Source of the DNA: Streptomyces sp. NBC_01498
GTDB lineage: Bacteria; Actinomycetota; Actinomycetes; Streptomycetales; Streptomycetaceae
Direction of reading: 5' to 3'
NCBI RefSeq assembly: GCF_036327775.1
Contig: NZ_CP109598.1
Span: 4,340,001 to 4,404,000 of the forward strand
DNA: 64,000 bases
A program made the position numbers and the translations under genes. The notes beneath the pieces were generated by a model, which had not been told where the DNA came from, ran no database searches, and was given only the letters and a program-made list of their open reading frames with translations. Position 1 is the first letter of the stretch, and every line of letters begins with the position of its first letter. This document shows positions 1 through 64,000 of the stretch, piece by piece.

Positions 1-642
1 CCGCGCATCGTGCACGGCGACCCCGACGGCTGGTCGCGCCAGGGCGTCCGCGAGGCGGGCGGCGACGCCGCGCTGGACGAGGCGCTCGCCGAGATCGACC
101 GGCTGGCGGCGCTGCCGCAGGTGAAGGCCGTCGGCGAGACCGGGCTCGACTTCTTCCGTACGGGACCCGGCGGCAAGGCCGCGCAGGAACGCTCCTTCCG
201 GGCGCACATCGAGATCGCCAAACGGCACGGAAAAGCACTCGTGATCCACGACCGTGAGGCGCACGCCGATGTTCTGCGCGTTCTCGCGGAAGAAGGCGCT
301 CCGGAGCGGACGGTATTCCACTGTTATTCGGGCGACGCGGAAATGGCCGAAATCTGCGCGTCGGCGGGCTACTACATGTCCTTCGCGGGAAATATGACCT
401 TCAAGAACGCGCGTGTGCTGCGTGAGGCGCTGGCCGTCGCCCCGCTGGAACTCGTTCTGGTCGAGACGGACGCACCTTTTCTGACGCCCGTTCCGTACCG
501 GGGACGGCCCAATGCGCCCTATTTGATTCCGCTCACCGTGCGGGCGATGGCGGAGGTCCGGGGGATCGACGAGGACGCGATGGCGACGGCGATTTCGGCC
601 AACACGGCACGCGCTTTCGGCTACGGGGACGGCCGGTCCTGA
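1..642 (+). CDS. tatD: TatD family metal-dependent hydrolase (5' end outside window)
   Basis: This is the C-terminal ~213 codons of a TatD-type deoxyribonuclease/hydrolase with a TIM-barrel amidohydrolase fold; the reading frame is open at base 1, so the start and the N-terminal metal ligands lie upstream. Visible family motifs are GETGLDFF near the start, a histidine in VIHDREAH, FHCYSGD, and the conserved VETDAPFLTPVPYRG with the catalytic aspartate. These residues bind divalent metal for 3'-5' exonuclease or phosphoesterase activity in the family. The stop is at 640-642. In actinobacteria tatD normally precedes rpfB, ksgA and ispE; here ksgA follows after 160 bp. Assignment is firm; the substrate is not shown by the sequence. 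Confidence 0.93.
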   Translation, partial: PRIVHGDPDGWSRQGVREAGGDAALDEALAEIDRLAALPQVKAVGETGLDFFRTGPGGKAAQERSFRAHIEIAKRHGKALVIHDREAHADVLRVLAEEGAPERTVFHCYSGDAEMAEICASAGYYMSFAGNMTFKNARVLREALAVAPLELVLVETDAPFLTPVPYRGRPNAPYLIPLTVRAMAEVRGIDEDAMATAISANTARAFGYGDGRS

Positions 643-802
643 CAGGGACGGCGGGCCGCGCGGGTCCGGGCGGCGGACCGAGCGCGGAACGGGTGGCGGA
701 CCGAGCGGCACGGACGGTCGGCGACACGGGGCGCGGGCGCCGGAGGGCACGGGGCCGGGTGGGGCGCGACGCGGGGCCGGGCGGCGGCCGTAGGCTGCTC
801 GT

Positions 803-1738
803 GTGAGCACCACAGAGCCCCCCGAAGCCCCCACGGACGCGCCGGACGCCGCCCCCGACGACGCGCCGGGCGTGTCCCCCGCCTCCGACGCGCTGCTCGG
901 ACCGGCGGACGTACGCGAACTGGCCTCGGCCCTCGGCGTACGCCCCACCAAGCAGCGCGGCCAGAACTTCGTCATCGACGCCAACACCGTCCGCCGCATC
1001 GTGCGCACCGCCGGTGTCCGCCCGGACGACGTGGTCGTGGAGGTGGGCCCCGGGCTCGGCTCGCTGACGCTCGCGCTGCTGGAGGCGGCCGAGCACGTCA
1101 CGGCCGTCGAGATCGACGACGTCCTCGCCGCCGCCCTGCCGCGCACCGTCGAGGCCCGGCTGCCCGGCCGCGCCGCCCACTTCTCGCTGGTGCACGCGGA
1201 CGCGCTGCGGGTGCGCGAACTGCCGGGCCCGACCCCTACGGCCCTGGTGGCGAACCTCCCGTACAACGTCGCCGTGCCCGTCCTGCTCCACATGCTGGAG
1301 CACTTCCCGGCCATCGAACGCACCCTGATCATGGTCCAGGCGGAGGTCGCGGACCGGCTCGCGGCGGCGCCCGGCAACAAGGTGTACGGCGTACCGTCGG
1401 TCAAGGCCAACTGGTACGCGGAGGTCAAGCGGGCCGGGGCCATCGGCCGGAACGTGTTCTGGCCCGCCCCGAACGTCGACTCCGGCCTCGTCTCGCTCGT
1501 CCGCCGCCCCGGGCCGCCGGCCACCACGGCCTCGCGCACCGAGGTCTTCGCGGTCGTGGACGCGGCGTTCGCGCAGCGCCGCAAGACCCTGCGGGCGGCG
1601 CTCGCGGGCTGGGCCGGATCGGCCCCGGCGGCCGAGGCGGCGCTGGTCGCGGCCGGAATCTCGCCGCAGGCGCGGGGCGAGTCGCTGACGGTGGAGGAAT
1701 TCGCGCGGATCGCGGAATCTAAGGGAGCGGGCGCGTGA
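803..1738 (+). CDS. rsmA: 16S rRNA (adenine1518/1519-N6)-dimethyltransferase KsgA/RsmA
   Basis: This SAM-dependent methyltransferase dimethylates two adjacent adenines in the 3'-terminal hairpin of 16S rRNA during 30S assembly. The protein has 311 residues from a GTG start. An alanine/proline/aspartate-rich N-terminal tail of about 35 residues precedes the domain. The family opening [11 protein letters not shown] is at about 50-60, the SAM-binding VGPGLG at 81-86, and the catalytic NLPYN at 151-155; a C-terminal helical domain ends the protein. Its final codons overlap the GTG start of ispE by 4 bp, so the two are translationally coupled. All key motifs are intact. Confidence 0.97.
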
Positions 1739-2673
1739 GCGACACCGACACGTCGGCCGAGCGGGCCGTGGTCCGGGACTCGGTGACCGTACGCGTACCG
1801 GCCAAGGTCAACGTCCAGCTCGCGGTGGGCGCCGCGCGCCCCGACGGCTTCCACGACCTCGCCAACGTCTTCCTGGCGGTCGGCCTCTACGACGAGGTCA
1901 CGGTCACCCCGGCCGACGAACTGCGCGTGACCTGCGCCGGGCCCGACGCCCACCAGGTCCCGCTGGACGCCACCAACCTCGCGGCGCGCGCGGCGATCGC
2001 GCTGGCCGCCCGGCACGGCATCGAGCCGCGCGTCCACATCCACATCGACAAGGACATCCCCGTCGCGGGCGGCATGGCGGGTGGCAGCGCGGACGGCGCG
2101 GGCGCCCTGCTGGCGTGCGACGCGCTCTGGTCGCTCGGCTCGTCGGAGGCCGAACTGCTCGCCATCTGCGCCGAGTTGGGCAGCGACGTACCGTTCAGCC
2201 TGCTCGGCGGCGCGGCGCTCGGCGTCGGGCGCGGCGAGCGGCTGACACCGCTGGACGTCGGCGGCACGTTCCACTGGGTGTTCGCGGTCGCGGACGGGGG
2301 GCTGTCGACGCCCGCGGTGTACGGGGAGTTCGACCGCCTCACCGCGACGGCCGACGTCCCGCCCCCCGCCGCCGACCCCGCCCTGCTGACCGCGCTGCGC
2401 ACGGGCGACGCGACGGCCCTGGCGGCCACCCTCGTCAACGACCTCCAGCCCGCGGCGCTCTCCCTGCGCCCGTCCCTCGCCGCGACACTCACCACGGGCA
2501 TGTCGGCGGGCGCGCTGGCGGCCCTGGTCTCGGGCTCGGGCCCGACGACGGCGTTCCTGACGAAGGACGCGGAGTCGGCGGAGACGATCGCCGAGGCACT
2601 GGTGGCGTCGGGCAACTGCCGTACGGCACGCGCGACTTCGGCCCCGGCACCGGGGGCGCGGGTGGTGTCCTGA
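1735..2673 (+). CDS. ispE: 4-diphosphocytidyl-2-C-methyl-D-erythritol kinase
   Basis: This GHMP-family kinase phosphorylates CDP-methylerythritol using ATP in the non-mevalonate (MEP) pathway to isoprenoid precursors. The 312-residue protein shows the N-terminal PAKVN motif (about 22-26, including the catalytic lysine region), the GHMP glycine-rich ATP loop [15 protein letters not shown] (about 109-123), and the C-terminal [10 protein letters not shown] motif. The GTG start overlaps the ksgA stop (GTGA). In related genomes an ABC-F ATPase gene commonly follows ispE closely; here that gene is 17 kb further on, which suggests insertion of accessory genes in between. The identification is secure. 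Confidence 0.96.
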
Positions 2674-2839
2674 CGGATCGGACCGTTCCGACGGGAGACG
2701 CAGGTTCGAGGGGAGTCGTGTCGAGCCTCGGGGGCACGCGTACCGAAACAGCCCGGCCTGCCGGGCGCGCCGGGCACGCCACGCCGTCGCGCTCGACGGG
2801 CACCGCTGACGATCGGGTACCGGGACGAGAGGGAGTCAC

Positions 2840-3055
2840 ATGCACGTCCTCATGGGTCTGCTCTTCGCGGCGTTCGCCTCGATCTTCGTCATCCACGCGC
2901 GCCGTTTCGCCACCGCCAATCAGCAGAGCAACCAGACGGTCCTCGGCAGGTCGGGCGGCCGGCGCACCTGGCTGTTCAACGTCGTGATCGTCCGGCTCGT
3001 CGGCAGCGTCCTGGTCGTCGGCGGTCTCGCCTACGCCGTCGGAATCGGCCGCTGA
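2840..3055 (+). CDS. small two-helix membrane protein
   Basis: This is a 71-residue protein with an ATG start preceded by a purine-rich Shine-Dalgarno sequence (GAGGGAG, 2829-2835). It has two hydrophobic segments, roughly residues 2-19 and 47-66, joined by a basic, polar loop (RRFATANQQSNQ, then SGGRRTW), so it is probably a helical hairpin in the membrane. No family is recognised by eye. It lies alone between ispE and a hydrolase, with no overlap to either. The good ribosome site and sensible hydropathy support a real gene; its function is unknown. Confidence 0.6.
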   Translation: MHVLMGLLFAAFASIFVIHARRFATANQQSNQTVLGRSGGRRTWLFNVVIVRLVGSVLVVGGLAYAVGIGR

Positions 3056-3104
3056 CGACCGGCGCCGCGAGGCCGTTGTCGGACCCCTGCGCTAGTTTGC
3101 GGCC

Positions 3105-3806
3105 ATGACTCGATTCGTGCTGGTGGCAGGTGCGTGGCTGGGTGCGGCGGCGTGGGACGAGGTGGTGGCGGAGCTGCGCGCGGCGGGGCACGAGCCGTAC
3201 GCGCTGACGCTGCCCGGCCTCGGGGAGCGGCAGCACGAGGCGGGGGAGACCCCCATCGGTCTGGAGTCCCATGTCCGGGACATCGTGGACACGGTCGAGC
3301 GCCTCGATCTGCGTGACGTGGTCCTGGTGGGCCACAGCTACTCCGGCATTCCCGTCGGCCAGGCCGCCGAGCGCATCGGGGACCGGCTGTCCCGCGTGGT
3401 CTTCGTGGACGCGAACGTCCCGGCGGACGGCGAGTCGTTCGTCTCGGTGTGGCCGGACGGCCGGGCGGCGGTGGAGGCGTCGATCGCCGCGACCGGCGGC
3501 TTCTGGCCGCCCCTGACGGCGGCCGACTTCGACGGCCAGGACCTCACCCCGGACGGGATCACCCGCCTGGTCGCCGGCTCCACCCCGCACCCGGGCGCGA
3601 CCCTCACCGACCGGGCGACCCTCGCCCGCCCCCTGTCGGACCTCCCGGCGACCTACATCAAATGCCTCATGGACTGGCCGGAACCTAGCCCGGACGTGGC
3701 GGAACTGCTCAAGAGCGACACCTGGCAGCTGGTGACGACGAACACGGGCCACTGGCCGATGTTCTCCCAGCCACGCGAACTCGCCGCGATCCTGGGCGGG
3801 CTCTGA
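3105..3806 (+). CDS. alpha/beta-fold hydrolase
   Basis: This 233-residue protein of the alpha/beta hydrolase superfamily resembles the small EstB/salicylate-esterase type in length and motif spacing. The nucleophile elbow GHSYSG (about 76-81, Ser78) follows the strand DVVLV. An acid lies in the second half, and the catalytic histidine is in NTGHWPMF near the C-terminus. The oxyanion-side loop VAGAWLGAAAW sits at the N-terminus. There is no signal peptide, so it is predicted cytoplasmic. The gene stands alone with 49 bp upstream of the start. The substrate cannot be deduced. Confidence 0.85.
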   Translation: MTRFVLVAGAWLGAAAWDEVVAELRAAGHEPYALTLPGLGERQHEAGETPIGLESHVRDIVDTVERLDLRDVVLVGHSYSGIPVGQAAERIGDRLSRVVFVDANVPADGESFVSVWPDGRAAVEASIAATGGFWPPLTAADFDGQDLTPDGITRLVAGSTPHPGATLTDRATLARPLSDLPATYIKCLMDWPEPSPDVAELLKSDTWQLVTTNTGHWPMFSQPRELAAILGGL

Positions 3807-3905
3807 GGGGGTGGCCCGAGGGAGGGTTTACGCGGGGTAGGGGTCGTCCTGGTCCTACGATGATCTGCGATGCGACCCCGAAAAAGAGAGCGGCGAGGAG
3901 TGGCC

Positions 3906-5105
3906 ATGCGCCCACCGGTGATCGAAGCGATCAAGATCGAAAATTATCGGGCGTTGCAGAACATCGAGATCAAGAAGCTCAAGCCCTTCACGGTGCTGAT
4001 CGGCCCCAATGGCAGCGGAAAATCCACCCTTTTCGATGTCTTCGCATTCTTGGAGACGGCGTTCACCCTTGGCGTCAGAAACGCGTGGGATCGGCGGGGC
4101 GGGCTGTCACAGTTGAGGTCACGTGGGGCTGATGGGCCCATCGCCATCCAGATTTCCTACCGCGAGACGCCGAGGGAGAGGCTGCTCACCTACCGCCTGG
4201 AGATTGACGAAGTGCGCGGACGTCCGGTCGTCAGCCGGGAGTTCCTCCGCTGGACCACGGCCCGGGGGCAGGGTCGACCGCAGAACATTCTCGACTTCCA
4301 CCATGGGTCAGGAGACGTGGTGGACGAGGAGACCGGGGCGATTTCCCGGGAGGACCTCGACGGGCCGGACCGGCTGGCCGTCAACGCGCTGGGGCAGTTC
4401 AAATCCCATCCACGGGTCGCCGCTCTGAGGCGGTTCATCTCCGGTTGGTACCTCTCATACCTGTCGGTCGCCGAGGAGCGTAAGTCGCCCACCGCCGGAC
4501 CGCAGGAACGCCTCTCCCAGTCGGGCGACAACATCAGCAATGTTCTCCAGTATCTGAAGGAGAATTATCCCGAGCGGCTTCAATCGGTGATAGAGGCTCT
4601 GAAGGAAGCGGTCCCCACGCTGGAGCGTGTCGACTACTCCACCTCGCCGGACGGCAGGCTTGTCCTCTTCATCAAGGACAGCCCGTTCGCGGATTCGGTG
4701 CTGGCCAGTAACGCCTCCGACGGGACGCTCAAGCTGCTTTCCTATCTGACTCTTCTTCATGACCCTGCTCCCGCGCCGTTCATCGGTATCGAGGAACCGG
4801 AGAATCATCTCTACAACTCCGTGCTGCCGGGGCTCGCCCAGCAATGCCGACAGTCCAGCAAGAAGTCTCAGGTACTGGTCACGACACACTCGCATGAATT
4901 CGTGAACGCGTGCAGACCGGATGAAGTCATTGCGCTCTATCGAGGCGATGACGGATATACGAGGGTCATTCGCCCGAATGAACTCCGTATGGTCACCGAC
5001 ATGCTGGACAACGGCGCGCTGCTGGGGAGCCTCTGGCAGGAGAACTACCTCGACGATCTTCCAGAGCCGAAAACGCCTGTTGTCGAGGTGGGTGAGGACG
5101 AGTGA
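3906..5105 (+). CDS. AAA family ATPase (AAA_21/RecF-OLD-like), first gene of a two-gene module
   Basis: This 399-residue SMC/RecF-type ATPase has Walker A GPNGSGKST at 33-41, a signature-like SDGTLKLLSYLTLL, Walker B FIGIEEPENHLY and an H-loop TTHSHEF. No nuclease domain is fused to it. The ATG at 3906 is preferred over upstream in-frame codons because GGCGAGGAG precedes it. Its stop overlaps the next gene's GTG by 4 bp; that partner is a DUF4276 (TOPRIM-like) protein, so the pair splits into two polypeptides what OLD-family nucleases carry in one chain. Codon use (AAT, AAA, TTT, TAT) is clearly more AT-rich than the flanks, suggesting recent transfer. Known analogues of split AAA + TOPRIM design are phage-defence systems such as Gabija and PARIS; a defence role here is inference. 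Confidence 0.88.
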   Translation: MRPPVIEAIKIENYRALQNIEIKKLKPFTVLIGPNGSGKSTLFDVFAFLETAFTLGVRNAWDRRGGLSQLRSRGADGPIAIQISYRETPRERLLTYRLEIDEVRGRPVVSREFLRWTTARGQGRPQNILDFHHGSGDVVDEETGAISREDLDGPDRLAVNALGQFKSHPRVAALRRFISGWYLSYLSVAEERKSPTAGPQERLSQSGDNISNVLQYLKENYPERLQSVIEALKEAVPTLERVDYSTSPDGRLVLFIKDSPFADSVLASNASDGTLKLLSYLTLLHDPAPAPFIGIEEPENHLYNSVLPGLAQQCRQSSKKSQVLVTTHSHEFVNACRPDEVIALYRGDDGYTRVIRPNELRMVTDMLDNGALLGSLWQENYLDDLPEPKTPVVEVGEDE

Positions 5106-5806
5106 CCCGCAAGGTCGTCCTGCGCCGCCGCGTACCCCAGCCGGTGATCTCACTTGAGCTGCTGGTCGAGGAGGAGTCGGCGGACGAGGCGCTGAAGCCG
5201 GTCCTCGCCAGGATATTCACGGACGACACCGTGCGGGTCAAGGTCCGGCGCTTCCAGGGAAAACACGACCTGCTGAAGAAGCTCCCGGACAGGCTGAACG
5301 GTTACGCCGCGGCCCGCCGGAGGGGTGAGGACATTCGTGTCGTTGTCCTGGTCGACCAGGACAACGACGACTGTACCGACCTCAAAAGGAAACTTGATTC
5401 CATGGCGGCACAGGCAGGCTTGACCACCCGCGCAAAGCGGCCGGGAACGGCCGGGGCCTTCCATGTGCTGAACCGGATCGCGATCCGAGAGCTGGAAAGC
5501 TGGTACTTCGGGGACTGGCCGGCCGTGCAAGCGGCCTTTCCCAAGGTCACGCAGGATGTGCCGCGAAATTACAAGCACAATCCTGATTCCGTGTCCGGGA
5601 AGTGTTCCGATGCCTTTGAAAAAATCCTCCGAGCCCATGGCATTCGAATGCCATCGAAGCCGGAGTGGGGGAGACGTATCGGTCCGAAGCTGAGCCTGAC
5701 CGACAACCGGTCGCCGAGCTTCCACGCGTTCGTGTCCGGCGTGCGGGACGTCGCCGCTCCCGTTTCTTCTCCCGGCTCCGGCTCCGGGAAGAAGAAAAAG
5801 GGCTAG
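5102..5806 (+). CDS. DUF4276 family protein (TOPRIM-like), partner of the upstream AAA ATPase
   Basis: This 234-residue protein starts with GTG inside the ATPase stop codon. The acidic signature fits a TOPRIM-like fold: a glutamate cluster in LLVEEESADEAL near residue 20, then VVVLVDQDNDDC (a DxD-type motif near residue 85), then AIRELESWYFGDW. It ends in a low-complexity GSGSGKKKKG tail. DUF4276 proteins are often encoded beside SMC-like AAA ATPases. The expected activity, by analogy with OLD nucleases, is metal-dependent nucleic-acid cleavage gated by the ATPase, but this has not been read from the sequence directly. Like its partner it uses more AT-rich codons than the neighbours. Confidence 0.82.
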   Translation: MTRKVVLRRRVPQPVISLELLVEEESADEALKPVLARIFTDDTVRVKVRRFQGKHDLLKKLPDRLNGYAAARRRGEDIRVVVLVDQDNDDCTDLKRKLDSMAAQAGLTTRAKRPGTAGAFHVLNRIAIRELESWYFGDWPAVQAAFPKVTQDVPRNYKHNPDSVSGKCSDAFEKILRAHGIRMPSKPEWGRRIGPKLSLTDNRSPSFHAFVSGVRDVAAPVSSPGSGSGKKKKG

Positions 5807-5935
5807 CCTCGCCGTTTCGCTTGCGTACGGCGGCTGTTGGGGCGGAAACGCGAAAGTGCCTTCTTGGCTGGAGACGCAGACCCTCGGTAAGGGAGACGTC
5901 CTCGCCCTTCGCAGCATCTACTGAGGATGACGTCC

Positions 5936-7273
5936 ATGAGTCGGACCGGACGAGTTGCCGGTGTGCCGGTGGCGGTGGCCATGGTGGTGTCGGCCGGTGC
6001 GTGCGCGGCCGACAGCAGCAGCGGGGGCGGTGAGCGGGCGGCGGCCTGTGCGCTTCAGTTCACCTATGAGGGGCGTACGTATCGGGACGTCGCGAATGTG
6101 GACTTCGTGATTGCCGGCAAGCTCGGTACCGCCACCAAACCCCCGTGCGACGACACCGGCGGCAACGGCCGGGACGAGGCACCGGAGGCGGGGATCACGG
6201 AGACGGAGACCGCGTATCAGGTGGACGGCATTTCCCCGAAGGTGGCCATCGCCGTCGGGGACACACCGGAGGAGGCCGTATTCGTGGCCGCGTACTCCGG
6301 CTCGGAACTGCCGCCCGACGTGCGGAAACTGATCGACGGTCCCTGCCACGAGACGCGGGGCGCGGCTGTCCGAACTCCGGCTGTGTCCCGCGCCGACCAC
6401 TACGCACCCCGGTGCGACCGCGACCGCGTTCTGCCGGCGGACGGCGGGCCGGCTGCCGCCCGACGGAGAGTCGGCCGGTCAGTCCTCGCCGCCCGCCCTG
6501 CGGGCCGCCGACTCCACGCGGTCGTGGTACGTGCCCCAGACCGGGTCGGCGGCCGGGGGCAGGTTGGCGCGGTCCTCGCGCAGACCCACGGCGCCGTCGA
6601 TCAGTTCGCGGACGATGTCGGCGTGGCCCGCGTGCCGGTCGGTCTCGGCGATCATGTGGACCAGGAGGCGGTGCAGCGTCGCCTCCGCCCGGTCCGCCGG
6701 CCACCACGGGACGACGCCGACCGCGTCGAGCGGCAGATCGGTGATCGTACGGTCCGCGTGTGCCCACGCCGCGCGGTACAAGCCCACGATCTCCTCGCGC
6801 GACTCCTCCGCCGTCGCCCACATGTCCGCGTTGGCCTCGGCCTCCTCCCCGTACCAGGCGGGCACCTCGTCCGGAGCGAAGTACGGCCGCCCGAACGTGT
6901 CGCCGAAGTAGCCGAGTTCCACGGCGGCGGCGTGTTTCACCAGCCCCAGCAGATTCGTCCCGGTGGGCGTCAGCGGGCGGCGGGCGTCGTACTCCGAGAG
7001 GCCGTCCAGCTTCCAGAGCAGGGAGTCACGGGCGCTCTGGAGGTAGCGGACCAGGTCCGCCTTCATGGTCGCCAGCTGCTGGTCCGCCATGTCGTTCTCT
7101 TCCACCATGCCGCGCAGTCTGCCACCCGGCGCCGCCGTCGGACCCGACCCCGGCCCCGACTCAGGACCCGGACTCCGCCGCCCCCGCCGCCTCGTCCGCC
7201 AGGTCCCGCAGCAGCGCCGCGCCGGTCGCGTCCGCCGGGTAGTACGACTCGATCGAGATCTCCTCGACGGTGA
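5936..7273 (+). CDS. DUF6281-like lipoprotein whose normal stop is lost; frame runs on antisense to the DinB gene
   Basis: The N-terminal ~135 residues (to about 6340) look like a Streptomyces DUF6281-type secreted lipoprotein: a short basic start, a hydrophobic stretch and a lipobox-like AGAC at 20-23, then a small domain with FTYEGRTYRDV, KLGTATKPPCDD, AVGDTPEEAVFVA and a C-terminal SGSELPPDVRKLIDG. The ATG at 5936 is favoured over 5927 because TGAGGA lies about 8 bases upstream. After LIDG, where such proteins usually stop, the frame stays open to 7273, most of it opposite the DinB gene, and becomes Arg/Pro-rich without family character. The tail is therefore probably not native; a stop codon was lost by mutation, rearrangement or sequencing error. 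The lipoprotein's role is unknown. Confidence 0.5.
   Translation: MSRTGRVAGVPVAVAMVVSAGACAADSSSGGGERAAACALQFTYEGRTYRDVANVDFVIAGKLGTATKPPCDDTGGNGRDEAPEAGITETETAYQVDGISPKVAIAVGDTPEEAVFVAAYSGSELPPDVRKLIDGPCHETRGAAVRTPAVSRADHYAPRCDRDRVLPADGGPAAARRRVGRSVLAARPAGRRLHAVVVRAPDRVGGRGQVGAVLAQTHGAVDQFADDVGVARVPVGLGDHVDQEAVQRRLRPVRRPPRDDADRVERQIGDRTVRVCPRRAVQAHDLLARLLRRRPHVRVGLGLLPVPGGHLVRSEVRPPERVAEVAEFHGGGVFHQPQQIRPGGRQRAAGVVLREAVQLPEQGVTGALEVADQVRLHGRQLLVRHVVLFHHAAQSATRRRRRTRPRPRLRTRTPPPPPPRPPGPAAAPRRSRPPGSTTRSRSPRR
6479..7090 (-). CDS. DinB family protein (DUF664-like)
   Basis: This 203-residue four-helix-bundle protein belongs to the DinB/DUF664 superfamily, which includes mycothiol-dependent enzymes. 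Metal-ligand type histidines are seen in LLGLVKHAAAVELGYFG and in LHRLLVHMIAETDRHAGHADIVRELIDG, which is the characteristic C-terminal signature. The start at 7090 (MADQQL) is chosen because GGAAGAG precedes it; an ATG six codons upstream lacks a ribosome site. It is convergent with the overrunning lipoprotein frame on the other strand. The substrate is unknown; mycothiol involvement is only a family-level expectation. Confidence 0.85.
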   Translation of the reverse strand: MADQQLATMKADLVRYLQSARDSLLWKLDGLSEYDARRPLTPTGTNLLGLVKHAAAVELGYFGDTFGRPYFAPDEVPAWYGEEAEANADMWATAEESREEIVGLYRAAWAHADRTITDLPLDAVGVVPWWPADRAEATLHRLLVHMIAETDRHAGHADIVRELIDGAVGLREDRANLPPAADPVWGTYHDRVESAARRAGGED

Positions 7274-7433
7274 TGTCCTGGGGCGTTCCGAACGCCGTGA
7301 CCGTCGAGAACAGCCGCACCTCCCGCCCCCGGAAGCGGAAGATCATCGAGGCCGCCACCTCCGCCCCCGGCACCAGGACCGGCCCCGCGTGCCCGTCCCC
7401 CGCGAAGAACTCGCCGTACAGCGCGCCCACCAC
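7161..7433 (-). CDS. small SnoaL/NTF2-like fragment
   Basis: This open frame of 90 codons begins with tandem GTG codons at 7433. The N-terminal VVGALYGEFFAGDG resembles the first helix of SnoaL/NTF2-fold proteins, and the remainder (MIFRFRGREVRLFSTVT, then ITVEEISIESYYPAD) fits the sheet of such a domain. It is shorter than the usual 110-140 residues and has no convincing ribosome site. Its 5' end abuts a plus-strand SnoaL C-terminal remnant beginning at 7442, so it was probably cut by the same rearrangement. The family call is tentative. Confidence 0.4.
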   Translation of the reverse strand: MVGALYGEFFAGDGHAGPVLVPGAEVAASMIFRFRGREVRLFSTVTAFGTPQDITVEEISIESYYPADATGAALLRDLADEAAGAAESGS

Positions 7434-7441
7434 CGGATCGG

Positions 7442-7615
7442 CTCGTGGCGCACGGCGACCACGTCACGATGTTCTCGCGGCGCTCCCTGCCCGGAGGCGC
7501 GCCCGACATCGCCGTCGCCGATCTCTTCCGCGTCCAGGACGGCCTGATCGCCGAGCGCTGGGAGGTGGTGGAACCCGTCCCGGCCGGCGCCCCGGATCCC
7601 CTCGCGGCGCTGTGA
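7442..7615 (+). pseudogene. C-terminal remnant of a SnoaL-like gene
   Basis: Read forward from 7442, 57 in-frame codons end at a TGA (7613-7615). They encode the typical end of a SnoaL-like/NTF2-fold protein: an AHGDHVTMFSR segment, then GAPDIAVADLFRVQDGLIAE followed by RWEVVEPVP. There is no start codon with a ribosome site and no N-terminal half upstream; instead a different SnoaL-like fragment begins on the opposite strand only 8 bp away. I read this as a gene fragment left by deletion or inversion. It fell outside simple start-to-stop ORF calling because it lacks its own start. Confidence 0.65.
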
Positions 7616-7646
7616 GCGAACCGGTCGGCGGCCGGGACGGGGGCTG

Positions 7647-8216
7647 GTGAAGACTGTCCGCATGGAGTTCTTCATCCACCACCGCGACCGGTCCGGCTCG
7701 GGCACTCTGCGCGACGAGCTGCTGGAGGAGCACTGGTCGTACATGGACCGGTACGCCGAGGAGATGATCGCCCGCGGGCCGACCCTCTCGGACACCGACG
7801 CGGACGTCGCCACCGGCAGCGTCCACATCCTCGACCTGCCCGGTCCCGCCGCCGCCCGCGCGTTCGCCTTCGACGAGCCCGGCTACCAGGCCGGCGTGTA
7901 CCGGGACGTGATGATCCGCCGCTGGCGCAACGCGCTGGGCCGCACCATGTGGGACTTCCCCGGTGGCCGCGACGGGGGCGACCGGTACCTCGTGCTCGGG
8001 CTCGGCCCCGCCGACCCGGCGGTCGACCTCGCCGCCCCGGACGACCGTGACGAGCTGATCGCGTACGGCCCGCTGATGTCCGACGACGACAGGACGCGGG
8101 TCGGTACGGCGGTCCTCCTCCGCGCCCCGGACCGGGCGACTGCCCGCGCCGTGCTCACCCCGGGCGGGTACGCGCAGATCGAGGTCCACGCCTGGCAGTT
8201 CGGCGGGCGCGTCTGA
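7647..8216 (+). CDS. YCII-like domain protein
   Basis: This 189-residue cytoplasmic protein appears to be built of two ferredoxin-like YCII-type halves. The first half has MEFFIHHRDRSGSG, an EEHWSYMDRYAEEMIARGP helix, and a segment ending ARAFAFDEPGYQAGVYRDV. The second half repeats the pattern (DELIAYGPLMSDD, ARAVLTPGGYAQIEVHAWQFGG). YCII proteins are small putative enzymes with a His-Asp pair; here an HH and a GP-x-S/D context are present, but activity is unproven. The GTG at 7647 has GACGGGGG upstream; an ATG at 7662 is an alternative. It follows the SnoaL remnant by 31 bp. Confidence 0.7.
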   Translation: MKTVRMEFFIHHRDRSGSGTLRDELLEEHWSYMDRYAEEMIARGPTLSDTDADVATGSVHILDLPGPAAARAFAFDEPGYQAGVYRDVMIRRWRNALGRTMWDFPGGRDGGDRYLVLGLGPADPAVDLAAPDDRDELIAYGPLMSDDDRTRVGTAVLLRAPDRATARAVLTPGGYAQIEVHAWQFGGRV

Positions 8217-8249
8217 AAGTCCGGCAGCGGACCGGCTCCGGCTCCGGCT

Positions 8250-8483
8250 CTACGACCGTCGCGGACGCGGAATGCCGGGGCGGGTGTTCAGCGACCACAT
8301 GTGCGTGCAGCTCGGGCACTGGAGATGCAGCACCGGCCCGCTGTTGGCGATCAGATAGCGCCAGTGCTCCTGGCAGTTGCTCCGCCCGGCGCACGTCCCG
8401 CAGCTCCGCGCGTCCTCGCACACCGGGCAGTCCACCCACGCCCGGCGCGAGGCGTCCGCCTGCGGGTCAATGGGAAGGCGCAC
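8250..8483 (-). CDS. small Cys-rich (zinc-ribbon-like) protein
   Basis: This 77-residue protein has paired cysteines: CPVC near residue 19, CGTC about ten residues later, a lone C in SNCQEHWRYL, and CPSC near residue 55, ending with THMW and a basic tail. The pairs suggest two zinc sites. The GTG start lies inside the end of the DUF6400-like gene (17-bp overlap), so the two are co-transcribed on the minus strand. It looks like a conserved Streptomyces small protein; no function is known to me. Confidence 0.6.
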   Translation of the reverse strand: MRLPIDPQADASRRAWVDCPVCEDARSCGTCAGRSNCQEHWRYLIANSGPVLHLQCPSCTHMWSLNTRPGIPRPRRS

Positions 8484-8718
8484 GGCCCGGCCCGTCCTCC
8501 GGCAGCACCCCGGCCGCGACGAGCATGTCGTACGTACGCCGCTGCTCGGCGTCCAGACCGGAGTAGAGGAGCGCGTACGCCTCGTCCTCGCCCCGCAGGG
8601 CGGCGACCGGGTCCCAGGTGTCCCCGAGCGCGGCCACGACCTCGGTCCGCCGACGGGCTTCGTCGAAGGTCAGGTCGATGGAGAAGGGTATGAGTCCGGT
8701 TGATTCGTCCTGGTTCAT
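8467..8718 (-). CDS. DUF6400-like small protein
   Basis: This 83-residue acidic protein starts MNQDESTGLIPFSID. It contains LTFDEARRRTEVVAALGDTW and DPVAALRGEDEAYALLYSGL, which I associate with Streptomyces DUF6400 proteins. An upstream in-frame GTG would add 12 residues without family character, so the ATG at 8718 is preferred. It is the first gene of a two-gene minus-strand unit with the Cys-rich protein. The predicted structure is helical; there is no membrane segment. Function unknown. Confidence 0.62.
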   Translation of the reverse strand: MNQDESTGLIPFSIDLTFDEARRRTEVVAALGDTWDPVAALRGEDEAYALLYSGLDAEQRRTYDMLVAAGVLPEDGPGRAPSH

Positions 8719-9036
8719 GGCGAGACTTTCGCTGTGCCGATGGAACGCCACCATCTGTACCAGGTCCCCGCGGCCCCAGGGAAGGGTGCCCTAAGTCCGG
8801 CCGCCGGGCCCCTGGCGACCGTCCGCCCGGATCGGCCGCCGGGGGTGGGACGTTGTCGGTGGGCCGCGTGGTGCGGGCCCTGCTCGTGTGACGTACTTCA
8901 CCGACTTGCGGGCCTCGCCCGGGTTCGGCGGAGTGTCGGCGGTGCGCCGAGCACCTCCGCCCCGCACACTGCGGCAGACCCGGACCTGGGAGACCCCGTA
9001 CCTGCGGGAGTCCTCGAACCCCTGTGGGAGTGACCC
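8719..9036. other. intergenic spacer, no gene seen
   Basis: About 318 bp separate the divergent DUF6400-like and glyoxalase-like genes. I see only short Arg/Pro-rich shadow frames in it, with no ribosome site or family similarity. The promoters for both flanking genes must lie here, but I could not pick a convincing -35/-10 pair. Confidence 0.4.
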
Positions 9037-9471
9037 ATGAGAACGAACCGCTCCGTCCCGGCGTCGACGGTCATCCCCGTCCTGACCTACCCCGACGTCC
9101 GCGAGGCCGTGGCCTGGCTCGGCGCGGCCTTCGGTTTCGTGGAGCGCGTACGGATCGGCGAGGACCACCGCGCGCAGCTCGGCGTCGGGGACGGCGCCGT
9201 GATCGTCGCCGACACGGGAGGGGACCGGCGACCGCCGCGCCCCGGCGAGGTCACCCATTCGGTGACCGTGCGCGTGGAGGACGCCGGTACCCACTGTGAA
9301 CGGGCCCGGCGGAGCGGCGCGCGAATCGTCACCGAACCGGCCGACTTCCCGTTCGGCGAACGCCAGTACACCGCCGAGGACCTCGCGGGCCACCGCTGGA
9401 CCTTCTCGGAGACCCTCGTGGACGTGGCCCCGGAGGAGTGGGGCGGGACGTCGGTCACGGGTTCCGGGTGA
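9037..9471 (+). CDS. VOC (glyoxalase/bleomycin-resistance) family protein
   Basis: This 144-residue vicinal-oxygen-chelate protein has the beta-alpha-beta-beta-beta repeat pattern: VIPVLTYPDVREAVAWLGAAF at the N-terminus (paired-strand and helix signature), VIVADTGG in the middle, and VEDAGTHCERARRSGARIV then DLAGHRWTFSET in the second half. The closing GHRWTFSE motif, with H and E in the usual metal-ligand region, is typical. The substrate is unknown. It stands alone, 88 bp before the next gene. Confidence 0.85.
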   Translation: MRTNRSVPASTVIPVLTYPDVREAVAWLGAAFGFVERVRIGEDHRAQLGVGDGAVIVADTGGDRRPPRPGEVTHSVTVRVEDAGTHCERARRSGARIVTEPADFPFGERQYTAEDLAGHRWTFSETLVDVAPEEWGGTSVTGSG

Positions 9472-9560
9472 CGTTCGCCGCCGGGACTGTCGGTGGCCGC
9501 CGATAGCCTCGCGGCGTCCGACCCTCCAACGGCCCCGGCGAACAAGGACATCTCCGACCG

Positions 9561-10202
9561 ATGCTTCCGCTGCCCGACGCCCACGGCGTCCCCCTCACCG
9601 AGCGCGCCATGGCCGCCGTCGAGGCGGACCCGCACCGCCCGGTTCTCGACTACAACCAGTGGGCGGGCCCCTGGCGGGCCGGACCGGCGGAGCCGGTGCC
9701 CGCTGACGTGATCGCCGGGACGGTGTTCCCGAGCGGTCGCCCGCTGCCGCCGAGCCTGCGCCGCTGGCTGGCGTACGACGCGGGCCTCCTGCGCAGATTC
9801 GGCTGGTACGACGCGGACCTGCGCTTCACGCCGCGCACGCTGGGGGAGATCGCCCGCGACGAGTTCGGCGACGGCTGGGGGGAGTGCTTCGAAGGGCTCT
9901 CGGGCCGCTTCGGCGAGTGTTTCCTTCTGCCCGGCGGCTCGGACTCCCGGCGGGTCCTGGTGACGGGTGAGCCCGACGAGGCCGGCGAGTACCCGGTGCT
10001 CGCCCTGGACGTGGACGACCTGCCGTGCGCCGAGCTGATGTACCCGGGCTTCGACGTCTACCTGGCGGACACCGCGGGCGTCATCTCCGTTGCGGGCGAC
10101 GGCTATTCGGCGCTCGCGGAGGACGTGACGTACGCGGCCCGCATGCGTACGCACGCGCGGCACGCGTTCGCCGGGGAACTGCACGAGATCTGCCTGCCGT
10201 AG
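9561..10202 (+). CDS. SMI1/KNR4 (SUKH)-like protein
   Basis: This 213-residue cytoplasmic protein has SUKH-like character: LPPSLRRWLAYDAGLLRRFGWYD in the first half resembles the LP-x2-L-R-x-W/F entry of the SUKH fold, followed by an alternating strand region (CFLLPGGSDSRRVLVTGEPD, YPVLALDVDD) and a helical end. SUKH proteins often act as immunity proteins for polymorphic toxins. No toxin gene is beside it, so it may be a solitary orphan. Family call moderate, function open. Confidence 0.55.
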   Translation: MLPLPDAHGVPLTERAMAAVEADPHRPVLDYNQWAGPWRAGPAEPVPADVIAGTVFPSGRPLPPSLRRWLAYDAGLLRRFGWYDADLRFTPRTLGEIARDEFGDGWGECFEGLSGRFGECFLLPGGSDSRRVLVTGEPDEAGEYPVLALDVDDLPCAELMYPGFDVYLADTAGVISVAGDGYSALAEDVTYAARMRTHARHAFAGELHEICLP

Positions 10203-10244
10203 CGGCGGGCGGCTCGGTGCGGATGGGGTGCGGGCGGGGGTGCC

Positions 10245-10279
10245 GGTGCCGGTGGCTGTGTCGTGGCGCCACCGGCACC
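10245..10279. terminator. 12-bp hairpin between convergent genes
   Basis: A perfect 12-bp inverted repeat (GGTGCCGGTGGC and its complement) has an 11-base loop. It lies 43 bp after the SUKH-like gene and 75 bp beyond the 3' end of the minus-strand DUF397 gene, so it can serve as a bidirectional, U-tract-less terminator of the Streptomyces type. Confidence 0.6.
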
Positions 10280-10353
10280 TGCTCGCGCGGCCCGGACGGG
10301 CGGCGGTGGCCGGGTCGGGTCCGTGGCCGTGCGACTCGGTTCGTCCTGGTCGG

Positions 10354-10554
10354 TCAGATCAGGTGGTCGAACTCGCCGGCCTTCACGCCGAGCAGGAAGG
10401 CGCGCAGCTTCGCCTTGTCGGTGGCGACGACGGTGTCCGGCGCCTCGCTCTCACGCAGGTGGATCTGGCCGTTGACGGAGGCGAGTTCGATGCAATCCCA
10501 CTCGGAGTCGCCGGAGAACGAGGACTTCTGCCAGTTGATGACGGGCTTGGTCAT
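10354..10554 (-). CDS. DUF397 protein (WhiJ-cluster type)
   Basis: This 66-residue DUF397 protein opens with INWQKSSFSGDSE, continues with DCIELAS and HLRESEAPDTV, and closes with KLRAFLLGVKAGEFDHL. DUF397 proteins work with XRE/DUF5753 (WhiJ-like) regulators in streptomycete development and antibiotic control, and are proposed to bind and modulate the regulator. It is the more distant of two DUF397 genes here, 730 bp from the second. The ATG at 10554 is chosen because the domain starts there; the upstream extension is shadow sequence. Confidence 0.88.
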   Translation of the reverse strand: MTKPVINWQKSSFSGDSEWDCIELASVNGQIHLRESEAPDTVVATDKAKLRAFLLGVKAGEFDHLI

Positions 10555-10598
10555 GGACCGTCTCGCCTTCTGTGAGTGTCGCGTTGTCTGGACTGCGT

Positions 10599-11015
10599 TC
10601 AGTGGGGCGTTCCGGCCGGTACGTCGGCCGGGACGAGGGGGAGTCGACGTCCCTCCGGCGTACGGAACTCGTGGTACGGACGGACCGTCCACTCCAGCCA
10701 GGCGCCCCGGTTACCGAGCGAGAACCCGCAGGTCTCGCCCCGGTGCAGGGCGGCGATCGCACGGACACAGCCGCCGCCCTCGGCCCAACTTAGGGCGCGT
10801 TTGCGCTCTTTGGGCGGAAGCGCGGCGGCGAGGGCGTGCACGGCCTTGCGGATCAGCCGAATGGCCTCAGCCGGGGTGTCCGCAGTGTGATGCTCGGCCT
10901 TCTCGACGTCCGGGCCCCCGGCGGTGAGCGGGTGGTGGGTGACGTGCTCGTACCAGTACCGGACCTCGACGCCGGGCACGGTTCGAGGGCAGGGCGAAGC
11001 TGCGGGCTGGTGCAT
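10599..11015 (-). CDS. conserved hypothetical protein of the WhiJ-like cluster
   Basis: This 138-residue protein is not recognised. It is cytoplasmic, helical in the middle (TPAEAIRLIRKAVHALAAAL, then PPKERKRALSWAEGGG) and basic, with a C-terminal WLEWTVRPYHEFRTPEG. The ATG at 11015 has GGAAGG about 7 bases upstream. It is 44 bp upstream of a DUF397 gene on the same strand and probably shares its transcript, so a role with the DUF397/XRE regulators is likely only by position. Confidence 0.6.
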   Translation of the reverse strand: MHQPAASPCPRTVPGVEVRYWYEHVTHHPLTAGGPDVEKAEHHTADTPAEAIRLIRKAVHALAAALPPKERKRALSWAEGGGCVRAIAALHRGETCGFSLGNRGAWLEWTVRPYHEFRTPEGRRLPLVPADVPAGTPH

Positions 11016-11044
11016 GGATGGGCCTTCCGCCGTGGTGGCGCGGC

Positions 11045-11089
11045 CACCCCTGCCCGCCCGCCGGCATGAGGAGCGGGCGGGCAGGGGTG
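11045..11089 (-). terminator. 17-bp perfect hairpin
   Basis: The arms 11045-11061 and 11073-11089 are perfectly complementary over 17 bp with an 11-base loop. It lies just upstream of the 10599-11015 gene and downstream of the other DUF397 gene on the same strand. It could be a second terminator for that upstream operon or a structured leader of the downstream gene. Confidence 0.55.
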
Positions 11090-11218
11090 CCCCTTACGGC
11101 GCCGCCACCGGGCGCTGACCTGCCGAGTCGGCTGCGCCGGTGCGACGCGTAGTGACCGTAGCGTCACGGACCGGCGATCGGCAAGTGTGCACCGGGGCAT
11201 GTTTGTTCGGAGATGGCG

Positions 11219-11251
11219 AGAGCCCCACCGTCGCGTGGACGGTGGGGCTCT
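11219..11251 (-). terminator. terminator of the XRE-DUF397 transcript
   Basis: A perfect 14-bp stem (11219-11232 with 11238-11251) and a 5-base loop sit 35 bp past the stop of the DUF397 gene at 11286. The position and strength fit an intrinsic terminator. Confidence 0.75.
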
Positions 11252-11285
11252 GGCTCCCGCAGGTCAGGGCGGGTAAGTCGACGGC

Positions 11286-11483
11286 TCAGTGCACGAGGTG
11301 GTCGAACTCGCCCGCCTTGACGCCCGCGATGAAGGCGGCGAACTTGTCGCGGGTGGTGGTCGTAATTATGTTCGGGTCGTCGCTCTCGCGGACAAGGATG
11401 TCGTCGTTGCGTGCGGCGATCTCGACGCACTGCGGCCCTTCACCGGAGAAGGACGACTTTTGCCAGTTGATCTCTCTGCTCAT
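11286..11483 (-). CDS. DUF397 protein, partner of the adjacent XRE regulator
   Basis: This 65-residue DUF397 protein is a close relative of the one at 10354-10554. It opens REINWQKSSFSGEGPQC, has ILVRESDDPNIITTT in the middle and ends FIAGVKAGEFDHLVH. Its ATG follows the XRE gene's stop by 11 bp on the same strand, so the two form an operon. In the WhiJ family the DUF397 partner and XRE/DUF5753 protein act as a pair controlling target promoters; the target here is not known, though the divergent ATPase-DUF262-HipA operon is an obvious candidate. Confidence 0.9.
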   Translation of the reverse strand: MSREINWQKSSFSGEGPQCVEIAARNDDILVRESDDPNIITTTTRDKFAAFIAGVKAGEFDHLVH

Positions 11484-11494
11484 GCCTCGATCTT

Positions 11495-12349
11495 TCAGAG
11501 TTCCCGGGCGATGTGGTGAATGAAGCTGCGTGACTCGGCAGGTTCCAGTGAAGCCTGCTCGGCGAAGTCCAGCAACGTCCGGTGTCTGTCCAGCTCGGCG
11601 GCGGCGTCGAGAAAGAGTCCCCCTGCGGGCGCATCAACATGGGTGGTGTCGAGTTGGGGGACGACGCCGCCCGCGTACATCACTGTTTGGGTGAGGTCGA
11701 TGAAGTCCTCGTTGGTGAAAGGGATGATCCGGAGCATGATCTCGGGCCGCTCGGACATCTCGATGAGGTGTTCCAATTGGCCGCGTGCGACCTTCCGTCC
11801 GCCGATGCGCATGCGGAGTGCCGCCTCGTGGACGATCGCCTCCAACTCAGGGGGCTGCTCGCGCTCAAAGATGGCCTTGCGCCTCATGCGGTGTTCGACT
11901 CGGGCTCCTACCTCGGTGGCGGGAAGCTTCGGCAGGACGCTGTCGAACAGGCGGCGTGCGTAGTCCTCCGTTTGCAAAACGCCGGGAAAGGTGACCGGCT
12001 GGAGATAGCGGAGATGGACCGCGTGATGTTCCAACTCGGCGAGGTTCAGAAAGTCGGGCGCGAGGATGCCTCGGTAGTCGTCCCACCAGTACTGGCCCCG
12101 GTGCTCGCCCGCGATGGCGCAAAGCGCCTCGATCAGCTCGGAGTTGTCGCAGGCGTAGAAGGCCACAAGCCGACGGATCCGCTCCTCGCTGATGCCGATG
12201 CGGCCTGCCTCGATGTGGCTGATCCTGGCCTGATCCGTCGAAAGCAGCCCGGCTGCCTCGCGAGCCGTCTTTCCCGCGCGGTCGCGCAGTTTCCGCAACT
12301 CCAGACCCAGGCGCACCTGGCGGGCCGTCGGGTTCTCTCTTGGCGGCAT
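11495..12349 (-). CDS. XRE family regulator with DUF5753 domain (WhiJ-like)
   Basis: This 284-residue DNA-binding regulator has an N-terminal XRE helix-turn-helix at about 10-65 (LGLELRKLRDRAGKTAREAA, then STDQARISHIEAG) and a C-terminal DUF5753 domain (about 100-280) with YLQPVTFPGVLQTEDYARRL, FEREQPPELEAIVHEAALRM and IIPFTNEDFIDL. The ATG at 12349 is chosen because GGGGAAGG precedes it and the domain begins directly. It is the first gene of an operon with the DUF397 gene and is divergent from the ATPase gene at 12511; the 161-bp spacer carries short inverted repeats that are plausible operators. Confidence 0.93.
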   Translation of the reverse strand: MPPRENPTARQVRLGLELRKLRDRAGKTAREAAGLLSTDQARISHIEAGRIGISEERIRRLVAFYACDNSELIEALCAIAGEHRGQYWWDDYRGILAPDFLNLAELEHHAVHLRYLQPVTFPGVLQTEDYARRLFDSVLPKLPATEVGARVEHRMRRKAIFEREQPPELEAIVHEAALRMRIGGRKVARGQLEHLIEMSERPEIMLRIIPFTNEDFIDLTQTVMYAGGVVPQLDTTHVDAPAGGLFLDAAAELDRHRTLLDFAEQASLEPAESRSFIHHIAREL

Positions 12350-12416
12350 GTCACCTTCCCCTGTTTGCGACCAGTCTCGCCCGGAACCCTCCTGCGGTTC
12401 CACTCACCTCACCGGA

Positions 12417-12485
12417 TTGAGTGAGCGTGTTGCACCGGTACATCTATTAACTCTACGGTCATGGGCAGTGCCATCGCGCACTCAA
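12417..12485. promoter_or_regulatory. inverted repeat pair in divergent XRE/ATPase spacer
   Basis: TTGAGTG at 12417-12423 and its complement CACTCAA at 12479-12485 flank the spacer centre; a further CACTCA lies at 12401-12406. A possible forward promoter between them is TTGCAC (12430-12435) and TACGGT (12454-12459), spaced 18 bp. Binding by the WhiJ-like regulator is an inference from location. Confidence 0.4.
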
Positions 12486-12488
12486 CTG

Positions 12489-12500
12489 CCCTACGTAGGG
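12489..12500 (+). promoter_or_regulatory. perfect 12-bp palindrome overlapping the ribosome site
   Basis: CCCTACGTAGGG is a perfect palindrome that merges into the AGGGAG ribosome site of the ATPase gene starting at 12511. It is a candidate operator, or an RNA hairpin affecting initiation of the whole four-gene operon. Confidence 0.45.
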
Positions 12501-12510
12501 AGACCCCGCC

Positions 12511-12972
12511 ATGCCCCCCACCACCTCCACGCCCACCACCCCGCCGCCCCGACACGGCGGTGAGAGCTACCGGCTCGTCGTCCCCAACACCGCCCACGCG
12601 CCCCGACTCGCCCGGGACTTCCTGAGCACCCTCCTCCACATCAGCGGGTACACCCCCCTCGTGGACGACGCCCGGCTCTGCGTCACCGAGTTGGTCAGCA
12701 ACGCGCACCGGCACACCCGGAGCCGGGTCATCCGGGTCGAGGCCGTCGTCAACCGGAAACAGGCGACCGTGTACGTCTGCGACAACAACCCGTGGGACCT
12801 GCCCGTACCCGGCAACACCGACCCGGCCCGGGGCGACGTCCCCGAAGGCGGGCAGGGGCTGCGGCTCGTGGAGAGTCTGACCCGGGCCTGGGGGCTCACC
12901 GTCTACGGCGGCTGCTCGCCCGCGTACAAGGCCGTCTGGTTCACCCTTGCCCGCCAAGGCGCCACCCCGTGA
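12511..12972 (+). CDS. ATP-binding regulator (RsbW/SpoIIAB-like HATPase)
   Basis: This 153-residue GHKL-fold ATPase is of the anti-sigma-factor kinase type common in Streptomyces. After a Pro/Thr-rich start it shows the N-box CVTELVSNAHRHT (about 57-69), a G1-like VYVCDNNPWDLP and a G2-like GGQGLRLVESL. Such proteins may phosphorylate anti-anti-sigma factors or bind sigma factors, and single copies commonly sit beside WhiJ-like XRE/DUF397 genes. It is the first gene of a four-gene chain in which each stop overlaps the next start by 4 bp, ending in DUF262 and HipA genes. Confidence 0.88.
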   Translation: MPPTTSTPTTPPPRHGGESYRLVVPNTAHAPRLARDFLSTLLHISGYTPLVDDARLCVTELVSNAHRHTRSRVIRVEAVVNRKQATVYVCDNNPWDLPVPGNTDPARGDVPEGGQGLRLVESLTRAWGLTVYGGCSPAYKAVWFTLARQGATP

Positions 12973-13154
12973 CCCACCTCGTCGCCGACTTCCTCCTGGC
13001 CGCCGCCGCTCTGGCCACCCTCGCCGCCGGGCTCGTCCGGGCCGGGCGCTCGCCCCGTGCGACCCGCCGGGCCGTCCCCGGCATCGACGTTCCATCCGTG
13101 GAAGGATCGAAAGGCAACGGATCAGCACGCCCTCGCGGCTTGGAGCAGCCATGA
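12969..13154 (+). CDS. small single-pass membrane protein
   Basis: This 61-residue protein starts with GTG inside the ATPase stop (GTGA) and stops inside the start of the DUF262 gene (ATGA). Residues about 4-23 (LVADFLLAAAALATLAAGLV) form one hydrophobic helix, followed by a basic, polar tail (RAGRSPRATRR and beyond). The two exact overlaps argue that it is translated. No family is recognised. It could anchor or regulate the neighbouring proteins at the membrane, but that is speculation from position. Confidence 0.6.
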   Translation: MTHLVADFLLAAAALATLAAGLVRAGRSPRATRRAVPGIDVPSVEGSKGNGSARPRGLEQP

Positions 13155-14893
13155 CCACCGATCCCTCAGGGCTCAGCGTGCGGCCCGCCGTGACCGCGTA
13201 CAAGATCGGCGATCTGGTTCGGCTTGCCTGGAGCGGGCAGCTCCGCGTACCCCACTTTCAGCGGGACTTCCGCTGGGAGAGCCAGGACGTGGTGCGGCTG
13301 TTCGACAGCATCGTCAAGGGGTATCCCATCGGGAACCTCCTCTTCGCCGTACGCGGACAGGAGTCGGAGGAGGAGTTCCGGCTCGGCCGGCTCCGGCTGA
13401 CCAGCCCGGTTTCCGGTGAGTCGTTGTGGGTCGTGGACGGTCAGCAGCGCGTCACCAGCCTGGCCAACGCGCTGAGCGCCGACGCGCACTCGTACCGTCC
13501 CTTCAACGTCTCCTACGACCTCGTCGCGCGGGAATTCGTGGAAGGCCCGGGGCCGCGGGACACGCACCGCGTGCCTCTTCCCCTCCTCTTCGACCTTCCG
13601 AAGCTGGTGACTTGGTTCAGTCGCGTGGGAGACGACGTCACCGAGTTGCTGGACGAAGCTGTGCGCGTGGCCTTCGCGATCGAGCGGTACGAGGTGCCCG
13701 CCTATCTCGTCCGGGGGGACGACCGGCAAGTCCTCACCGAGGTCTTCGACCGGGTCAACAGCCACGGTCGCAGGCTGAACCGTGCCGAGGTCTTCTCCGC
13801 GCTGTACTCCGGCGACGGCGGGGAGGGCCGGGAAGAGCTGACGCTCGGTGGGATCGCCGACAACGTCGCGGCCCGCACGGGGTTCGGCAGGATCGATGCC
13901 GACACCGTCCTCGCCGCCATCCTGGCCCGGCGGGGGCCCGACCCCGGGAGGGACGCCCGGCACGAATTCGATGCCACCGAGGGAGGGGCGGACCCCTCCG
14001 ACTTTCCCGGTGAGGACCGGCGTACCGCCTACGCCGAGGGTGAGGAGGCGCTTGTACGGGCGGTGGACTTCCTGATCCGGGAAGCGGCCGTCCCGCACGT
14101 CTCCCTGCTGCCCTATCGCACGCTGCTGGTGCTCCTCACCCGATTCCTCGCGCACTTCCCCCGGCCGCGCCCCAACAGCCTGCGACTCCTGCGCCGCGTG
14201 TTCTGGAGGCTCTGTCTTGGTGGACCGATCACTGACAACCGCGCATTCCGAGTGTTCCTCACCGCCAAGATTGGTCCAGGGGACGAGGACGGCTCGCTGC
14301 GAGCTCTGCTCGGCGCCCTCCCCGCCGCCAGGCCCCCGCTGCCCCAGATCCACCCATTCCGGCCCCCCGAAGCGGCGACGAAGATCGTCCTCAGCGCTTG
14401 GTGGTCGCTGCGTCCCCGTTCGTTCGTCACCGGCCGGGTTCTTGACGCGCACGATCTCGATTCCGTTCTCCAGCAGGACCGGGCCGCCCTCAACGCCACG
14501 CCGATGATCTACCCCGGACTCGGGAACGCGGTGCTGAGACTGGGGTGTGCCAACAGGCTCCTTCTCCCCAGCGACGACGACCCCGTGTCCGAGATCCCCG
14601 GCGCCCTCGCCCACCAGCCCGTCGGACTGGACGACGCGACCTGGGACGCCGTACTCGCCTCCCATCTGCTCGACCGCGACACCGCCGCGCTCGCGGACCG
14701 GGACCCCGAAGCCTTCCTCGAAGCCCGGCAGCGGCGGATCTCCCGTCAACTGGCCGGCTTCGTCGCGCGTATGACCGAGTGGGACTACGAGGACACCCCC
14801 GCCCTCGACTCGCTCGACCTGGACGACGAGTTCCAGGACACCGAGTTCCAGGACAACCAGTTCCAGGACACCGAGGACACGGACCGCCCATGA
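13151..14893 (+). CDS. DUF262 (GmrSD N-domain/ParB-like) protein
   Basis: This 580-residue protein has a DUF262 domain at the N-terminus: VPHFQRDFRWESQDV at about 33-47, then LWVVDGQQRVTSL with the DGQQR motif at 96-100, and the later FDRVNSHGRRLNRAEVFSAL. In GmrSD type IV restriction enzymes DUF262 supplies the NTPase/ParB-like module and a DUF1524 HNH domain cuts; no HNH motif is visible here. The C-terminus has a short tandem run DEFQDTEFQDNQFQDTEDT. The ATG at 13151 overlaps the previous stop, and the stop overlaps the HipA start. It probably acts with HipA, but the target is unknown. Confidence 0.85.
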   Translation: MTTDPSGLSVRPAVTAYKIGDLVRLAWSGQLRVPHFQRDFRWESQDVVRLFDSIVKGYPIGNLLFAVRGQESEEEFRLGRLRLTSPVSGESLWVVDGQQRVTSLANALSADAHSYRPFNVSYDLVAREFVEGPGPRDTHRVPLPLLFDLPKLVTWFSRVGDDVTELLDEAVRVAFAIERYEVPAYLVRGDDRQVLTEVFDRVNSHGRRLNRAEVFSALYSGDGGEGREELTLGGIADNVAARTGFGRIDADTVLAAILARRGPDPGRDARHEFDATEGGADPSDFPGEDRRTAYAEGEEALVRAVDFLIREAAVPHVSLLPYRTLLVLLTRFLAHFPRPRPNSLRLLRRVFWRLCLGGPITDNRAFRVFLTAKIGPGDEDGSLRALLGALPAARPPLPQIHPFRPPEAATKIVLSAWWSLRPRSFVTGRVLDAHDLDSVLQQDRAALNATPMIYPGLGNAVLRLGCANRLLLPSDDDPVSEIPGALAHQPVGLDDATWDAVLASHLLDRDTAALADRDPEAFLEARQRRISRQLAGFVARMTEWDYEDTPALDSLDLDDEFQDTEFQDNQFQDTEDTDRP

Positions 14894-16167
14894 AGACGAC
14901 CGCCCTCGCCGAGAACTACTACGCCGTGCTGCTCCACGGGCAGCGCGTCGGCACGCTGTGCCAGAAGGGCGACCACACGCGTTTCGTGACGGCCGAGCGG
15001 TACCTCACGGACCCGGCGCGGTCCGTGCTCGGCCTGCGGTTCGAGGAGAGTCCCGGGGCGCCGTACTCGTCGGCACTGAAACTGCCGCCGTGGTTCTCGA
15101 ACCTGCTGCCCGAAGGCCCCCTCCGCGAGTGGATCGCCGACGACCGGGGCGTCTCCCTCGACCGGGAGACCGAACTGCTGGCACAGGTCGGCCACGACCT
15201 GCCCGGCGCCGTCCAGGTACTCCGCGCGGAGGGACCCGACGACGACTTCGAGTGGCAGGAGCCAGGTGACCTCTCGGCGGGGAGCGCCGGGAGACGGGAC
15301 GACGTGGCCGGCACGTCCCCCTGGCGCTTCTCACTCGCGGGTGTCGCGCTGAAGTTCTCGATGCTCGCCCGGGGCGACCGGCTCACGGTGCCCATCGGCG
15401 GGGAACTGGGCGATTGGCTGGTCAAGTTCCCCGACTACCGCCACGCGGACGTGCCTCGCAACGAGTTCGCGATGATGTCGCTCGCCCGTGCCGTCGGGCT
15501 GGACGTGCCGGACATCCGGCTGCTGCACCGGGACGAACTCGACGGGCTGCCGGACCGCATGTGGCCCAACGACGAGCGATGGGCCTATGCGGTCCGGCGG
15601 TTCGACCGGACGTCGGACGGGAGCGGGGCGCGGATCCACATCGAGGACTTCGCGCAGGTGCGGGACAAGTACGCGCGGGACAAGTACCAGTCGACCTTCG
15701 AGACGGTGGCCGCGCTCTCCTACCGAGGCCGCGACGTGGCCTCGCTCCGTGAGGCCGTACGGCGGATCGCGTTCTCGCTGGCCGTCGGCAACGGCGACGC
15801 CCATCTGAAGAACTGGTCACTGATCTACCGCGACGGCCGCACCCCGTCACTCTCCCCGGTGTACGACCTGGTCTCGACCGTTCCGTACGCGCCCCGCGAC
15901 GAACCCGAGGACCTGGGGCTGAAGTTCGGCGGCACCAAGCGGTTCGAGCGCGTGTCGCTCGGTGCCTTCGGGCGGCTCGAAGCGGCACTGGACCGCCGGT
16001 TCACGCCCGCCGGGGCCCAACTCACCGCCGTGGCCGAGGAGACCGTGCGGGCCGTACGGGAGCAGTGGCCCGCCCACGAAGAGCCGCTGGCCGGCAACCC
16101 GCGGCTTCGCGAGGCGGTCGGGTCGTGGATCTCCACGGCCACGGACCGGCTGCTGCCCGAACGCTGA
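14890..16167 (+). CDS. HipA-like serine/threonine kinase
   Basis: This 425-residue HipA-family protein has an N-terminal coupling subdomain (about 1-115, with NLLPEGPLREWIA and LLAQVGHDLPGAVQV) and a kinase domain. WRFSLAGVALKFSM (about 145-158) aligns with the HipA loop containing the autophosphorylated serine; DWLVKFPDYRHADVPRNEFA holds the lysine; NGDAHLKN (301-308) is the catalytic loop; and LSPVYDLVST (321-330) is the metal-binding segment, so activity looks intact. E. coli HipA phosphorylates glutamyl-tRNA synthetase and is inhibited by HipB. No HipB-type gene adjoins it; instead DUF262 and a small membrane protein precede it in an overlapping operon. Its neutralising partner is therefore unknown. 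Confidence 0.9.
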   Translation: MKTTALAENYYAVLLHGQRVGTLCQKGDHTRFVTAERYLTDPARSVLGLRFEESPGAPYSSALKLPPWFSNLLPEGPLREWIADDRGVSLDRETELLAQVGHDLPGAVQVLRAEGPDDDFEWQEPGDLSAGSAGRRDDVAGTSPWRFSLAGVALKFSMLARGDRLTVPIGGELGDWLVKFPDYRHADVPRNEFAMMSLARAVGLDVPDIRLLHRDELDGLPDRMWPNDERWAYAVRRFDRTSDGSGARIHIEDFAQVRDKYARDKYQSTFETVAALSYRGRDVASLREAVRRIAFSLAVGNGDAHLKNWSLIYRDGRTPSLSPVYDLVSTVPYAPRDEPEDLGLKFGGTKRFERVSLGAFGRLEAALDRRFTPAGAQLTAVAEETVRAVREQWPAHEEPLAGNPRLREAVGSWISTATDRLLPER

Positions 16168-16176
16168 CCCCCCAAG

Positions 16177-16863
16177 TCACCAGGACAGCACCCCGTTCTC
16201 GTCCTGGAGCGTGCCCGTCTGGGCGTTCGTGTCGGCGGTCGCGAGGCGGACGACGACCGCGGCGCTCTCCTCCACCGCCCGGCCGATGCCGAACGCCGCC
16301 GTCATGTCGGTGGCCGTGGCGCCGGGTTCGACCGCGGTGAAGGTGATGGACGGGTGGGCCTTGGCGTACTGGACCGTGAGCATGGTGGCCGCCGCCTTGG
16401 AGGCGGAGTAGAGCGCCAGCGGCATGCCGTACTCCGGCCGGTCCGGATTGGTCACCGCCCAGAACGAGCCGAGGCTGCTCGACACGGTGACCACGGTCGG
16501 GTTGGAGGACTCGCGGAGCAGGGGAAGCGCGGCCTCGGTGACGCGTACGACGCCCACCGCGTTGGTGTCGAAGGCCAGGAGGGCCGCCGGGCCGTCGACG
16601 GGTCCGTCCGCGAGGATGCCCGCGTTGTTCACCAGGACGTCGAGACGGCCCTCGGCCGTCTCTATCGCCGCCAGGGCGCGGGTCACCGACGCGTCGTCGG
16701 TCACGTCGAGTTGCACGCTTCGCGCGCCGAGCGCCGCCGCGGCCTTCTCGCCGCGCTCGGGGTCGCGCGAGCCGATGTAGACGACGTGGCCCAGGGCCAG
16801 AAGCTGGCGGGCCGTCTCGTAGCCGATGCCCTTGTTGGCGCCGGTGATCAGGGTGATGGTCAT
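16177..16863 (-). CDS. SDR family NAD(P)-dependent oxidoreductase
   Basis: This 228-residue classical short-chain dehydrogenase has the cofactor motif TGANKGIGYETA near the N-terminus, a DVTDDASV segment, the NNAG motif (LVNNAGIL), a catalytic serine in VVTVSSSLGSF, and the YxxxK pair in YSASKAAATM. An arginine after the second strand (SRDPERG) suggests NADP preference. It is the distal gene of a minus-strand pair with a SnoaL-like protein, divergent from a TetR regulator, which likely controls both. The substrate is unknown. Confidence 0.92.
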   Translation of the reverse strand: MTITLITGANKGIGYETARQLLALGHVVYIGSRDPERGEKAAAALGARSVQLDVTDDASVTRALAAIETAEGRLDVLVNNAGILADGPVDGPAALLAFDTNAVGVVRVTEAALPLLRESSNPTVVTVSSSLGSFWAVTNPDRPEYGMPLALYSASKAAATMLTVQYAKAHPSITFTAVEPGATATDMTAAFGIGRAVEESAAVVVRLATADTNAQTGTLQDENGVLSW

Positions 16864-16914
16864 GTCTGTCCCCAGGGGTGAGGTGGTCCGGGTGGGCGGT
16901 GGATGGTCCGGAGG

Positions 16915-17307
16915 TCAGCCGGTCAGCTGGCGGTGCAGTTCGCCCGCGTCGTGCAGGGCGGTCATGTGAGCGAACCGCCCGTCGCGGACCTGGTAGATGG
17001 CGTATTCGGTGATCTCGAACGAGGCGCCGGTAGGAGCCACGCCGAGCCATTCCTTCGCGGGGGTGCCCGTGTTGACGAGGCGCGCGGCCAGGCGGTCGCC
17101 GTCGAAGAGCAGGTCCTTCAGCTCCCAGTGGAGGTCCGGGACCGCGTCCACGTCGTGGCGCTGGACCGCGAGGAGATCGTCCCGGGTGGCCGGCTCGCCG
17201 TTCAGGGTGGTCCGGTCGTTGATGAACTCGGCCATCCCGTCGAACCGGTGGGCGTTGAGAGCCTCGATGTAGCGCAGGTAGAACGCGCGCAGCTCACTGT
17301 CGGACAT
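16915..17307 (-). CDS. SnoaL-like (NTF2-fold) protein
   Basis: This complete 130-residue SnoaL-like polyketide-cyclase/ester-cyclase family protein has an N-terminal helix [20 protein letters not shown], a central [20 protein letters not shown] and the C-terminal [19 protein letters not shown]. Such proteins catalyse aldol cyclisation or have unknown small-molecule roles. It precedes the SDR gene on the same strand and faces a TetR gene across a 114-bp spacer that holds two operator-like palindromes. Substrate unknown. Confidence 0.88.
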
Positions 17308-17351
17308 GAGGTGACCCCCTTCAGGGCGCGGGTGCGCCCCCTCCGGATTGT

Positions 17352-17365
17352 GTAGCGATCGCTAC
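17352..17365. promoter_or_regulatory. TetR operator candidate (perfect 14-bp palindrome)
   Basis: GTAGCGATCGCTAC is perfectly palindromic and lies between the divergent SnoaL-SDR genes and the TetR gene. The length and symmetry are typical of TetR-family operators, so autoregulation and control of the divergent pair are likely. Confidence 0.6.
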
Positions 17366-17387
17366 CGAAGTTGAATGTAGCACTTCT

Positions 17388-17401
17388 GTAGTGATCGATG
17401 C
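17388..17401. promoter_or_regulatory. second, imperfect TetR operator copy
   Basis: GTAGTGATCGATGC resembles the palindrome 36 bp upstream at 10 or more of 14 positions and lies about 20 bp before the TetR GTG start. Two half-strength sites on one spacer suggest cooperative or differential binding. Confidence 0.45.
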
Positions 17402-17421
17402 GGAAGGAGTAGCATGACCGT

Positions 17422-18030
17422 GTGGAGACGAAACGGAGCGGCAACGTCGGCCGGCCGCGAGGATTCGACGCCGACGAGGCGCTTGAGCGCGCGATGCTCG
17501 TTTTCTGGGAGCACGGCTACGAGGGGGCCTGCACGGCTGCCCTGACGCAGGCGATGGGTATCTCCACCACCAGCATGTACGCGGCGTTCGGCAACAAGGA
17601 GAAGCTGTTCCGCAAGGCGCTGGAGCGCTACTCCGAGGGGCCGGGCGGCTATCTGGTCCGCGCTCTGGACGAGCCGACCGCCCACGGTGTGGCCACCGGG
17701 ATCCTGGCCGGGGCCGTACGCACCACCACCCGCCCGGACCGGCCCCGGGGATGCCTCGGTGTCCAGGGCGCCCTGACTGTCGGCGGCTCCGGGCGGGAGG
17801 TCCGTGACCTGCTCGTCGCCTGGCGCGACGACGGCTGCGCGCGCGTCGCGGAGCGGTTCCGGCGGGCCGTGGACGAGGGGGATCTGCCCGCGGACGCCGA
17901 TCCGGGGCTGCTGGCCCGCTACGTCACGACCTTCGCGCACGGCCTCGCCGTGCAGGCCGCGAGCGGTGCCGGCCGCGAGGAACTCCAGGAGCTGGCGGAC
18001 ACCGCCCTGCGTCACTGGCCGCTCTCCTGA
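17422..18030 (+). CDS. TetR/AcrR family regulator
   Basis: This 202-residue TetR regulator has an N-terminal helix-turn-helix (about 10-60) with RGFDADEALERAMLVFWEHGYEG-type helices and ISTTSMYAAFGNKEKLF as the recognition region. The C-terminal ligand domain has LEARYSEG-like and CLGVQGALTVGG segments, resembling the TetR_C subgroup linked to SDR genes. The start is GTG at 17422. It is divergent from the SnoaL/SDR genes and is probably their repressor. A strong terminator hairpin lies 150 bp downstream. The effector is unknown. Confidence 0.9.
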   Translation: METKRSGNVGRPRGFDADEALERAMLVFWEHGYEGACTAALTQAMGISTTSMYAAFGNKEKLFRKALERYSEGPGGYLVRALDEPTAHGVATGILAGAVRTTTRPDRPRGCLGVQGALTVGGSGREVRDLLVAWRDDGCARVAERFRRAVDEGDLPADADPGLLARYVTTFAHGLAVQAASGAGREELQELADTALRHWPLS

Positions 18031-18090
18031 GGCGTCTTCCGTCCTTCACGACCCGGCCCGGTGGGCGGCCGGGGGCAGGCCGCGGGCATC

Positions 18091-18153
18091 GTGGCGCGGG
18101 TGGCGCGGGTGGCGCGGGTGGCGCGGGTGGCGCGGGTGGCGCGGGTGGCGCGG
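18091..18153. repeat. 9-bp tandem repeat, seven copies
   Basis: GTGGCGCGG is repeated seven times without change in the spacer between the TetR gene and the sugar dehydrogenase gene. It codes for nothing convincing and looks like slipped-strand expansion. Confidence 0.85.
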
Positions 18154-18176
18154 GCGCCCCGGCCCCGGACGTGCGT

Positions 18177-18210
18177 CGGGCCCGGTGCCGACCGCTCGGC
18201 ACCGGGCCCG
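18177..18210. terminator. 15-bp perfect hairpin, bidirectional terminator
   Basis: Arms of 15 bp (18177-18191 and 18196-18210) pair perfectly around a CCGC loop. It lies between convergent genes, 20 bp past the stop of the sugar dehydrogenase, so it can end transcription from both sides. Confidence 0.8.
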
Positions 18211-18230
18211 ACGTCATGCTCCGGGCGTGA

Positions 18231-19376
18231 CTACGCCGGATCGATACGGGAGATCGAGCCGCCGATGCCCAGCACGTACAGCTCACCCGCGCCGTCCTGC
18301 ACGAACGAGATGGCCTCGCCGCCGTTGACCCCGAGGTCGCCCTGGCCGGTCACCGTGCCGTTGCGCATCTTCAGCGTGCGCACCGTGCCGTCGCAGTAGT
18401 CGCTGAAGACGTACTGGCCCCGGAGGGACGGGATCGCCTTGCCCCGGTAGACGTAGCCGCCGGTCACCGAGCAGCCGAGGCCCGTGCGGTCGTACTCGAA
18501 CACCGGCGGCACGTGGTTCGCCGGCTCCGTGCCGCCCCGGAACGGGTGGGTGCCCTCCATCGAGGACCAGCCGTAGTTCTCGCCGCCCTTGTTCCGCGCC
18601 GGGGCCCAGTCGATCTCCTCCCAGTCGCTCTGGCCGACGTCGCCGATCAGGATGTCGCCGTTGGCCGAGTCGAAGGAGAAGCGCCAGGGGTTGCGGAGCC
18701 CGTACGCCCAGATCTCGTCCCTGGCGGTCGGGTCGTTCACGAACGGGTTGTCCGACGGGATCGCGTACGCCTGGCCGCGCCTGGCGCCCGCCGGGTCGAT
18801 GCGGAGGATCTTGCCGAGCAGGGTGTCGAGGTTCTGCCCGTTGCCGTGCGGGTCGCCGCCCGCGCCGCCGTCGCCGAGCGCGATGTAGAGGTAGCCGTCG
18901 GGGCCGACCTTGATGTCACCGCCGTTGTGGTTCTCGTACGGCTGCGTCTGGGTCAGGACGGTGCGTCGTGTCTGCGGCTGGAGCCTGCCGTTGCGTACGG
19001 CGATCTCGTCGATGGTGCTGGTGCCTTCGAGGTCCGTGTACGAGATGTAGAAGCGCGCGAAGTTCTTGTCGAACGCGACGCCCAGCAGGCCGCGTTCGCC
19101 GTCGGTCGTTGTCTCGTCGGATATGTCGAGGACCGGCGCGCCGAGGCCCTGGGGGCCCAGGACCCGTACGGTGCCCGCGCGTTCGGCGATCCAGACCGTG
19201 CCGCGGGGTCCGGCGGCGCCCGCGATCGGGTTGGTGGCTGTGCCCACTTCCGTGAGCTTCACGCCGGCCGCCGGGCGCGGGGCGGCGGACTCGTCGGCCG
19301 AGGCCGTGGTCAGTGCGAGGGAAGCGAAGAGTGCGATGGTGCCGATGACTGCCGTGCATCTGGTGCGAACTCTCAC
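18231..19376 (-). CDS. secreted PQQ-dependent sugar (glucose/sorbosone) dehydrogenase
   Basis: This 381-residue exported protein of the glucose/sorbosone dehydrogenase family forms a six-bladed propeller that can bind PQQ. The GTG at 19376 is chosen because AGGAGGTCACC precedes it; a long upstream extension in frame is Arg/Pro shadow sequence. A signal peptide covers about residues 1-27 (basic start, IGTIALFASLALTTASA). Family motifs include GERGLLGVAFDKNF, YENHNGGDIKVGPDGYLYIA, LGDGGAGGDPHGNGQN, GLRNPWRFSFD, and CSVTGGYVYRG. Ligands of PQQ and calcium are expected in these loops. A DasR-like palindrome lies 140 bp upstream, suggesting control by aminosugar supply. Whether PQQ is bound is not known. 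Confidence 0.9.
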   Translation of the reverse strand: MRVRTRCTAVIGTIALFASLALTTASADESAAPRPAAGVKLTEVGTATNPIAGAAGPRGTVWIAERAGTVRVLGPQGLGAPVLDISDETTTDGERGLLGVAFDKNFARFYISYTDLEGTSTIDEIAVRNGRLQPQTRRTVLTQTQPYENHNGGDIKVGPDGYLYIALGDGGAGGDPHGNGQNLDTLLGKILRIDPAGARRGQAYAIPSDNPFVNDPTARDEIWAYGLRNPWRFSFDSANGDILIGDVGQSDWEEIDWAPARNKGGENYGWSSMEGTHPFRGGTEPANHVPPVFEYDRTGLGCSVTGGYVYRGKAIPSLRGQYVFSDYCDGTVRTLKMRNGTVTGQGDLGVNGGEAISFVQDGAGELYVLGIGGSISRIDPA

Positions 19377-19781
19377 CGGTGACCTCCTGGAGGCGGCGAA
19401 TCGGGACCCGGCTGCTCGGGGGCAGTGTGGGGTGGGCGTCGCGCGGGCCGGCACAGCCCGGGGTGGGGGACGTGTGTGCCGCCGGCCACGCATGAGAATA
19501 CAGAGACGGAAGGGTTTGGCCTAGACCAATAGTCGTCCGCTCGCTTCCGGCCGTCCGTAGCCCCGGCCGTCCCTTGTCCCGGCCGTTCCTTTCCTTGCCC
19601 CGGCCGTCCCCTGTCCCGGGCGCCCGTGGCCCCGGCGCTGCCCCTTCGGCCCCTGCGCTACCCGCCCCGGTCACGGCCCCGCGCCCATCAACCGGACCGC
19701 CCCCGCACCCCGCTCCCCGCGCCGACTACCCTGGGGGGTCGATCGTTCCGTTCCGTAAGCACGTCCCTCAGCTGGAGTGAA
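19377..19781. other. divergent spacer with CCGGCCGTCC repeats
   Basis: This 405-bp divergent spacer lies between the sugar dehydrogenase and ABC-F genes. It holds the ribosome site of the former, a DasR-like palindrome, and an imperfect repeat of CCGGCCGTCC (about four copies within 19546-19620). No gene is seen. Confidence 0.5.
19516..19529. promoter_or_regulatory. DasR (dre)-like palindrome
   Basis: TTGGCCTAGACCAA matches 11 of 12 positions of the TGGTCTAGACCA core of dre sites bound by the GntR-family regulator DasR, which represses chitin/GlcNAc genes. It lies 140 bp upstream of the secreted sugar dehydrogenase start. Confidence 0.45.
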
Positions 19782-21605
19782 ATGGCCGTCAATCTGGTCA
19801 ATGTCGAGGCAGTCACCAAGGTGTACGGCACCCGTGCGCTGCTCGACGGTGTCTCCCTCGGCGTCTCCGAGGGGGACCGGATCGGGGTCGTCGGGCGGAA
19901 CGGCGACGGCAAGACCACCCTCATCCGGATGCTCGCCAAGCTGGAGGAGGCCGACAGCGGGCGCGTCACGCACAGCGGCGGGCTGCGCCTCGGGGTGCTC
20001 ACCCAGCACGACTCGCTCGATCCGGCGGCCACCGTCCGGCACGAGGTGATCGGCGATCTCGCCGACCACGAGTGGGCGGGCAACGCCAAGATCCGGGACG
20101 TGCTGACCGGGCTGTTCGGCGGGCTGGAGATGGCCGGGTTCCCGCAGGGCCTGGACACCGTCATCGGACCGCTGTCCGGTGGCGAGCGGCGCCGGATCGC
20201 GCTGGCCAAGCTGCTCATCGCCGAGCAGGACGTGATCGTCCTGGACGAGCCGACCAACCATCTCGACGTCGAGGGCATCTCGTGGCTCGCCCGCCATCTG
20301 CGCGAGCGCCGCTCCGCGCTCGTCGTCGTGACCCACGACCGGTGGTTCCTGGACCAGGTCTGTACGCGGATGTGGGACGTGCAGCGCGGCGCTGTGCACG
20401 AGTACGAGGGCGGCTACTCCGACTACGTGTTCGCCCGCGCCGAGCGCGAACGCATCGCCGCCACCGAGGAGTCCAAGCGGCAGAACCTGGTCCGCAAGGA
20501 GCTGGCGTGGCTGCGGCGCGGCCCGCCGGCCCGTACCTCCAAGCCGCGTTACCGCATCGAGGCCGCCAACGAACTGATCGCCGACGTGCCGCCGCCCCGC
20601 GACACCTCGTCGCTGATGAAGTTCGCCAACGCCCGTCTGGGCAAGACGGTCTTCGACCTGGAGGACGTCACCGTCCAGGCCGGGCCGAAGGTGCTGCTGA
20701 AGCATCTGACCTGGCAGCTCGGTCCCGGTGACCGGATCGGTCTCGTCGGCGTCAACGGCGCGGGCAAGACGTCCCTGCTGCGCGCGCTCGCCGAGGCGGC
20801 CCGTACCCAGGGCGACGTCCAGCCCACGGCCGGGAAGGTGAGCGTCGGCCGGACCGTCAAGCTGGCGTACCTCTCTCAGGAGGTCGGTGAACTCAAGCCC
20901 ACCCTGCGGGTGTTGGAGGCCGTCCAGCAGATCCGCGACCGGGTCGACCTCGGCAAGGGGCGGGAGATGACCGCCGGGCAGCTCTGCGAACAGTTCGGCT
21001 TCGGCAAGGACAAGCAGTGGACGCCCGTCGGGGACCTGTCCGGCGGTGAGCGGCGACGGCTCCAGATCCTGCGGCTGCTGATGGACGAGCCCAACGTGCT
21101 GTTCCTGGACGAGCCGACGAACGATCTCGACATCGAGACCCTCACCCAGCTGGAAGACCTTCTCGACGGCTGGCCCGGTTCGATGGTCGTGATCAGCCAC
21201 GACCGGTTCTTCGTCGAGCGGACGACGGACAAGGTGTACGCGCTCCTCGGCGACGCCGCCCTGCGCCATCTGCCGCGCGGTATCGACGAGTACCTGGAAC
21301 GGCGGCGCAAGGTCGTGGAGTCGGGAGCCCCGGCCGTCGCCCCGGCGAACGCCGCGAGTACGCCGGCACCGGCCGCCGCGCCCGCCGTCTCGGCGAAGGA
21401 CAACCGCGCCGCGAAGAAGGAACTCCAGCGGATCGAGCGGCAGCTGGACAAGCTGTCGACGCGCGAGACGACCCTGCACACGCAGATCGCCGAAAGCGCC
21501 ACAGACTTCGACAAGGTGGCGAAACTCGACAGCGAGCTGCGTGAACTCGTCGTCCAGCGCGACGAGTTGGAACTGCGCTGGATGGAGCTGGCCGAGGACG
21601 CGTAG
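19782..21605 (+). CDS. ABC-F family ATPase
   Basis: This 607-residue soluble protein has two ABC ATPase domains and no membrane segment; ABC-F proteins act on the ribosome (translation factors or antibiotic protection). Domain 1 has Walker A GRNGDGKT (38-45, with Asp where Ala/Ser is usual), LSGGERRR and VIVLDEPTNHLDVE. Domain 2 has VGVNGAGKTSLLR, LSGGERRRLQ and VLFLDEPTNDLDIE. A linker with basic residues (ELAWLRRGPPARTSKPRYR) lies between. The last 100 residues include an Ala/Pro stretch and then a coiled coil, as in Uup-type members. The start at 19782 follows GGAGTGA. This gene commonly follows ispE in relatives. Confidence 0.94.
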   Translation: MAVNLVNVEAVTKVYGTRALLDGVSLGVSEGDRIGVVGRNGDGKTTLIRMLAKLEEADSGRVTHSGGLRLGVLTQHDSLDPAATVRHEVIGDLADHEWAGNAKIRDVLTGLFGGLEMAGFPQGLDTVIGPLSGGERRRIALAKLLIAEQDVIVLDEPTNHLDVEGISWLARHLRERRSALVVVTHDRWFLDQVCTRMWDVQRGAVHEYEGGYSDYVFARAERERIAATEESKRQNLVRKELAWLRRGPPARTSKPRYRIEAANELIADVPPPRDTSSLMKFANARLGKTVFDLEDVTVQAGPKVLLKHLTWQLGPGDRIGLVGVNGAGKTSLLRALAEAARTQGDVQPTAGKVSVGRTVKLAYLSQEVGELKPTLRVLEAVQQIRDRVDLGKGREMTAGQLCEQFGFGKDKQWTPVGDLSGGERRRLQILRLLMDEPNVLFLDEPTNDLDIETLTQLEDLLDGWPGSMVVISHDRFFVERTTDKVYALLGDAALRHLPRGIDEYLERRRKVVESGAPAVAPANAASTPAPAAAPAVSAKDNRAAKKELQRIERQLDKLSTRETTLHTQIAESATDFDKVAKLDSELRELVVQRDELELRWMELAEDA

Positions 21606-21638
21606 CGCCCCGGCGCAGAGCGCGTAACGACAGCATCA

Positions 21639-21678
21639 CGGGCCGGTCCTCCCTTGGGAACAGGGGATGACCGGCCCG
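21639..21678 (+). terminator. hairpin after the ABC-F gene
   Basis: A 10-bp stem CGGGCCGGTC/GACCGGCCCG (21639-21648 and 21669-21678) encloses a 20-base region that can fold further. It lies 34 bp after the stop of the ABC-F gene. Confidence 0.65.
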
Positions 21679-21862
21679 GCCCGTACTGGGGTGCGAGTGA
21701 TACAAAGAAGGCCCGCTCGACTGACGTGACACTGCGGATTCCAAGCCCGAATCGCTCCATTTCGCCCGGCCCCGGCCGCCGTTCGACGGCCGGTTCTCGG
21801 CCGGCGGAATCGCGGGGGAGACCGACCGGACGAAGGACCGTACGACAAGGGGGACAGCGCTG

Positions 21863-23755
21863 ATGACCCAGCCGCCCAACCAGCCACCGCCGCCGGGACA
21901 GCAGCCGGGCCAACAGCCGGGACAGCAGCAGGGCCCGCCCCAGGGCCCGCCGCCCGGACCGCAGCCGGGATACGGCTACCCGCAGGGGCCGCCGCAGACG
22001 CCGCCGGGCCAGCCCGGTTACGGCTACCCGCAGACGCCGCCCGCCCCGGGCCAGCCGGGACCGTACAACCAGCCCGGCCCGTACGGCCAGCAGCCCCCCG
22101 GCCAGCCCGGCCCGTACCAGCAGCCGGGACCGTACGGCCAGCAGCCCGGACCGTACAACCAGCCCGGTCCCTACGGTCAGCAGCCCGGCCCGTACCAGCA
22201 GCCCGGTCCGTACGTCTCCGGGCCCAACCCGTACGGCGGAGGCGGCGGTTACCCGCCCCAGCAGTTCCCCGGCGCGCCCGTCCCGCCGCCCGGCGGCACC
22301 GGCGGCGGCAACTTCTTCACGCGCAAGCCGGGCATCGTCGTGGCGGCGGCCGTCGCGGGACTGCTCGTCGTCGGCGGCGGCGTCTGGTTCGCCGTGAGCG
22401 GTGACGACGGCGGGGGCGGCAAGAAGAACGTCAGCAAGGACAAGGACGGCAAGCCCGCCGGTACCGAGGAGCCCGACAGCGGCGACGGCACGGGCGGCGG
22501 GCGCGAGGCGCAGGACGACCTCAACGCCGGGCGCAAGAAGGGCGAGTCGAGGGTCCTCTGGCTCCAGAAGAACGATGTCGACCTGCCGAAGAACGGCGCC
22601 GACGTGTACGGCCCCTGGTTCGCCGGGGACATCGTCGCCAAGGCGATGTACAAGAAGATCGTCGGGTACGGCGCCGCGGACGGCAAGGAGAAGTGGAGCA
22701 TGACGCTCCCGGCCGAGATGTGCGCCGCGCCCCCGGCGCCCACGGCGGACGGCCGGATCGTCCTCGGGATCAAGGACGGGGTCACGGAGAAGTCCGAGTG
22801 CACGGTCCTCCAGGAGGTCGACCTCAAGACCGGCAAGGGCGGCTGGAAGCAGGAGGTCAAGCAGCAGCACTCCTTCGACTTCCTCTCCGACATCACCCTC
22901 GCGATCAACGGCGACACCGTCAGCGCCGCCCGGACCGGCGCCGTCAACGCCTACCGGATGAGCGACGGCAAGCCGCTCTTCGACAAGGTCGCGGGCAACT
23001 GCCAGCCCGACGCGATCTCCGGCGGCCCCCGGATGATCGCCGCCGAGAGCTGCCCCTCCGCGGACATCGACAAGCAGCAGAACCAGGTGCAGGAGCTCGA
23101 CCCGGTCACCGGCAAGGCCAAGTGGACGTACAAGCTCCAGCCCAAGTGGGAGCTGGACAAGGTCTATTCGAGCGACCCCATCGTCCTGTCGCTGACCGAG
23201 CCGGACAAGAAGTCCTGGGCCATCGTCGCCCTCAACGAGAACGGCACCGTGCGGTCCCAGATCGACGGCGGCAAGGACAAGTTCCAGCCCGACTGCGGCG
23301 GGAGCTTCATCGTCTTCGGCGCCAACCTCGACGGCTGCACCGGCATGGCCGCCGACGCCACCACCTTCTACATGGCGACGGCGCCGAGCGAGACCGGCTC
23401 GGCGGGCACCAACGAGGTCGTCGCCTTCGGCCTGGACACCGGCAAGGAGAAGTGGCGGGCCAAGTCCCCGGCCGGGCGCGTCATGACGCCGCTGCGGATG
23501 GAGGGCGCGAACGTCGTCCTGCACTACCGGGCGTCGTACGACAAGGGCGGCGCGATAGCCACCCTGGCGCCGACCGGCGGCACCCCCAAGGTGGTGCTCC
23601 AGAACCCCAAGTCCACGGCCCAGATCGAGAGTTCCTTCTTCTCCCCCGAACTGGACTACGTCGGCGGACGGTTCTACGTGACCAGCGACCGGGTCAGCGC
23701 CAGCGACGACAAGGCGGAGATGGAGACGAAGACGATGATGGTGTTCGGCAAGTGA
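21863..23755 (+). CDS. membrane-anchored PQQ-like beta-propeller protein with Pro/Gln-rich N-terminus (1)
   Basis: This 630-residue protein has a ~150-residue cytosolic low-complexity N-terminus of repeated PGQPGPY/GQQPGPY units, one membrane helix at about 155-178 (IVVAAAVAGLLVVGGGVWF), an acidic, charged linker, and then an extracytoplasmic propeller with PQQ-like repeats (for example KEKWSMTLPAEMC, LDTGKEKWRAKS). PQQ-type repeats of this kind often occur without cofactor as protein-binding scaffolds. It is the first of two tandem paralogues in the same orientation, separated by a hairpin terminator. The ATG has AAGGGGG upstream. Function unknown; surface role inferred. Confidence 0.88.
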   Translation: MTQPPNQPPPPGQQPGQQPGQQQGPPQGPPPGPQPGYGYPQGPPQTPPGQPGYGYPQTPPAPGQPGPYNQPGPYGQQPPGQPGPYQQPGPYGQQPGPYNQPGPYGQQPGPYQQPGPYVSGPNPYGGGGGYPPQQFPGAPVPPPGGTGGGNFFTRKPGIVVAAAVAGLLVVGGGVWFAVSGDDGGGGKKNVSKDKDGKPAGTEEPDSGDGTGGGREAQDDLNAGRKKGESRVLWLQKNDVDLPKNGADVYGPWFAGDIVAKAMYKKIVGYGAADGKEKWSMTLPAEMCAAPPAPTADGRIVLGIKDGVTEKSECTVLQEVDLKTGKGGWKQEVKQQHSFDFLSDITLAINGDTVSAARTGAVNAYRMSDGKPLFDKVAGNCQPDAISGGPRMIAAESCPSADIDKQQNQVQELDPVTGKAKWTYKLQPKWELDKVYSSDPIVLSLTEPDKKSWAIVALNENGTVRSQIDGGKDKFQPDCGGSFIVFGANLDGCTGMAADATTFYMATAPSETGSAGTNEVVAFGLDTGKEKWRAKSPAGRVMTPLRMEGANVVLHYRASYDKGGAIATLAPTGGTPKVVLQNPKSTAQIESSFFSPELDYVGGRFYVTSDRVSASDDKAEMETKTMMVFGK

Positions 23756-23761
23756 CGAGCA

Positions 23762-23810
23762 CCCCGGGTTCCCGGCGCGCGGGCCGCCCGCGCCCGCCGG
23801 GAACCCGGGG
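23762..23810 (+). terminator. 16-bp perfect hairpin between the two propeller genes
   Basis: Arms of 16 bp (23762-23777 and 23795-23810) pair perfectly; the 17 bases between them can form a second small stem. It starts 6 bp after the first propeller gene's stop and separates the paralogues into independent or attenuated transcripts. Confidence 0.8.
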
Positions 23811-23892
23811 CCGGTCCGTCCCGCCCGTCCCCCGTCACCCGCGTCCCCTCCGCTCCCCGTACCCGCACCCTTCCCCCTGAGGTAAGTACGCC

Positions 23893-25710
23893 ATGACGCA
23901 GCCACCCCAGCCGCCCAACGACCCTTCGCAGGGAGGGCCCGGCGAGCCGCCGGCCGGCGGGTTCGGCGCGCCGATCGAGCCGCCGCCGGGCGGATTCGGC
24001 GCCCCGATGCCGCCACCGTCCGGTCAGCCCGGCTACGGCTACCCGCAGACCCCGCCGGCCGGCGCCGGTCAGTACGGCTATCCGCAGCAGCCCACGCAGC
24101 CCGCCGGCCAGCCGCAGTACGGGTATCCCCAGCAGCAGCCGGGCCAGCCGCCGTACGGCTACCCGCAGCAGGGACAGCCGCAGTACGGCTACCCGCAGGC
24201 CCCCGGCCAGCCGTACACCCAGCCCGGTCAGCCCGGCCCCGGCACCCCCGGCGGCAAGAAGATCAGCGCCCAGGCGAAGATCATCATCGCGGCGGTCGTC
24301 GCCGTCGTCCTCATCGTCGGCGGTGGCGTCTACGTCGCCTCCGGCGGCGACGACAAGAAGGACCAGGCCGGGACGTCCGGCTCCACCGACGGCGACAAGG
24401 GCGGCGACAAGGGCGGCACGTCCCTCGGCGGCGGCACCGAGAAGCCCCCGGCGAACACCAAGTCCAAGGTCGCCTTCCAGCTGCCGCAGCCCAAGGTCAC
24501 CGACATCACCGACGTGTCGGGCTCCTGGATCACCGACAAGGCGTACGTCAAGTCCGGGCTCAACCAGATCGTCGGCCACGAACCCGACACCGGCAAGCAG
24601 CTCTGGACCATCCCGCTGCCCGGCCAGATCTGCGCCGCCTCACGGCACACCACCGAGGACGACAAGACCGCCGTCGTCTTCGCCGCGAGCAAGCCGACCG
24701 CCAAGCAGAAGTTCGTCTCCTGCACCGAGGTCGGCGCGATCGACCTGGCGGCGGGCAAGCTGCTGTGGACCAAGTCCGTCACCGGCGGCAACGCCGGTGA
24801 CAACAAGGCCGCCTTCCGCGAGGTCACCCTCAGCGGCACCACCGTGGCCGTCGGCGGCACCGAGGGCGGCGCGGCCTTCGACCTGGCCACCGGCGAGAAC
24901 CTGTGGAAGCCCGAGGTCAACGCCGAGGGCTGCTACGACATGGGGTACGGCGGCGGCGCCGGACTCGTCGCGGCGCGCAAGTGCGGCTCGTACGACGACC
25001 CGTCGGTCCTCATCCAGAACGTGAACCCGGCCGACGGCGCGCCCCTGTCCACCTTCAAGATGCCCGCGGGCGTCGAGTACGTCTCCGTCGTCTCCACCAA
25101 GCCCCTCGTCGTCGCGGCCGACGTGGGCGACACGGCGGGCGACGGCAGCGGGATCTCGGACTTCTTCTCCATCGACGAGAAGACCGGCAAGCTGCGCGCC
25201 AAGATCTCGGTGGACGCGGACAGGTACGCGGCGCGGTGCGCCGCCACCGAGGTCGAGCAGTGCACGAAGCTGGCCGTCGGCAACGACCGCATCTACGTGC
25301 CGACCGAGGAGCACGAGGGCACCGGCGACGCGTACGGCCAGACCAACGAGATCGTCTCCTTCGACCTCGCGACCGGCAAGGCCACCACGGACCGGGCCGA
25401 CGCGGGCGAGCGCTACGCGATGTACCCGCTGCGCATGGACGGGTCGAACATCATCGCGTACAAGTGGCCCCCGTACGACGCGGGCGGCAAGATCGTCTCC
25501 ATCGACGGCGGGACCTTCGAGGAGACGGTCCTCCTGGAGAACCCGGCAGACAAGACCGTCCGCGAGGCCGAGACCAGCTTCTCGCTGGACGGCGCGGAGG
25601 TGCTGTACGGCAACGGCCGCATGTACACGTCCGAGACGCTGATCAGCAAGCCGACGGAGTACAGCAAGGACCGTGAGGAGTACCTCGTGGTGGCGTTCAC
25701 CACGAAGTAG
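23893..25710 (+). CDS. membrane-anchored PQQ-like beta-propeller protein with Pro/Gln-rich N-terminus (2)
   Basis: This 605-residue paralogue of the preceding protein has the same plan: an N-terminal repeat region of [15 protein letters not shown] units to about residue 120, a membrane helix at about 129-150 ([20 protein letters not shown]), a charged Gly/Asp/Lys linker, and an extracytoplasmic PQQ-like propeller ([40 protein letters not shown]). Cysteines spread through the propeller suggest disulphides outside the cell. The ATG follows GAGGTAAG. The N-terminal repeats are more tyrosine-dense than in the first copy. Function unknown. Confidence 0.88.
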
Positions 25711-25732
25711 CCCCGGCCGGTACGACCCCACC

Positions 25733-25783
25733 GCCCCCGGGGAGGACAGGGCGCCCGAACGGGCCCTGTTCCTCCCCGGGGGC
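25733..25783 (+). terminator. strong hairpin after the second propeller gene
   Basis: Arms of 20 bp (GCCCCCGGGGAGGACAGGGC and its complement with one bulged base) end the propeller locus, 22 bp past the stop codon. Confidence 0.8.
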
Positions 25784-25907
25784 TCTCGTTTCCCGACACT
25801 CGTGGCGGGACGGACAGCTCACGCGCACCTCGTGGTCTGCTGGGACCGTTGGCCGAGACGAGCCCGGCGGGGCATGACCTGCCGGGCGGGCGAGAGGGAA
25901 GCACACG

Positions 25908-27152
25908 GTGGAGAAAGGCCGGTCCCAGGGCCGCAGAGTGGAACTGGACCTGTCGGAGGGATTCGGCGAGCGGCTGCTGGGGCAGCTGCTGGACCGGGCC
26001 CACGAGATGCCGCCGCAGCTCATGGCTCCACTCGTGGCCGAGGAAGTGCGCCGCATCGGCGGCCGGGACCTGTCGATCCTGCTCCAGTGCTACGAGCAGC
26101 TCGAACTGGTCCCTCTGCCGGGAAGGGGACTCATCGTCGGCGAGCCGCTGCCCATCGACGGCTCCCTCGCGGGTGAGACCTTTCTGCGCAAGACCCCGGC
26201 CGAGGAAGTGCGGGACGACGGTGTACGGCTGTATCTCCCGCTGCTGGACGGCAGTGACGAGGTCGGGGTGCTGGCGCTGACCCTGGACACGGTCGACGAC
26301 AACGACCGGCGGCTGCTGCGGCGGCTGGCCGGTCTGGTCGCCGACATGGTGGTGACCAAGGGCGCGTACACCGACCGGTTCTTCCAGACCCGGCGGCGCC
26401 ATCCGATGAGTCTGGCCGCCGAGATCCAGTGGTCCCTGCTGCCGCCGATGTCGATGACCACCCCTCAGGTCTCCGTCGCGGGTGTCCTGGAGCCGGCCTA
26501 CTCCGTCGCCGGCGACAGCGTGGACTACGCCCTCAACGACGACATCCTGCACGTGGCCATCATCGACGCGATGGGCCACGGTCTGAACGCGGCCGTGCTG
26601 GCGACCGTCGCCGTGGGCGCCTACCGGCACGCCCGGCGCTCGGACGTCGACCTCGCCGGGCTGTACGCCTTCATGGACAAGGCCATCGACGAGCAGTTCG
26701 GCCCGGACCAGTTCGTCACCGCCCAGATGATCCGCCTGGACATCGGGACTGGCTGCCTTCAGTGGGTCAACGCGGGGCACCCGGCGGCGCTTCTCATCCG
26801 GGGCCACCGGGTGGTGCGCGTCCTGGAGAACCCGGGGACCCTGCCGGTCGGCTTCGGCGGCGCCGAACCCGTGACCTTCACCCTCGATCTCCAGCGGGGC
26901 GACCGGGTGATGTTCTACACCGACGGGCTCGTGGAGGAACACCACGCGGGCCAGGAGCAGTTCGGCGAGGAGCGCATGATCGACGTCATCGAACATGTCA
27001 GCCCGACCGTGCGAGGCGTACAGCACCTGGCGCGGAACCTGTCCCACGCGCTCAAACGGGAGAGGGGCGGGAACACCAGCGACGACGCGACCATCTTCCT
27101 GGTCGAGTGGCACGGCGGCACCGCCGACCACCTCGCCACCCTGGAAATCTAG
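25908..27152 (+). CDS. PP2C-type (SpoIIE/RsbU-like) protein phosphatase with GAF-like N-domain
   Basis: This 414-residue cytoplasmic protein has a GAF-like sensor region (about 35-160) and a SpoIIE-type phosphatase domain (about 175-405). Phosphatase motifs include LAAEIQWSLLP, SVAGDSVDYALNDD (metal-binding Asp), VAIIDAMGHGLNAAVLA, WVNAGHPAALLIRG, VMFYTDGLVEEH and the closing SDDATIFLVEW, so the metal ligands look present. Such enzymes dephosphorylate anti-anti-sigma factors in partner-switching. The GTG at 25908 has an AGAGGGAAG ribosome site. It is a single gene convergent with the next; its sigma-factor target is not encoded nearby. Confidence 0.92.
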   Translation: MEKGRSQGRRVELDLSEGFGERLLGQLLDRAHEMPPQLMAPLVAEEVRRIGGRDLSILLQCYEQLELVPLPGRGLIVGEPLPIDGSLAGETFLRKTPAEEVRDDGVRLYLPLLDGSDEVGVLALTLDTVDDNDRRLLRRLAGLVADMVVTKGAYTDRFFQTRRRHPMSLAAEIQWSLLPPMSMTTPQVSVAGVLEPAYSVAGDSVDYALNDDILHVAIIDAMGHGLNAAVLATVAVGAYRHARRSDVDLAGLYAFMDKAIDEQFGPDQFVTAQMIRLDIGTGCLQWVNAGHPAALLIRGHRVVRVLENPGTLPVGFGGAEPVTFTLDLQRGDRVMFYTDGLVEEHHAGQEQFGEERMIDVIEHVSPTVRGVQHLARNLSHALKRERGGNTSDDATIFLVEWHGGTADHLATLEI

Positions 27153-27186
27153 GCCGGACGGGACCCGGGGACGGTGCTGTCGCGGA

Positions 27187-27903
27187 TCAGCCGCAGTACT
27201 CGACGGTATCGACGAACGCGAGCTTCTTCCTCAGGACGTAGCCGGTCGGGCTTCCGGTGATGACGTCCTTGACGGTGCCGTAGTAGCGGTCGTCCACGGG
27301 GGACGGGTAACTGGCGGGCTCCTCGCGGAAGAACAGGGTGCCCGAGGCCACCTCGCCGAGCTGCTGCCCCCGGATGTCCCAGATCTGGCCCCTCCCGGTC
27401 ACCCGGTACCGCTCCCGCGGCGGACAGGCCAGCGTCGACGTGGGCCCGGGTGTGGGACGTGTGTCCGGCACGTCGGCGATCGGCGCGGTGGTCGGCAGCG
27501 GGGCCTGCGTCGAAAGCGCGGGCGCGGGTGCGGGCGGGGGGACCGGTGGGAGGGCCGACGGTGATGACGAGGGGCTCGGGGTGGGGCTCTCCGGGGTCGT
27601 CGGCTTCGGAAGCGGCCCCGGAAGCGGGGGCGTCGTTCTCCGGTCGGTCGCGTGGCTCGCGTCGGTCGTGTCGCGCCGAACGGGCTCCACGGGGGTGCCG
27701 CTGCCCGCGACGAGGACGATCGAGACCACCACGGCCACCGTGACCACGACGGCCTTCACCAGAGCGACGGTCTGTTTCCCCGAACTCGGCATGTTGTGCT
27801 GGCAGATGTGAGCCCCGACGGCGATCCCCCGGGGCCGGTACACGTTGACCGTCTGCGGACCGCCCGCGCACCCGCAGGAGTGCTGCTCCGTCACGTCCGT
27901 CAC
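27187..27903 (-). CDS. single-pass membrane protein with N-terminal RG-A-G-HI-Q-N motif and extracellular SH3-like domain
   Basis: This 238-residue protein has a short cytoplasmic segment with two cysteines (HSCGCAGG) and a 20-residue motif at 18-37 (TVNVYRPRGIAVGAHICQHN), a membrane helix at about 48-67, a long Pro/Ser/Thr linker, and a C-terminal domain of about 75 residues (RYRVTGRGQIWDIRGQQLGE, GTLFFREEPASY, GYVLRKKLAFVDT) that resembles a small SH3-like barrel. The motif matches the C-terminus of the next upstream gene, only 4 bp away on the same strand. The GTG at 27903 is chosen because of this close coupling; an ATG 13 codons upstream is an alternative. A receptor-like role is inferred. 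Confidence 0.6.
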   Translation of the reverse strand: MTDVTEQHSCGCAGGPQTVNVYRPRGIAVGAHICQHNMPSSGKQTVALVKAVVVTVAVVVSIVLVAGSGTPVEPVRRDTTDASHATDRRTTPPLPGPLPKPTTPESPTPSPSSSPSALPPVPPPAPAPALSTQAPLPTTAPIADVPDTRPTPGPTSTLACPPRERYRVTGRGQIWDIRGQQLGEVASGTLFFREEPASYPSPVDDRYYGTVKDVITGSPTGYVLRKKLAFVDTVEYCG

Positions 27904-27907
27904 CCGG

Positions 27908-28210
27908 TCAGTGGAAATGGTTCTCCTGCCGGATGTGGTCACCGATCGCCGTGCCTCTGGCCTCGTGGATGGTGACGGTGCACGGCCCGAACCGGCCGAC
28001 GCCGTCGGTGCCGCTCAGGGGCTCGTCCACTTCGCCGGGCTCGCCGGGCTCGCCGGCGGACTGTTCCCCGCCGTCCGGGACGTCTCGCTGACGGCGCGGC
28101 ACGGGAGCCACTCTGCCCCACGCGTCCCGTGCGACACGCTGGACCGTCTCCGTCATTCCGACCGTCACTCCCGCGACGACGGCCTGGGCCGCCAGCACCA
28201 TCTCGGACAT
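27908..28210 (-). CDS. small helical protein ending in the shared RG-A-G-HI-Q-N motif
   Basis: This 100-residue protein starts at ATG 28210 with AAGGGG upstream. Residues 1-35 form an amphipathic/hydrophobic helical region (MVLAAQAVVAGVTVGMTETV, VQRVARDAWGRV) of the sort seen at the start of small Bell-type proteins, followed by an acidic, Gly/Pro-rich linker, and residues 78-97 carry TVTIHEARGTAIGDHIRQEN. Ten of twenty positions match the motif in the next gene. The pattern of a helical domain with a short motif at one end, beside a second protein carrying the same motif, is the design of amyloid-signalling pairs in bacteria. Function not established. Confidence 0.6.
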   Translation of the reverse strand: MSEMVLAAQAVVAGVTVGMTETVQRVARDAWGRVAPVPRRQRDVPDGGEQSAGEPGEPGEVDEPLSGTDGVGRFGPCTVTIHEARGTAIGDHIRQENHFH

Positions 28211-28587
28211 CGCTACCCCTTCACGCTGGGCGTTGTGGCGGCTCAGTATGGTCAAGTCCGTCCGCCGTTCCGGTGCGTGACGACACCCGACCGGGCGTTG
28301 ACCTCGGGTTCCGGCAGACCGAATTCGCCCGCACGAGTGACACCCCGGACCCGCGACAGCCGCCCCCGGCACCCCTTCGTCAGCCGGCGCCGAGGAAGGC
28401 GAACACGGGGCGCGGGAAGGCTTCCGGGGCCTTCGATGATCGTTCCGCCACCCGGGTTCGCCGTGAATGGTTGTCAATTCGACAACTACGCGCCTACTTC
28501 GCCGTACGGGGGCGCGCGACCCCGGCCGAGCGTGTAGCTTGCCGGATCAGGGGCCGGGGGGCCCGGAGCCGGGGATGGGGTTGCTCA
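28211..28587. other. divergent spacer with a palindrome, no gene seen
   Basis: The 377-bp spacer between the divergent small motif gene and the LuxR gene holds an inverted repeat at 28470-28486 and Arg/Pro shadow frames; no other gene is visible. Confidence 0.45.
28470..28486. promoter_or_regulatory. inverted repeat GTTGTC-N5-GACAAC
   Basis: Six-base arms are separated by AATTC in a locally AT-rich stretch 102 bp upstream of the LuxR start. TTGTCA within it could serve as a -35 element. A regulator-binding role is suggested by symmetry alone. Confidence 0.4.
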
Positions 28588-29307
28588 ATGGGCGTACGGC
28601 TCATGGTGGTTGACGACCACCGACTGCTCGCCGAGGCGCTCGCCTCGGCTCTCAAGCTGCGCGGGCACCGGGTGCTCGCCGCCGCCGCGCCGACGGCCGG
28701 CGCCGCCGATCTGGTGATCAGCCGGGCACCCGAGGTGTGCCTGATGGGGACGGCGGCTCCGGCCGAGCCCGGGGCCTTCGACCCGATCGTCCGGATCAGA
28801 CGCGACCGCCCCCAGGTGGCGGTCCTGGTCCTCGGCCCGGTGCCGAACCCGCGCGGTATCGCCGCCGCGTTCGCGGCCGGCGCCTGCGGCTACGTACGGC
28901 ACGACGAGCGCATCGAGGGTGTCGAGCGGGCCATAGTGAAGGCGCGGGCGGGCGACGCGGCCGTGGCGCCGGGGCTGTTGCAGGGCGCGTTCACCGAACT
29001 GCTCCACCCGGTGGCCCAGCCCGACGACGAGGGGCAGCGGCTGCTGCGGATGCTCACCCCGCGCGAGGTCGAGGTGCTGGTGCGGGTCGCCGAGGGCGAG
29101 GACACCCGGCTGATCGCCGCCGGGATGGGCATCGCGCCGAGCACCGCCCGCACGCATGTGCAGCGGGTCCTGATGAAGCTCGGAGTCGGCTCCCGGCTGG
29201 AGGCCGCCGCGCTGGCCGCGCGCACGGGGCTGCTGGACCGGGCCGTCGTGACCGCGCCCGACGCGCCCCCGGAAGCGCCGAAGGGGCCGGGCGGAGGGCA
29301 CGAGTAG
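28588..29307 (+). CDS. LuxR-type regulator with degenerate receiver
   Basis: This 239-residue protein has a response-regulator-like N-domain (MVVDDHRLLAEALASAL, acidic pair at 9-10) and a LuxR helix-turn-helix at about 155-215 (LTPREVEVLVRVAEGEDTRL, IAPSTARTHVQRVLMKLGV). The residue at the usual phosphoacceptor position is glycine (CLMGTAAP, G54) where LMD is normal, so phosphorylation is unlikely; it may respond to a ligand or protein partner. No histidine kinase adjoins it. The ATG at 28588 is chosen as the start of the domain; the ribosome site is weak. Confidence 0.85.
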   Translation: MGVRLMVVDDHRLLAEALASALKLRGHRVLAAAAPTAGAADLVISRAPEVCLMGTAAPAEPGAFDPIVRIRRDRPQVAVLVLGPVPNPRGIAAAFAAGACGYVRHDERIEGVERAIVKARAGDAAVAPGLLQGAFTELLHPVAQPDDEGQRLLRMLTPREVEVLVRVAEGEDTRLIAAGMGIAPSTARTHVQRVLMKLGVGSRLEAAALAARTGLLDRAVVTAPDAPPEAPKGPGGGHE

Positions 29308-29340
29308 TTCTCGTACACCCCGCCCGGCCCCAGTGCCTGG

Positions 29341-29640
29341 CTACTCCGCGGCGCCGGGCCCGGTCGCCGGGTCGGACGGCGGGGGTATCTCCACCGGGCG
29401 CAGCTTCATCCAGCCCAGGAAGAACAGGCCGAGCGCCAGCATCGCCAGCCCCGTCCAGAGGTTGATGTTGACGTCCTCCGCCTTCCTCAGGTCCGCCTCG
29501 GAGGCGAAGACACCGGCGACGGTGACGATCACCCCGTACAGCGTGAACAGGCCGCCGATGATCAGACGGATGTCGAACAGGCGGGCCGCCGTGGCGGACT
29601 TGCCCTCCAGTTCGGAGACTTCCTTGTGCAGGTCGGACAT
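29341..29640 (-). CDS. small two-helix membrane protein, partner of the symporter
   Basis: This 99-residue protein has an acidic start (SDLHKEVSELEGKS) and membrane helices at about 26-46 (LIIGGLFTLYGVIVTVAGVF) and 61-80 (LWTGLAMLALGLFFLGWM), ending in a Pro-rich acidic tail. It is 19 bp after the sodium:solute symporter gene on the same strand. Small two-helix proteins are a known accessory to symporters of this family, but no role has been read from the sequence. Confidence 0.75.
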   Translation of the reverse strand: MSDLHKEVSELEGKSATAARLFDIRLIIGGLFTLYGVIVTVAGVFASEADLRKAEDVNINLWTGLAMLALGLFFLGWMKLRPVEIPPPSDPATGPGAAE

Positions 29641-29659
29641 GGTGAGGCCGCCTATCGGG

Positions 29660-31342
29660 TCAGAAGGAGTACGGGAGGTAGCAGAGCGCGGCCAGCACGA
29701 TCGCGCCCCAGCCGAGCAGCGCGGGCCTGCGGTACCACGCGTCGTCGCCCTCGGCGGGCGGCTCGCTCATGCCGGGGGACGTCGTCCCGTAGACCAGGCC
29801 CGCGAGTTCGGACTCCGGCTTCGGCGCGGTGAACAGCGTGACGGCGACCATCACCACGGCCCCGGCGACGAAGCCGACGATCGCGGAGACGAAGTTGGCG
29901 CCCTGGTCGCTGGGGATGTCGATGACGCCCTGCTTGTAGATCCAGAAGTAGTTGACCATCGCCGCCGTCGTACCGGCGACCAGACCCCACGCGCCGGACT
30001 TCATCGAGGCGCGCCGCCAGAACATGCCGATGATGAAGACCACGAACATCGGCACGTTGAAGAAGGAGAACAGGGTCTGGAGGTAGCTCATGATGTTGGA
30101 GAAGCTGGCGGCGATGAAGGCCGTACCGATGGAGGCCAGGACGCCGATGGCGGTGATGAGCCGGCCGAAGCGCAGGTAGTAGGCGTCCTCCCGGTCCTTC
30201 ACCACGTACTTCTGCCAGATGTCGGTGGTGAAGACGGTGTTGAAGGACGACACGTTCGCCGCCATGCCGGCCATGAAGGCGGCCATCAGACCGGTGACGG
30301 CGATCCCGAGCACACCGTTGGGCAGCAGCTCCTGCATGAGCAGGGGTATCGCGTCGTTGTACGTGAGGTCCGAGCCCGCCGTGCCTATCTTCGGCACGAT
30401 CACGGCGGCGACCAGACCGGGGATCATCACCGCGAAGACGATGAATATCTTCGGGAACGCGGCGATGAGCGGCGTGCGCTTGGCGGCGGAGAGGTTCTTC
30501 GCGGACAGCGCGCGCTGCACCTCGGCGAAGTTGGTCGTCCAGTAGCCGAAGGACAGCACGAAACCGAGGCCGAGGATGATCGTCAGCCAGTTCGCGCCGA
30601 GCGGGTTGGCGTCGCCGATGCCCGTACCGCCCCACGCGCTCAGGAAGTTCTCGCCCTTGCTCGCGGTGAGCGAGTCGGTCAGCCCGTCCCAGCCGCCGAC
30701 CCGCTTGAGGCCGAGGATCGTGAGGGGGATGAGCGCGGCGAGGATGACGAAGAACTGGAGGACCTCGTTGTAGATCGCCGACGACAGACCGCCGACGGTG
30801 ATGTACGCGAGGACGAAGAACCCGGCCACCACGATCGACACCCACTGGGGCCAGCCCAGCAGCGCCTCGACCACGATCGACAGGGCGTAGAGGTTGACGC
30901 CCGCGATGAGGATGGCGGCGAAGGCGAAGAGGACCGAACTCAGCAGATGCGCCGACCTGTCGAAGCGCTGGAGCAGGAACTCGGGGACGGACCGCACCTT
31001 GGAGCCGTAGTAGAACGGCATCATCACCAGGCCGAGGAAGACCATGGCGGGGATGGCGCCGATCCAGTACCAGTGGACGACGGCCACGCCGTACTGCGCG
31101 CCGGTCGCGGCCATGCCGAGGATCTCGGTCGCGCCGAGGTTGGCGGCGACGAAGGCGAGGCCGGTCACCCAGGCGGGCAGCGAGCGGCCGGAGAGGAAGA
31201 AGTCGAGGCTCGTCCGGACGCTCGCGCGCGCGGCGAAGCCGATGCCGAGGACGACGATGAAATAGATCGCCAGGATCGCGTAGTCGAGTCCGTTGGTGGG
31301 CAGCCGAAGACCTTCGGCCAGGTGATGCATGGGGGGCTGCAT
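29660..31342 (-). CDS. sodium:solute symporter (SSS) family transporter
   Basis: This 560-residue polytopic membrane protein has about 13-14 helices, consistent with the SSS family. Visible features are the opening YAILAIYFIVVLGIGFAARA, the GARALPAW-like loop SGRSLPAWVTGLAFVAANLG, a central YITVGGLSSAIYNEVLQFFV, and GLMAAFMAGMAANVSSFNTV, typical of the family signature. It precedes a small membrane gene in an operon. It is divergent from galTEK, so a sugar substrate is plausible by position, but many members carry other solutes. Confidence 0.92.
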   Translation of the reverse strand: MQPPMHHLAEGLRLPTNGLDYAILAIYFIVVLGIGFAARASVRTSLDFFLSGRSLPAWVTGLAFVAANLGATEILGMAATGAQYGVAVVHWYWIGAIPAMVFLGLVMMPFYYGSKVRSVPEFLLQRFDRSAHLLSSVLFAFAAILIAGVNLYALSIVVEALLGWPQWVSIVVAGFFVLAYITVGGLSSAIYNEVLQFFVILAALIPLTILGLKRVGGWDGLTDSLTASKGENFLSAWGGTGIGDANPLGANWLTIILGLGFVLSFGYWTTNFAEVQRALSAKNLSAAKRTPLIAAFPKIFIVFAVMIPGLVAAVIVPKIGTAGSDLTYNDAIPLLMQELLPNGVLGIAVTGLMAAFMAGMAANVSSFNTVFTTDIWQKYVVKDREDAYYLRFGRLITAIGVLASIGTAFIAASFSNIMSYLQTLFSFFNVPMFVVFIIGMFWRRASMKSGAWGLVAGTTAAMVNYFWIYKQGVIDIPSDQGANFVSAIVGFVAGAVVMVAVTLFTAPKPESELAGLVYGTTSPGMSEPPAEGDDAWYRRPALLGWGAIVLAALCYLPYSF

Positions 31343-31461
31343 GGGAGTACCCGATTCGTCGCGTGAACGTTACGTCGGTGGCGCCGTTGACTCCGTCGGA
31401 ACCTACGCCCGCGATTACCGAAACTGAACACTTGTGTTGGTGTTCTTTGTTCGATCGTGAT

Positions 31462-31494
31462 CGAGTGCTCTGGGCGCGTGCGCGAGTGCTCTGG
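31462..31494. repeat. 12-bp direct repeat spaced 21 bp, upstream of the gal operon
   Basis: CGAGTGCTCTGG occurs at 31462-31473 and again at 31483-31494, two helical turns apart. It lies upstream of the predicted gal promoter, so it is a candidate site for an operon-specific regulator. Confidence 0.5.
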
Positions 31495-31507
31495 TCACGC
31501 GCAGTCA

Positions 31508-31537
31508 TTGACGTGAGTGTTGGCTCATGATTAGTTA
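31508..31537 (+). promoter_or_regulatory. galTEK promoter candidate
   Basis: TTGACG at 31508-31513 and TAGTTA at 31532-31537 are spaced 18 bp, in an AT-rich stretch 63 bp before the galT start. A 10-bp near-direct repeat (TTATGTTTAG, TTGTGTTTGA) follows. Similarity to sigma-70-type promoters and position support the call. Confidence 0.5.
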
Positions 31538-31599
31538 TGTTTAGTTGTGTTTGAGTATGGGTTCGGGGCGCGAGCCCGGGTGCGGCCGGAGGAAAGACG

Positions 31600-32646
31600 A
31601 TGAAGAAGACGGTGACGGCGCTCGCCGACGGCCGGGAGCTGATCTACTACGACTCCCGCGACGACACCGTCCGCGACGCCGTCGACCGGCGGCCCCTCGA
31701 ACCGGTCGCCACCACCTCCGGCATCCGCCACGACCCGCTGCTCGGCGACTCGGTCGCCGTCGCCTCGCACCGCCAGGGCCGCACCTACCACCCGCCGCCC
31801 GGCGAATGCCCGCTCTGCCCCACCGACACCGCCGGGGGCCGGCACAGCGAGATCCCCGACAGCGACTACGACGTCGCCGTCTTCGAGAACCGCTTCCCGT
31901 CCCTCGCCGGCGACGCCGGACGCTGCGAGGTCGTCTGCTTCACCTCCGACCACGACGCCTCCTTCGCCGACCTGACCGAGGAACGGGCCGGTCTGGTCCT
32001 CGACGCGTGGACCGACCGCACCGCCGAACTCGCCGAACTCCCGCAGGTGGAGCAGGTGTTCTGCTTCGAGAACCGCGGACCCGAGATCGGCGTGACCCTT
32101 GGTCATCCGCACGGGCAGATCTACGCGTACCCCTTCGTCACTCCCCGAACCGAACGGATGTCCCGCTCGGCGGCCGGACACCGCGAGGCCACCGGACGCA
32201 ACCTCTTCGACGACGTCCTCGCACGCGAACGCGCGGGCGGGCGGGTGGTCCTGGAGGGCGAGCACTGGGTGGGCTTCGTGCCGTACGCGGCGCACTGGCC
32301 GTACGAGGTGCACCTCTACCCGCTGCGCCGGGTGCCCGATCTGCGGGGGCTGACGGAGGCGGCGCGCGCCGAGTTCCCCTCGCTCTATCTGGAACTGCTG
32401 CGGCGCTTCGACCGGATCTTCGGCGAGGGTGAGCCGCCGACCCCGTACATCGCCGCCTGGCACCAGGCGCCGTTCCGGGCACCGGGGCGTGAGGACTTCG
32501 CCCTCCACCTGGAACTTTTCACCATCCGCCGGACGTCCGGCAAGCTGAAGTTCCTCGCGGGATCCGAATCGGGCATGGACGTCTTCATCAACGACGTCCC
32601 GCCGGAGACCGCGGCCGAGAGACTGCGAGAGGTAGCGAGCGCGTGA
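31600..32646 (+). CDS. galT: galactose-1-phosphate uridylyltransferase
   Basis: GalT transfers UMP between UDP-glucose and galactose-1-phosphate (Leloir pathway). The 348-residue protein has the N-terminal zinc-side motif PGECPLCPT, the asparagine-containing [10 protein letters not shown], and the active-site [12 protein letters not shown] with the nucleophilic histidine. The C-terminal AAWHQAPFR continues the family pattern. The ATG follows GGAGGAAAGACG. It is the first gene of galTEK, and its stop overlaps the GTG of galE by 4 bp. Confidence 0.96.
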
Positions 32647-33713
32647 GCGGCGTCAGTGGCGTGAGTGGCAAGTATCTGGTGACGGGCGGCGCGGGGTACG
32701 TCGGCAGCGTGGTCGCCGCGCATCTGCTGGAGGCCGGGCACGAGGTGACCGTGCTGGACGACCTGTCCACCGGCTTCCGGGAGGCCGTCCCGGCGGGAGC
32801 CGCGTTCGTGGAGGGCCGGGTGCACGACGCGGCGAAGTGGCTCGACCCGTCGTACGACGCGGTGCTGCACTTCGCGGCGTTCTCGCAGGTCGGCGAGTCG
32901 GTCGCGCGGCCCGAGAAGTACTGGGAGAACAACGTCGGCGGATCGATGGCGCTGCTGGCGGCGATGCGGGACGCCGGGGTGCGCACGCTCGTCTTCTCCT
33001 CGACGGCGGCGACGTACGGCGAGCCCGTCTCCACCCCGATCACCGAGACCGACCCGACCGCGCCGACCAGCCCCTACGGCGCCTCGAAGCTGGCCGTCGA
33101 CCACATGATCGGCGGCGAGTGCGTGGCCCACGGTCTGGCGGCCGTCTCGCTGCGCTACTTCAACGTCGCGGGCGCGTACGGGAGTCACGGCGAGCGGCAC
33201 GACCCCGAGTCCCATCTGATCCCGCTGGTGCTGGGCGTCGCCCTCGGCGCCCGGGAGTCCATCGCCGTGTACGGCGACGACTACCCGACCCCGGACGGCA
33301 CCTGCGTACGCGACTACATCCACGTCGCCGACCTCGCCGACGCGCATCTGCTCGCGCTGCGGGCGGCGACCGCCGGGGAACACCTGGTCTGCAACCTGGG
33401 CAACGGCAGCGGGTTCTCCGTCCGCGAGGTCATCGAGACCGTCCGTACGGTCACCGGGCACCCGGTGCCGGAGGTCACGGCCCCGCGCCGGGCCGGCGAC
33501 CCGGCGACCCTGGTCGCCTCCGCCGCCACGGCCCGCGAACGACTGGGCTGGCAGCCGCGCCGCGCGGACCTGGCGGGGATCGTGGGGGACGCGTGGGCGT
33601 TCGCGCGGGGGGAGTCCGGGGAGTCCGGAGAGTTCGGAGCCTCCGGGGATTCCGGGGGCTCCGGGGGCTCCGGGGGGCGGGGGCCCGCCGGGCAGGGGGA
33701 GAACGGCCGGTGA
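32643..33713 (+). CDS. galE: UDP-glucose 4-epimerase
   Basis: This 356-residue NAD-dependent SDR interconverts UDP-glucose and UDP-galactose. The N-terminal Rossmann motif [10 protein letters not shown], then [12 protein letters not shown], the catalytic [14 protein letters not shown] (Tyr-x3-Lys) and [16 protein letters not shown] identify it. The final 30 residues are a Gly/Ser/Glu-rich repeat of [10 protein letters not shown] type not needed for catalysis. The GTG overlaps the galT stop, and its own stop overlaps the GTG candidate of galK, so the three genes are coupled. Confidence 0.95.
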
Positions 33714-35452
33714 GCGACGAGGGCACCGGCGCGGGATCCGGCGCGGGCGACGACGGAGAGCCGGGCGCTGACGGGCGGGCGGCGGCGCTTACGGAGATTG
33801 GCTCGACGGGCGCTGACCGGCAGGCGGCGGGGCGTACAGGCATCGGCGCGGTGGGCGCGGACGGAGAGTCGGGCGGTGGCGGCCGGGCGGTGGGCGGTAC
33901 AGGCATCGGCGCGGACGGAGAGTCGGGCGCTGGCGGGCAGGCGGGCTCCGGTGGCCGGGCGGTGGGCGGTGCGGGGATCGGCGCGGCGGGTGGTGACGGG
34001 CAGGCGGCGGGGCGTACAGGCATCGGCGGGGACGGAGAGTCGGGCTCCGGTGGCCGGGCGGTGGGCGGTGCGGGGATCGGAGTGGTGGGTGGTGATGGGC
34101 AGGCGGGCCCGTGCGGCCGGGCGGTGGGCGGTGCGGGGATCGGCGCGACGGGCGCTGACCGGCAGGCGGCGGGGCGTACAGGCATCGGCGCGGACGGAGA
34201 GTCGGGCGCTGGCGGGCAGGCGGGCTCCGGTGGCCGGGCGGTGGGCGGCGCGGGGATCGGCGTGGCGGGTGGTGATGGGCCGGCGGGGCGTACCGACGCC
34301 GCTGCGGCGGTCGCCGTGCGGTTCCGGGAGTTGTACGGGGCGGCGCCCGACGGGGTCTGGGCCGCGCCCGGACGGGTCAACCTGATCGGCGAGTACACCG
34401 ACTTCAACAACGGCTTCGTGCTTCCGCTCGCCCTGCCGCACACCACCGTCGCGGCGGTGTCGCGGCGCACCGACGGTGTGCTGCGCCTGCACTCCGCCGA
34501 CGTACGGGGCGGGGTGGCGCGCCTGGCGGTCGAAGACCTGAGGCCGCGCTCCGTCACGCGCTGGACCGGGTATCCGGCGGGCGTCGTGTGGGCGCTGCGC
34601 GAGGCCGGGCACGCGATCACCGGCGCCGACATCCATCTCGCTTCGACCGTGCCGACCGGCGCCGGGCTGTCCTCGTCGGCGGCGCTGGAGGTCGTCGTCG
34701 CGCTCGCGCTGAACGACCTGTTCGAACTCGGCCTGTCCGGGCCGGAGTTGGCGGTGCTCGCGCAGCGCGCCGAGAACGCGTTCGTGGGTGTGCCGTGCGG
34801 GGTCATGGACCAGACGGCGTCCGTCTGCTGCACGGACGGGCACGCGCTGCACCTGGACACCCGTGATCTCTCGCTGCGCCAGGTCCCGTTCGACCTGGCC
34901 GCCGTCGGGCTGCGGCTGCTGGTGGTCGACACCCAGGTCAAGCACGCCCTGGGCGACGGCGCGTACGCGGCGCGGCGCGCCGCATGCGAGGCGGGTGCGC
35001 GGGCGCTCGGCGCGCGCTCGCTGCGCGAGATCCCTTACGCGCGCCTGCCCGCCGCGCTCGAACAGCTGGCGGGGGAGCCGGAGGACGTACGGCGCTGCGT
35101 ACGCCACGTGGTCGGCGAGAACCACCGGGTGGAGCGGGTCATCGGTCTGCTCGACGAGGGCGACGTACGGGCGGTGGGCCCGGTCCTGGTCGAGGGTCAC
35201 GCCTCGCTCCGCGACGATCTGCGGGTCTCCTGCGCCGAGTTGGACCTCGTGGTGGAGGCGGCGACGGCGGCGGGCGCGGTGGGCGCGCGGATGACGGGCG
35301 GCGGTTTCGGCGGTTCGGCGATCGTGCTGGTGGAGACGGCGGACGCGGAGACGGTGACGAAGGCGGTCCGGGAGGCGTTCGCGTCGGCCGGGCACCGGGC
35401 GCCACGCGTCTTCGCGGCGGTCCCGTCCCGGGGAGCGCATCGGATCAACTGA
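33710..35452 (+). CDS. galK: galactokinase with repeat-built N-terminal extension
   Basis: GalK phosphorylates galactose with ATP. The GHMP kinase domain starts near residue 200 and has [16 protein letters not shown], a [17 protein letters not shown] loop and a [10 protein letters not shown] motif, all intact. Unusually about 195 residues of Gly/Ala/Asp-rich repeats (units such as [18 protein letters not shown]) precede it, making 580 residues rather than about 385. The GTG at 33710 overlaps the galE stop, supporting it; GTG codons nearer the domain (34262, 34316) have weak or no ribosome site. The repeats contain a 73-bp exact duplication, so the extension likely grew by slippage. Kinase assignment is secure; translation of the extension is not proven. 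Confidence 0.9.
33897..34248 (+). repeat. Gly-rich coding repeats in galK, including a 73-bp exact duplication
   Basis: Bases 33897-33969 recur exactly at 34176-34248 (offset 279 bp, 93 codons). Shorter related units (GGCGGTGGGCGG, GGACGGAGAGTCGGGC) fill the interval. The frame is kept throughout. Confidence 0.9.
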
Positions 35453-35470
35453 CCCGCCCCCGGGGCGGGT
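35452..35470. terminator. short hairpin between galK and GNAT gene
   Basis: A 7-bp stem (ACCCGCC/GGCGGGT) with a 5-base loop overlaps the galK stop codon and the end of the convergent GNAT gene's spacer; it can terminate from both sides, though it is modest. Confidence 0.5.
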
Positions 35471-35914
35471 TCAGACCAGGCGCTTGGTGAAGAAGAACTC
35501 CGTGACGCCGGGCGGGTAGTCGGGGATGTGGCCCGCCAGGTCGTACCCCTGGCGCCGGTAGAACGCCGGCGCCTGGAAGTCCCAGGTCTCCAGCCGGGCG
35601 TGCAGACAGCCCCGCGCGCGGGCGAGGTCCTCGGCCTCGGAGAGCAGCCGCGTACCGAGCCCGCTGCCCCGGTGCCGCTCGTCCACCCACAGCAGATCGA
35701 CATGGAGCCAGCGCGCCCACACATGCGCGGTGAGCCCGCCCGCCAGCGCGCCCGTCGACGGGTCCACCAGCCACACGTGCAGCGGGAACTCCTCGTCCTC
35801 GGCCGTGCCCCGCATCTCCCGAAGGACGGGGGAGCGGGCCGAGTTGGTCTCCCGCAGCAACTCGCCCAGCATCGTGCGCCGGTCTTTGTCGACTTCTGTC
35901 TCCAAACGCAACAT
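35471..35914 (-). CDS. GNAT family N-acetyltransferase
   Basis: This 147-residue GNAT protein starts at ATG 35914 (a longer frame to 35995 lacks a ribosome site). The acetyl-CoA loop is in VDERHRGSGLGTRLLSEAE (R/Q-x2-G-x-G/A), followed by LETWDFQAPAFYRRQGYDLAG, the usual final strand and helix. The acceptor is unknown. It is convergent with galK. Confidence 0.88.
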   Translation of the reverse strand: MLRLETEVDKDRRTMLGELLRETNSARSPVLREMRGTAEDEEFPLHVWLVDPSTGALAGGLTAHVWARWLHVDLLWVDERHRGSGLGTRLLSEAEDLARARGCLHARLETWDFQAPAFYRRQGYDLAGHIPDYPPGVTEFFFTKRLV

Positions 35915-36173
35915 GCGCCCCACCCTAACCACCGGCCCCCGATCAGTTCTGCAAATAGTCTTCCGCTCCGGGCGACCGCCCGTACGCTGATGCACAGCAC
36001 CGGTGGGGGCCGGTGCTGATCAGGGAAGCGAGACAGTCGGGTACGACGCCCGGGGTGGGTGGGCAGCCGCACGGCGGCGGCCGTGGCGGCACAGTGTCCG
36101 CGCGACGCGAACCTCACCCCTCCGGGCGCCGTACCCGCGTCGTCCCGCGCCCGACATCTGGGGGTGTCAATTG

Positions 36174-36947
36174 GTGCGTATCAGGGTTCTCGTGGTGGAC
36201 GACCACCGCATATTCGCCGAGTCACTGGCAGCCGCGCTCGCGGCGGAGCCGGACGTGGAGGTCGCGGCGGCGGGCAGCGGCCCGGCCGCGCTGCGCTGCC
36301 TCGAACGGGCCGCGTCGGAAGGGCACATGTTCGATGTCATGCTGGTCGACGCCGACCTGGGCGCGACCGCCGGCCCGGCGCCGGGAGGCGGCCCGGTGGC
36401 CCGCGCCGTCCCGGACGGCGGCGAGGCCGGACTCGGGCTCGTGGACGGAATCTCGCTGGTCGCGGGCGTCCGTACGGGACAGCCGTCCGTGCGCTGCGTG
36501 GTGCTCGCCGAGAAGGACGATCCGAGCCGCGCGGCCCTCGCGCTCCAGGCCGGGGCGTCCGGCTGGGTCGCCAAGGACTGCTCGTTGCAGCGGCTGCTGG
36601 CGGTGATCAGGGGCGTCCTGCGGGACGAGACGCATCTGCCGCCCGCGCTGCTGACGAACGTCCTGCGCGAACTGACCGCCGCGCGCAAGCACCGCACGGA
36701 CAGCGAGCGGCTGGTCGACTCGCTCACGCCGCGCGAGATGGAGGTGCTGCGCTGCATGGTGGCGGGCCTGGGGCGCAAGGCGGTGGCGGAACGCCTGTTC
36801 CTGTCCCCGCACACGGTCCGTACCCACATGCAGAACGTGCTCGGAAAGCTGGGCGTCCACTCGACGCTCGCGGCGGTCGCCCTGGCCCGCCGCGCCGGAG
36901 TGGGCCCGGCGGACCTGGGCGGCCCGGACGCGGTGCGGGTGGGGTAG
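36174..36947 (+). CDS. LuxR/NarL-family response regulator
   Basis: This 257-residue regulator has a receiver at about 1-140 (VLVVDDHRIFAESLAAAL, acidic pair at 9-10; phosphoacceptor D59 in FDVMLVDADLG) and a LuxR helix-turn-helix at about 190-250 (LTPREMEVLRCMVAGLGRKA, LSPHTVRTHMQNVLGKLGV). A Gly/Ala/Pro-rich insert sits just after the phosphorylation site, which is unusual. No partner kinase adjoins, so it is an orphan. The GTG at 36174 has GGGGGTG upstream; TTG at 36171 is an alternative. Confidence 0.88.
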   Translation: MRIRVLVVDDHRIFAESLAAALAAEPDVEVAAAGSGPAALRCLERAASEGHMFDVMLVDADLGATAGPAPGGGPVARAVPDGGEAGLGLVDGISLVAGVRTGQPSVRCVVLAEKDDPSRAALALQAGASGWVAKDCSLQRLLAVIRGVLRDETHLPPALLTNVLRELTAARKHRTDSERLVDSLTPREMEVLRCMVAGLGRKAVAERLFLSPHTVRTHMQNVLGKLGVHSTLAAVALARRAGVGPADLGGPDAVRVG

Positions 36948-37360
36948 GGCCCGGCGTCCGGATCCTGCCGGACCGGACCGGGTCGGACTGGACCGGACCG
37001 GGCCGGGGGCGTGTGGCGGATGTCCCGACGCGCCCGCACGCTCGCGGTGTTGTCGGGGCCGGCCGGCCGCGCAGGCCCGGTACGAGACCGGTCCTCCGCC
37101 GTGCGGTCGCAGGCGCACCGGCGGGGCGGCAGCCGCTCCGCGCCGGGCGCACGCCGCACCTCTGCGGGCGGACGGCGCTGCTTTCGCAGCACGTCCCGGG
37201 CCCTGTCCGGCGGAAATTCCCGGGCCCGGAGCGCCCGGCGCGGCACCTCGCGCCGTTGGCGTAGCCATGCGCGTACGCCCGCTACGAGCATGATCCTGCG
37301 CCTTGCGACGCACCGCACCGGCCGCCCCGGGCCGATCCGCGAGGATCCGCCGGACCGGAC
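36948..37360. other. convergent spacer with GGACCGG repeats
   Basis: About 410 bp separate the LuxR and MarR genes. The start of the spacer contains repeated GGACCGG/GGACTGG units (36970-37008) that can fold into small hairpins. Arg/Pro shadow frames occur, but no gene is supported. Confidence 0.5.
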
Positions 37361-37858
37361 CTAGCCGGGGACGTTGTCGAAGGGCGCGGTCAGGCGGCGG
37401 AGCAGGTCGGCCAGTTCGCCGCGCTGGCCGCGTGACAGCTCGGCGAGGATCGCGCGCTCCTGGGCGAGCAGACCGGCCAGCGCCTGGTCGGCACGGTCGC
37501 GGCCCTCGGGGGTGAGCCGTACGAGGACCCCGCGCCGGTCGCTGGGATCGGGCAGCCGTTCGACCAGGTCCCGCTTGGCGAGCCGGTCGATGCGGTTGGT
37601 CATCGTGCCCGAGGTGACCAGGGTCTGGGTCAGCAGCTGGCCGGGGGAGAGCTGGTACGGGGGCCCGGCCCGCCGCAGCGAGGTCAGGACGTCGAACTCC
37701 CACGGCTCCAGACTGTGCTCCGAGAACGCGAGACGCCGGGCCCGGTCGAGATGGCGCGCGAGCCTGCTGACGCGGCTGAGCACCTCGAGTGGTTCCACGT
37801 CGAGGTCCGGCCGCTCCCGGCGCCATGCTGCGACCAGACGGTCGACCTCGTCCTCCAT
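37361..37858 (-). CDS. tamR: MarR family regulator (TamR-like)
   Basis: This 165-residue MarR regulator has a winged helix-turn-helix: LEPWEFDVLTSLRRAGPPY, LSPGQLLTQTLVTSGTMTNR and the wing DLVERLPDPSDRRGVLVRLT. The ATG at 37858 follows AAAGGG at a suitable distance; the longer frame is not supported. It is divergent from trans-aconitate methyltransferase, with a perfect TCTTGACGTCAAGA palindrome between them. This is the arrangement of TamR/tam in S. coelicolor, where TamR responds to trans-aconitate and related acids. The symbol is assigned by this synteny and the operator type. Confidence 0.85.
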   Translation of the reverse strand: MEDEVDRLVAAWRRERPDLDVEPLEVLSRVSRLARHLDRARRLAFSEHSLEPWEFDVLTSLRRAGPPYQLSPGQLLTQTLVTSGTMTNRIDRLAKRDLVERLPDPSDRRGVLVRLTPEGRDRADQALAGLLAQERAILAELSRGQRGELADLLRRLTAPFDNVPG

Positions 37859-37893
37859 GACGATCAGTGTAAAGGGTCCCTCGACATGAAGTC

Positions 37894-37907
37894 TCTTGAC
37901 GTCAAGA
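37894..37907. promoter_or_regulatory. MarR (TamR) operator candidate
   Basis: TCTTGACGTCAAGA is a perfect 14-bp palindrome 36 bp upstream of the MarR start and 80 bp before tam. The core TTGACGTCAA is of the kind bound by MarR-family dimers in divergent Streptomyces promoters. Confidence 0.7.
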
Positions 37908-37986
37908 TATGATCGGAGGCAGGCTGGGCACGGTCGGGCGCGGACGGGAAACCGCCCGTTCGTGCCGTATCCCGAGGGGGTCCACC

Positions 37987-38970
37987 ATGCGTACGACACC
38001 TACGCCACCAGGTAGGCCGGCGGGTACGCCGCCGGCTGCTGCGGAACCCGGACCGGCGGACGGGCCGGCGCCTGGTCCGGATTCCGGACCGGATTCCGGA
38101 CCGGATTCCGGACCAGCGGCCGGATCGGTGGCCGCCTCCGCGCCGGCCTGGGACCCGGGGCAGTACCTCCGCCACTCCGGGCACCGGGCCCGCCCGTTCC
38201 TGGACCTGCTCGGCCGGATTCCCGAACTCCCGCACGGGGACCGGCCCCCGCGGATCGCCGACATCGGCTGCGGCCCCGGCAATGTCACCGGGCTCCTCGC
38301 CGAACGGTGGCCCACGGCGCACATCACCGGCTTCGACCTCTCGCGCGAGATGCTGGAACGGGCGGAAAGGGAGTACGCGGGCCCCACCCCCGGCGGCGGT
38401 CGGCTCGACTTCCGGCGCGCGGACGCGGCGGACTGGATCCCCGAGGAGCCGTACGACCTGATCGTCTCGAACGCCGCCCTCCAGTGGGTGCCCGGCCACC
38501 CCGAGTCCTTCGCGGCCTGGACCGGGGCGCTCACCCCCGGCGGTACGTTCGCCTTCCAGGTCCCCGGCAATTTCACCGCCCCCAGCCACGCGCTGCTCGG
38601 CGAACTGCGCGAGACACCCCGCTGGCGCGAACGCCTCGGCGGCCAGGGGGGTCGCGACGGCCACGACCAACGTCCGGTCCCTGTCCTGGAACCGGCCGGC
38701 TACCTCGCCCGCCTCACCGACCTCGGCTGTGACACGGACGCGTGGGAGGCCACGTACCTCCACGTGCTCCCCGGTGAGAACCCGGTCCTCGACTGGGTCA
38801 AGGGCACGGCCCTGCGCCCGGTCCTCACCGCACTCGCCGACGACCCGGAGGCGGCGGAGGAGTTCCTCACCGAGTACGGCGCCCTGCTCCACGAGGCGTA
38901 TCCCCCCGGCCCGCACGGCACGGTGTTCCCCTTCCGCCGCATCTTCGCGGTGGCCCGGAGGCGAGCCTGA
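37987..38970 (+). CDS. tam: trans-aconitate 2-methyltransferase
   Basis: This 327-residue SAM-dependent methyltransferase methylates trans-aconitate, a spontaneous isomer that inhibits aconitase. After a ~80-residue Pro/Gly/Ala/Ser N-terminus with a triple DSGP repeat (12-bp exact DNA unit, 38079-38114), the domain has WDPGQYLRHSGHRARPFLD (Tam signature), IADIGCGPGNVTGLLAERWP (motif I), and DLIVSNAALQWVPGHPE. The ATG at 37987 with GAGGGGG upstream is chosen over an ATG 26 codons earlier. Its stop overlaps the next gene's ATG by one base. Confidence 0.93.
   Translation: MRTTPTPPGRPAGTPPAAAEPGPADGPAPGPDSGPDSGPDSGPAAGSVAASAPAWDPGQYLRHSGHRARPFLDLLGRIPELPHGDRPPRIADIGCGPGNVTGLLAERWPTAHITGFDLSREMLERAEREYAGPTPGGGRLDFRRADAADWIPEEPYDLIVSNAALQWVPGHPESFAAWTGALTPGGTFAFQVPGNFTAPSHALLGELRETPRWRERLGGQGGRDGHDQRPVPVLEPAGYLARLTDLGCDTDAWEATYLHVLPGENPVLDWVKGTALRPVLTALADDPEAAEEFLTEYGALLHEAYPPGPHGTVFPFRRIFAVARRRA
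38079..38114 (+). repeat. 12-bp tandem repeat in tam N-terminus
   Basis: GGATTCCGGACC occurs three times in exact tandem, coding for a short acidic DSGP repeat in the disordered N-terminus of Tam. Confidence 0.9.
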
Positions 38971-39332
38971 TGCTCACGGCCGTCGACCATGTCCAACTGG
39001 CCGCCCCGGCAGGCTCGGAGGACGCGCTGCGCGCGTTCTACACCGATGTCCTCGGCATGACCGAGATCCCCAAACCACCGGCGCTGGCGGCACGCGGCGG
39101 CTGCTGGTTCCGGGCCGGGCCCGTACAACTGCACCTCGGCATCGATCCGGACTTCCGCCCGGCGCGAAAGGCCCACCCCGGACTGCGGGTCACCGGCATC
39201 GCCGCCTACGCGGCCCGCCTGGCGGACCGGGGCGCCCAGGTGACCTGGGACGACAACCTGCCGGGCCACCGCCGCTTCTACTCCGACGACCCGGTCGGCA
39301 ACCGGCTGGAGTTCCTGGAGCCGGTGATCTGA
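38970..39332 (+). CDS. VOC (glyoxalase-like) family protein
   Basis: This 120-residue vicinal-oxygen-chelate protein has VDHVQLAAPAGSEDALRAFY then DVLGMTEIPKP at the N-terminus, a central WFRAGPVQLHLGI, and the closing FYSDDPVGNRLEFLEPV with the usual metal-ligand glutamate. It overlaps the tam stop by one base, so the two are co-transcribed and possibly under TamR-like control. The substrate is unknown. Confidence 0.88.
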   Translation: MLTAVDHVQLAAPAGSEDALRAFYTDVLGMTEIPKPPALAARGGCWFRAGPVQLHLGIDPDFRPARKAHPGLRVTGIAAYAARLADRGAQVTWDDNLPGHRRFYSDDPVGNRLEFLEPVI

Positions 39333-39459
39333 CGTCGTCACTCTTTCTGATGATCAACGCCCATATGGGCGTACGGGAACGACATGGCCTCGTACGGTTG
39401 CGGTGTCGCTTGTGCCGCGACGAAACCCATGCCCACACTGAAGGAGGAGGTGCTTCACG

Positions 39460-40092
39460 ATGACCGCTCTCGCACATGAGGTGATGCCGGTGACGACGGA
39501 CGACAAGCCGACTTCCGGCCTCGGCCTTGACGAGATTCTGTGGCAGGCGTGGAAGGCCATGGAACTCCCCGAGGGTTATCAGGCCGAGATCATCGAGGGG
39601 TCAATCGAAGTGTCGCCCACCGGTCGCCGCCGTCACGGGGTGCTCATCAACCGATTCCGCCGGGCGCTGGAGGCCTATCTGGAGGGGGGAGATTTTGCCG
39701 CTTACCAGGAAATCAACGTTATCCGTGGTCGAAAGTCCTGGATCCCGGACCTCTTTGTCGCACCACTGGACCTGGACGAGATCCCCGACGAGGAAGACCT
39801 CGGCGTCGATGCCGCCGGCGTCGTCATGGTCGTAGAAGTCGTCTCACCCGGAAACCGCAACACCGAGCGCGACCGTATCCGCAAGCGCCGTGAGTACGCC
39901 CGCGCCGGGATCGAGCTGTACGTCCTGGTCGACGACTTCGACGGCGAGGGCACCGTCTCCCTGCTGACCTGCCCCGACAGCGAGAAGGCCACCTACACCG
40001 ACGAGCACCGGGTGCCGTACGGCGCCGACGCCGTCATCGCGGACGGTCCCGCAAAGGGATTCGTCATCGGCGACTCGATCACCCGTAGCTGA
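39460..40092 (+). CDS. Uma2 family (PD-(D/E)XK-like) protein
   Basis: This 210-residue Uma2-family protein of predicted restriction-endonuclease fold has EIIEGSIEVSPTGRRRH near the N-terminus, a central WIPDLFVAPLDLDEI, and VVMVVEVVSPGNRNTERDRIRKR, giving the D...E-x-V pattern of this family, followed by the YARAGIELYVLVD strand. Uma2 genes are abundant and often in repeats in Streptomyces; no function is agreed. The ATG has AAGGAGGAG upstream. Its 3' end abuts a truncated relative on the other strand. Confidence 0.88.
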   Translation: MTALAHEVMPVTTDDKPTSGLGLDEILWQAWKAMELPEGYQAEIIEGSIEVSPTGRRRHGVLINRFRRALEAYLEGGDFAAYQEINVIRGRKSWIPDLFVAPLDLDEIPDEEDLGVDAAGVVMVVEVVSPGNRNTERDRIRKRREYARAGIELYVLVDDFDGEGTVSLLTCPDSEKATYTDEHRVPYGADAVIADGPAKGFVIGDSITRS

Positions 40093-40440
40093 GCCGAGGT
40101 CCTGCCGGAAACGGGTCTGTTCGAGACCGGTGACCGCTTCCGCACGGACCACCGAGATGTCGGGCTCCGGGCCGTTACGGGTGTCGAGCAGTACGGTCAT
40201 CTCGCGCTCGACCTTCATGTCCGGCGGTGCGGTGCCGCGTAGGCCGCTCACCAGCAGGTCGATCACCTTGCTGTGGAAAGCGCGCTGCGGACTCACGAAA
40301 ACAAGGCTCCCGTCGATCAGCTCTGTGTGCGGCGGGAGATCGGGCAGCGTGAACAGATCGTCCACGGTGTAGCCGTCCTGCGGGGGCACCGGCCAGCGAT
40401 GCGCGGCCTTGACGGGCTCGGCGGTCAAGATTCCTCCCAT
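40093..40440 (-). pseudogene. 3'-truncated Uma2 family gene
   Basis: From ATG 40440 the frame encodes the start of a Uma2 protein: VPPQDGYTVDDLFTLPDLPP, TELIDGSLVFVSPQRAFHSK and GPEPDISVVRAE. Around codon 110 the family sequence ends (after TRFRQDL) and the frame continues into the stop region of the convergent intact Uma2 gene, lacking the E-x-V half. It is best read as deleted at its 3' end. A TTG four codons later could also be the original start, near the GGGAGGAA. Confidence 0.6.
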
Positions 40441-40541
40441 GGACGCGATTCTGGGCCTCTCATCACACCGTAGCGGCCGGAATCCGGCCGCGTCATCACA
40501 AAGAGTGACAACGGGGCCGGCCCGGCCTGCTCTCATCGCTC

Positions 40542-41234
40542 TCACACCTTGCGGTGCCCTATGAGCCGTGGCTTCGCCTCCAGATTGCCCAGGCCGTGCC
40601 AGGCCAGGTTCACCAGATGCGCGGCCACCTCGTTCTTCTTCGGGCGGCGGGTGTCGACCCACCACTGGCCCGTCAGCGCCACCATGCCCACCAGGGCGTG
40701 CGCGTACAGCGGGGCCAGCTTCGGGTCGAAGCCCCGGGCCTTGAACTCCATGCCCAGGATGTCCTCGACCTGCGTGGCGATGTCACTGATCAGTGAGGCG
40801 AACGTGCCCGTCGACTGCGCCACCGGCGAATCGCGGACCAGGATGCGGAAACCGTCCGTGTACTCCTCGATGTAGTCGAGGAGCGCGAACGCCGCCTGCT
40901 CGCACAGCTCGCGCGGATGGCCGGCGGTCAGCGAACTGGTGACCATGTCGAGCAGCTGGCGCATCTCACGGTCGACCACGACCGCGTACAGCCCCTCCTT
41001 GCCGCCGAAGTGCTCGTACACCACCGGCTTGGAGACGCCCGCCTTCGACGCGATCTCCTCCACCGACGTGCCTTCGTACCCCTTCTCGGCGAACAGGGTG
41101 CGGCCGATGTCGAGCAGTTGCTCGCGGCGTTCCTTGCCCGTCATCCTGACCCGGCGGGAGCGCCGGGGTGCGCTGGGGGTCCGGCTCTTGTCGGTGTCGC
41201 TCTTACCGCCGTCGATCGCCACGTCGCCAATCAT
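40542..41234 (-). CDS. TetR family regulator (co-transcribed with desaturase)
   Basis: This 230-residue TetR regulator has the N-terminal helix-turn-helix at about 35-80 (ERREQLLDIGRTLFAEKGYE, IASKAGVSKPVVYEHFGGKE), preceded by a basic, Ser/Arg-rich stretch. The C-terminal half has a typical helical ligand domain (TGFASLISDIATQVED-like). Its ATG overlaps the stop of the desaturase gene by 4 bp, so it is the second gene of that operon, and a TACG-N4-CGTA repeat upstream of the desaturase is its likely operator. Control of membrane-lipid unsaturation is inferred. Confidence 0.88.
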   Translation of the reverse strand: MIGDVAIDGGKSDTDKSRTPSAPRRSRRVRMTGKERREQLLDIGRTLFAEKGYEGTSVEEIASKAGVSKPVVYEHFGGKEGLYAVVVDREMRQLLDMVTSSLTAGHPRELCEQAAFALLDYIEEYTDGFRILVRDSPVAQSTGTFASLISDIATQVEDILGMEFKARGFDPKLAPLYAHALVGMVALTGQWWVDTRRPKKNEVAAHLVNLAWHGLGNLEAKPRLIGHRKV

Positions 41235-42415
41235 GCCGCGTTGGGTTGGTCAATTTTCCGCCGGGCTTCCAGCCGTTGGGCGTCCGGCCAGCGCACACTG
41301 TGCACCCAGCCGAACATCTCGAACCACCGGATCAGCCGGGCGCTGGAGTCGATCTGCCCCCTCAGTACACCGTGCCGCGCGCTCGTCGGGTCCGCGTGGT
41401 GCAGGTTGTGCCACGACTCACCGCACGACAGGACCGCCAGCCACCACACATTGCCGGACCGGTCACGGGACTTGAAGGGCCGCTTGCCCACCGCGTGGCA
41501 GATCGAGTTGATCGACCACGTCACATGGTGCAGCAGCGCCACCCGTACCAGCGAGCCCCAGAAGAACGCGGTGAACGCGCCCCACCACGACATCGTCACC
41601 AGCCCGCCCACCAGCGGCGGGATCGCCAGCGACACGAACGCCCACAGCAGGAACTGCCGCGAGACCCGCCGGATCGCCGGGTCCCGGATCAGATCGGGGG
41701 CGTACTTCTGCTGCGGTGTCTGCTCCTCGTCGAAGAGCCAGCCGATGTGCGCCCACCACAGGCCCTTCATGAGCGCGGGCAGCGTCTCGCCGAACCGCCA
41801 CGGCGAGTGCGGGTCGCCCTCCGCGTCCGAGAACTTGTGGTGCTTGCGGTGGTCGGCGACCCAGCGGACCACCGGACCTTCCACGGCCATCGACCCGGCC
41901 ACGGCCAGCACGATCCGCAGCGGGCGGCTCGCCTTGAAGGAGCCGTGCGTGAAATACCGGTGGAAGCCGACGGTGATGCCGTGGCAGCCGATGAAATACA
42001 TCGCCACGAGCAGACCCAGATCGAGCCAGCTCACCCCCCATCCCCAGACCAGCGGAACGGCGCCGAGCAGGGCGATGAACGGGACGACGATGAACAGGAG
42101 CAGCGTGATCTGCTCCAGCGAGCGTTTGCTCTCCCCGCCGAGCGTCGCGGAGGGAACAGGCGCGTCGGCGGCAACGTCGGCGGTCGCGGTCGCGGTCCCG
42201 ACCGTGCGCGCGTCGGCGGTCACGTCGCCGGTCACCTCGGCGGCCCCGCCGGCAGCCGGAGCGGCGGCGGCGGACGGAGTCGAAGGGGTGGCGGCGGAGC
42301 CGGCGGGCGAGGCGGGAGTGGGGGTGGGGGTGGGGGAAGCGGTGGGAGCGGAGGAATCGTCCGGCGCAGGCTGGGCCTGTGAGGAGTCGCCGAGAACGTC
42401 AGGGCTTGTCGACAT
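41231..42415 (-). CDS. acyl-CoA desaturase (membrane fatty acid desaturase)
   Basis: This 394-residue membrane di-iron desaturase introduces a double bond into acyl chains. After an Ala/Thr/Pro-rich start of ~95 residues come hydrophobic segments and three histidine boxes: GFHRYFTH (HxxxxH), [18 protein letters not shown] (HxxHH) and [11 protein letters not shown] (HxxHH). The ATG at 42415 with AGGGGA upstream is chosen over an earlier ATG. It overlaps the downstream TetR gene start by 4 bp. Electron donors are not encoded nearby. Confidence 0.93.
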
Positions 42416-42473
42416 GGGTGTGTCCCCTGGAGGTGTGGAATGCGGCAATCTGCCCGTCTACGGGCGCGTAACC

Positions 42474-42485
42474 TACGGCAACGTA
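42474..42485. promoter_or_regulatory. TACG-N4-CGTA operator candidate
   Basis: TACG (42474-42477) and CGTA (42482-42485) flank GCAA, with further matches outside, about 60 bp upstream of the desaturase start. It is a plausible TetR operator of the downstream desaturase-TetR operon, or of the divergent ppc. Confidence 0.45.
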
Positions 42486-42640
42486 AGTATGGCAGCGAGG
42501 AGGCACGCGACAAGGGGCCTGTGGATAACGACGCGCGAAGGACACCTATCCTTGTGACGTCGGACAGCGCGGTCCGGTCGAACAGTCTCTCCAGAACCTT
42601 CTCCTCCCGACGTGCTCAAACACTGCAAGGAGCCGCACCT

Positions 42641-45454
42641 GTGAGCAGTGCCGACCAGACTCCGACGGCCCACCGGCCGACCACCGACCCCGTCACCGGG
42701 CCGCCCGCCGCCGAGTCCCACGCCGCCGACCCGCACGTCAACGACCCGGACTCGAACGTGGAGCTGCGCTCCGACATCCGCCGGCTCGGCGACCTCCTCG
42801 GCGAGACGCTCGTACGCCAGGAGGGCCCCGAACTCCTCGACCTCGTCGAGCGCGTCCGCGCCCTCACCCGTGAGGACGGCGAAGCCGCCGCCGCGCTGCT
42901 CGGCGACACCGACCTGGAGACCGCCGCCAAGCTCGTACGCGCCTTCTCCACCTACTTCCACCTCGCCAACGTCACCGAACAGGTCCACCGGGGCCGCGAG
43001 ATGCGCCAGCGCCGGGAGGCCGAGGGCGGGCTCATCGCCCGTACCGCCGACCGCCTCAAGGACGCCGACCCCGAGCATCTGCGCGCCACCGTCAAGAACC
43101 TCAGCGTGCGCCCCGTCTTCACCGCGCACCCCACCGAGGCCGCACGCCGCTCCGTGCTGAACAAGCTCCGCCGCATCGCCGAACTGCTCGAACAGCCCGT
43201 CATCGCCACCGACCGGCGCCGCCACGACCTGCGGCTCGCCGAGTCCATCGACCTGATCTGGCAGACCGACGAACTGCGCGTCGTCCGGCCCGAGCCCGCC
43301 GACGAGGCCCGCAACGCCATCTACTACCTCGACGAACTCCACGCCGAGGCCGTCGGCGACGTCCTGGAGGACCTCGTCGCCGAGCTCGAACGCGTCGGCG
43401 TCGAACTGCCGCCCGGCACCCGCCCCCTCAGCTTCGGCACCTGGATCGGCGGCGACCGGGACGGCAACCCCAACGTCACCCCCACCGTCACCTGGGACGT
43501 GCTGATCCTCCAGCACGAGCACGGCATCACCGACGCGCTGGAACTGATCGACCAGCTGCGCGGCCAGCTCTCCAACTCCATCCGGTACGCCGGCGCCACC
43601 CAGGAACTCCTGGACTCGCTCGCCACCGACCTCGACCGGCTCCCCGAGATCAGCCCCCGCTACAAGCGCCTCAACGCGGAGGAGCCGTACCGCCTCAAGG
43701 CCACCTGCATCCGCCAGAAGCTCGTCAACACCCGCGAACGCCTGGCCAGAGGCACCGCCCACACCCCCGGCCGCGACTACCTCGGCACCGCCCAGCTCCT
43801 GGACGACCTCACCCTCATCCAGACCTCCCTGCGCGCCCACCGCGGCGGACTCTTCGCCGACGGCCGCATGGACCGCACCATCCGCACCCTCGCCGCGTTC
43901 GGGCTCCAGCTCGCCACGATGGACGTACGCGAGCACGCCGACGCCCACCACCACGCGCTCGGCCAGCTCTTCGACCGGCTGGGGGAGGAGTCCTGGCGGT
44001 ACGCGGACATGCCCCGCGACTACCGGCAGAAGCTGCTCGCCAAGGAGCTGCGCTCCCGCCGCCCCCTCGCCCCCACCCCGGCGCCCCTCGACGCGGCCGG
44101 CGAGAAGACCCTCGGCGTCTTCCACACCGTCAAGCAGGCGTTCGAACGCTTCGGCCCCGAAGTCATCGAGTCCTACATCATCTCCATGTGCCAGGGGGCC
44201 GACGACGTCTTCGCCGCCGCCGTCCTCGCCCGCGAGGCCGGACTGATCGACCTGCACGCCGGCTGGGCCAAGATCGGCATCGTGCCGCTGCTGGAGACCA
44301 CCGACGAACTGCGCGCCGCCGACATCATCCTCGACGAGATGCTCGCCGACCCCTCCTACCGGCGCCTGGTCTCCCTGCGCGGCGACGTCCAGGAAGTGAT
44401 GCTCGGCTACTCCGACTCCTCCAAGTTCGGCGGCATCACCACCAGCCAGTGGGAGATCCACCGCGCCCAGCGCCGGCTGCGCGACGTCGCCCACCGCTAC
44501 GGCGTACGGCTCCGCCTCTTCCACGGCCGCGGCGGCACCGTCGGCCGCGGCGGCGGCCCCTCGCACGACGCGATCCTCGCCCAGCCCTGGGGCACGCTGG
44601 AGGGCGAGATCAAGGTGACCGAGCAGGGCGAGGTCATCTCCGACAAGTACCTGATCCCGGCCCTCGCCAGGGAGAACCTGGAACTCACCGTCGCCGCCAC
44701 CCTCCAGGCGTCCGCCCTGCACACCGCGCCCCGCCAGTCCGACGAGGCACTGGCTCGCTGGGACGCCGCGATGGACACCGTCTCGGACGCGGCCCACCAG
44801 GCGTACCGTACCCTGGTCGAGGACCCGGACCTCCCCGCGTACTTCTTCGCCGCCACGCCCGTCGACCAGCTCGCCGACCTGCACCTCGGCTCACGCCCCT
44901 CCCGGCGCCCGGACTCCGGCGCCGGACTCGACGGGCTGCGCGCCATCCCGTGGGTCTTCGGCTGGACCCAGTCCCGGCAGATCGTGCCCGGCTGGTACGG
45001 GGTCGGCTCCGGGCTCAAGGCGCTGCGCGAATCGGGTCTCGACCCGGTCCTGGACGAGATGCACGAGCACTGGCACTTCTTCCAGAACTTCCTGTCCAAC
45101 GTGGAGATGACACTCGCCAAGACCGATCTGCGCATCGCCCGGCACTACGTCGACACCCTCGTGCCCGACGAGCTGAAGCACGTCTTCACCGCCATCGAGG
45201 CCGAACACGCCCTCACGGTCCGCGAAGTCCTGCGGATCACCGGCAACGAGGAACTGCTGGGCTCCAACCCGGTGCTGCGGCAGACCTTCGCCATCCGCGA
45301 CGCCTATCTCGACCCGATCTCCTACCTCCAGGTCTCGCTCCTCGCGCGCCAGCGCGCGGCGGCGGCCCGCGAGGAGGCACCGGACCCGCTGCTCGCGCGG
45401 GCACTGCTGCTGACGGTGAACGGTGTCGCGGCGGGACTGCGCAACACCGGCTGA
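42641..45454 (+). CDS. ppc: phosphoenolpyruvate carboxylase
   Basis: PPC carboxylates PEP to oxaloacetate with bicarbonate and Mg2+/Mn2+, an anaplerotic step. The 937-residue protein matches the family length of about 880-960. Active-site motifs are present: [13 protein letters not shown] (catalytic histidine), [32 protein letters not shown], and a [18 protein letters not shown] region. The C-terminus ends with the conserved RNTG. The GTG at 42641 has AAGGAG 9 bases upstream. The C-terminal arginine-rich effector-site region suggests control by aspartate and other effectors, as in relatives. Confidence 0.96.
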
Positions 45455-45649
45455 GGCGGGGCGTTCTTCCCGCGTGGGTGCCCTCGTGTGACTCTCGCGT
45501 GCCGGGCCTCGCACGCGGGCCCTCGTACGCCGACCTCGCGCGCCGGACGGATCGCCGTCCGGTGCGCGGGAGTCGGGGTGGTTTCCGGTGTGCGCGAGTG
45601 GGGGGCCGGTTTCCGGTGCGCGAGGCCGGTGCGCCCGAAAGCCCCGGCC

Positions 45650-46120
45650 TCAGAGCGCGAAGAACGCTCCCAGCAGCAGCGCCGCGCCCGCGAGCGCCGT
45701 CACCCACGCCGTACGCGTCAGCCGCAGCCCGCCGCCGACCACCGGCGCCGCAAGCAACAGCGCCCCGCCGAGCGGCACCCACGCGAGCAGCGCGCCGGAC
45801 GAGCCCGCGCGCACCAACTCCTCGGTACCGGGCTTGCGCACCACCTCGTACGCCCCGCCCTTCTTCACCGCCACCGACCGCTCTATGGGCGTCCCGGCAC
45901 GCGGCGCGGGCGGCCCCTCGGCGTCGTACGTCCCCCTGCACACCGTCTCACCGCACTCGGCGACCGACAGCGTGCCGTGCTCACGGCCTTTGGACAGCAG
46001 CACATGCTGCGCCGTGTCCCACGACGTCCAGAAACCGCCGGCCAGCAACAGCGCGGCGACGCACGCCATGGCGGCACGGCGCCCCACCGACAGGGCCAGT
46101 TGCGACGAGCTCGGCTTCAT
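45650..46120 (-). CDS. membrane protein, two or three helices, function unknown
   Basis: This 156-residue protein has a hydrophobic helix near the N-terminus (RRAAMACVAALLLAGGFW), a soluble region with two cysteines (VAECGETVCRGTYDAEG) that could form a disulphide outside the membrane, then two close helices (LLAWVPLGGALLLAAPVVGG, TRTAWVTALAGAALLLGAFF). The ATG at 46120 is taken as the start. It resembles small Streptomyces DUF-type membrane proteins near pth, but I do not recognise a family. Function unknown. Confidence 0.65.
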   Translation of the reverse strand: MKPSSSQLALSVGRRAAMACVAALLLAGGFWTSWDTAQHVLLSKGREHGTLSVAECGETVCRGTYDAEGPPAPRAGTPIERSVAVKKGGAYEVVRKPGTEELVRAGSSGALLAWVPLGGALLLAAPVVGGGLRLTRTAWVTALAGAALLLGAFFAL

Positions 46121-46228
46121 GGACCGCGATCCTTGGCCATCCGGACGCGGCAGGTCAACTTGTCCCCGGGGAATGGTGGTTGAGGGGCCGCCGGGCACCT
46201 GGGTTTTCGCGGACCATATGCGCTGTTG

Positions 46229-46825
46229 TCAGGAGTTGTACGCGCCCTGCGCCCGCTCCAGCCCCTCCGTCACCAGGGACTCCACGGCATCGGCCGCGCG
46301 GTCCACGAAGAAGTCCAGTTCCTTGCGCTCCACCGAGGAGAAGTCCTTCAGTACGAAGTCGGCCACCTGCATCCGCCCCGGCGGCCGGCCGATCCCGAAC
46401 CGGACCCGGTGGTAGTCGGGGCCCATCGACTTCGTCATCGATTTCAGGCCATTGTGGCCGTTGTCGCCGCCGCCCAGCTTGAGCCGCAGGGTGCCGTAGT
46501 CGATGTCCAACTCGTCATGAATCGCCAGGATGTTCGCCGTCGGCACCTTGTAGAAGTCCCGCAGCGCGGTGACCGGACCGCCGGACAGATTCATGTACGA
46601 CAGCGGCTTCGCCAGCACCACACGCCGGCTCCCCGGCCCCATGGGCCCCACCCGGCCCTCCAGCACCTGCGCCTGGGCCTTCGGCGCGCGCTTGAACGAG
46701 CCGCCGATCCGGCCCGCGAGAAGATCGGCCACCATGAAACCGACGTTGTGGCGATTGGCCGCGTAGTCGGGGCCGGGATTGCCCAGGCCCACGATCAGCC
46801 ACGGGGCGGTCGCATCGGTCGTCAT
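46229..46825 (-). CDS. pth: aminoacyl-tRNA hydrolase
   Basis: This 198-residue peptidyl-tRNA hydrolase recycles peptidyl-tRNA by hydrolysing the ester bond. Key motifs are GLGNPG at the start, RHNVGF (catalytic histidine), SYMNLSG, HDELD, and [12 protein letters not shown]; all are intact. It lies downstream of rplY on the same strand with 337 bp between them, including a hairpin that may act as an attenuator or terminator. The translation-related neighbours rplY and prs are in the usual order for Streptomyces. Confidence 0.96.
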
Positions 46826-47162
46826 CTGCGCTGTGTCTCCTCAGGACGAAGAAGAACGGGGTGACGGGCACCGGCCCGCCACCCCGTCGGGCAAAGCGTT
46901 TCTCAGGGCCGTACGACAGACAGTGCCGGTCGTAGGACAGTGTCGTACGGCGGTCGTACCGCGGTCGGTCGGCGCCGAATCCGTACGGATGTCCGTGCGG
47001 CACCCCGTACGGACGTCGTACGGGAGCCGGTCCGGAAGGCCGTACGAGTCCGAGCGGAACCCGTACGGAATCCGCTCGGAACACCCCGGCCGGACCCATG
47101 ATCCGGTCCGGCCCCTCGCCGACCGGCGGTCCGGATCCCCGTGGAACCCGGGCGGCCGGAAC
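46826..47162 (-). other. CGTACGG-rich spacer between pth and rplY
   Basis: The 337-bp spacer contains at least seven copies of the CGTACGG-type core between about 46910 and 47070, and a hairpin next to the pth start. No gene is seen. The repeats may be regulatory or may be slippage. Confidence 0.55.
46856..46887 (-). terminator. hairpin 31 bp upstream of pth
   Basis: Arms of 14 bp (46856-46869 with 46874-46887, one mismatch) pair around ACCG. In the leader of pth it could end the rplY transcript or attenuate pth expression. Confidence 0.55.
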
Positions 47163-47753
47163 TCAGGCGTCGCCGGCGGCCTCGTCCGCGGCGTCGTCCG
47201 CGGCCGGCTCCTCCGCCTGCGCGGCCAGCACCTGGATGACGACCGCTTCCTCGTCGGTCACCAGCGTCGTGCCGTCGGGCAGCGGAACGTCCTTCGCGAG
47301 GATCGAGGCACCGGCCTCCAGGCCCTCGACGGAGACCGTCACGGACTCGGGGATGTGCGTGGCCTCGGCCTCGACGGTGAGCGTGCTGAGCACGTTCTCC
47401 AGCAGGAACGGACCCGGCGCCAGCTCGCCCTCGGTGTGCACCGCGACCTCGACCGAGACCTTCTCGCCGCGCTTGACCGCCAGCAGGTCGACGTGCTTGA
47501 TGTGACCCCGCAGGGCGTCACGCTGGACGGCCTTGGGGATGACGAGCTCCTTGCGGCCCTCGATGTCGATGCTCAGCAGGGCGTTCGCCGTCTTGAGAGC
47601 CATCATCAGGTCGTGGCCCGGCAGAGTCACGTGGACCGGGTCGGCGCCGTGACCGTAGATGACCGCGGGAACCTTGTTCTCACGGCGGGTACGGCGGGCG
47701 GCGCCCTTGCCGAACTCGGACCGGACTTCAGCGGCGATCTTGACCTCAGCCAT
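47163..47753 (-). CDS. rplY: 50S ribosomal protein L25/general stress protein CTC
   Basis: This 196-residue long-form bL25 (CTC) binds 5S rRNA. The N-terminal domain has KIAAEVRSEFGKGAARRTR, NKVPAVIYGHGADPVHV and the HDLMMAL loop; the C-terminal TL5-type domain has VSVEVAVHTEGELAPGPFL and ends with an acidic Ala/Glu/Asp tail. The gene is first before pth on the minus strand. Family length for the long form is about 190-220, so it is complete. Confidence 0.95.
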   Translation of the reverse strand: MAEVKIAAEVRSEFGKGAARRTRRENKVPAVIYGHGADPVHVTLPGHDLMMALKTANALLSIDIEGRKELVIPKAVQRDALRGHIKHVDLLAVKRGEKVSVEVAVHTEGELAPGPFLLENVLSTLTVEAEATHIPESVTVSVEGLEAGASILAKDVPLPDGTTLVTDEEAVVIQVLAAQAEEPAADDAADEAAGDA

Positions 47754-47951
47754 GGCTGCACTCCTCGTGGATGACGCGTCGGTGACGATGGACTACTGGT
47801 CACCCGGCCACGACAGCCTGCTACGAAGAGCGCGTCGATAACGGACAGCCGCAGATGAAAGCGGCCTCCCTCGCCGAGCAACTCCACGAGCTTACCCGGC
47901 GGGAAGGCCGCCTCAGAAATCGATCTACGAAGACCCCGTCTCCGGGGGCCG

Positions 47952-48929
47952 TTACGCCTGCTCGTCGAAGAGGCTCGTCACCGAACCGTCCTCGAAGACC
48001 TCACGCACCGCGCGGGCGATCGTCGGCGCGATCGACAGCACCGTGATCTTGTCCATCTCCAGATTGCCCGGGTCGGGAAGCGTGTCCGTGAAGATGAACT
48101 CGCTCACCTTCGAGTTCTTCAGCCGGTCCCCGGCCGGACCCGACAGCACACCGTGCGTCGCCGTCACGATGACATCCTCGGCGCCGTGCGCGAACAGCGC
48201 CTCGGCGGCGGCGCAGATCGTGCCACCCGTGTCGATCATGTCGTCGACCAGCACACAGACCCGGCCCTCGACGTTGCCCACGACCTCGTGCACCGTGACC
48301 TCGTTGGCCACGTCCTTGTCCCGGCGCTTGTGCACGATCGCCAGGGGCGCGTCCAGCCGGTCGCACCAGCGGTCCGCGACCCGCACGCGTCCGGCGTCCG
48401 GCGAGACCACCGTCAGCTTGGTCCGGTCGACCTTCGTCGCCACGTAGTCCGCCAGGATCGGCAGCGCGAACAGATGGTCCACCGGGCCGTCGAAGAAGCC
48501 CTGGATCTGGTCCGTGTGAAGATCCACGGTCAGGATGCGGTGCGCGCCGGCCGTCTTCATCAGGTCCGCGATGAGACGGGCCGAAATCGGCTCCCGCCCA
48601 CGGTGCTTCTTGTCCTGGCGGGCGTATCCGTAGAAGGGCACGATCACGGTGATGCTCCGCGCGGAGGCCCGCTTCAGCGCGTCGATCATGATCAGCTGCT
48701 CCATGACCCACTTGTTGATCGGAGCGGTATGGCTCTGGATCAGGAAGCAGTCCGCACCGCGGGCCGACTCCTGATAGCGCACGTAGATCTCACCGTTGGC
48801 GAAGTCGAAGGCCTTGGTCGGCACTATCCCGACACCGAGTGTGTGGGCGACCGCCTCGGCCAGCTCGGGGTGTGCGCGGCCGGAGAAGAGCATCAGCTTC
48901 TTCTCGCCGGTCGTCTTGATCCCGGTCAC
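47952..48929 (-). CDS. prs: ribose-phosphate diphosphokinase (PRPP synthetase)
   Basis: This 325-residue PRPP synthetase makes phosphoribosyl pyrophosphate from ribose-5-phosphate and ATP, feeding nucleotide, histidine and tryptophan synthesis. Motifs include YVRYQESARGADCFLIQS, PFYGYARQDKKHRGREPISA (ATP site), TVDLHTDQIQGFF and the PRPP loop VLVDDMIDTGGTI. It lies between rplY and glmU with the same orientation; the close glmU-prs order fits the shared supply of sugar nucleotides. Confidence 0.96.
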   Translation of the reverse strand: MTGIKTTGEKKLMLFSGRAHPELAEAVAHTLGVGIVPTKAFDFANGEIYVRYQESARGADCFLIQSHTAPINKWVMEQLIMIDALKRASARSITVIVPFYGYARQDKKHRGREPISARLIADLMKTAGAHRILTVDLHTDQIQGFFDGPVDHLFALPILADYVATKVDRTKLTVVSPDAGRVRVADRWCDRLDAPLAIVHKRRDKDVANEVTVHEVVGNVEGRVCVLVDDMIDTGGTICAAAEALFAHGAEDVIVTATHGVLSGPAGDRLKNSKVSEFIFTDTLPDPGNLEMDKITVLSIAPTIARAVREVFEDGSVTSLFDEQA

Positions 48930-49039
48930 AGCACAGTCTCCTCAGACGTGTTGATTGCTGCTGCACCCGCGTGTCCCTGCGAGCCAGCCGAACGTGAGCA
49001 CTTAGCACGGTACGCGCCCGAAAGGACGCCTCTTTCCGG

Positions 49040-50488
49040 TCAGCTTTCGACCGCGAGTGCTTCGGCAGCGGCGGCGGCGGCCTGCGCGGCGGCGCTGCCG
49101 GGTCGCTTACGGGCCACCCAACCCTCGATATTCCGCTGCTGGCCCCGCGCCACGGCCAGCGAGCCCGACGGGACGTCCTTCGTGATGACCGACCCGGCGG
49201 CGGTGTAGGCACCGTCCCCGACAGTGACCGGCGCCACAAACATGTTGTCCGAACCCGTCTTGCAGTGTGAACCGATCGTCGTGTGGTGCTTCGACTCCCC
49301 GTCGTAGTTCACGAACACGCTGGCAGCGCCGATGTTCGTCTGTTCGCCGATCGTCGCGTCACCCACGTAACTCAGGTGCGGCACCTTCGAACCGTCGCCG
49401 ATCGTCGCCTTCTTCATCTCCACGAACGTGCCGGCCTTCGCCTTCACGCCGAGCTTCGTGCCGGGACGCAAGTACGCGTACGGGCCCACCGAGGCACCCT
49501 CGCCCACCTCCGAGTCCACGGCAACCGAGTTGTCGACCCGGGCGCCCGCGCCGACCGTCACGCCCGTCAGCCGGGAGTTGGGGCCCACCTCGGAACCCTC
49601 CGACAGATGCGTGGCGCCCAGCAGTTGCGTACCCGGGTGCACGACCGCGTCCGGCTCGTACGTCACCGTCACGTCGATCAGCACCGAGGCCGGGTCCACG
49701 ACCGTGACCCCGGCGGTCATCGCCCGCTCCAGCAGCCGCGCGTTGAGCAGCCGGCGGGCCTCCGCGAGCTGGACGCGGTTGTTGATACCCAGGATCTCTC
49801 GGTGGTCGGCCGCGACCGAGGCGCCGACGCGGTGCCCGGCCTCGCGCAGGATGCCGAGGACGTCGGTCAGATACTCCTCGCCCTGGCTGTTGTCCGTACG
49901 GACCTTGCCGAGCGCGTCCGCGAGCAGCGCGCCGTCGAACGCGAACACCCCGGAGTTGATCTCCCGCACCGCGCGCTGCTCGTCCGTCGCGTCCTTGTGC
50001 TCCACGATCCCGGTGACGGCGCCGGTCGCCCCGTCCCGCACGATCCGCCCGTACCCGGTCGCGTCCGGGACCTCGGCGCTGAGCACCGTGACGGCGTTGC
50101 CGTCCTCGGCGTGCCGCGCGGTGAGCGCGGCCAGTGTCGTACCGGACAGCAGGGGGGTGTCGCCGCACACGACGACGACGGTCCCGTCCGGGGTCTGCCC
50201 CAGCTCCTCCAGCGCGGTCCGGACGGCGTGCCCGGTGCCGTTCTGCTCCGCCTGGAACGCGGTGCGCACTCCGCCGTACGAGGCGGTCAGATGACCCTCC
50301 ACCAGCTCCCGCGCGTGCCCGACGACGACCACGAGATGCTCCGGCTCCAGCTCCCGCGCGGCGGAGACGACATGACCGACGAGCGAGCGCCCGCTGATCT
50401 CGTGCAGAACCTTGGGCGTCCTCGACTTCATACGGGTGCCTTCACCCGCTGCGAGAACGACGACGGCGGCCGGGCGATTGGCGCTCAC
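49040..50488 (-). CDS. glmU: bifunctional GlcNAc-1-P uridylyltransferase/glucosamine-1-P acetyltransferase
   Basis: GlmU acetylates glucosamine-1-phosphate and then joins it to UTP to make UDP-GlcNAc for cell-wall synthesis. The 482-residue protein has the N-terminal pyrophosphorylase motif VVLAAGEGTRMKSRTPKVLH, then VVVVCGDTPLLSG and EINSGVFAFDG; the C-terminal half is a left-handed beta-helix with hexapeptide repeats (VGPYAYLRPGTKLGVKAKAG, NYDGESKHHTTIGSHCKTGS). It precedes prs on the minus strand, and tRNA-Gln lies upstream of it. Confidence 0.96.
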   Translation of the reverse strand: MSANRPAAVVVLAAGEGTRMKSRTPKVLHEISGRSLVGHVVSAARELEPEHLVVVVGHARELVEGHLTASYGGVRTAFQAEQNGTGHAVRTALEELGQTPDGTVVVVCGDTPLLSGTTLAALTARHAEDGNAVTVLSAEVPDATGYGRIVRDGATGAVTGIVEHKDATDEQRAVREINSGVFAFDGALLADALGKVRTDNSQGEEYLTDVLGILREAGHRVGASVAADHREILGINNRVQLAEARRLLNARLLERAMTAGVTVVDPASVLIDVTVTYEPDAVVHPGTQLLGATHLSEGSEVGPNSRLTGVTVGAGARVDNSVAVDSEVGEGASVGPYAYLRPGTKLGVKAKAGTFVEMKKATIGDGSKVPHLSYVGDATIGEQTNIGAASVFVNYDGESKHHTTIGSHCKTGSDNMFVAPVTVGDGAYTAAGSVITKDVPSGSLAVARGQQRNIEGWVARKRPGSAAAQAAAAAAEALAVES

Positions 50489-50567
50489 GGGATTGCCCTT
50501 CGGCTTCGGGTGCTTGGCGTGACGTACATCCGCAGGATACCGGGGTGTTTCCGGGCGGAAACGAAGG

Positions 50568-50596
50568 CGGGTCCTGACCGAGGAGGTCAGGACCCG
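50568..50596 (-). terminator. terminator of the tRNA-Gln transcript
   Basis: A perfect 12-bp stem (50568-50579 with 50585-50596) and a GAGGA loop lie 10 bp past the tRNA 3' end. Confidence 0.8.
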
Positions 50597-50606
50597 AACC
50601 GCGCGG

Positions 50607-50677
50607 CTCCCGGAGAAGGATTCGAACCCTCATTCAATGGACCAAAACCATTTGTCCTGCCCTTAGACGATCCGGGA
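50607..50677 (-). tRNA. tRNA-Gln (anticodon TTG)
   Basis: Read on the minus strand the 71-base gene forms a cloverleaf: acceptor TCCCGGA with TCCGGGA plus discriminator G, a D-arm ending GCAGGAC, anticodon stem AATGG/CCATT with loop TTTTGGT (anticodon TTG), and T-arm GAGGGTTCGAATCCTTC. CCA is not encoded. It lies just upstream of glmU on the same strand, the usual order in Streptomyces. Confidence 0.95.
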
Positions 50678-50876
50678 TGGTTCGCCAGCGATGTCCGCTT
50701 TTCCGGAGTGGGCGAAAGCGCAGCCCCTACTATGCCGCACCACCGGCCTCCGACGCGACGGAACGGCTCGGTTCCCGCCTCCGTTCTCAGGTCGGTTCAC
50801 CGGTCCGCGACCGGGCCGTCCGCGCGCTGGTCGCAGTCGCCGGAAATTGACTCGCGGGCGCCCGTAGGCTGGACGC

Positions 50877-52232
50877 ATGACCACTACGGGGGTGCATCAG
50901 GAAGCCGAGGGTTCGACCGCCCGCGGGTTCTGGTGGTGGAAGCGGCGGCGCGGTGCCGTACTGGATGTGGGGCTGGCCGGGTTGTCGGCCCTGGAGTGCG
51001 CGTTCGAGGGAGTGCGGTTCGCGGGCAGCGCGCAGCTGCCGGTGGCCGTGGGGGTCGTCTTCGGGGTGCTGGTCGGGTCCGTGCTGCTGTTGCGGCGGCG
51101 GTGGCCGATGGCCGTCGTGCTGGTCTCCGTGGCGGTGACGCCCGCCGAGGTGGGCGCGCTGCTGAGCGTGGTGGGGCTGTACACGCTGGCCGCCTCCGAC
51201 GCGCCCCGCCGGATCATCGGCGCGCTGGCCGGGATGGCGATGGTCGGGACGCTGATCGTGGCCTTCGTACGGACGCGGCAGGACGTCATGGGGACGGAGC
51301 TGGCGGCGTCGACGCCCTGGTACATCTCGCTGATAGCCGTCTTCATGGCGCTGGCCCTGACGGCGCCGCCCGTGCTGCTCGGTCTGTACGTGGGCGCCCG
51401 GCGGCGGCTCATGGAGAGCCTGCGGGAGCGGGCGGACAGCCTGGAGCAGGAGCTGTCGCTGCTGGCCGACCGGGCCGAGCAGCGGGCGGAGTGGGCGCGC
51501 ACGGAGGAGCGGACGCGGATCGCGCGGGAGATGCACGACGTGGTGGCGCACCGGGTGAGTCTGATGGTGGTGCACGCCGCCGCGTTGCAGGCCGTGGCGT
51601 TGAAGGATCCCCAGAAGGCGGTGAAGAACGCCGCGCTGGTGGGCGACATGGGGCGGCAGGCACTGACGGAGCTGCGCGAGATGCTGGGCGTGCTGCGCGC
51701 CGGCGAGCAGCAGGCGGCGCGCAAGGCGGTCGACGCGGGGCGCGACGCGGGCGCGGGCCGGGCGACGGTCCCGTTGGCCTCGGTGGGTGTGGCGGCGGCA
51801 GCCGCCGCGGCAGCCGCGGCGGCGGCGGGGCCGGGGCCGGGCATGGAAGACATCGAGACGCTGGTGGGTCAGTCGCGGGACGCGGGCATGGTCGTGGAGC
51901 TGGCGGTGCAGGGGGAGTCGCGGCTGTACGCGCCGGAGGTGGAGCAGACCGCGTACCGGGTCGTCCAGGAGGCGCTGACGAACGTGCACAAGCACGCGGT
52001 GGGCGCGAAGGTGATGGTGCGGCTGGCGCATCGCGAGGCCGAGGTGGCCATGCAGGTGGAGAACGGGCCGGCGCAGGGTGTGGCGGACGCGGGGCTGCCG
52101 AGCGGCGGCAACGGGCTGGTGGGGATGCGGGAGCGGGTGCACGCGCTGGGCGGGGTGTTCGTGTCGGGGGAGACGGACGCGGGCGGTTTCCGGGTGTCGG
52201 CGGTGCTGCCGCACGGGGCGGTCGCGGCGTAG
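50877..52232 (+). CDS. sensor histidine kinase (NarL/HisKA_3 type), orphan
   Basis: This 451-residue kinase has about four to five membrane helices in the first 190 residues, a coiled-coil, and the phosphoacceptor motif EERTRIAREMHDVVAHRVSLM (HisKA_3). The ATP-binding domain shows an N-box (VVQEALTNVHKHA) and a G-box (GNGLVGMRERVHALGG). Between them is a poly-alanine stretch of 13 residues flanked by Gly/Pro, unusual and probably a flexible linker. No response regulator adjoins it; the orphan LuxR genes elsewhere in the window are possible partners. The ATG at 50877 is chosen from the domain start. Confidence 0.9.
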   Translation: MTTTGVHQEAEGSTARGFWWWKRRRGAVLDVGLAGLSALECAFEGVRFAGSAQLPVAVGVVFGVLVGSVLLLRRRWPMAVVLVSVAVTPAEVGALLSVVGLYTLAASDAPRRIIGALAGMAMVGTLIVAFVRTRQDVMGTELAASTPWYISLIAVFMALALTAPPVLLGLYVGARRRLMESLRERADSLEQELSLLADRAEQRAEWARTEERTRIAREMHDVVAHRVSLMVVHAAALQAVALKDPQKAVKNAALVGDMGRQALTELREMLGVLRAGEQQAARKAVDAGRDAGAGRATVPLASVGVAAAAAAAAAAAAGPGPGMEDIETLVGQSRDAGMVVELAVQGESRLYAPEVEQTAYRVVQEALTNVHKHAVGAKVMVRLAHREAEVAMQVENGPAQGVADAGLPSGGNGLVGMRERVHALGGVFVSGETDAGGFRVSAVLPHGAVAA

Positions 52233-52305
52233 CGGGGCGCGGGTCCGGCGGGGGTGTGCGTACGTACGTGGTGTGCCGCCCTCTTTCAGGAGGCGTGCGC
52301 GCGGG

Positions 52306-52794
52306 TCAGTCCGACGTGAGGCGCTGCGGCTGCGCGCCCGTGACCAGTGCCGCCAGCGCGTGGTCGATGTGCGGGCCGAGGTACCAGTCGCCGGTGTGGT
52401 CGATGGAGTAGACGCGTCCGGAGGCGTCGACGGCCAGGACGGCCTGGGCGTCGCCCTCCTCGCCGATGGGGCTGATCTCCGTGTCGAGGGAGCGTCCGAG
52501 GTCGCCGAGGGTGCGGGCGAGGTGGATGCCGGCCAGGGGGTCGAACCGTACGGTGGTCGGGGCGATCTGGCGGCCCGGTTCGGGTCCGGTCACGGAGAGT
52601 CCGCCGAACTCCGCCCAGATCTCGACCACGGCCGGGAACACGGCGTGCACGTGCCCGGCGGGGGTGATGTGGGCGCGCAGGGTGTCCGCCCATTCCTCGG
52701 CCTGTCGCATGTCCCAGCGCCCCGGCCGCCAGCCGGCGTCGCGCAGGGCGACGTCGACGGCGACCGGGAAGCGGGTGGTGGTGAGGTCGGGCAC
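52306..52794 (-). CDS. SUKH-3 domain immunity-type protein
   Basis: This 162-residue SUKH-3 family protein starts VPDLTTTRFPVAVDVALRDA. It has GWRPGRWDMRQAEEWADTLR, then FPAVVEIWAEFGGLSVTGPE with the E-F-G-G-L segment typical of SUKH folds, and continues with ISPIGEEGDAQAVLAVDASG. SUKH proteins are immunity proteins to nuclease/deaminase toxins in polymorphic toxin systems. It lies 7 bp downstream of a YwqJ-like deaminase gene on the same strand, so it is the likely antidote to it. The GTG start has only a weak AAGGG upstream. Confidence 0.82.
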   Translation of the reverse strand: MPDLTTTRFPVAVDVALRDAGWRPGRWDMRQAEEWADTLRAHITPAGHVHAVFPAVVEIWAEFGGLSVTGPEPGRQIAPTTVRFDPLAGIHLARTLGDLGRSLDTEISPIGEEGDAQAVLAVDASGRVYSIDHTGDWYLGPHIDHALAALVTGAQPQRLTSD

Positions 52795-52801
52795 GGGTCG
52801 T

Positions 52802-53431
52802 TCAGCCCTTCTGCGTCGGGTCGACGGGGCGTACGCCGAAGTGGGCGAGCATCGCCGTGCAGGAGCGGCAGGGTGGCGCGTAACTGCCGTGCAGCGGGTC
52901 GCCGTCCTCCCGGATGCGGCGTGCGGTGAGTTTGCCGTGCTTGAGGGAGCGGCGGGCCTCGCCGTGGGTGAGGGGCTTGCGCTGGGCCCGCTTGGAGCGG
53001 GCGCCCTCGACGGCGGTGAGGTGCCGGGAGAGCAGTATGGCTTCGGGGCAGCGGCCGGTGAACCGTTCCCGCTGGCCGCTGGTGAGCGTGTCCAGGAAGT
53101 CCTGGACGAGGGCGTGCAGGGCGGGCGGCTGGTCGGCCTTCCCGGCGGTGCAGGTGAGATTTTCCCCACGTACGGAGAGCGCGGCGGCGACGGCGGGCAG
53201 GATGCCGTCACGGCGCTGCCGGAGCGGTGGCGGGCGGTGCGGTTCGGTGCTGCTCCAGCTCAGGCGCGGGTCCCCGGCGGGTTCGCGGGCCTGGGCGCCG
53301 CCGGTCCGCGGATCGGCGTGCGCGGCCGGGCGGCCGGCGGTGTCCGTGGCGGGGCGTCCCGCCGGTCTTCCCGAGTGGTCGCGCGCATCGAGGCGCGGAT
53401 CTCCCGATGTGTCCTGTTGTGCTGTGTGCAA
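52802..53431 (-). CDS. YwqJ-related deaminase domain protein
   Basis: This 209-residue protein begins, on the best reading, with a TTG at 53431 preceded by GGGAGGGA. About 90 residues of Pro/Ala/Asp/Arg-rich sequence precede a deaminase domain with TCTAGKADQPPALHALVQDF, GRCPEAILLSRHL (the C-E zinc-side motif), SKRAQRKPLTHGEARRSLK and SYAPPCRSCTAML (PCxxC-type zinc motif). These fit YwqJ-like nucleic-acid deaminase toxins. No secretion signal or toxin N-domain is seen, so it may be an orphan toxin module or a housekeeping homologue. The SUKH-3 gene immediately downstream is its likely immunity partner. Confidence 0.78.
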   Translation of the reverse strand: MHTAQQDTSGDPRLDARDHSGRPAGRPATDTAGRPAAHADPRTGGAQAREPAGDPRLSWSSTEPHRPPPLRQRRDGILPAVAAALSVRGENLTCTAGKADQPPALHALVQDFLDTLTSGQRERFTGRCPEAILLSRHLTAVEGARSKRAQRKPLTHGEARRSLKHGKLTARRIREDGDPLHGSYAPPCRSCTAMLAHFGVRPVDPTQKG

Positions 53432-53692
53432 AGCGCTGTCCCTCCCTACGGAATCCCCACGCAATCCCCAGAGTTGCGGGGGACAGCCTGCCAAATGTGA
53501 CACGTCGTGGGGAAGCCGGGGCGGTATCAGGGGGTGGTGTCGCTCCTGTGTGACCTGCGGTGACCGGTTGTCACCGGTACCCGAACGGGTGGTTCGGAGC
53601 GGTCCGGCGGTGTCCCGGAGGGGCGGCGTCCCCTGTTGCCTCACGGCATAGGCTGTCTCGAACAAGTCAGAAGCCAGCAGGGGGCATCCGTC

Positions 53693-54670
53693 ATGACGAC
53701 AGGTCGGCTCGGGCAGCAAGCCGCGCCACCGAACGCGGCCTATGCCGGGCAGGTCGTGCATTTCCCGGACCCGGTCCGGGCCTCCCGCCACCCCAGGGGT
53801 GTGCCGGTGGACGGCGACGGCTTCCCGGACTTCTCGCCGTACGCGCGCGCCGCCGCCGAGATCGCCGAGCCGCCGGAGGGCTTCGGCGTTGACGAACTGC
53901 GGCTGACCGACTACGTGTCCGCGAACGCCGCGCTGCACGCCGAGGGCCACGAGCTGTGGGACACGATCCCCGCGGTGGCCACCCCGCACGGCTGGACCTG
54001 GCATCACGCCCCCCGGTCGCGCCGGCTGCTGCTCGTACCGGTGGAGGTCAAGGCACTGCTGCGGCACCACGGCGGGCTGGCGACGACGGCGGTGGATCAC
54101 GACAAGCGCGGGACGCGTCCTCTTCAGGAGACGCGGCCGGCGCACTTCGGGCTGCCGAAGGGCGAGGTGTCGGTGTCCGAGCAGCAGTTGCTCGGGGTGG
54201 AGGAGGATCTCGGGTACCGGCTGCCCGGCGCGTACCGCACCTTCCTCAAGGCGGCGGGCGGTTGCGCCCCGGTGGGCGCCGCGCTGGACCCGGAGCTGGG
54301 GCTGCTGGTGGATCAGCCGTTCTTCACCGTGCGTGAGGAGGCGGCGGTCAACGACCTGCTGTATGTCAACAAGTGTCTGCGGGACCATCTGACCAAGGAC
54401 TATCTGGGCGTGGCGTTCGTCCAGGGCGGCATCCTGGCGGTGAAGGTGCGCGGGGAGCGGCACGGTTCGGTGTGGTTCTGCGCGTACGACGACGCGCGCG
54501 ACCGTGACGGGCTGAGTGTGCGGGAGCGGGTGGAGCGGCTGCTGCTGCCCTGCGGTGACGACTTCGACGCCTTCCTCATGAGGCTGGCGGGCAGTCCGCC
54601 GGAGCTGGACACGGTGGCGAACCTGATGGTGGACGGTGGCTTCGCCCGCGCCGTCCCGGTGGAGGGATGA
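53693..54670 (+). CDS. WHH-domain and SUKH (SMI1/KNR4) fusion protein
   Basis: This 325-residue protein has an N-terminal region with WTWHHAPRSRRLLLVPVEVK at about 101-120 and RHHGG at 124-128; that is the WHH-type HNH-nuclease signature of polymorphic toxins. The C-terminal ~160 residues (EEDLGYRLPGAYRTFLKAAG, then LAVKVRGERHGSVWFCAYD) are a SUKH domain. Toxin and immunity modules in one chain suggest either an inactive toxin or a self-neutralised one. The ATG has AGCAGGGGG upstream. Its stop overlaps the next gene's ATG by 4 bp. It is divergent from the YwqJ gene. Confidence 0.8.
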   Translation: MTTGRLGQQAAPPNAAYAGQVVHFPDPVRASRHPRGVPVDGDGFPDFSPYARAAAEIAEPPEGFGVDELRLTDYVSANAALHAEGHELWDTIPAVATPHGWTWHHAPRSRRLLLVPVEVKALLRHHGGLATTAVDHDKRGTRPLQETRPAHFGLPKGEVSVSEQQLLGVEEDLGYRLPGAYRTFLKAAGGCAPVGAALDPELGLLVDQPFFTVREEAAVNDLLYVNKCLRDHLTKDYLGVAFVQGGILAVKVRGERHGSVWFCAYDDARDRDGLSVRERVERLLLPCGDDFDAFLMRLAGSPPELDTVANLMVDGGFARAVPVEG

Positions 54671-57168
54671 GCGCGATGGTGACCTTCGCTCAGGCGCAGG
54701 AGCGCGCGGACGAGTGGGTCAACGGCGAGATGCCCGCGTATCAGCACCGTGAGGTGCGGGTGCGGGAGTTCGAGCTGGGGTTCGTGGTGTGGGCGGAGGA
54801 CCGGGAGGACGGTCCGCGGTCGGACGGCGGGGCGCAGCGGCTGGTCATCGCGAGGGACAGCGGTGAGGCGACGCTGTGGCCGGCGCTGCCGGTGGGTGAG
54901 GTGATCCGGCGGTACGAGGAGGAGTACGGGGCGCGGGCGCAGGCGGCGGAGCCGGCGCGGGCGCCGCAGCGGATCGATCTGCATCAGACGTCGTTCCTGC
55001 TGACACCGCCGGAGTGGTTGCAGGAGGCGGCGGACCGGATGGGTGTCCCGGGGTCGCCGGACGCGGGTGCGGGCACGGCCGGTGGTTCCGGCGCGGGCGC
55101 GGGCACGGGGTCCTCCGGCGGTGGCGGCGGGTACGGGCAGGGTGCCGCCCCGGTGGCCTCGGGCCCGGCCGCCTCGGGCCCGGCCGCCTCGGCCCCGGTC
55201 GTCTCGGCGTCGCAGAGCAGCAGTTCGCCGTGGCCGGACGCCGACCGCAGCGGTGACCACGGTCCGGTGCCGGTCCCGGCGGCGGACGCCACGCCCTGGG
55301 CCGGTACGGACACCAACGCCGCCAACGACGACGGTTCCGTGGGGCTTCCGGCGACGGTCTTCGCGCCGCCGCTGTCCGGGGCGGACGACGACGACACTCC
55401 GCCGCCGGGGCTGGCGGCCGAGGCGCCGACGGCGCTGATGTCGGGGGGCAGTCAGCTGCCGCGTACGTCCTTCGCGCCGGGGCTCGGCGTGGGTTCGCCG
55501 TCGTCCGGTGGTTCCGGCGTACCGGGTGAGGGTGCTCCGGCGGGTCCGGGCGGGGTGACGCCGCCGCGCGGCGGCTTGTCGGGTCCGCCTCAGCCGCCTC
55601 AGCCGCCGGGCCCGCCCGGTCCGCCGCCCGCTCCTCCGACGGGCCGGGGGTCCGGTACGGGTGGCGCCGGGGTGCCGGCCGACGGGTACCAGCCGACGCA
55701 GCTCGCCCCGCAGGCCGGTTCCGGTGGTGCGGGTGGCATGGGCGGTGCGGGTGTTCCGCCGCCGCCGGGTCCGCCCGGTGCTCCGGGCACGCCGCCGGGT
55801 CTTCCCGGCCCGCCCGGTGTTCCCGGTATGCCGCCGCCCGGTGGGGTCCACCACGCCGCGACGATGCTGGCCGGCCCGAGCCAGGGCGGCCATCCCGGCC
55901 CGCCCGGTCCGCCGGCCCCTCCTGGTCCTCCCGGTACGCCCCCGCCCGGTGGGGCGCACCACGAGGCGACGATGCTGGCCGGGCCCGGTCCCGTACCCGG
56001 ACCCGGTATGCCGCCGGGTCCTCCGGGTCCGCCCGGTGTTCCCGGTATGCCGCCGCCCGGTGGGGTCCACCACGCCGCGACGATGCTGGCCGGGCCCGGC
56101 CCCGTACCCGGTCCGCCGCCCGGCCCTCCGGGTCCTCCCGGCGCGCCCCCGGCCGCCCCGCCGGGTGCGTACGGCTACCCGCGGCAGACCGGCGCGCCCA
56201 CGGTCGGGCCCGGCTACCAGGCCGTGCTCCGCTACCGCGCGCCCGACGGCTCCGAGGCCCAGCTGATCCGCCGCTCGGCGCCCGGTACCCCGCATCCGGA
56301 GTGGCAGATCCTGCACGAACTGCGCGCCATGAACGTGCCGCCGCAGCAGGTGCTCGAACTCCACACCGAGCTGGAGTCCTGCGAACTGCCCGGCGGTTAC
56401 TGCGCGCGCATGATCCGCGAGACCTGGCCGCAGGTGCGGATCACCAGCGTCGCCCCCTACGGCCGGGACCACGCCAGCCGCCAGCAGGGCATGCGGCATC
56501 TGCTGACCCACCAGGGCGAGCTGCACCAGGTCGCGGACGGTCCGGCGCGTCCGGCGCCGGTACGGGCCCCGCTGCCGCAGGTGCCGCCCGCGCAGCCGGT
56601 CCCGCCGGAGGCGATCGCGCAGGAGCTGGCGGGCGCGTTCGGGCCGCAGGGCCTGTGCCGGTTCGACCAGCGGGCGGTGTCCCGTCAGGGGGTGCCGGAG
56701 ATCGTCGCGCGGACGCTCGTGTGGGCGGGGCTGCCTGCCGACTTCGGTCCGTTCTTCTGGGCGCAGCCGCCCCAGCCGGTGGTGCCGACGCTGGCCGAGC
56801 TGGCCGCGCAGCGGCAGGTGCGGCCGGCGGCGGACGCGGGCTCGTACCTGGTGGTGGGCAGCGACTTCGGGCGGGCCATCTGTGTCCAGTACGGCACGGC
56901 GCACATCATGGCCGTGTCGGTGGAGACGGGTCCGGGCGGGCAGACGGTCCCGCCGCAGTTCGTCAACACCGGTCTGCCGGAATTCACCCGCTCGATGGCC
57001 CTGCTGGGGCGTATGTGGCGGCTGCGTTTCGGACTGAATCCGGAACAGGCAGGCCGTTGGACCGTCGATTTCCAGGCACAGCTCGCGGCCGTCGACCCGG
57101 CGGCGCTGTCGTCGCCGGAGAGCTGGTGGTCGGTGCTGCTGGAGCAGATGTGGGACGGACTGCTCTGA
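54667..57168 (+). CDS. large Imm35/YrhB - deaminase-like - SUKH-4 protein
   Basis: This 833-residue protein is a chain of immunity and toxin modules. N-terminal residues ~1-95 resemble YrhB/Imm35 (QAQERADEWVNGEMPAYQHR, REFELGFVVWAEDREDGPR). A Pro/Gly/Ala linker of ~400 residues contains collagen-like GPPGPPG and repeated MPPPGGVHHAATMLAGP units. Residues ~516-620 are deaminase-like (PHPEWQILHELRAM with H-x-E, then ESCELPGGYCARMI). The C-terminal ~180 residues are a SUKH-4 domain (FDQRAVSRQGVPEIVARTLV, VVGSDFGRAICVQYGT). The ATG overlaps the previous stop. It is followed by a hairpin terminator. Whether the deaminase is active is unknown. Confidence 0.8.
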   Translation: MSAMVTFAQAQERADEWVNGEMPAYQHREVRVREFELGFVVWAEDREDGPRSDGGAQRLVIARDSGEATLWPALPVGEVIRRYEEEYGARAQAAEPARAPQRIDLHQTSFLLTPPEWLQEAADRMGVPGSPDAGAGTAGGSGAGAGTGSSGGGGGYGQGAAPVASGPAASGPAASAPVVSASQSSSSPWPDADRSGDHGPVPVPAADATPWAGTDTNAANDDGSVGLPATVFAPPLSGADDDDTPPPGLAAEAPTALMSGGSQLPRTSFAPGLGVGSPSSGGSGVPGEGAPAGPGGVTPPRGGLSGPPQPPQPPGPPGPPPAPPTGRGSGTGGAGVPADGYQPTQLAPQAGSGGAGGMGGAGVPPPPGPPGAPGTPPGLPGPPGVPGMPPPGGVHHAATMLAGPSQGGHPGPPGPPAPPGPPGTPPPGGAHHEATMLAGPGPVPGPGMPPGPPGPPGVPGMPPPGGVHHAATMLAGPGPVPGPPPGPPGPPGAPPAAPPGAYGYPRQTGAPTVGPGYQAVLRYRAPDGSEAQLIRRSAPGTPHPEWQILHELRAMNVPPQQVLELHTELESCELPGGYCARMIRETWPQVRITSVAPYGRDHASRQQGMRHLLTHQGELHQVADGPARPAPVRAPLPQVPPAQPVPPEAIAQELAGAFGPQGLCRFDQRAVSRQGVPEIVARTLVWAGLPADFGPFFWAQPPQPVVPTLAELAAQRQVRPAADAGSYLVVGSDFGRAICVQYGTAHIMAVSVETGPGGQTVPPQFVNTGLPEFTRSMALLGRMWRLRFGLNPEQAGRWTVDFQAQLAAVDPAALSSPESWWSVLLEQMWDGLL
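55810..56093 (+). repeat. 65-bp exact repeat in the Pro/Gly linker
   Basis: Bases 55810-55874 recur exactly at 56029-56093 (offset 219 bp, 73 codons), with a diverged third copy between them around 55950. They encode a GVPGMPPPGGVHHAATMLAG unit in a collagen-like linker. Confidence 0.9.
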
Positions 57169-57209
57169 CCGTACGGCGCTGAAGCGCCGGCGCGTATCAC
57201 CACGGCGCG

Positions 57210-57240
57210 AGGCGCCCCCCGGGCGAACGAGGGGGCGCCT
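57210..57240 (+). terminator. hairpin after the SUKH-4 gene
   Basis: A perfect 10-bp stem (AGGCGCCCCC/GGGGGCGCCT) with an 11-base loop lies 42 bp past the stop. Confidence 0.7.
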
Positions 57241-57409
57241 CCGCCGTACCCGTGTGGGGAGATGGCCGGATCACGTCGGCCGGGCCCTCGGCGCGGAAGC
57301 GGAAACAGGTGTGCGGCGTCACATGCCGCATCCTTGAGCAGGATGAACGGGTGAGGCGTTGCGCGGGGACGTCCGGCTCACACCGTAGGTCGGAGAGGGG
57401 CTTCAGGGG

Positions 57410-58366
57410 ATGGCTGCCGCACGGGCATCGGCGCACGGCTTCGACTCCGTTTCGGCCTGGGGCCGCGGTTACCGGCGTGAGCAGGTGGACCGGCGGCTCA
57501 CGGAACTGCTGAGCGACCACGAGGACGCCGAGGCGCGGGAGCGCGCGCTGGCCGATCTCGCGGAGCGGCTGCGGGCCGAGGCGGAGGTGCTGCGCCGGCA
57601 GGTCGAGGAGATGCCGGAGCAGACGTACGAGTCGCTGGGCAGGCGCGCCCAGCGGATCCTCGCGCTGGCCGTCGAGGAGGCGGAAGAGGCCCGCGCGGCG
57701 GTGCGGGAGGAGGAACTGGCGCTGCGCGAGGCGGCGGACGGTGAGGCCCGCCGGGTGCGCGAGGCGGCCCGCGCGGTCGCGGAGGAGGTCACGGCCGACG
57801 CGGACGCGGAGGCGACCCGGGTCGTGGCGGAGGCGCGGGCGGCGGCCGACGAGCGGCGGACGGCCGCGCGCCAGGAGACCGAGGAGATAAGGGCGGCGGC
57901 GCTGGCCCGTTTCGACGGGATACGCCGGCGGGCCGAGGAACTGCTCACCGAACTGGCGCGGGAGCACGCGCAGCGGCTGGCCGCCGCGACCCGGGCCATC
58001 GCGGAGGCCGAGGCGCGGACGGTGGCGCGCGAGTCGGAGCTGGAGAGCCGCTCGGACTCCCGGCTGGCGGAGGCCAGACGCCTGTTCGCGGAGGGCGAGG
58101 AGAACGCCCGGCGCATCCGGGAGGAAGCGGCGGCGCGCGCGGAGGAACTGATCGCGCGGGCGCGGGCCGACGAGGAGCGCACCGTACGGGAGACGGAGCG
58201 GGTCCTGCGGGAGCACGACGAGGCCCGTGACGAGGTACGGGCGCGGATGACGCACGTCCGCAACAGCCTGGCGGCGCTGACGGGCCGGATGCCCCCGGAA
58301 CCGGACCGGGAGGACGAGCCGGAGACCGGGACCGGGACCGGCACCGTGAACGGGACCCGGGACTGA
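57410..58366 (+). CDS. long coiled-coil cytoskeleton-like protein
   Basis: This 318-residue protein opens with GFDSVSAWGRGYRREQVDRR, resembling the start of DivIVA-like proteins, and continues as an almost unbroken alanine/glutamate/arginine coiled coil (for example EEAEEARAAVREEELALREA) to about residue 285, ending in an acidic Pro/Glu/Thr tail. In Streptomyces such proteins include Scy-like polarisome components and annotated 'cellulose-binding' coiled coils. It is a single gene between the SUKH cluster and an MFS exporter. Exact role unknown. Confidence 0.75.
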   Translation: MAAARASAHGFDSVSAWGRGYRREQVDRRLTELLSDHEDAEARERALADLAERLRAEAEVLRRQVEEMPEQTYESLGRRAQRILALAVEEAEEARAAVREEELALREAADGEARRVREAARAVAEEVTADADAEATRVVAEARAAADERRTAARQETEEIRAAALARFDGIRRRAEELLTELAREHAQRLAAATRAIAEAEARTVARESELESRSDSRLAEARRLFAEGEENARRIREEAAARAEELIARARADEERTVRETERVLREHDEARDEVRARMTHVRNSLAALTGRMPPEPDREDEPETGTGTGTVNGTRD

Positions 58367-58402
58367 GCCTCTTCAGGAGGACGCGGAGGCGGTGAACCCT
58401 CT

Positions 58403-60085
58403 TCAGGAGGCGGCGTCTTCGGGAGGGGCCGGGTGCGGGGCCGGCCGCCGTACGGGTGGCGCCGGAGGGGCCGGTTCCGGCGCGGGGTCCTGGTGGACCG
58501 GGAAACGGCGCGGCGCCACGAACAGCAGCACCAGGAGACAGAGCACGGCCGCCCCCGCCGCGCCCAGGAACACGGCGTCGACCGCCGAGTCCACCGCGTG
58601 GCGCAGGAAGTCCGCCGCGCGGTCGGTGAGGGCGCCCGGGTCGCCCAGGGCGTGGGCGACGGAGTCCAGGTCGCGGGGGAGATCCGCGCCGGGCGCGCCG
58701 GCGAGCCGGCCGGTCAGGACGCCGTTGGCCAGGGCGCCGAACAGCGCGGCGCCCACGCTCTGGCCGAGCTGACGGCAGAACAGGATCGACGCGGTCGCCG
58801 TACCGCGCTCCGCCCAGCCGACGGTCCCCTGGACGGCGATGATCAGCGGCAGTTGGAACAGTCCGAGTGCCCCGCCGAGCAGCAGCATCAGCAGTGCGGG
58901 CTGCCACGCCTGGCCGGGGAAGGGCAGCAGCGGGAAGGCCAGCAGGACCAGCAGCGCGCAGGACATGCCGGTGATGGCGGTGCGCCGGAAGCCGATCCGG
59001 TTGTAGACGCGGTCGCAGAGGGCCGCGCTGATCGGCCAGGTCAGGGTCATCGCGGAGAGGACGAAGCCGGCGGCCACGGGGCCGGCACCGAGGACCGTCT
59101 GGGCGTACGTGGGCAGATAGACGGTCGGGGCGATCATCAGCAGACCGAACGCGCCCAGCGCCAGGTTGACGGCGACGACGGGGCGGCGGCGCCAGACCCA
59201 GCCGGGGATGATCGGCTCGGCCGCGCGCCGCTCGACGAGGAACGTGAGGCCGGCGAGCAGGACGGCGCCCGCGAGGAGCGCGAGTGACGGGGCGGAGAGC
59301 CAGGGCCAGGCGACGCCGCCCTGGACGAGGGCGGTCACCAGGAGGGTGCCGGTGGCGAAGACGGTGAGCGCCCCGGCCCAGTCGATCCGGGTCCGGGGCC
59401 GGGTCCGGGCCGGGGCGGAGGGTCGCGTACGGGCGGGGGTGCGGGATTCCGTACGGCCCCGGCCCTGGACGGCGGGCCGCGTGGCGCGCTCCCGGCCCGG
59501 CGCGGTCCGGCCGGGCTCGTGCAGGTGGCGGACGACGAGGTACAGGGCGAGCAGGCCCACCGGCAGATTGACCACGAAGATCCAGCGCCAGTCCGCGTAC
59601 CCCGCGAGCAGTCCGCCCAGCGCGGGCCCCGCGACGGCGGACGTGGCCCAGACGGTGGACAACTTGGCCTGGATCTTGGGGCGTTCCTTCAGTGGGTAGA
59701 GGTCGGCGGCGATGGTCTGCACGGTGCCCTGTATCGCGCCGCCGCCCAGACCCTGGACGACGCGGAAGGCGATCAGGGACACCATGCTCCACGCCGTGGC
59801 GCAGAGCACCGAGCCGACGAGGAACAGCACGATGCCCGCGATCAGCACCGGTTTGCGGCCGAAGGTGTCGGAGAGTTTGCCGTACACCGGGAGCGTCACG
59901 GTCGCGGCGAGCAGATAGCCCGAGAACAGCCAGGAGAAGACGGAGAAGCCACCGAGGTCCCCGACGATCTGCGGGACGGCGGTGGCGAGGACCGTGCCGT
60001 CGAGCGCGGCGAGCGCCATGCCGAGCATCAGGGCGGCGACGACGGGACCGCGGCGGGGCTCCGGTGGGGTGGTGGGGCCGGTCAC
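58403..60085 (-). CDS. MFS transporter of the DHA2 (EmrB/QacA) family
   Basis: This 560-residue, 14-helix drug:H+ antiporter-2 type exporter opens AALMLGMALAALDGTVLATA, has the motif A-like loop YGKLSDTFGRKPVLIAGIVL, FRVVQGLGGGAIQGTVQTIA, and WIFVVNLPVGLLALYLV after helix 6. The central loop is a Pro/Arg/Gly-rich cytosolic stretch. The C-terminus ends in a Pro/Ala/Asp tail. The substrate cannot be read from the sequence. No regulator gene adjoins it; the 0.84-kb region upstream carries a strong hairpin. Confidence 0.92.
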   Translation of the reverse strand: MTGPTTPPEPRRGPVVAALMLGMALAALDGTVLATAVPQIVGDLGGFSVFSWLFSGYLLAATVTLPVYGKLSDTFGRKPVLIAGIVLFLVGSVLCATAWSMVSLIAFRVVQGLGGGAIQGTVQTIAADLYPLKERPKIQAKLSTVWATSAVAGPALGGLLAGYADWRWIFVVNLPVGLLALYLVVRHLHEPGRTAPGRERATRPAVQGRGRTESRTPARTRPSAPARTRPRTRIDWAGALTVFATGTLLVTALVQGGVAWPWLSAPSLALLAGAVLLAGLTFLVERRAAEPIIPGWVWRRRPVVAVNLALGAFGLLMIAPTVYLPTYAQTVLGAGPVAAGFVLSAMTLTWPISAALCDRVYNRIGFRRTAITGMSCALLVLLAFPLLPFPGQAWQPALLMLLLGGALGLFQLPLIIAVQGTVGWAERGTATASILFCRQLGQSVGAALFGALANGVLTGRLAGAPGADLPRDLDSVAHALGDPGALTDRAADFLRHAVDSAVDAVFLGAAGAAVLCLLVLLFVAPRRFPVHQDPAPEPAPPAPPVRRPAPHPAPPEDAAS

Positions 60086-60273
60086 AGGATTCCTTCCCTA
60101 TGCAGGTATCTCCCGTGGACACCCTCTCACCCGGCCCCCGGGGCACGGCAGGGCGCGGGACGGCCCCGGCCGGCGACCCTCACGCGCCCTCCCTCCTGAG
60201 GCGGAGAGCCCTCGGCGCCTGTCGTTTGGATCTAGCCGGGCTCGCGTGCCCCGGCACCACGCCCCACCGCCGT

Positions 60274-60327
60274 TGACGGCGGAGGAGGGAGGCACGGCCT
60301 CCGCCGTGCCTCCCTCCTCCGCCGTCA
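60274..60327. terminator. perfect 25-bp hairpin in the MFS/ABC spacer
   Basis: Bases 60274-60298 pair without mismatch to 60303-60327 around a CTCC loop; the stem is GC-rich with a GGAGGAGGGAGG run. No gene ends beside it: it lies upstream of both divergent genes. It could terminate an unseen transcript, isolate the two promoters, or be a mobile-element end. Confidence 0.8.
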
Positions 60328-60708
60328 CGATCCACGGCACCGACGTGACATCGGCCGCCGACGCGGCGGGCGCTCACCGATCCGGCCTGATCCGGACGAC
60401 AGACCCTAGGGGTGTCTCCCTACTTCCGGCCAGGGCCGGCTCGTCCCCGTGGAGGACGAGAAGAAGGGGGCGCGTTCCTTACGTTTGTCCTACACCGCGG
60501 GGGGCCGGTCGGGGGGGCCGGGCGGTGCGGGGGAGCGGGGGTCCGAGGGGGGCTACCACCAGGAAATCCCGAGGCAAACCAGAGGGGAAGTGTCTGCCTT
60601 TCCCCAGCGCGCCGGAGGGCCCGGGGCGACCAGAATCGGACCTGCGCCGCCCGGACCGGACCGTACGCCGGGCCGGACGCCGCGAAGGACCGTACGCCGG
60701 CCGGGCAG

Positions 60709-60786
60709 CACCACCGACCACGTACGACCGCACCTCGGACCACGCACGACCGCACCACGGACACACCACCGACCACGTACGACCGC
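60709..60786. repeat. CACCACCGACCACGTACGACCGC repeat
   Basis: A 23-bp unit occurs exactly at 60709-60731 and 60764-60786 (offset 55), with a degenerate copy between. It lies in the leader of the ABC operon. Confidence 0.75.
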
Positions 60787-60924
60787 GCCACCCGCGACCC
60801 GCGTCACCGTACGCCGGATCACCGCACCACCTGCCACCACCGCACAACCAACCACCACAGCTTCGCGCGAGGCGCGCACCGTGCCTCACGACGCCTGAAT
60901 TTCAACGGACTTAGGAGACTTACC

Positions 60925-61713
60925 GTGACAACGGCTATGACCATCCCCACGCATGGGGGCACGGGAGGGCGCTTGGCCGTCGCCGCGCGGGCACGCCAGG
61001 TCGTCAAGGCGTACGGCTCCGGGGAGACCCGGATTCTCGCGCTCGACCATGTCGACGTGGACATCGCCCGGGGGCAGTTCACCGCGATCATGGGCCCGTC
61101 CGGCTCCGGCAAGTCGACGCTGATGCACTGCCTCGCCGGGCTCGACACCGTGACCTCGGGGGAGATCCACCTCGACGAGACCGAGATCACCAAGCTCAAG
61201 GACAAGAAGCTCACCCAGCTGCGCAGGGACCGGATCGGCTTCATCTTCCAGGCGTACAACCTGCTGCCGACCCTGAACGCCCTGGAGAACATCACGCTTC
61301 CCATGGACATCGCGGGCCGCAAGCCCGACCGCGAATGGCTCCGGCGGGTCGTGGAGACCGTCGGTCTGGCCGACCGGCTCAAGCACCGGCCCACCCAGCT
61401 CTCCGGCGGGCAGCAGCAGCGGGTGGCCGTGGCCCGCGCGCTGGCCGCCCGGCCCGAGATCATCTTCGGTGACGAGCCGACCGGAAACCTGGACTCGCGG
61501 GCCGGCGCCGAGGTGCTGACCTTCCTGCGGACCTCGGTGGACGACCTGGGGCAGACCATGGTGATGGTCACCCACGACCCGGTCGCCGCCTCGTACGCGG
61601 ACCGGGTGCTCTACCTCGCGGACGGCCGGATCGTCGACGAGATGCGCGACCCGACCGCCGAGCAGGTCCTCGACCGGATGAAGAACTTCGACGCACGCGG
61701 GCGGACGTCGTGA
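60925..61713 (+). CDS. ABC transporter ATP-binding protein (LolD/MacB type)
   Basis: This 262-residue ATPase opens with KAYGSGETRILALDHVDVDI and has Walker A GPSGSGKSTLMHCLAG, the LolD-type QAYNLLPTLNALENITLP, the signature LSGGQQQRVAVARALAARPE and Walker B IIFGDEPTGNLDSRAG. The GTG at 60925 has AGGAG upstream. Its stop overlaps the GTG of an FtsX-like permease (GTGA). The pair fits a MacB-type exporter or mechanotransmission ABC; the substrate is unknown. Confidence 0.93.
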   Translation: MTTAMTIPTHGGTGGRLAVAARARQVVKAYGSGETRILALDHVDVDIARGQFTAIMGPSGSGKSTLMHCLAGLDTVTSGEIHLDETEITKLKDKKLTQLRRDRIGFIFQAYNLLPTLNALENITLPMDIAGRKPDREWLRRVVETVGLADRLKHRPTQLSGGQQQRVAVARALAARPEIIFGDEPTGNLDSRAGAEVLTFLRTSVDDLGQTMVMVTHDPVAASYADRVLYLADGRIVDEMRDPTAEQVLDRMKNFDARGRTS

Positions 61714-64000
61714 CCGTCCTCAAGACCTCCCTGCGCAACTTCCTCGCGCACAAGGGCCGCATGGCGCTCTCCGCCGTCGCCGTCCTGCTGTCGGTGGCCT
61801 TCGTCTCGGGCACCCTCGTCTTCACCGACACGATGAACACCACGTTCGACAAGCTGTTCGCCGCGACGTCCTCCGACGTCACGGTCAGCCCCAAGGGCGC
61901 GGCGGCGGCCGACGACATGCCGCCGGGGACCGGCAAGCCGGCCGCGCTGCCCGCCTCCCTGGTCGAGCGCGTCGAGAAGTCGCCGGGCGTGAAGTCCGCC
62001 GAGGGCGCGGTCGGCAGCATGAGCGTCACGGTGGTCGACTCCGACAACAAGAACATGGGGTCGACCACCGGTGCCCCGACCATCGCGGGCAACTGGACGG
62101 CCAACGACCTCCGTTCGATGGAGATCACCTCCGGGCACGCCCCGCGGGGCCCCACCGAGGTCATGGTCGACGCCGACACCGCCGACAAGCACGGCCTGGC
62201 GCTGGGCGAGGAACTGCGCACCATCACCGTCACCGGTGACCTCCGGGCGGAGATCGTCGGCATCGCCACCTTCAAGGTGACCAACCCGGGCGCCGCCGTC
62301 GTCTACTTCGACACCGCGACCGCCCAGCGCGGACTCCTCGGCGGGACCGGCCTGTTCACGCAGATCAACGTGGTGGCGGAGCAGGGGGTGAGCGACACGG
62401 AGCTGAAGGCGGACCTCGCGGGGTCGCTCGGGGGCGCGTACAAGCTCCAGACGCAGAAGGAGATGACGGACGCGGGCAAGGACAGCGTCGGCTCGTTCCT
62501 CGACGTGATGAAGTACGCCATGCTCGGCTTCGCCGGGATCGCCTTCCTCGTCGGCATCTTCCTCATCGTCAACACCTTCTCCATGCTGGTCGCCCAGCGG
62601 ACCCGCGAGATCGGTCTGATGCGGGCCATCGGCTCCAGCCGCAAGCAGGTCAACCGTTCGGTGCTGCTGGAGGCCGTGCTGCTCGGTGTCGTCGGCTCGG
62701 TCGCCGGTGTCGCCGCGGGCGTCGGACTGGCCGTGGGCCTGATGGAACTCATGTCGTCCATGGGCATGGAGCTGTCCACCCAGGACCTCACCGTGAACTG
62801 GACGACCCCGGTGATCGGGCTGACGCTCGGCGTGATCGTCACCGTGCTCGCCGCGTACATACCGGCCCGCCGGGCCGGGAAGGTCTCGCCGATGGCGGCG
62901 CTGCGGGACGCCGGTACGCCGGCCGACGGCCGCGCCGGACGGGTCCGGGGCACGATCGGCGTGCTTCTCACCGCCGGGGGCACCGCCGCGCTGCTGGCCG
63001 CCGCCGGGTCCGGGAAGGCGAGCGAGGGCTCCCTGTTCCTCGGTGCGGGCGTGGTGCTGACGCTTCTCGGCTTCGTCGTCGTCGGGCCGCTGCTCGCCGG
63101 GTTCTTCGTCCGGGTGCTGAGCGCGGTCGTGCTGCGGGGCTTCGGCCCGGTCGGCCGGCTGGCCGAGCGCAACGCGCTGCGCAACCCGCGGCGTACCGGA
63201 GCCACCGGCGCCGCCCTGATGATCGGTCTGGCCCTGGTGGCCTGTCTGTCGGTGGTCGGCTCGTCCATGGTCGCCTCCGCGACGGACGAACTGGACCGCA
63301 CGGTCGGGGCCGACTTCATCGTCGAGTCCGGCACCGGCCAGCCGATCGTCCCGCAGGCCCAGAAGGCGATGGAGGGGACACCCCACATCGCGCACGTCAC
63401 CGAGTACAAGCAGATCGAGACCACGCTGACCCTGCCCGACGGCACGACCACCGGCGACGACCTGACGGCGGCCGACCCGACGTACGCGGAGGATCTGCGC
63501 CGGGAGACCGTCGCGGGCGACCTGTCCGCCGCCTACGGCAAGGACGCGATGTCCGTCGGCGAGGGCTTCGCCAAGGAGCACGCGCTGAGGGTCGGGGACG
63601 AGCTGACCGTCGCGTTCAAGGGCGGTGAGAACGCCCAACTCACCCTCGCGGCGATCACCTCCGACGACGTGTCGATCGACAAGGGCTCCATGTACGTGGC
63701 CCTCTCCACCGTCGAGCGGTATCTGCCGGCCGACCTGATGCCGAAGAACCTGCTGATGTTCGCGGCGGCCGAGGACGGCAAGGAGAAGGAGGCGTACGCG
63801 GCGCTCAAGGACTCGCTCGCCCCGTACCCGCAGTACAGCGTGCAGGACCAGACGGACTTCAAGCAGGATCTGAAGGACCAGATCGGCCAGCTGCTGAACA
63901 TCGTCTACGGGCTGCTCGGACTCGCGATCATCGTCGCGGTGCTGGGCGTGGTGAACACCCTCGCGCTGTCGGTCGTGGAGCGCACCAGGGAGATCGGGCT
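61710..64000 (+). CDS. FtsX-like (MacB-type) ABC permease, 3' end outside window
   Basis: The GTG at 61710 overlaps the ATPase stop. The frame is open to base 64000 with no stop: at least 763 residues. It opens VLKTSLRNFLAHKGRMALSA, has the first membrane helix near residues 18-40, a large extracytoplasmic domain, then an FtsX domain (AMLGFAGIAFLVGIFLIVNT, QRTREIGLMRAIGSSRKQVN) and three further helices, then a second extracytoplasmic domain and the start of a second FtsX domain (VVERTREIG at the edge). It is the membrane part of the exporter with the preceding ATPase. Confidence 0.92.
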   Translation, partial: MTVLKTSLRNFLAHKGRMALSAVAVLLSVAFVSGTLVFTDTMNTTFDKLFAATSSDVTVSPKGAAAADDMPPGTGKPAALPASLVERVEKSPGVKSAEGAVGSMSVTVVDSDNKNMGSTTGAPTIAGNWTANDLRSMEITSGHAPRGPTEVMVDADTADKHGLALGEELRTITVTGDLRAEIVGIATFKVTNPGAAVVYFDTATAQRGLLGGTGLFTQINVVAEQGVSDTELKADLAGSLGGAYKLQTQKEMTDAGKDSVGSFLDVMKYAMLGFAGIAFLVGIFLIVNTFSMLVAQRTREIGLMRAIGSSRKQVNRSVLLEAVLLGVVGSVAGVAAGVGLAVGLMELMSSMGMELSTQDLTVNWTTPVIGLTLGVIVTVLAAYIPARRAGKVSPMAALRDAGTPADGRAGRVRGTIGVLLTAGGTAALLAAAGSGKASEGSLFLGAGVVLTLLGFVVVGPLLAGFFVRVLSAVVLRGFGPVGRLAERNALRNPRRTGATGAALMIGLALVACLSVVGSSMVASATDELDRTVGADFIVESGTGQPIVPQAQKAMEGTPHIAHVTEYKQIETTLTLPDGTTTGDDLTAADPTYAEDLRRETVAGDLSAAYGKDAMSVGEGFAKEHALRVGDELTVAFKGGENAQLTLAAITSDDVSIDKGSMYVALSTVERYLPADLMPKNLLMFAAAEDGKEKEAYAALKDSLAPYPQYSVQDQTDFKQDLKDQIGQLLNIVYGLLGLAIIVAVLGVVNTLALSVVERTREIG

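Follow-up and report, generated by a model that had tools for sequence, protein, structure and literature searches.

We found that a gene for a DUF262 protein and a gene for a HipA-family kinase form a conserved pair in the window (the whole 64,000-nucleotide stretch of Streptomyces DNA that was analysed) and in distantly related bacteria. We propose, with a probability of roughly 0.6, that this pair is a toxin-antitoxin-like module, probably anti-phage, in which the DUF262 protein is both sensor and brake of HipA. No description of a DUF262-HipA pair was found in the literature searched. The features discussed below are as follows, with positions given in the window.

11286..11483, minus strand: DUF397 protein gene (Pfam); separate locus
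11495..12403, minus strand: XRE/DUF5753 regulator gene (Pfam); divergent, separate locus
12511..12972, plus strand: HATPase_c_2 (anti-sigma-type) gene (Pfam, 4.9e-11); upstream neighbour in the window lineage, outside the conserved pair
12969..13154, plus strand: 61-aa ORF (small membrane gene), without a Pfam family
13151..14893, plus strand: DUF262 protein gene, 580 aa (Pfam GmrSD_N/DUF262, 2.7e-24); proposed sensor and brake
14890..16167, plus strand: HipA-family kinase gene, 425 aa, full length (Pfam Couple_hipA 4.2e-20 and HipA_C 5.7e-44); proposed toxin/effector
14890..14893, plus strand: ATGA stop-start overlap of the DUF262 and HipA genes (sequence)
14789..14827, plus strand: codons for aa 547-559, the tail motif at the DUF262 C-terminus; candidate element for HipA docking or for degradation
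13042..18167, no strand: segment missing at the same site in genome G890 (blastn), holding the pair and SDR, SnoaL-like and TetR genes

The HipA sequence lies directly downstream of the DUF262 gene in 39 of 42 related loci, and the pair is seen in Actinomycetota, in Gammaproteobacteria and on two Azospirillum plasmids. (Some genomes are included twice among the loci: L031/L044, L032/L051, L052/L159, L056/L160, L058/L161, L061/L174 and L083/L162.) At the family level, HipA is directly downstream in nine of ten places (297 family genomes, window included; one place is cut by a contig end). The pair was present in 4 of 199 same-genus genomes and 9 of 297 family genomes. Its carriers are mostly soil actinomycetes. 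The reciprocal comparison used 30 HipA loci from 296 class genomes. A DUF262 gene is upstream of 15 of the 16 HipAs at E<=1e-61 (window included), the exception being at a contig end, and of none of the 14 distant HipAs at E>=6e-31, ten of which have a HipB-type helix-turn-helix (HTH) gene directly upstream instead. The sequence-only reading of this region had taken random neighbourhoods of HipA homologues as a sign against its proposal; such randomness is not seen for DUF262 and HipA, and DUF262 is, as it suggested, the likely brake. No HTH gene adjoins the window HipA, in line with the stated lack of an adjoining HipB, and this HipA is the sole HipA_C match in its genome. Of 39 related loci, one has a HipB-like gene on the same strand next to the pair.

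The two genes often overlap. Among 46 assessable related rows, they do so by 1-17 bp in 28 and are 0-72 bp apart in 18 (start codons were assigned by script, a few genomes count twice, and six rows with a broken HipA were excluded). The distances between DUF262 proteins co-vary with those between HipAs (Mantel r 0.93, against a maximum of 0.37 in 2000 permutations), a pattern that also follows from joint inheritance. For these distances and for the trees, 46 pairs were used, from which most broken loci were omitted; L071 was kept, its frameshifted HipA being entered as the longest open frame. Decay of the pair is one-sided: an intact DUF262 gene with a broken or missing HipA occurs at seven loci in six lineages, and an intact HipA with a broken DUF262 gene at none, although these counts are small and, in draft genomes, sequencing errors may account for HipA genes that look broken. 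Solitary DUF262 genes of the pair's family also exist (L075 and L233), so the DUF262 protein may have another role. No third gene is constant: across 39 loci, no neighbouring family occurs in more than six, five of those being near relatives, and no recurrent defence-gene neighbours were seen.

The DUF262 protein seems to be derived from a restriction enzyme of the GmrSD/BrxU/SspE type, to judge from its alignments. It matches BrxU along its length in a fold comparison, and it aligns with seven HNH-bearing DUF262 proteins through the HNH region (526 columns in total, hhalign probability 100). The claim that the HNH half is lacking therefore holds for the catalytic residues, which are replaced, but not for the region itself, which can be aligned and is not simply missing. 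At residue 451 the degenerate region reads PMIYP where BrxU has DHIYP. Counted by alignment column, none of 166 homologues retains both HNH histidines; the second is never present, and the first column holds H in 45. (This count replaces a loose HNH pattern, which had matched 18 of 120.) On the other hand, nucleotide binding and hydrolysis still appear to be within the capacity of the DUF262 domain: RLFDS is present at aa 49 and DGQQR at aa 96, the latter being kept in all 120 homologues and in 45 of the 46 pair DUF262 proteins. The 120 homologues are a subset of 773 at E<=0.001 and were taken irrespective of their neighbouring genes. One DUF262 homologue (P0016) comes from the laboratory strain S. 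venezuelae ATCC 10712.

The kinase, by comparison, has kept its catalytic residues. HipA consists of an N-terminal domain and a kinase, and the motifs previously reported as intact are so (NGDAHLKN at residue 301 and SPVYDL at 322). S148, which we take to match the autophosphorylation residue Ser150 of E. coli HipA, is invariant in 46 rows. Structure 3tpb is titled HipA(S150A).

Relatives of this kinase that are linked to HipB place the two partner types at the same position. Matches were obtained in 297 plasmid records; of the 17 HipAs inspected among them, 14 are directly preceded by an annotated HTH gene. Because six HipB-linked plasmid HipAs branch within the DUF262-linked clade (90/90), DUF262 and HipB appear, on this tree, to be interchangeable at one position in one kinase family. 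This nesting has a support of only 90/90, the tree omits five long-branch HipAs (L108, L110, L111, L113 and L114), and the DUF262 rows are gathered on one side in 4% of its bootstrap trees. In an earlier tree, with all 14 distant HipAs and no plasmid HipAs, a branch (99) separated the 46 DUF262-linked HipAs from the others.

A conserved acidic C-terminal tail of the DUF262 protein, EDTPALDSLDLDD at aa 547, could be relevant to this exchange. E547, T549 and L552 are found in 44 of 47 aligned rows and P550 in 43 of 47; the motif is weaker in the deepest branches and falls in a low-confidence stretch of the structure model. The last 45 residues contain a hydrophobic-x-hydrophobic-acid-acid pattern in 33 of 46 pair DUF262 proteins (shuffles predict about 9), in 86 of 120 homologues (about 28), in 8 of 15 plasmid HipBs (about 1) and in none of 10 DUF262 proteins without HipA. 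As this pattern was chosen after looking and the scored rows are related to each other, a tail motif common to DUF262 and HipB is suggestive only. An earlier version, P-x-hydrophobic-x-x-hydrophobic-hydrophobic, was dropped, as it fits just 19 of 46. In E. coli, the HipB tail is a Lon degradation signal and is dispensable for HipA affinity, according to passages of PMC3376134.

In the mechanism that we favour, the DUF262 protein, encoded first and often by an overlapping gene, would bind HipA and keep it inactive, perhaps through the conserved acidic tail. Infection, or entry of foreign and perhaps modified DNA, would change the state of the DUF262 domain and free HipA, which would then phosphorylate an essential host protein (by analogy an aminoacyl-tRNA synthetase), so that growth stops. 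A more specific version, which we hold only tentatively and with somewhat more doubt than belief, is that a restriction enzyme swapped its own nuclease for a kinase acting in trans: DUF262 would sense foreign, perhaps modified, DNA by a nucleotide switch and release HipA, with DUF262 and HipB as interchangeable keepers, possibly docking via similar acidic C-terminal tails.

The sequence-only reading had instead combined four genes into one overlapping operon, with the DUF262 or the membrane protein as a possible brake; in the corresponding rival explanation, the anti-sigma-type ATPase or the membrane protein would control HipA. The four open reading frames are indeed joined by three 4-bp overlaps (12969-12972, 13151-13154 and 14890-14893), and an ATPase gene also sits just upstream of the pair in genome G899, the one further genome where this was seen. 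However, a phmmer comparison (1e-3) of the 42 related loci placed no relative of either the ATPase gene or the membrane gene next to the pair, and the same-genus genome G890 carries both genes, as parts of the XRE/DUF397 locus, without the pair. Window positions 12529-13041 and 18168-19532 match neighbouring stretches of G890 (6690-7205 and 7211-8565 of L158; blastn), and at the same point G899 is longer than G890 by a 3.17-kb segment containing only DUF262 and HipA. Residues 2-38 of the 61-aa ORF are matched in G890, the DNA match stopping at about window position 13041; from this alignment, the predicted N-terminal hydrophobic stretch is part of the XRE/DUF397 locus and the remainder lies beyond the junction. 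Among 392 same-genus genomes, the best match to the 61-aa protein outside the window is in G890 (4.3e-5), followed by G899 (3.9e-4), and the membrane protein was rejected as a brake, its best outside match being without the pair. A further 26 genomes have matches at 1e-3 to 0.01; in the seven fetched, no pair was present within about 1.5 kb. The divergent XRE/DUF5753 and DUF397 genes are present as described, the 161 bp to the ATPase gene being counted from an internal ATG (12349); the gap is 107 bp if the regulator starts at the GTG at 12403. In three of the 42 loci (L064, L070 and L076), a gene of the XRE/DUF5753 type is found on the opposite strand, 0.3-0.7 kb upstream, so a nearby HTH regulator is not unique to the window. 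What recurs across phyla is thus the DUF262-HipA adjacency and not the four-gene arrangement; judged by these comparisons, the functional unit is the pair, and control by either upstream gene is very improbable.

Two other explanations accept the pair but assign it a different role. DUF262 could be an activator or targeting subunit, with HipA silent alone (for example through S148 autophosphorylation) until DUF262, after sensing, activates it or brings it to DNA. The invariance of S148 agrees with this, and the DUF262-type part of SspE licenses the effector domain (PMC13251355), so that an effector in trans could be licensed likewise. The one-sided decay, in which HipA is lost but never DUF262 alone, and the HipB-like position and exchange of DUF262 fit a brake better, and we regard an activator as rather unlikely. 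Less probable again is a role unrelated to phages, either in stress regulation or as a conventional toxin-antitoxin pair that maintains a plasmid or island. This would suit the pair on a conjugative Azospirillum plasmid, beside transfer genes, the plasmid-borne HipB-linked kin of HipA and the absence of recurrent defence neighbours across 39 loci, but DUF262 belongs to several restriction enzymes and candidate defence systems, and the closest tested analogue, HipAD, is anti-phage (PMC12548924 and PMC13092281). The presence and absence of the pair at one site in G899 and G890 is also a sign of movement. Phage records contained no close relative (three weak matches, best 26% over 42% of the query), nor did viral contigs, where the best of 32 partial matches reached 40% over 90 residues, and a phage- or virus-borne origin was set aside.

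If DUF262 is the sensor and brake of HipA, the pair, whose spread is thin but broad, would extend the gene organisations of HipA kinases by one and connect growth arrest by HipA to the DUF262 sensors of restriction enzymes. It would illustrate effector exchange concretely, through a nuclease lost and a kinase borrowed, as well as antitoxin exchange inside one kinase family, and it suggests that other DUF262 proteins with a dead HNH act as sensors for partner effectors.

Several known systems share parts of this arrangement. With hipBA, the window pair has in common the HipA fold, the catalytic residues and a partner gene directly upstream, but the hipBA partner is the HTH protein HipB, in place of which the window HipA has DUF262. 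The available text of a survey of Hip kinase families (Gerdes et al. 2021, PMC8262856) gives ten gene organisations, none with DUF262, and a literature word search did not find DUF262 together with HipA in it. GmrSD, BrxU and SspE, type IV restriction enzymes, share with the window protein a DUF262 domain with RLFDS and DGQQR, whereas the window protein has lost the HNH (DUF1524) catalytic residues and has a separate kinase gene instead; in SspE, nucleotide hydrolysis is coupled to the effector domain, according to PMC13251355. In PADLOC, the window DUF262 is matched best by PDC-M55C (2.3e-50), from the candidate system PDC-M55 (AAA ATPase A, B and DUF262 C), and so is the Azospirillum DUF262 (1e-62). 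In L039 and L116, M55A and M55B are both found beside M55C, and neither of these two M55C proteins has both HNH histidines (L116 none, L039 one). Membership of PDC-M55 was rejected, as M55A and M55B are unmatched among the six window proteins scanned and HipA is there instead. In ptuXYZ (DUF262, a PtuA-like ATPase and a PIN/YoeB-type RNase), an HNH-less DUF262 is next to a toxin-family effector, as in the pair, but the partners are different, the DUF262 protein is shorter and there is no kinase; its ATPase and RNase genes are lacking beside the window DUF262, whose neighbours are HATPase_c_2, the family-less small ORF and HipA. The nearest tested analogue is HipAD (DS-6, PADLOC PDC-M66), likewise a two-gene system in which the partner of a HipA-like kinase is not HipB. 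That partner is DUF3037/DUF1829, whereas the window partner is DUF262, with only GmrSD_N in Pfam, and the window proteins have no PDC-M66 match (PADLOC, 1e-3). In HipAD, as reported in PMC12548924 and PMC13092281, the partner neutralises the kinase, removal of that partner is toxic, and phage defence is abolished once the kinase is removed.

All genes that the sequence-only reading described at this locus are present as claimed, both the four overlapping ORFs and the two divergent genes:

11286-11483, minus strand, DUF397 gene
11495-12403, minus strand, XRE/DUF5753 gene
12511-12972, plus strand, HATPase_c_2 (ATPase) gene
12969-13154, plus strand, 61-aa ORF (membrane gene)
13151-14893, plus strand, DUF262 gene
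14890-16167, plus strand, HipA kinase gene

The HipA in the window is the only protein with a HipA_C match in the 7.27-Mb single-contig genome. A further DUF397 gene (10354-10692) lies near the XRE/DUF5753 gene. XRE/DUF5753 and DUF397 genes also adjoin an HNH-bearing DUF262 gene in two further genomes of the genus (L037 6353-9186, L038 6815-9981).

The same reading took the four overlapping genes as a single unit, which does not agree with two same-genus comparison genomes, G890 and G899. G890 has the XRE gene, two DUF397 genes, the ATPase and the small ORF, but lacks the DUF262-HipA pair, and window positions 12529-13041 and 18168-19532 match neighbouring stretches in this genome. Relative to G890, G899 carries at the same point an extra 3.17-kb segment that holds just DUF262 and HipA, while the extra segment of the window also contains SDR, SnoaL-like and TetR genes. 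The ATPase and membrane genes are a locus separate from the pair. The SDR, SnoaL-like and TetR genes (16177-18030), which do not occur at the G890 site, lie between the pair and a glucose/sorbosone dehydrogenase gene; the G899 segment ends directly behind HipA. Two DUF397-like ORFs are found in both comparison genomes.

The conserved unit is two genes, DUF262 and HipA. Across 199 same-genus genomes, DUF262 was detected at E<1e-140 in four places including the window, with HipA directly after it in all four, and none of the remaining 26 of 30 fetched DUF262 loci had HipA within ~1.5 kb. Among 297 genomes of the family, HipA lies directly 3′ of DUF262 in 9 of 10 places (window included). When one genome per species was scanned, 42 DUF262 loci emerged in Actinomycetota and Gammaproteobacteria, with HipA sequence directly downstream in 39 (missing in L069, L075 and L084). 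Of the 42, 32 have two intact genes, 6 an intact DUF262 only and 4 neither gene intact. The reverse search, from HipA, covered 296 genomes of the class and fetched 30 loci; DUF262 was upstream of 15 of the 16 HipAs at E≤1e-61 (window included), the other being at a contig end, and of 0/14 at E≥6e-31. Another close HipA beyond these 30 loci (L171) has DUF262 upstream too. The pair also occurs, at ~31% DUF262 identity, on two Azospirillum plasmids, one of which is conjugative and has transfer genes close by. Of the 46 assessable cases, 28 show an overlap of 1-17 bp between DUF262 and HipA, and 18 a spacing of 0-72 bp. No constant third gene was detected within 5 kb on either side of the pair at 39 loci: any other gene family is limited to six loci at most, five of these being near relatives. 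A same-strand HipB-like gene adjoins the pair in one of 39 loci (L056), and three of the 42 (L064, L070, L076) have an XRE/DUF5753-type gene on the opposite strand, 0.3-0.7 kb upstream.

DUF262 occupies the place where HipB, the usual HTH antitoxin of HipA, stands. A HipB-type gene is directly upstream of 10 of the 14 distant HipAs of the class, and an annotated HTH gene is directly upstream of 14 of 17 plasmid HipAs (34-44% identity to the window HipA) inspected out of 297 records with a match. The other three have a stretch without annotation, no annotated gene directly upstream, or an unnamed 117-aa protein. Since six of the plasmid HipAs fall inside the DUF262-linked HipA clade (support 90/90), DUF262 and HipB both seem to have served a single kinase family at the same position. 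The HipB-type proteins of ten plasmid HipAs (L208-L217) all share a C-terminal AYxL with an acidic stretch after it, and those of L210-L217, eight in number, are long at 187-198 aa.

The distances of DUF262 and HipA co-vary (Mantel r 0.93). Between the window and G899, DUF262 is 63% and HipA 85% identical, and thus DUF262, the putative sensor, changes faster. The window DUF262 has a long branch relative to its HipA, as if sensor had outpaced kinase. Decay of the pair is one-sided, with HipA lost and DUF262 kept: DUF262 is intact and HipA broken or missing in L061, L071, L075, L079, L083, L173 and L233 (L075 and L233 being one lineage), and perhaps in L057, near a contig end. The converse was not found among 63 loci; in the sole locus so listed (L167), a deep-branch DUF262 lies in one open frame, just below the coverage threshold. 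The solitary DUF262 genes of the pair's family in L075 (2185-3816) and L233 (1486-3165) have a changed C-terminal tail, and a transposase-like remnant follows the former. In a Thiosymbion genome (L079 7769-8566), the HipA behind DUF262 has an internal gap (profile positions ~184-332 missing).

We infer a sensing and braking role for DUF262, a target for HipA and a defence role for the pair. The DUF262 protein would hold the kinase inactive and detect a trigger through its nucleotide switch, and freed HipA would stop growth; as a whole, this mechanism is probably correct. Recognition by SspE, a DUF262-type restriction enzyme, drives hydrolysis that licenses an effector domain (PMC13251355), and in HipAD, a HipA kinase with a DUF3037 partner, loss of the partner is toxic and loss of the kinase abolishes defence (PMC12548924, PMC13092281).

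In the literature searched, HipA shares a paper with DUF262 or GmrSD once (PMC11980606), and the parts examined do not pair them; the papers found on DUF262 with kinase, toxin-antitoxin and operon (PMC8565348 and PMC11341870 included) do not have DUF262 and HipA together. The PADLOC candidate PDC-M55 (AAA ATPase, B, DUF262), for which our search found no literature, occurs in two genomes of the phylum (L039 7375-11259; L116 254-3338, its ATPase only partly covered by the stretch), and neither of its DUF262 proteins has both HNH histidines. The pair is unreported in the literature searched, which excluded bioRxiv preprints and most subscription papers, and it may have been described elsewhere. 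DUF262 is in none of the ten organisations in the part seen of a Hip kinase survey (PMC8262856). The pair belongs to an already known kind, HipA kinases with a non-HipB partner, of which we rate the DUF262 version as new.
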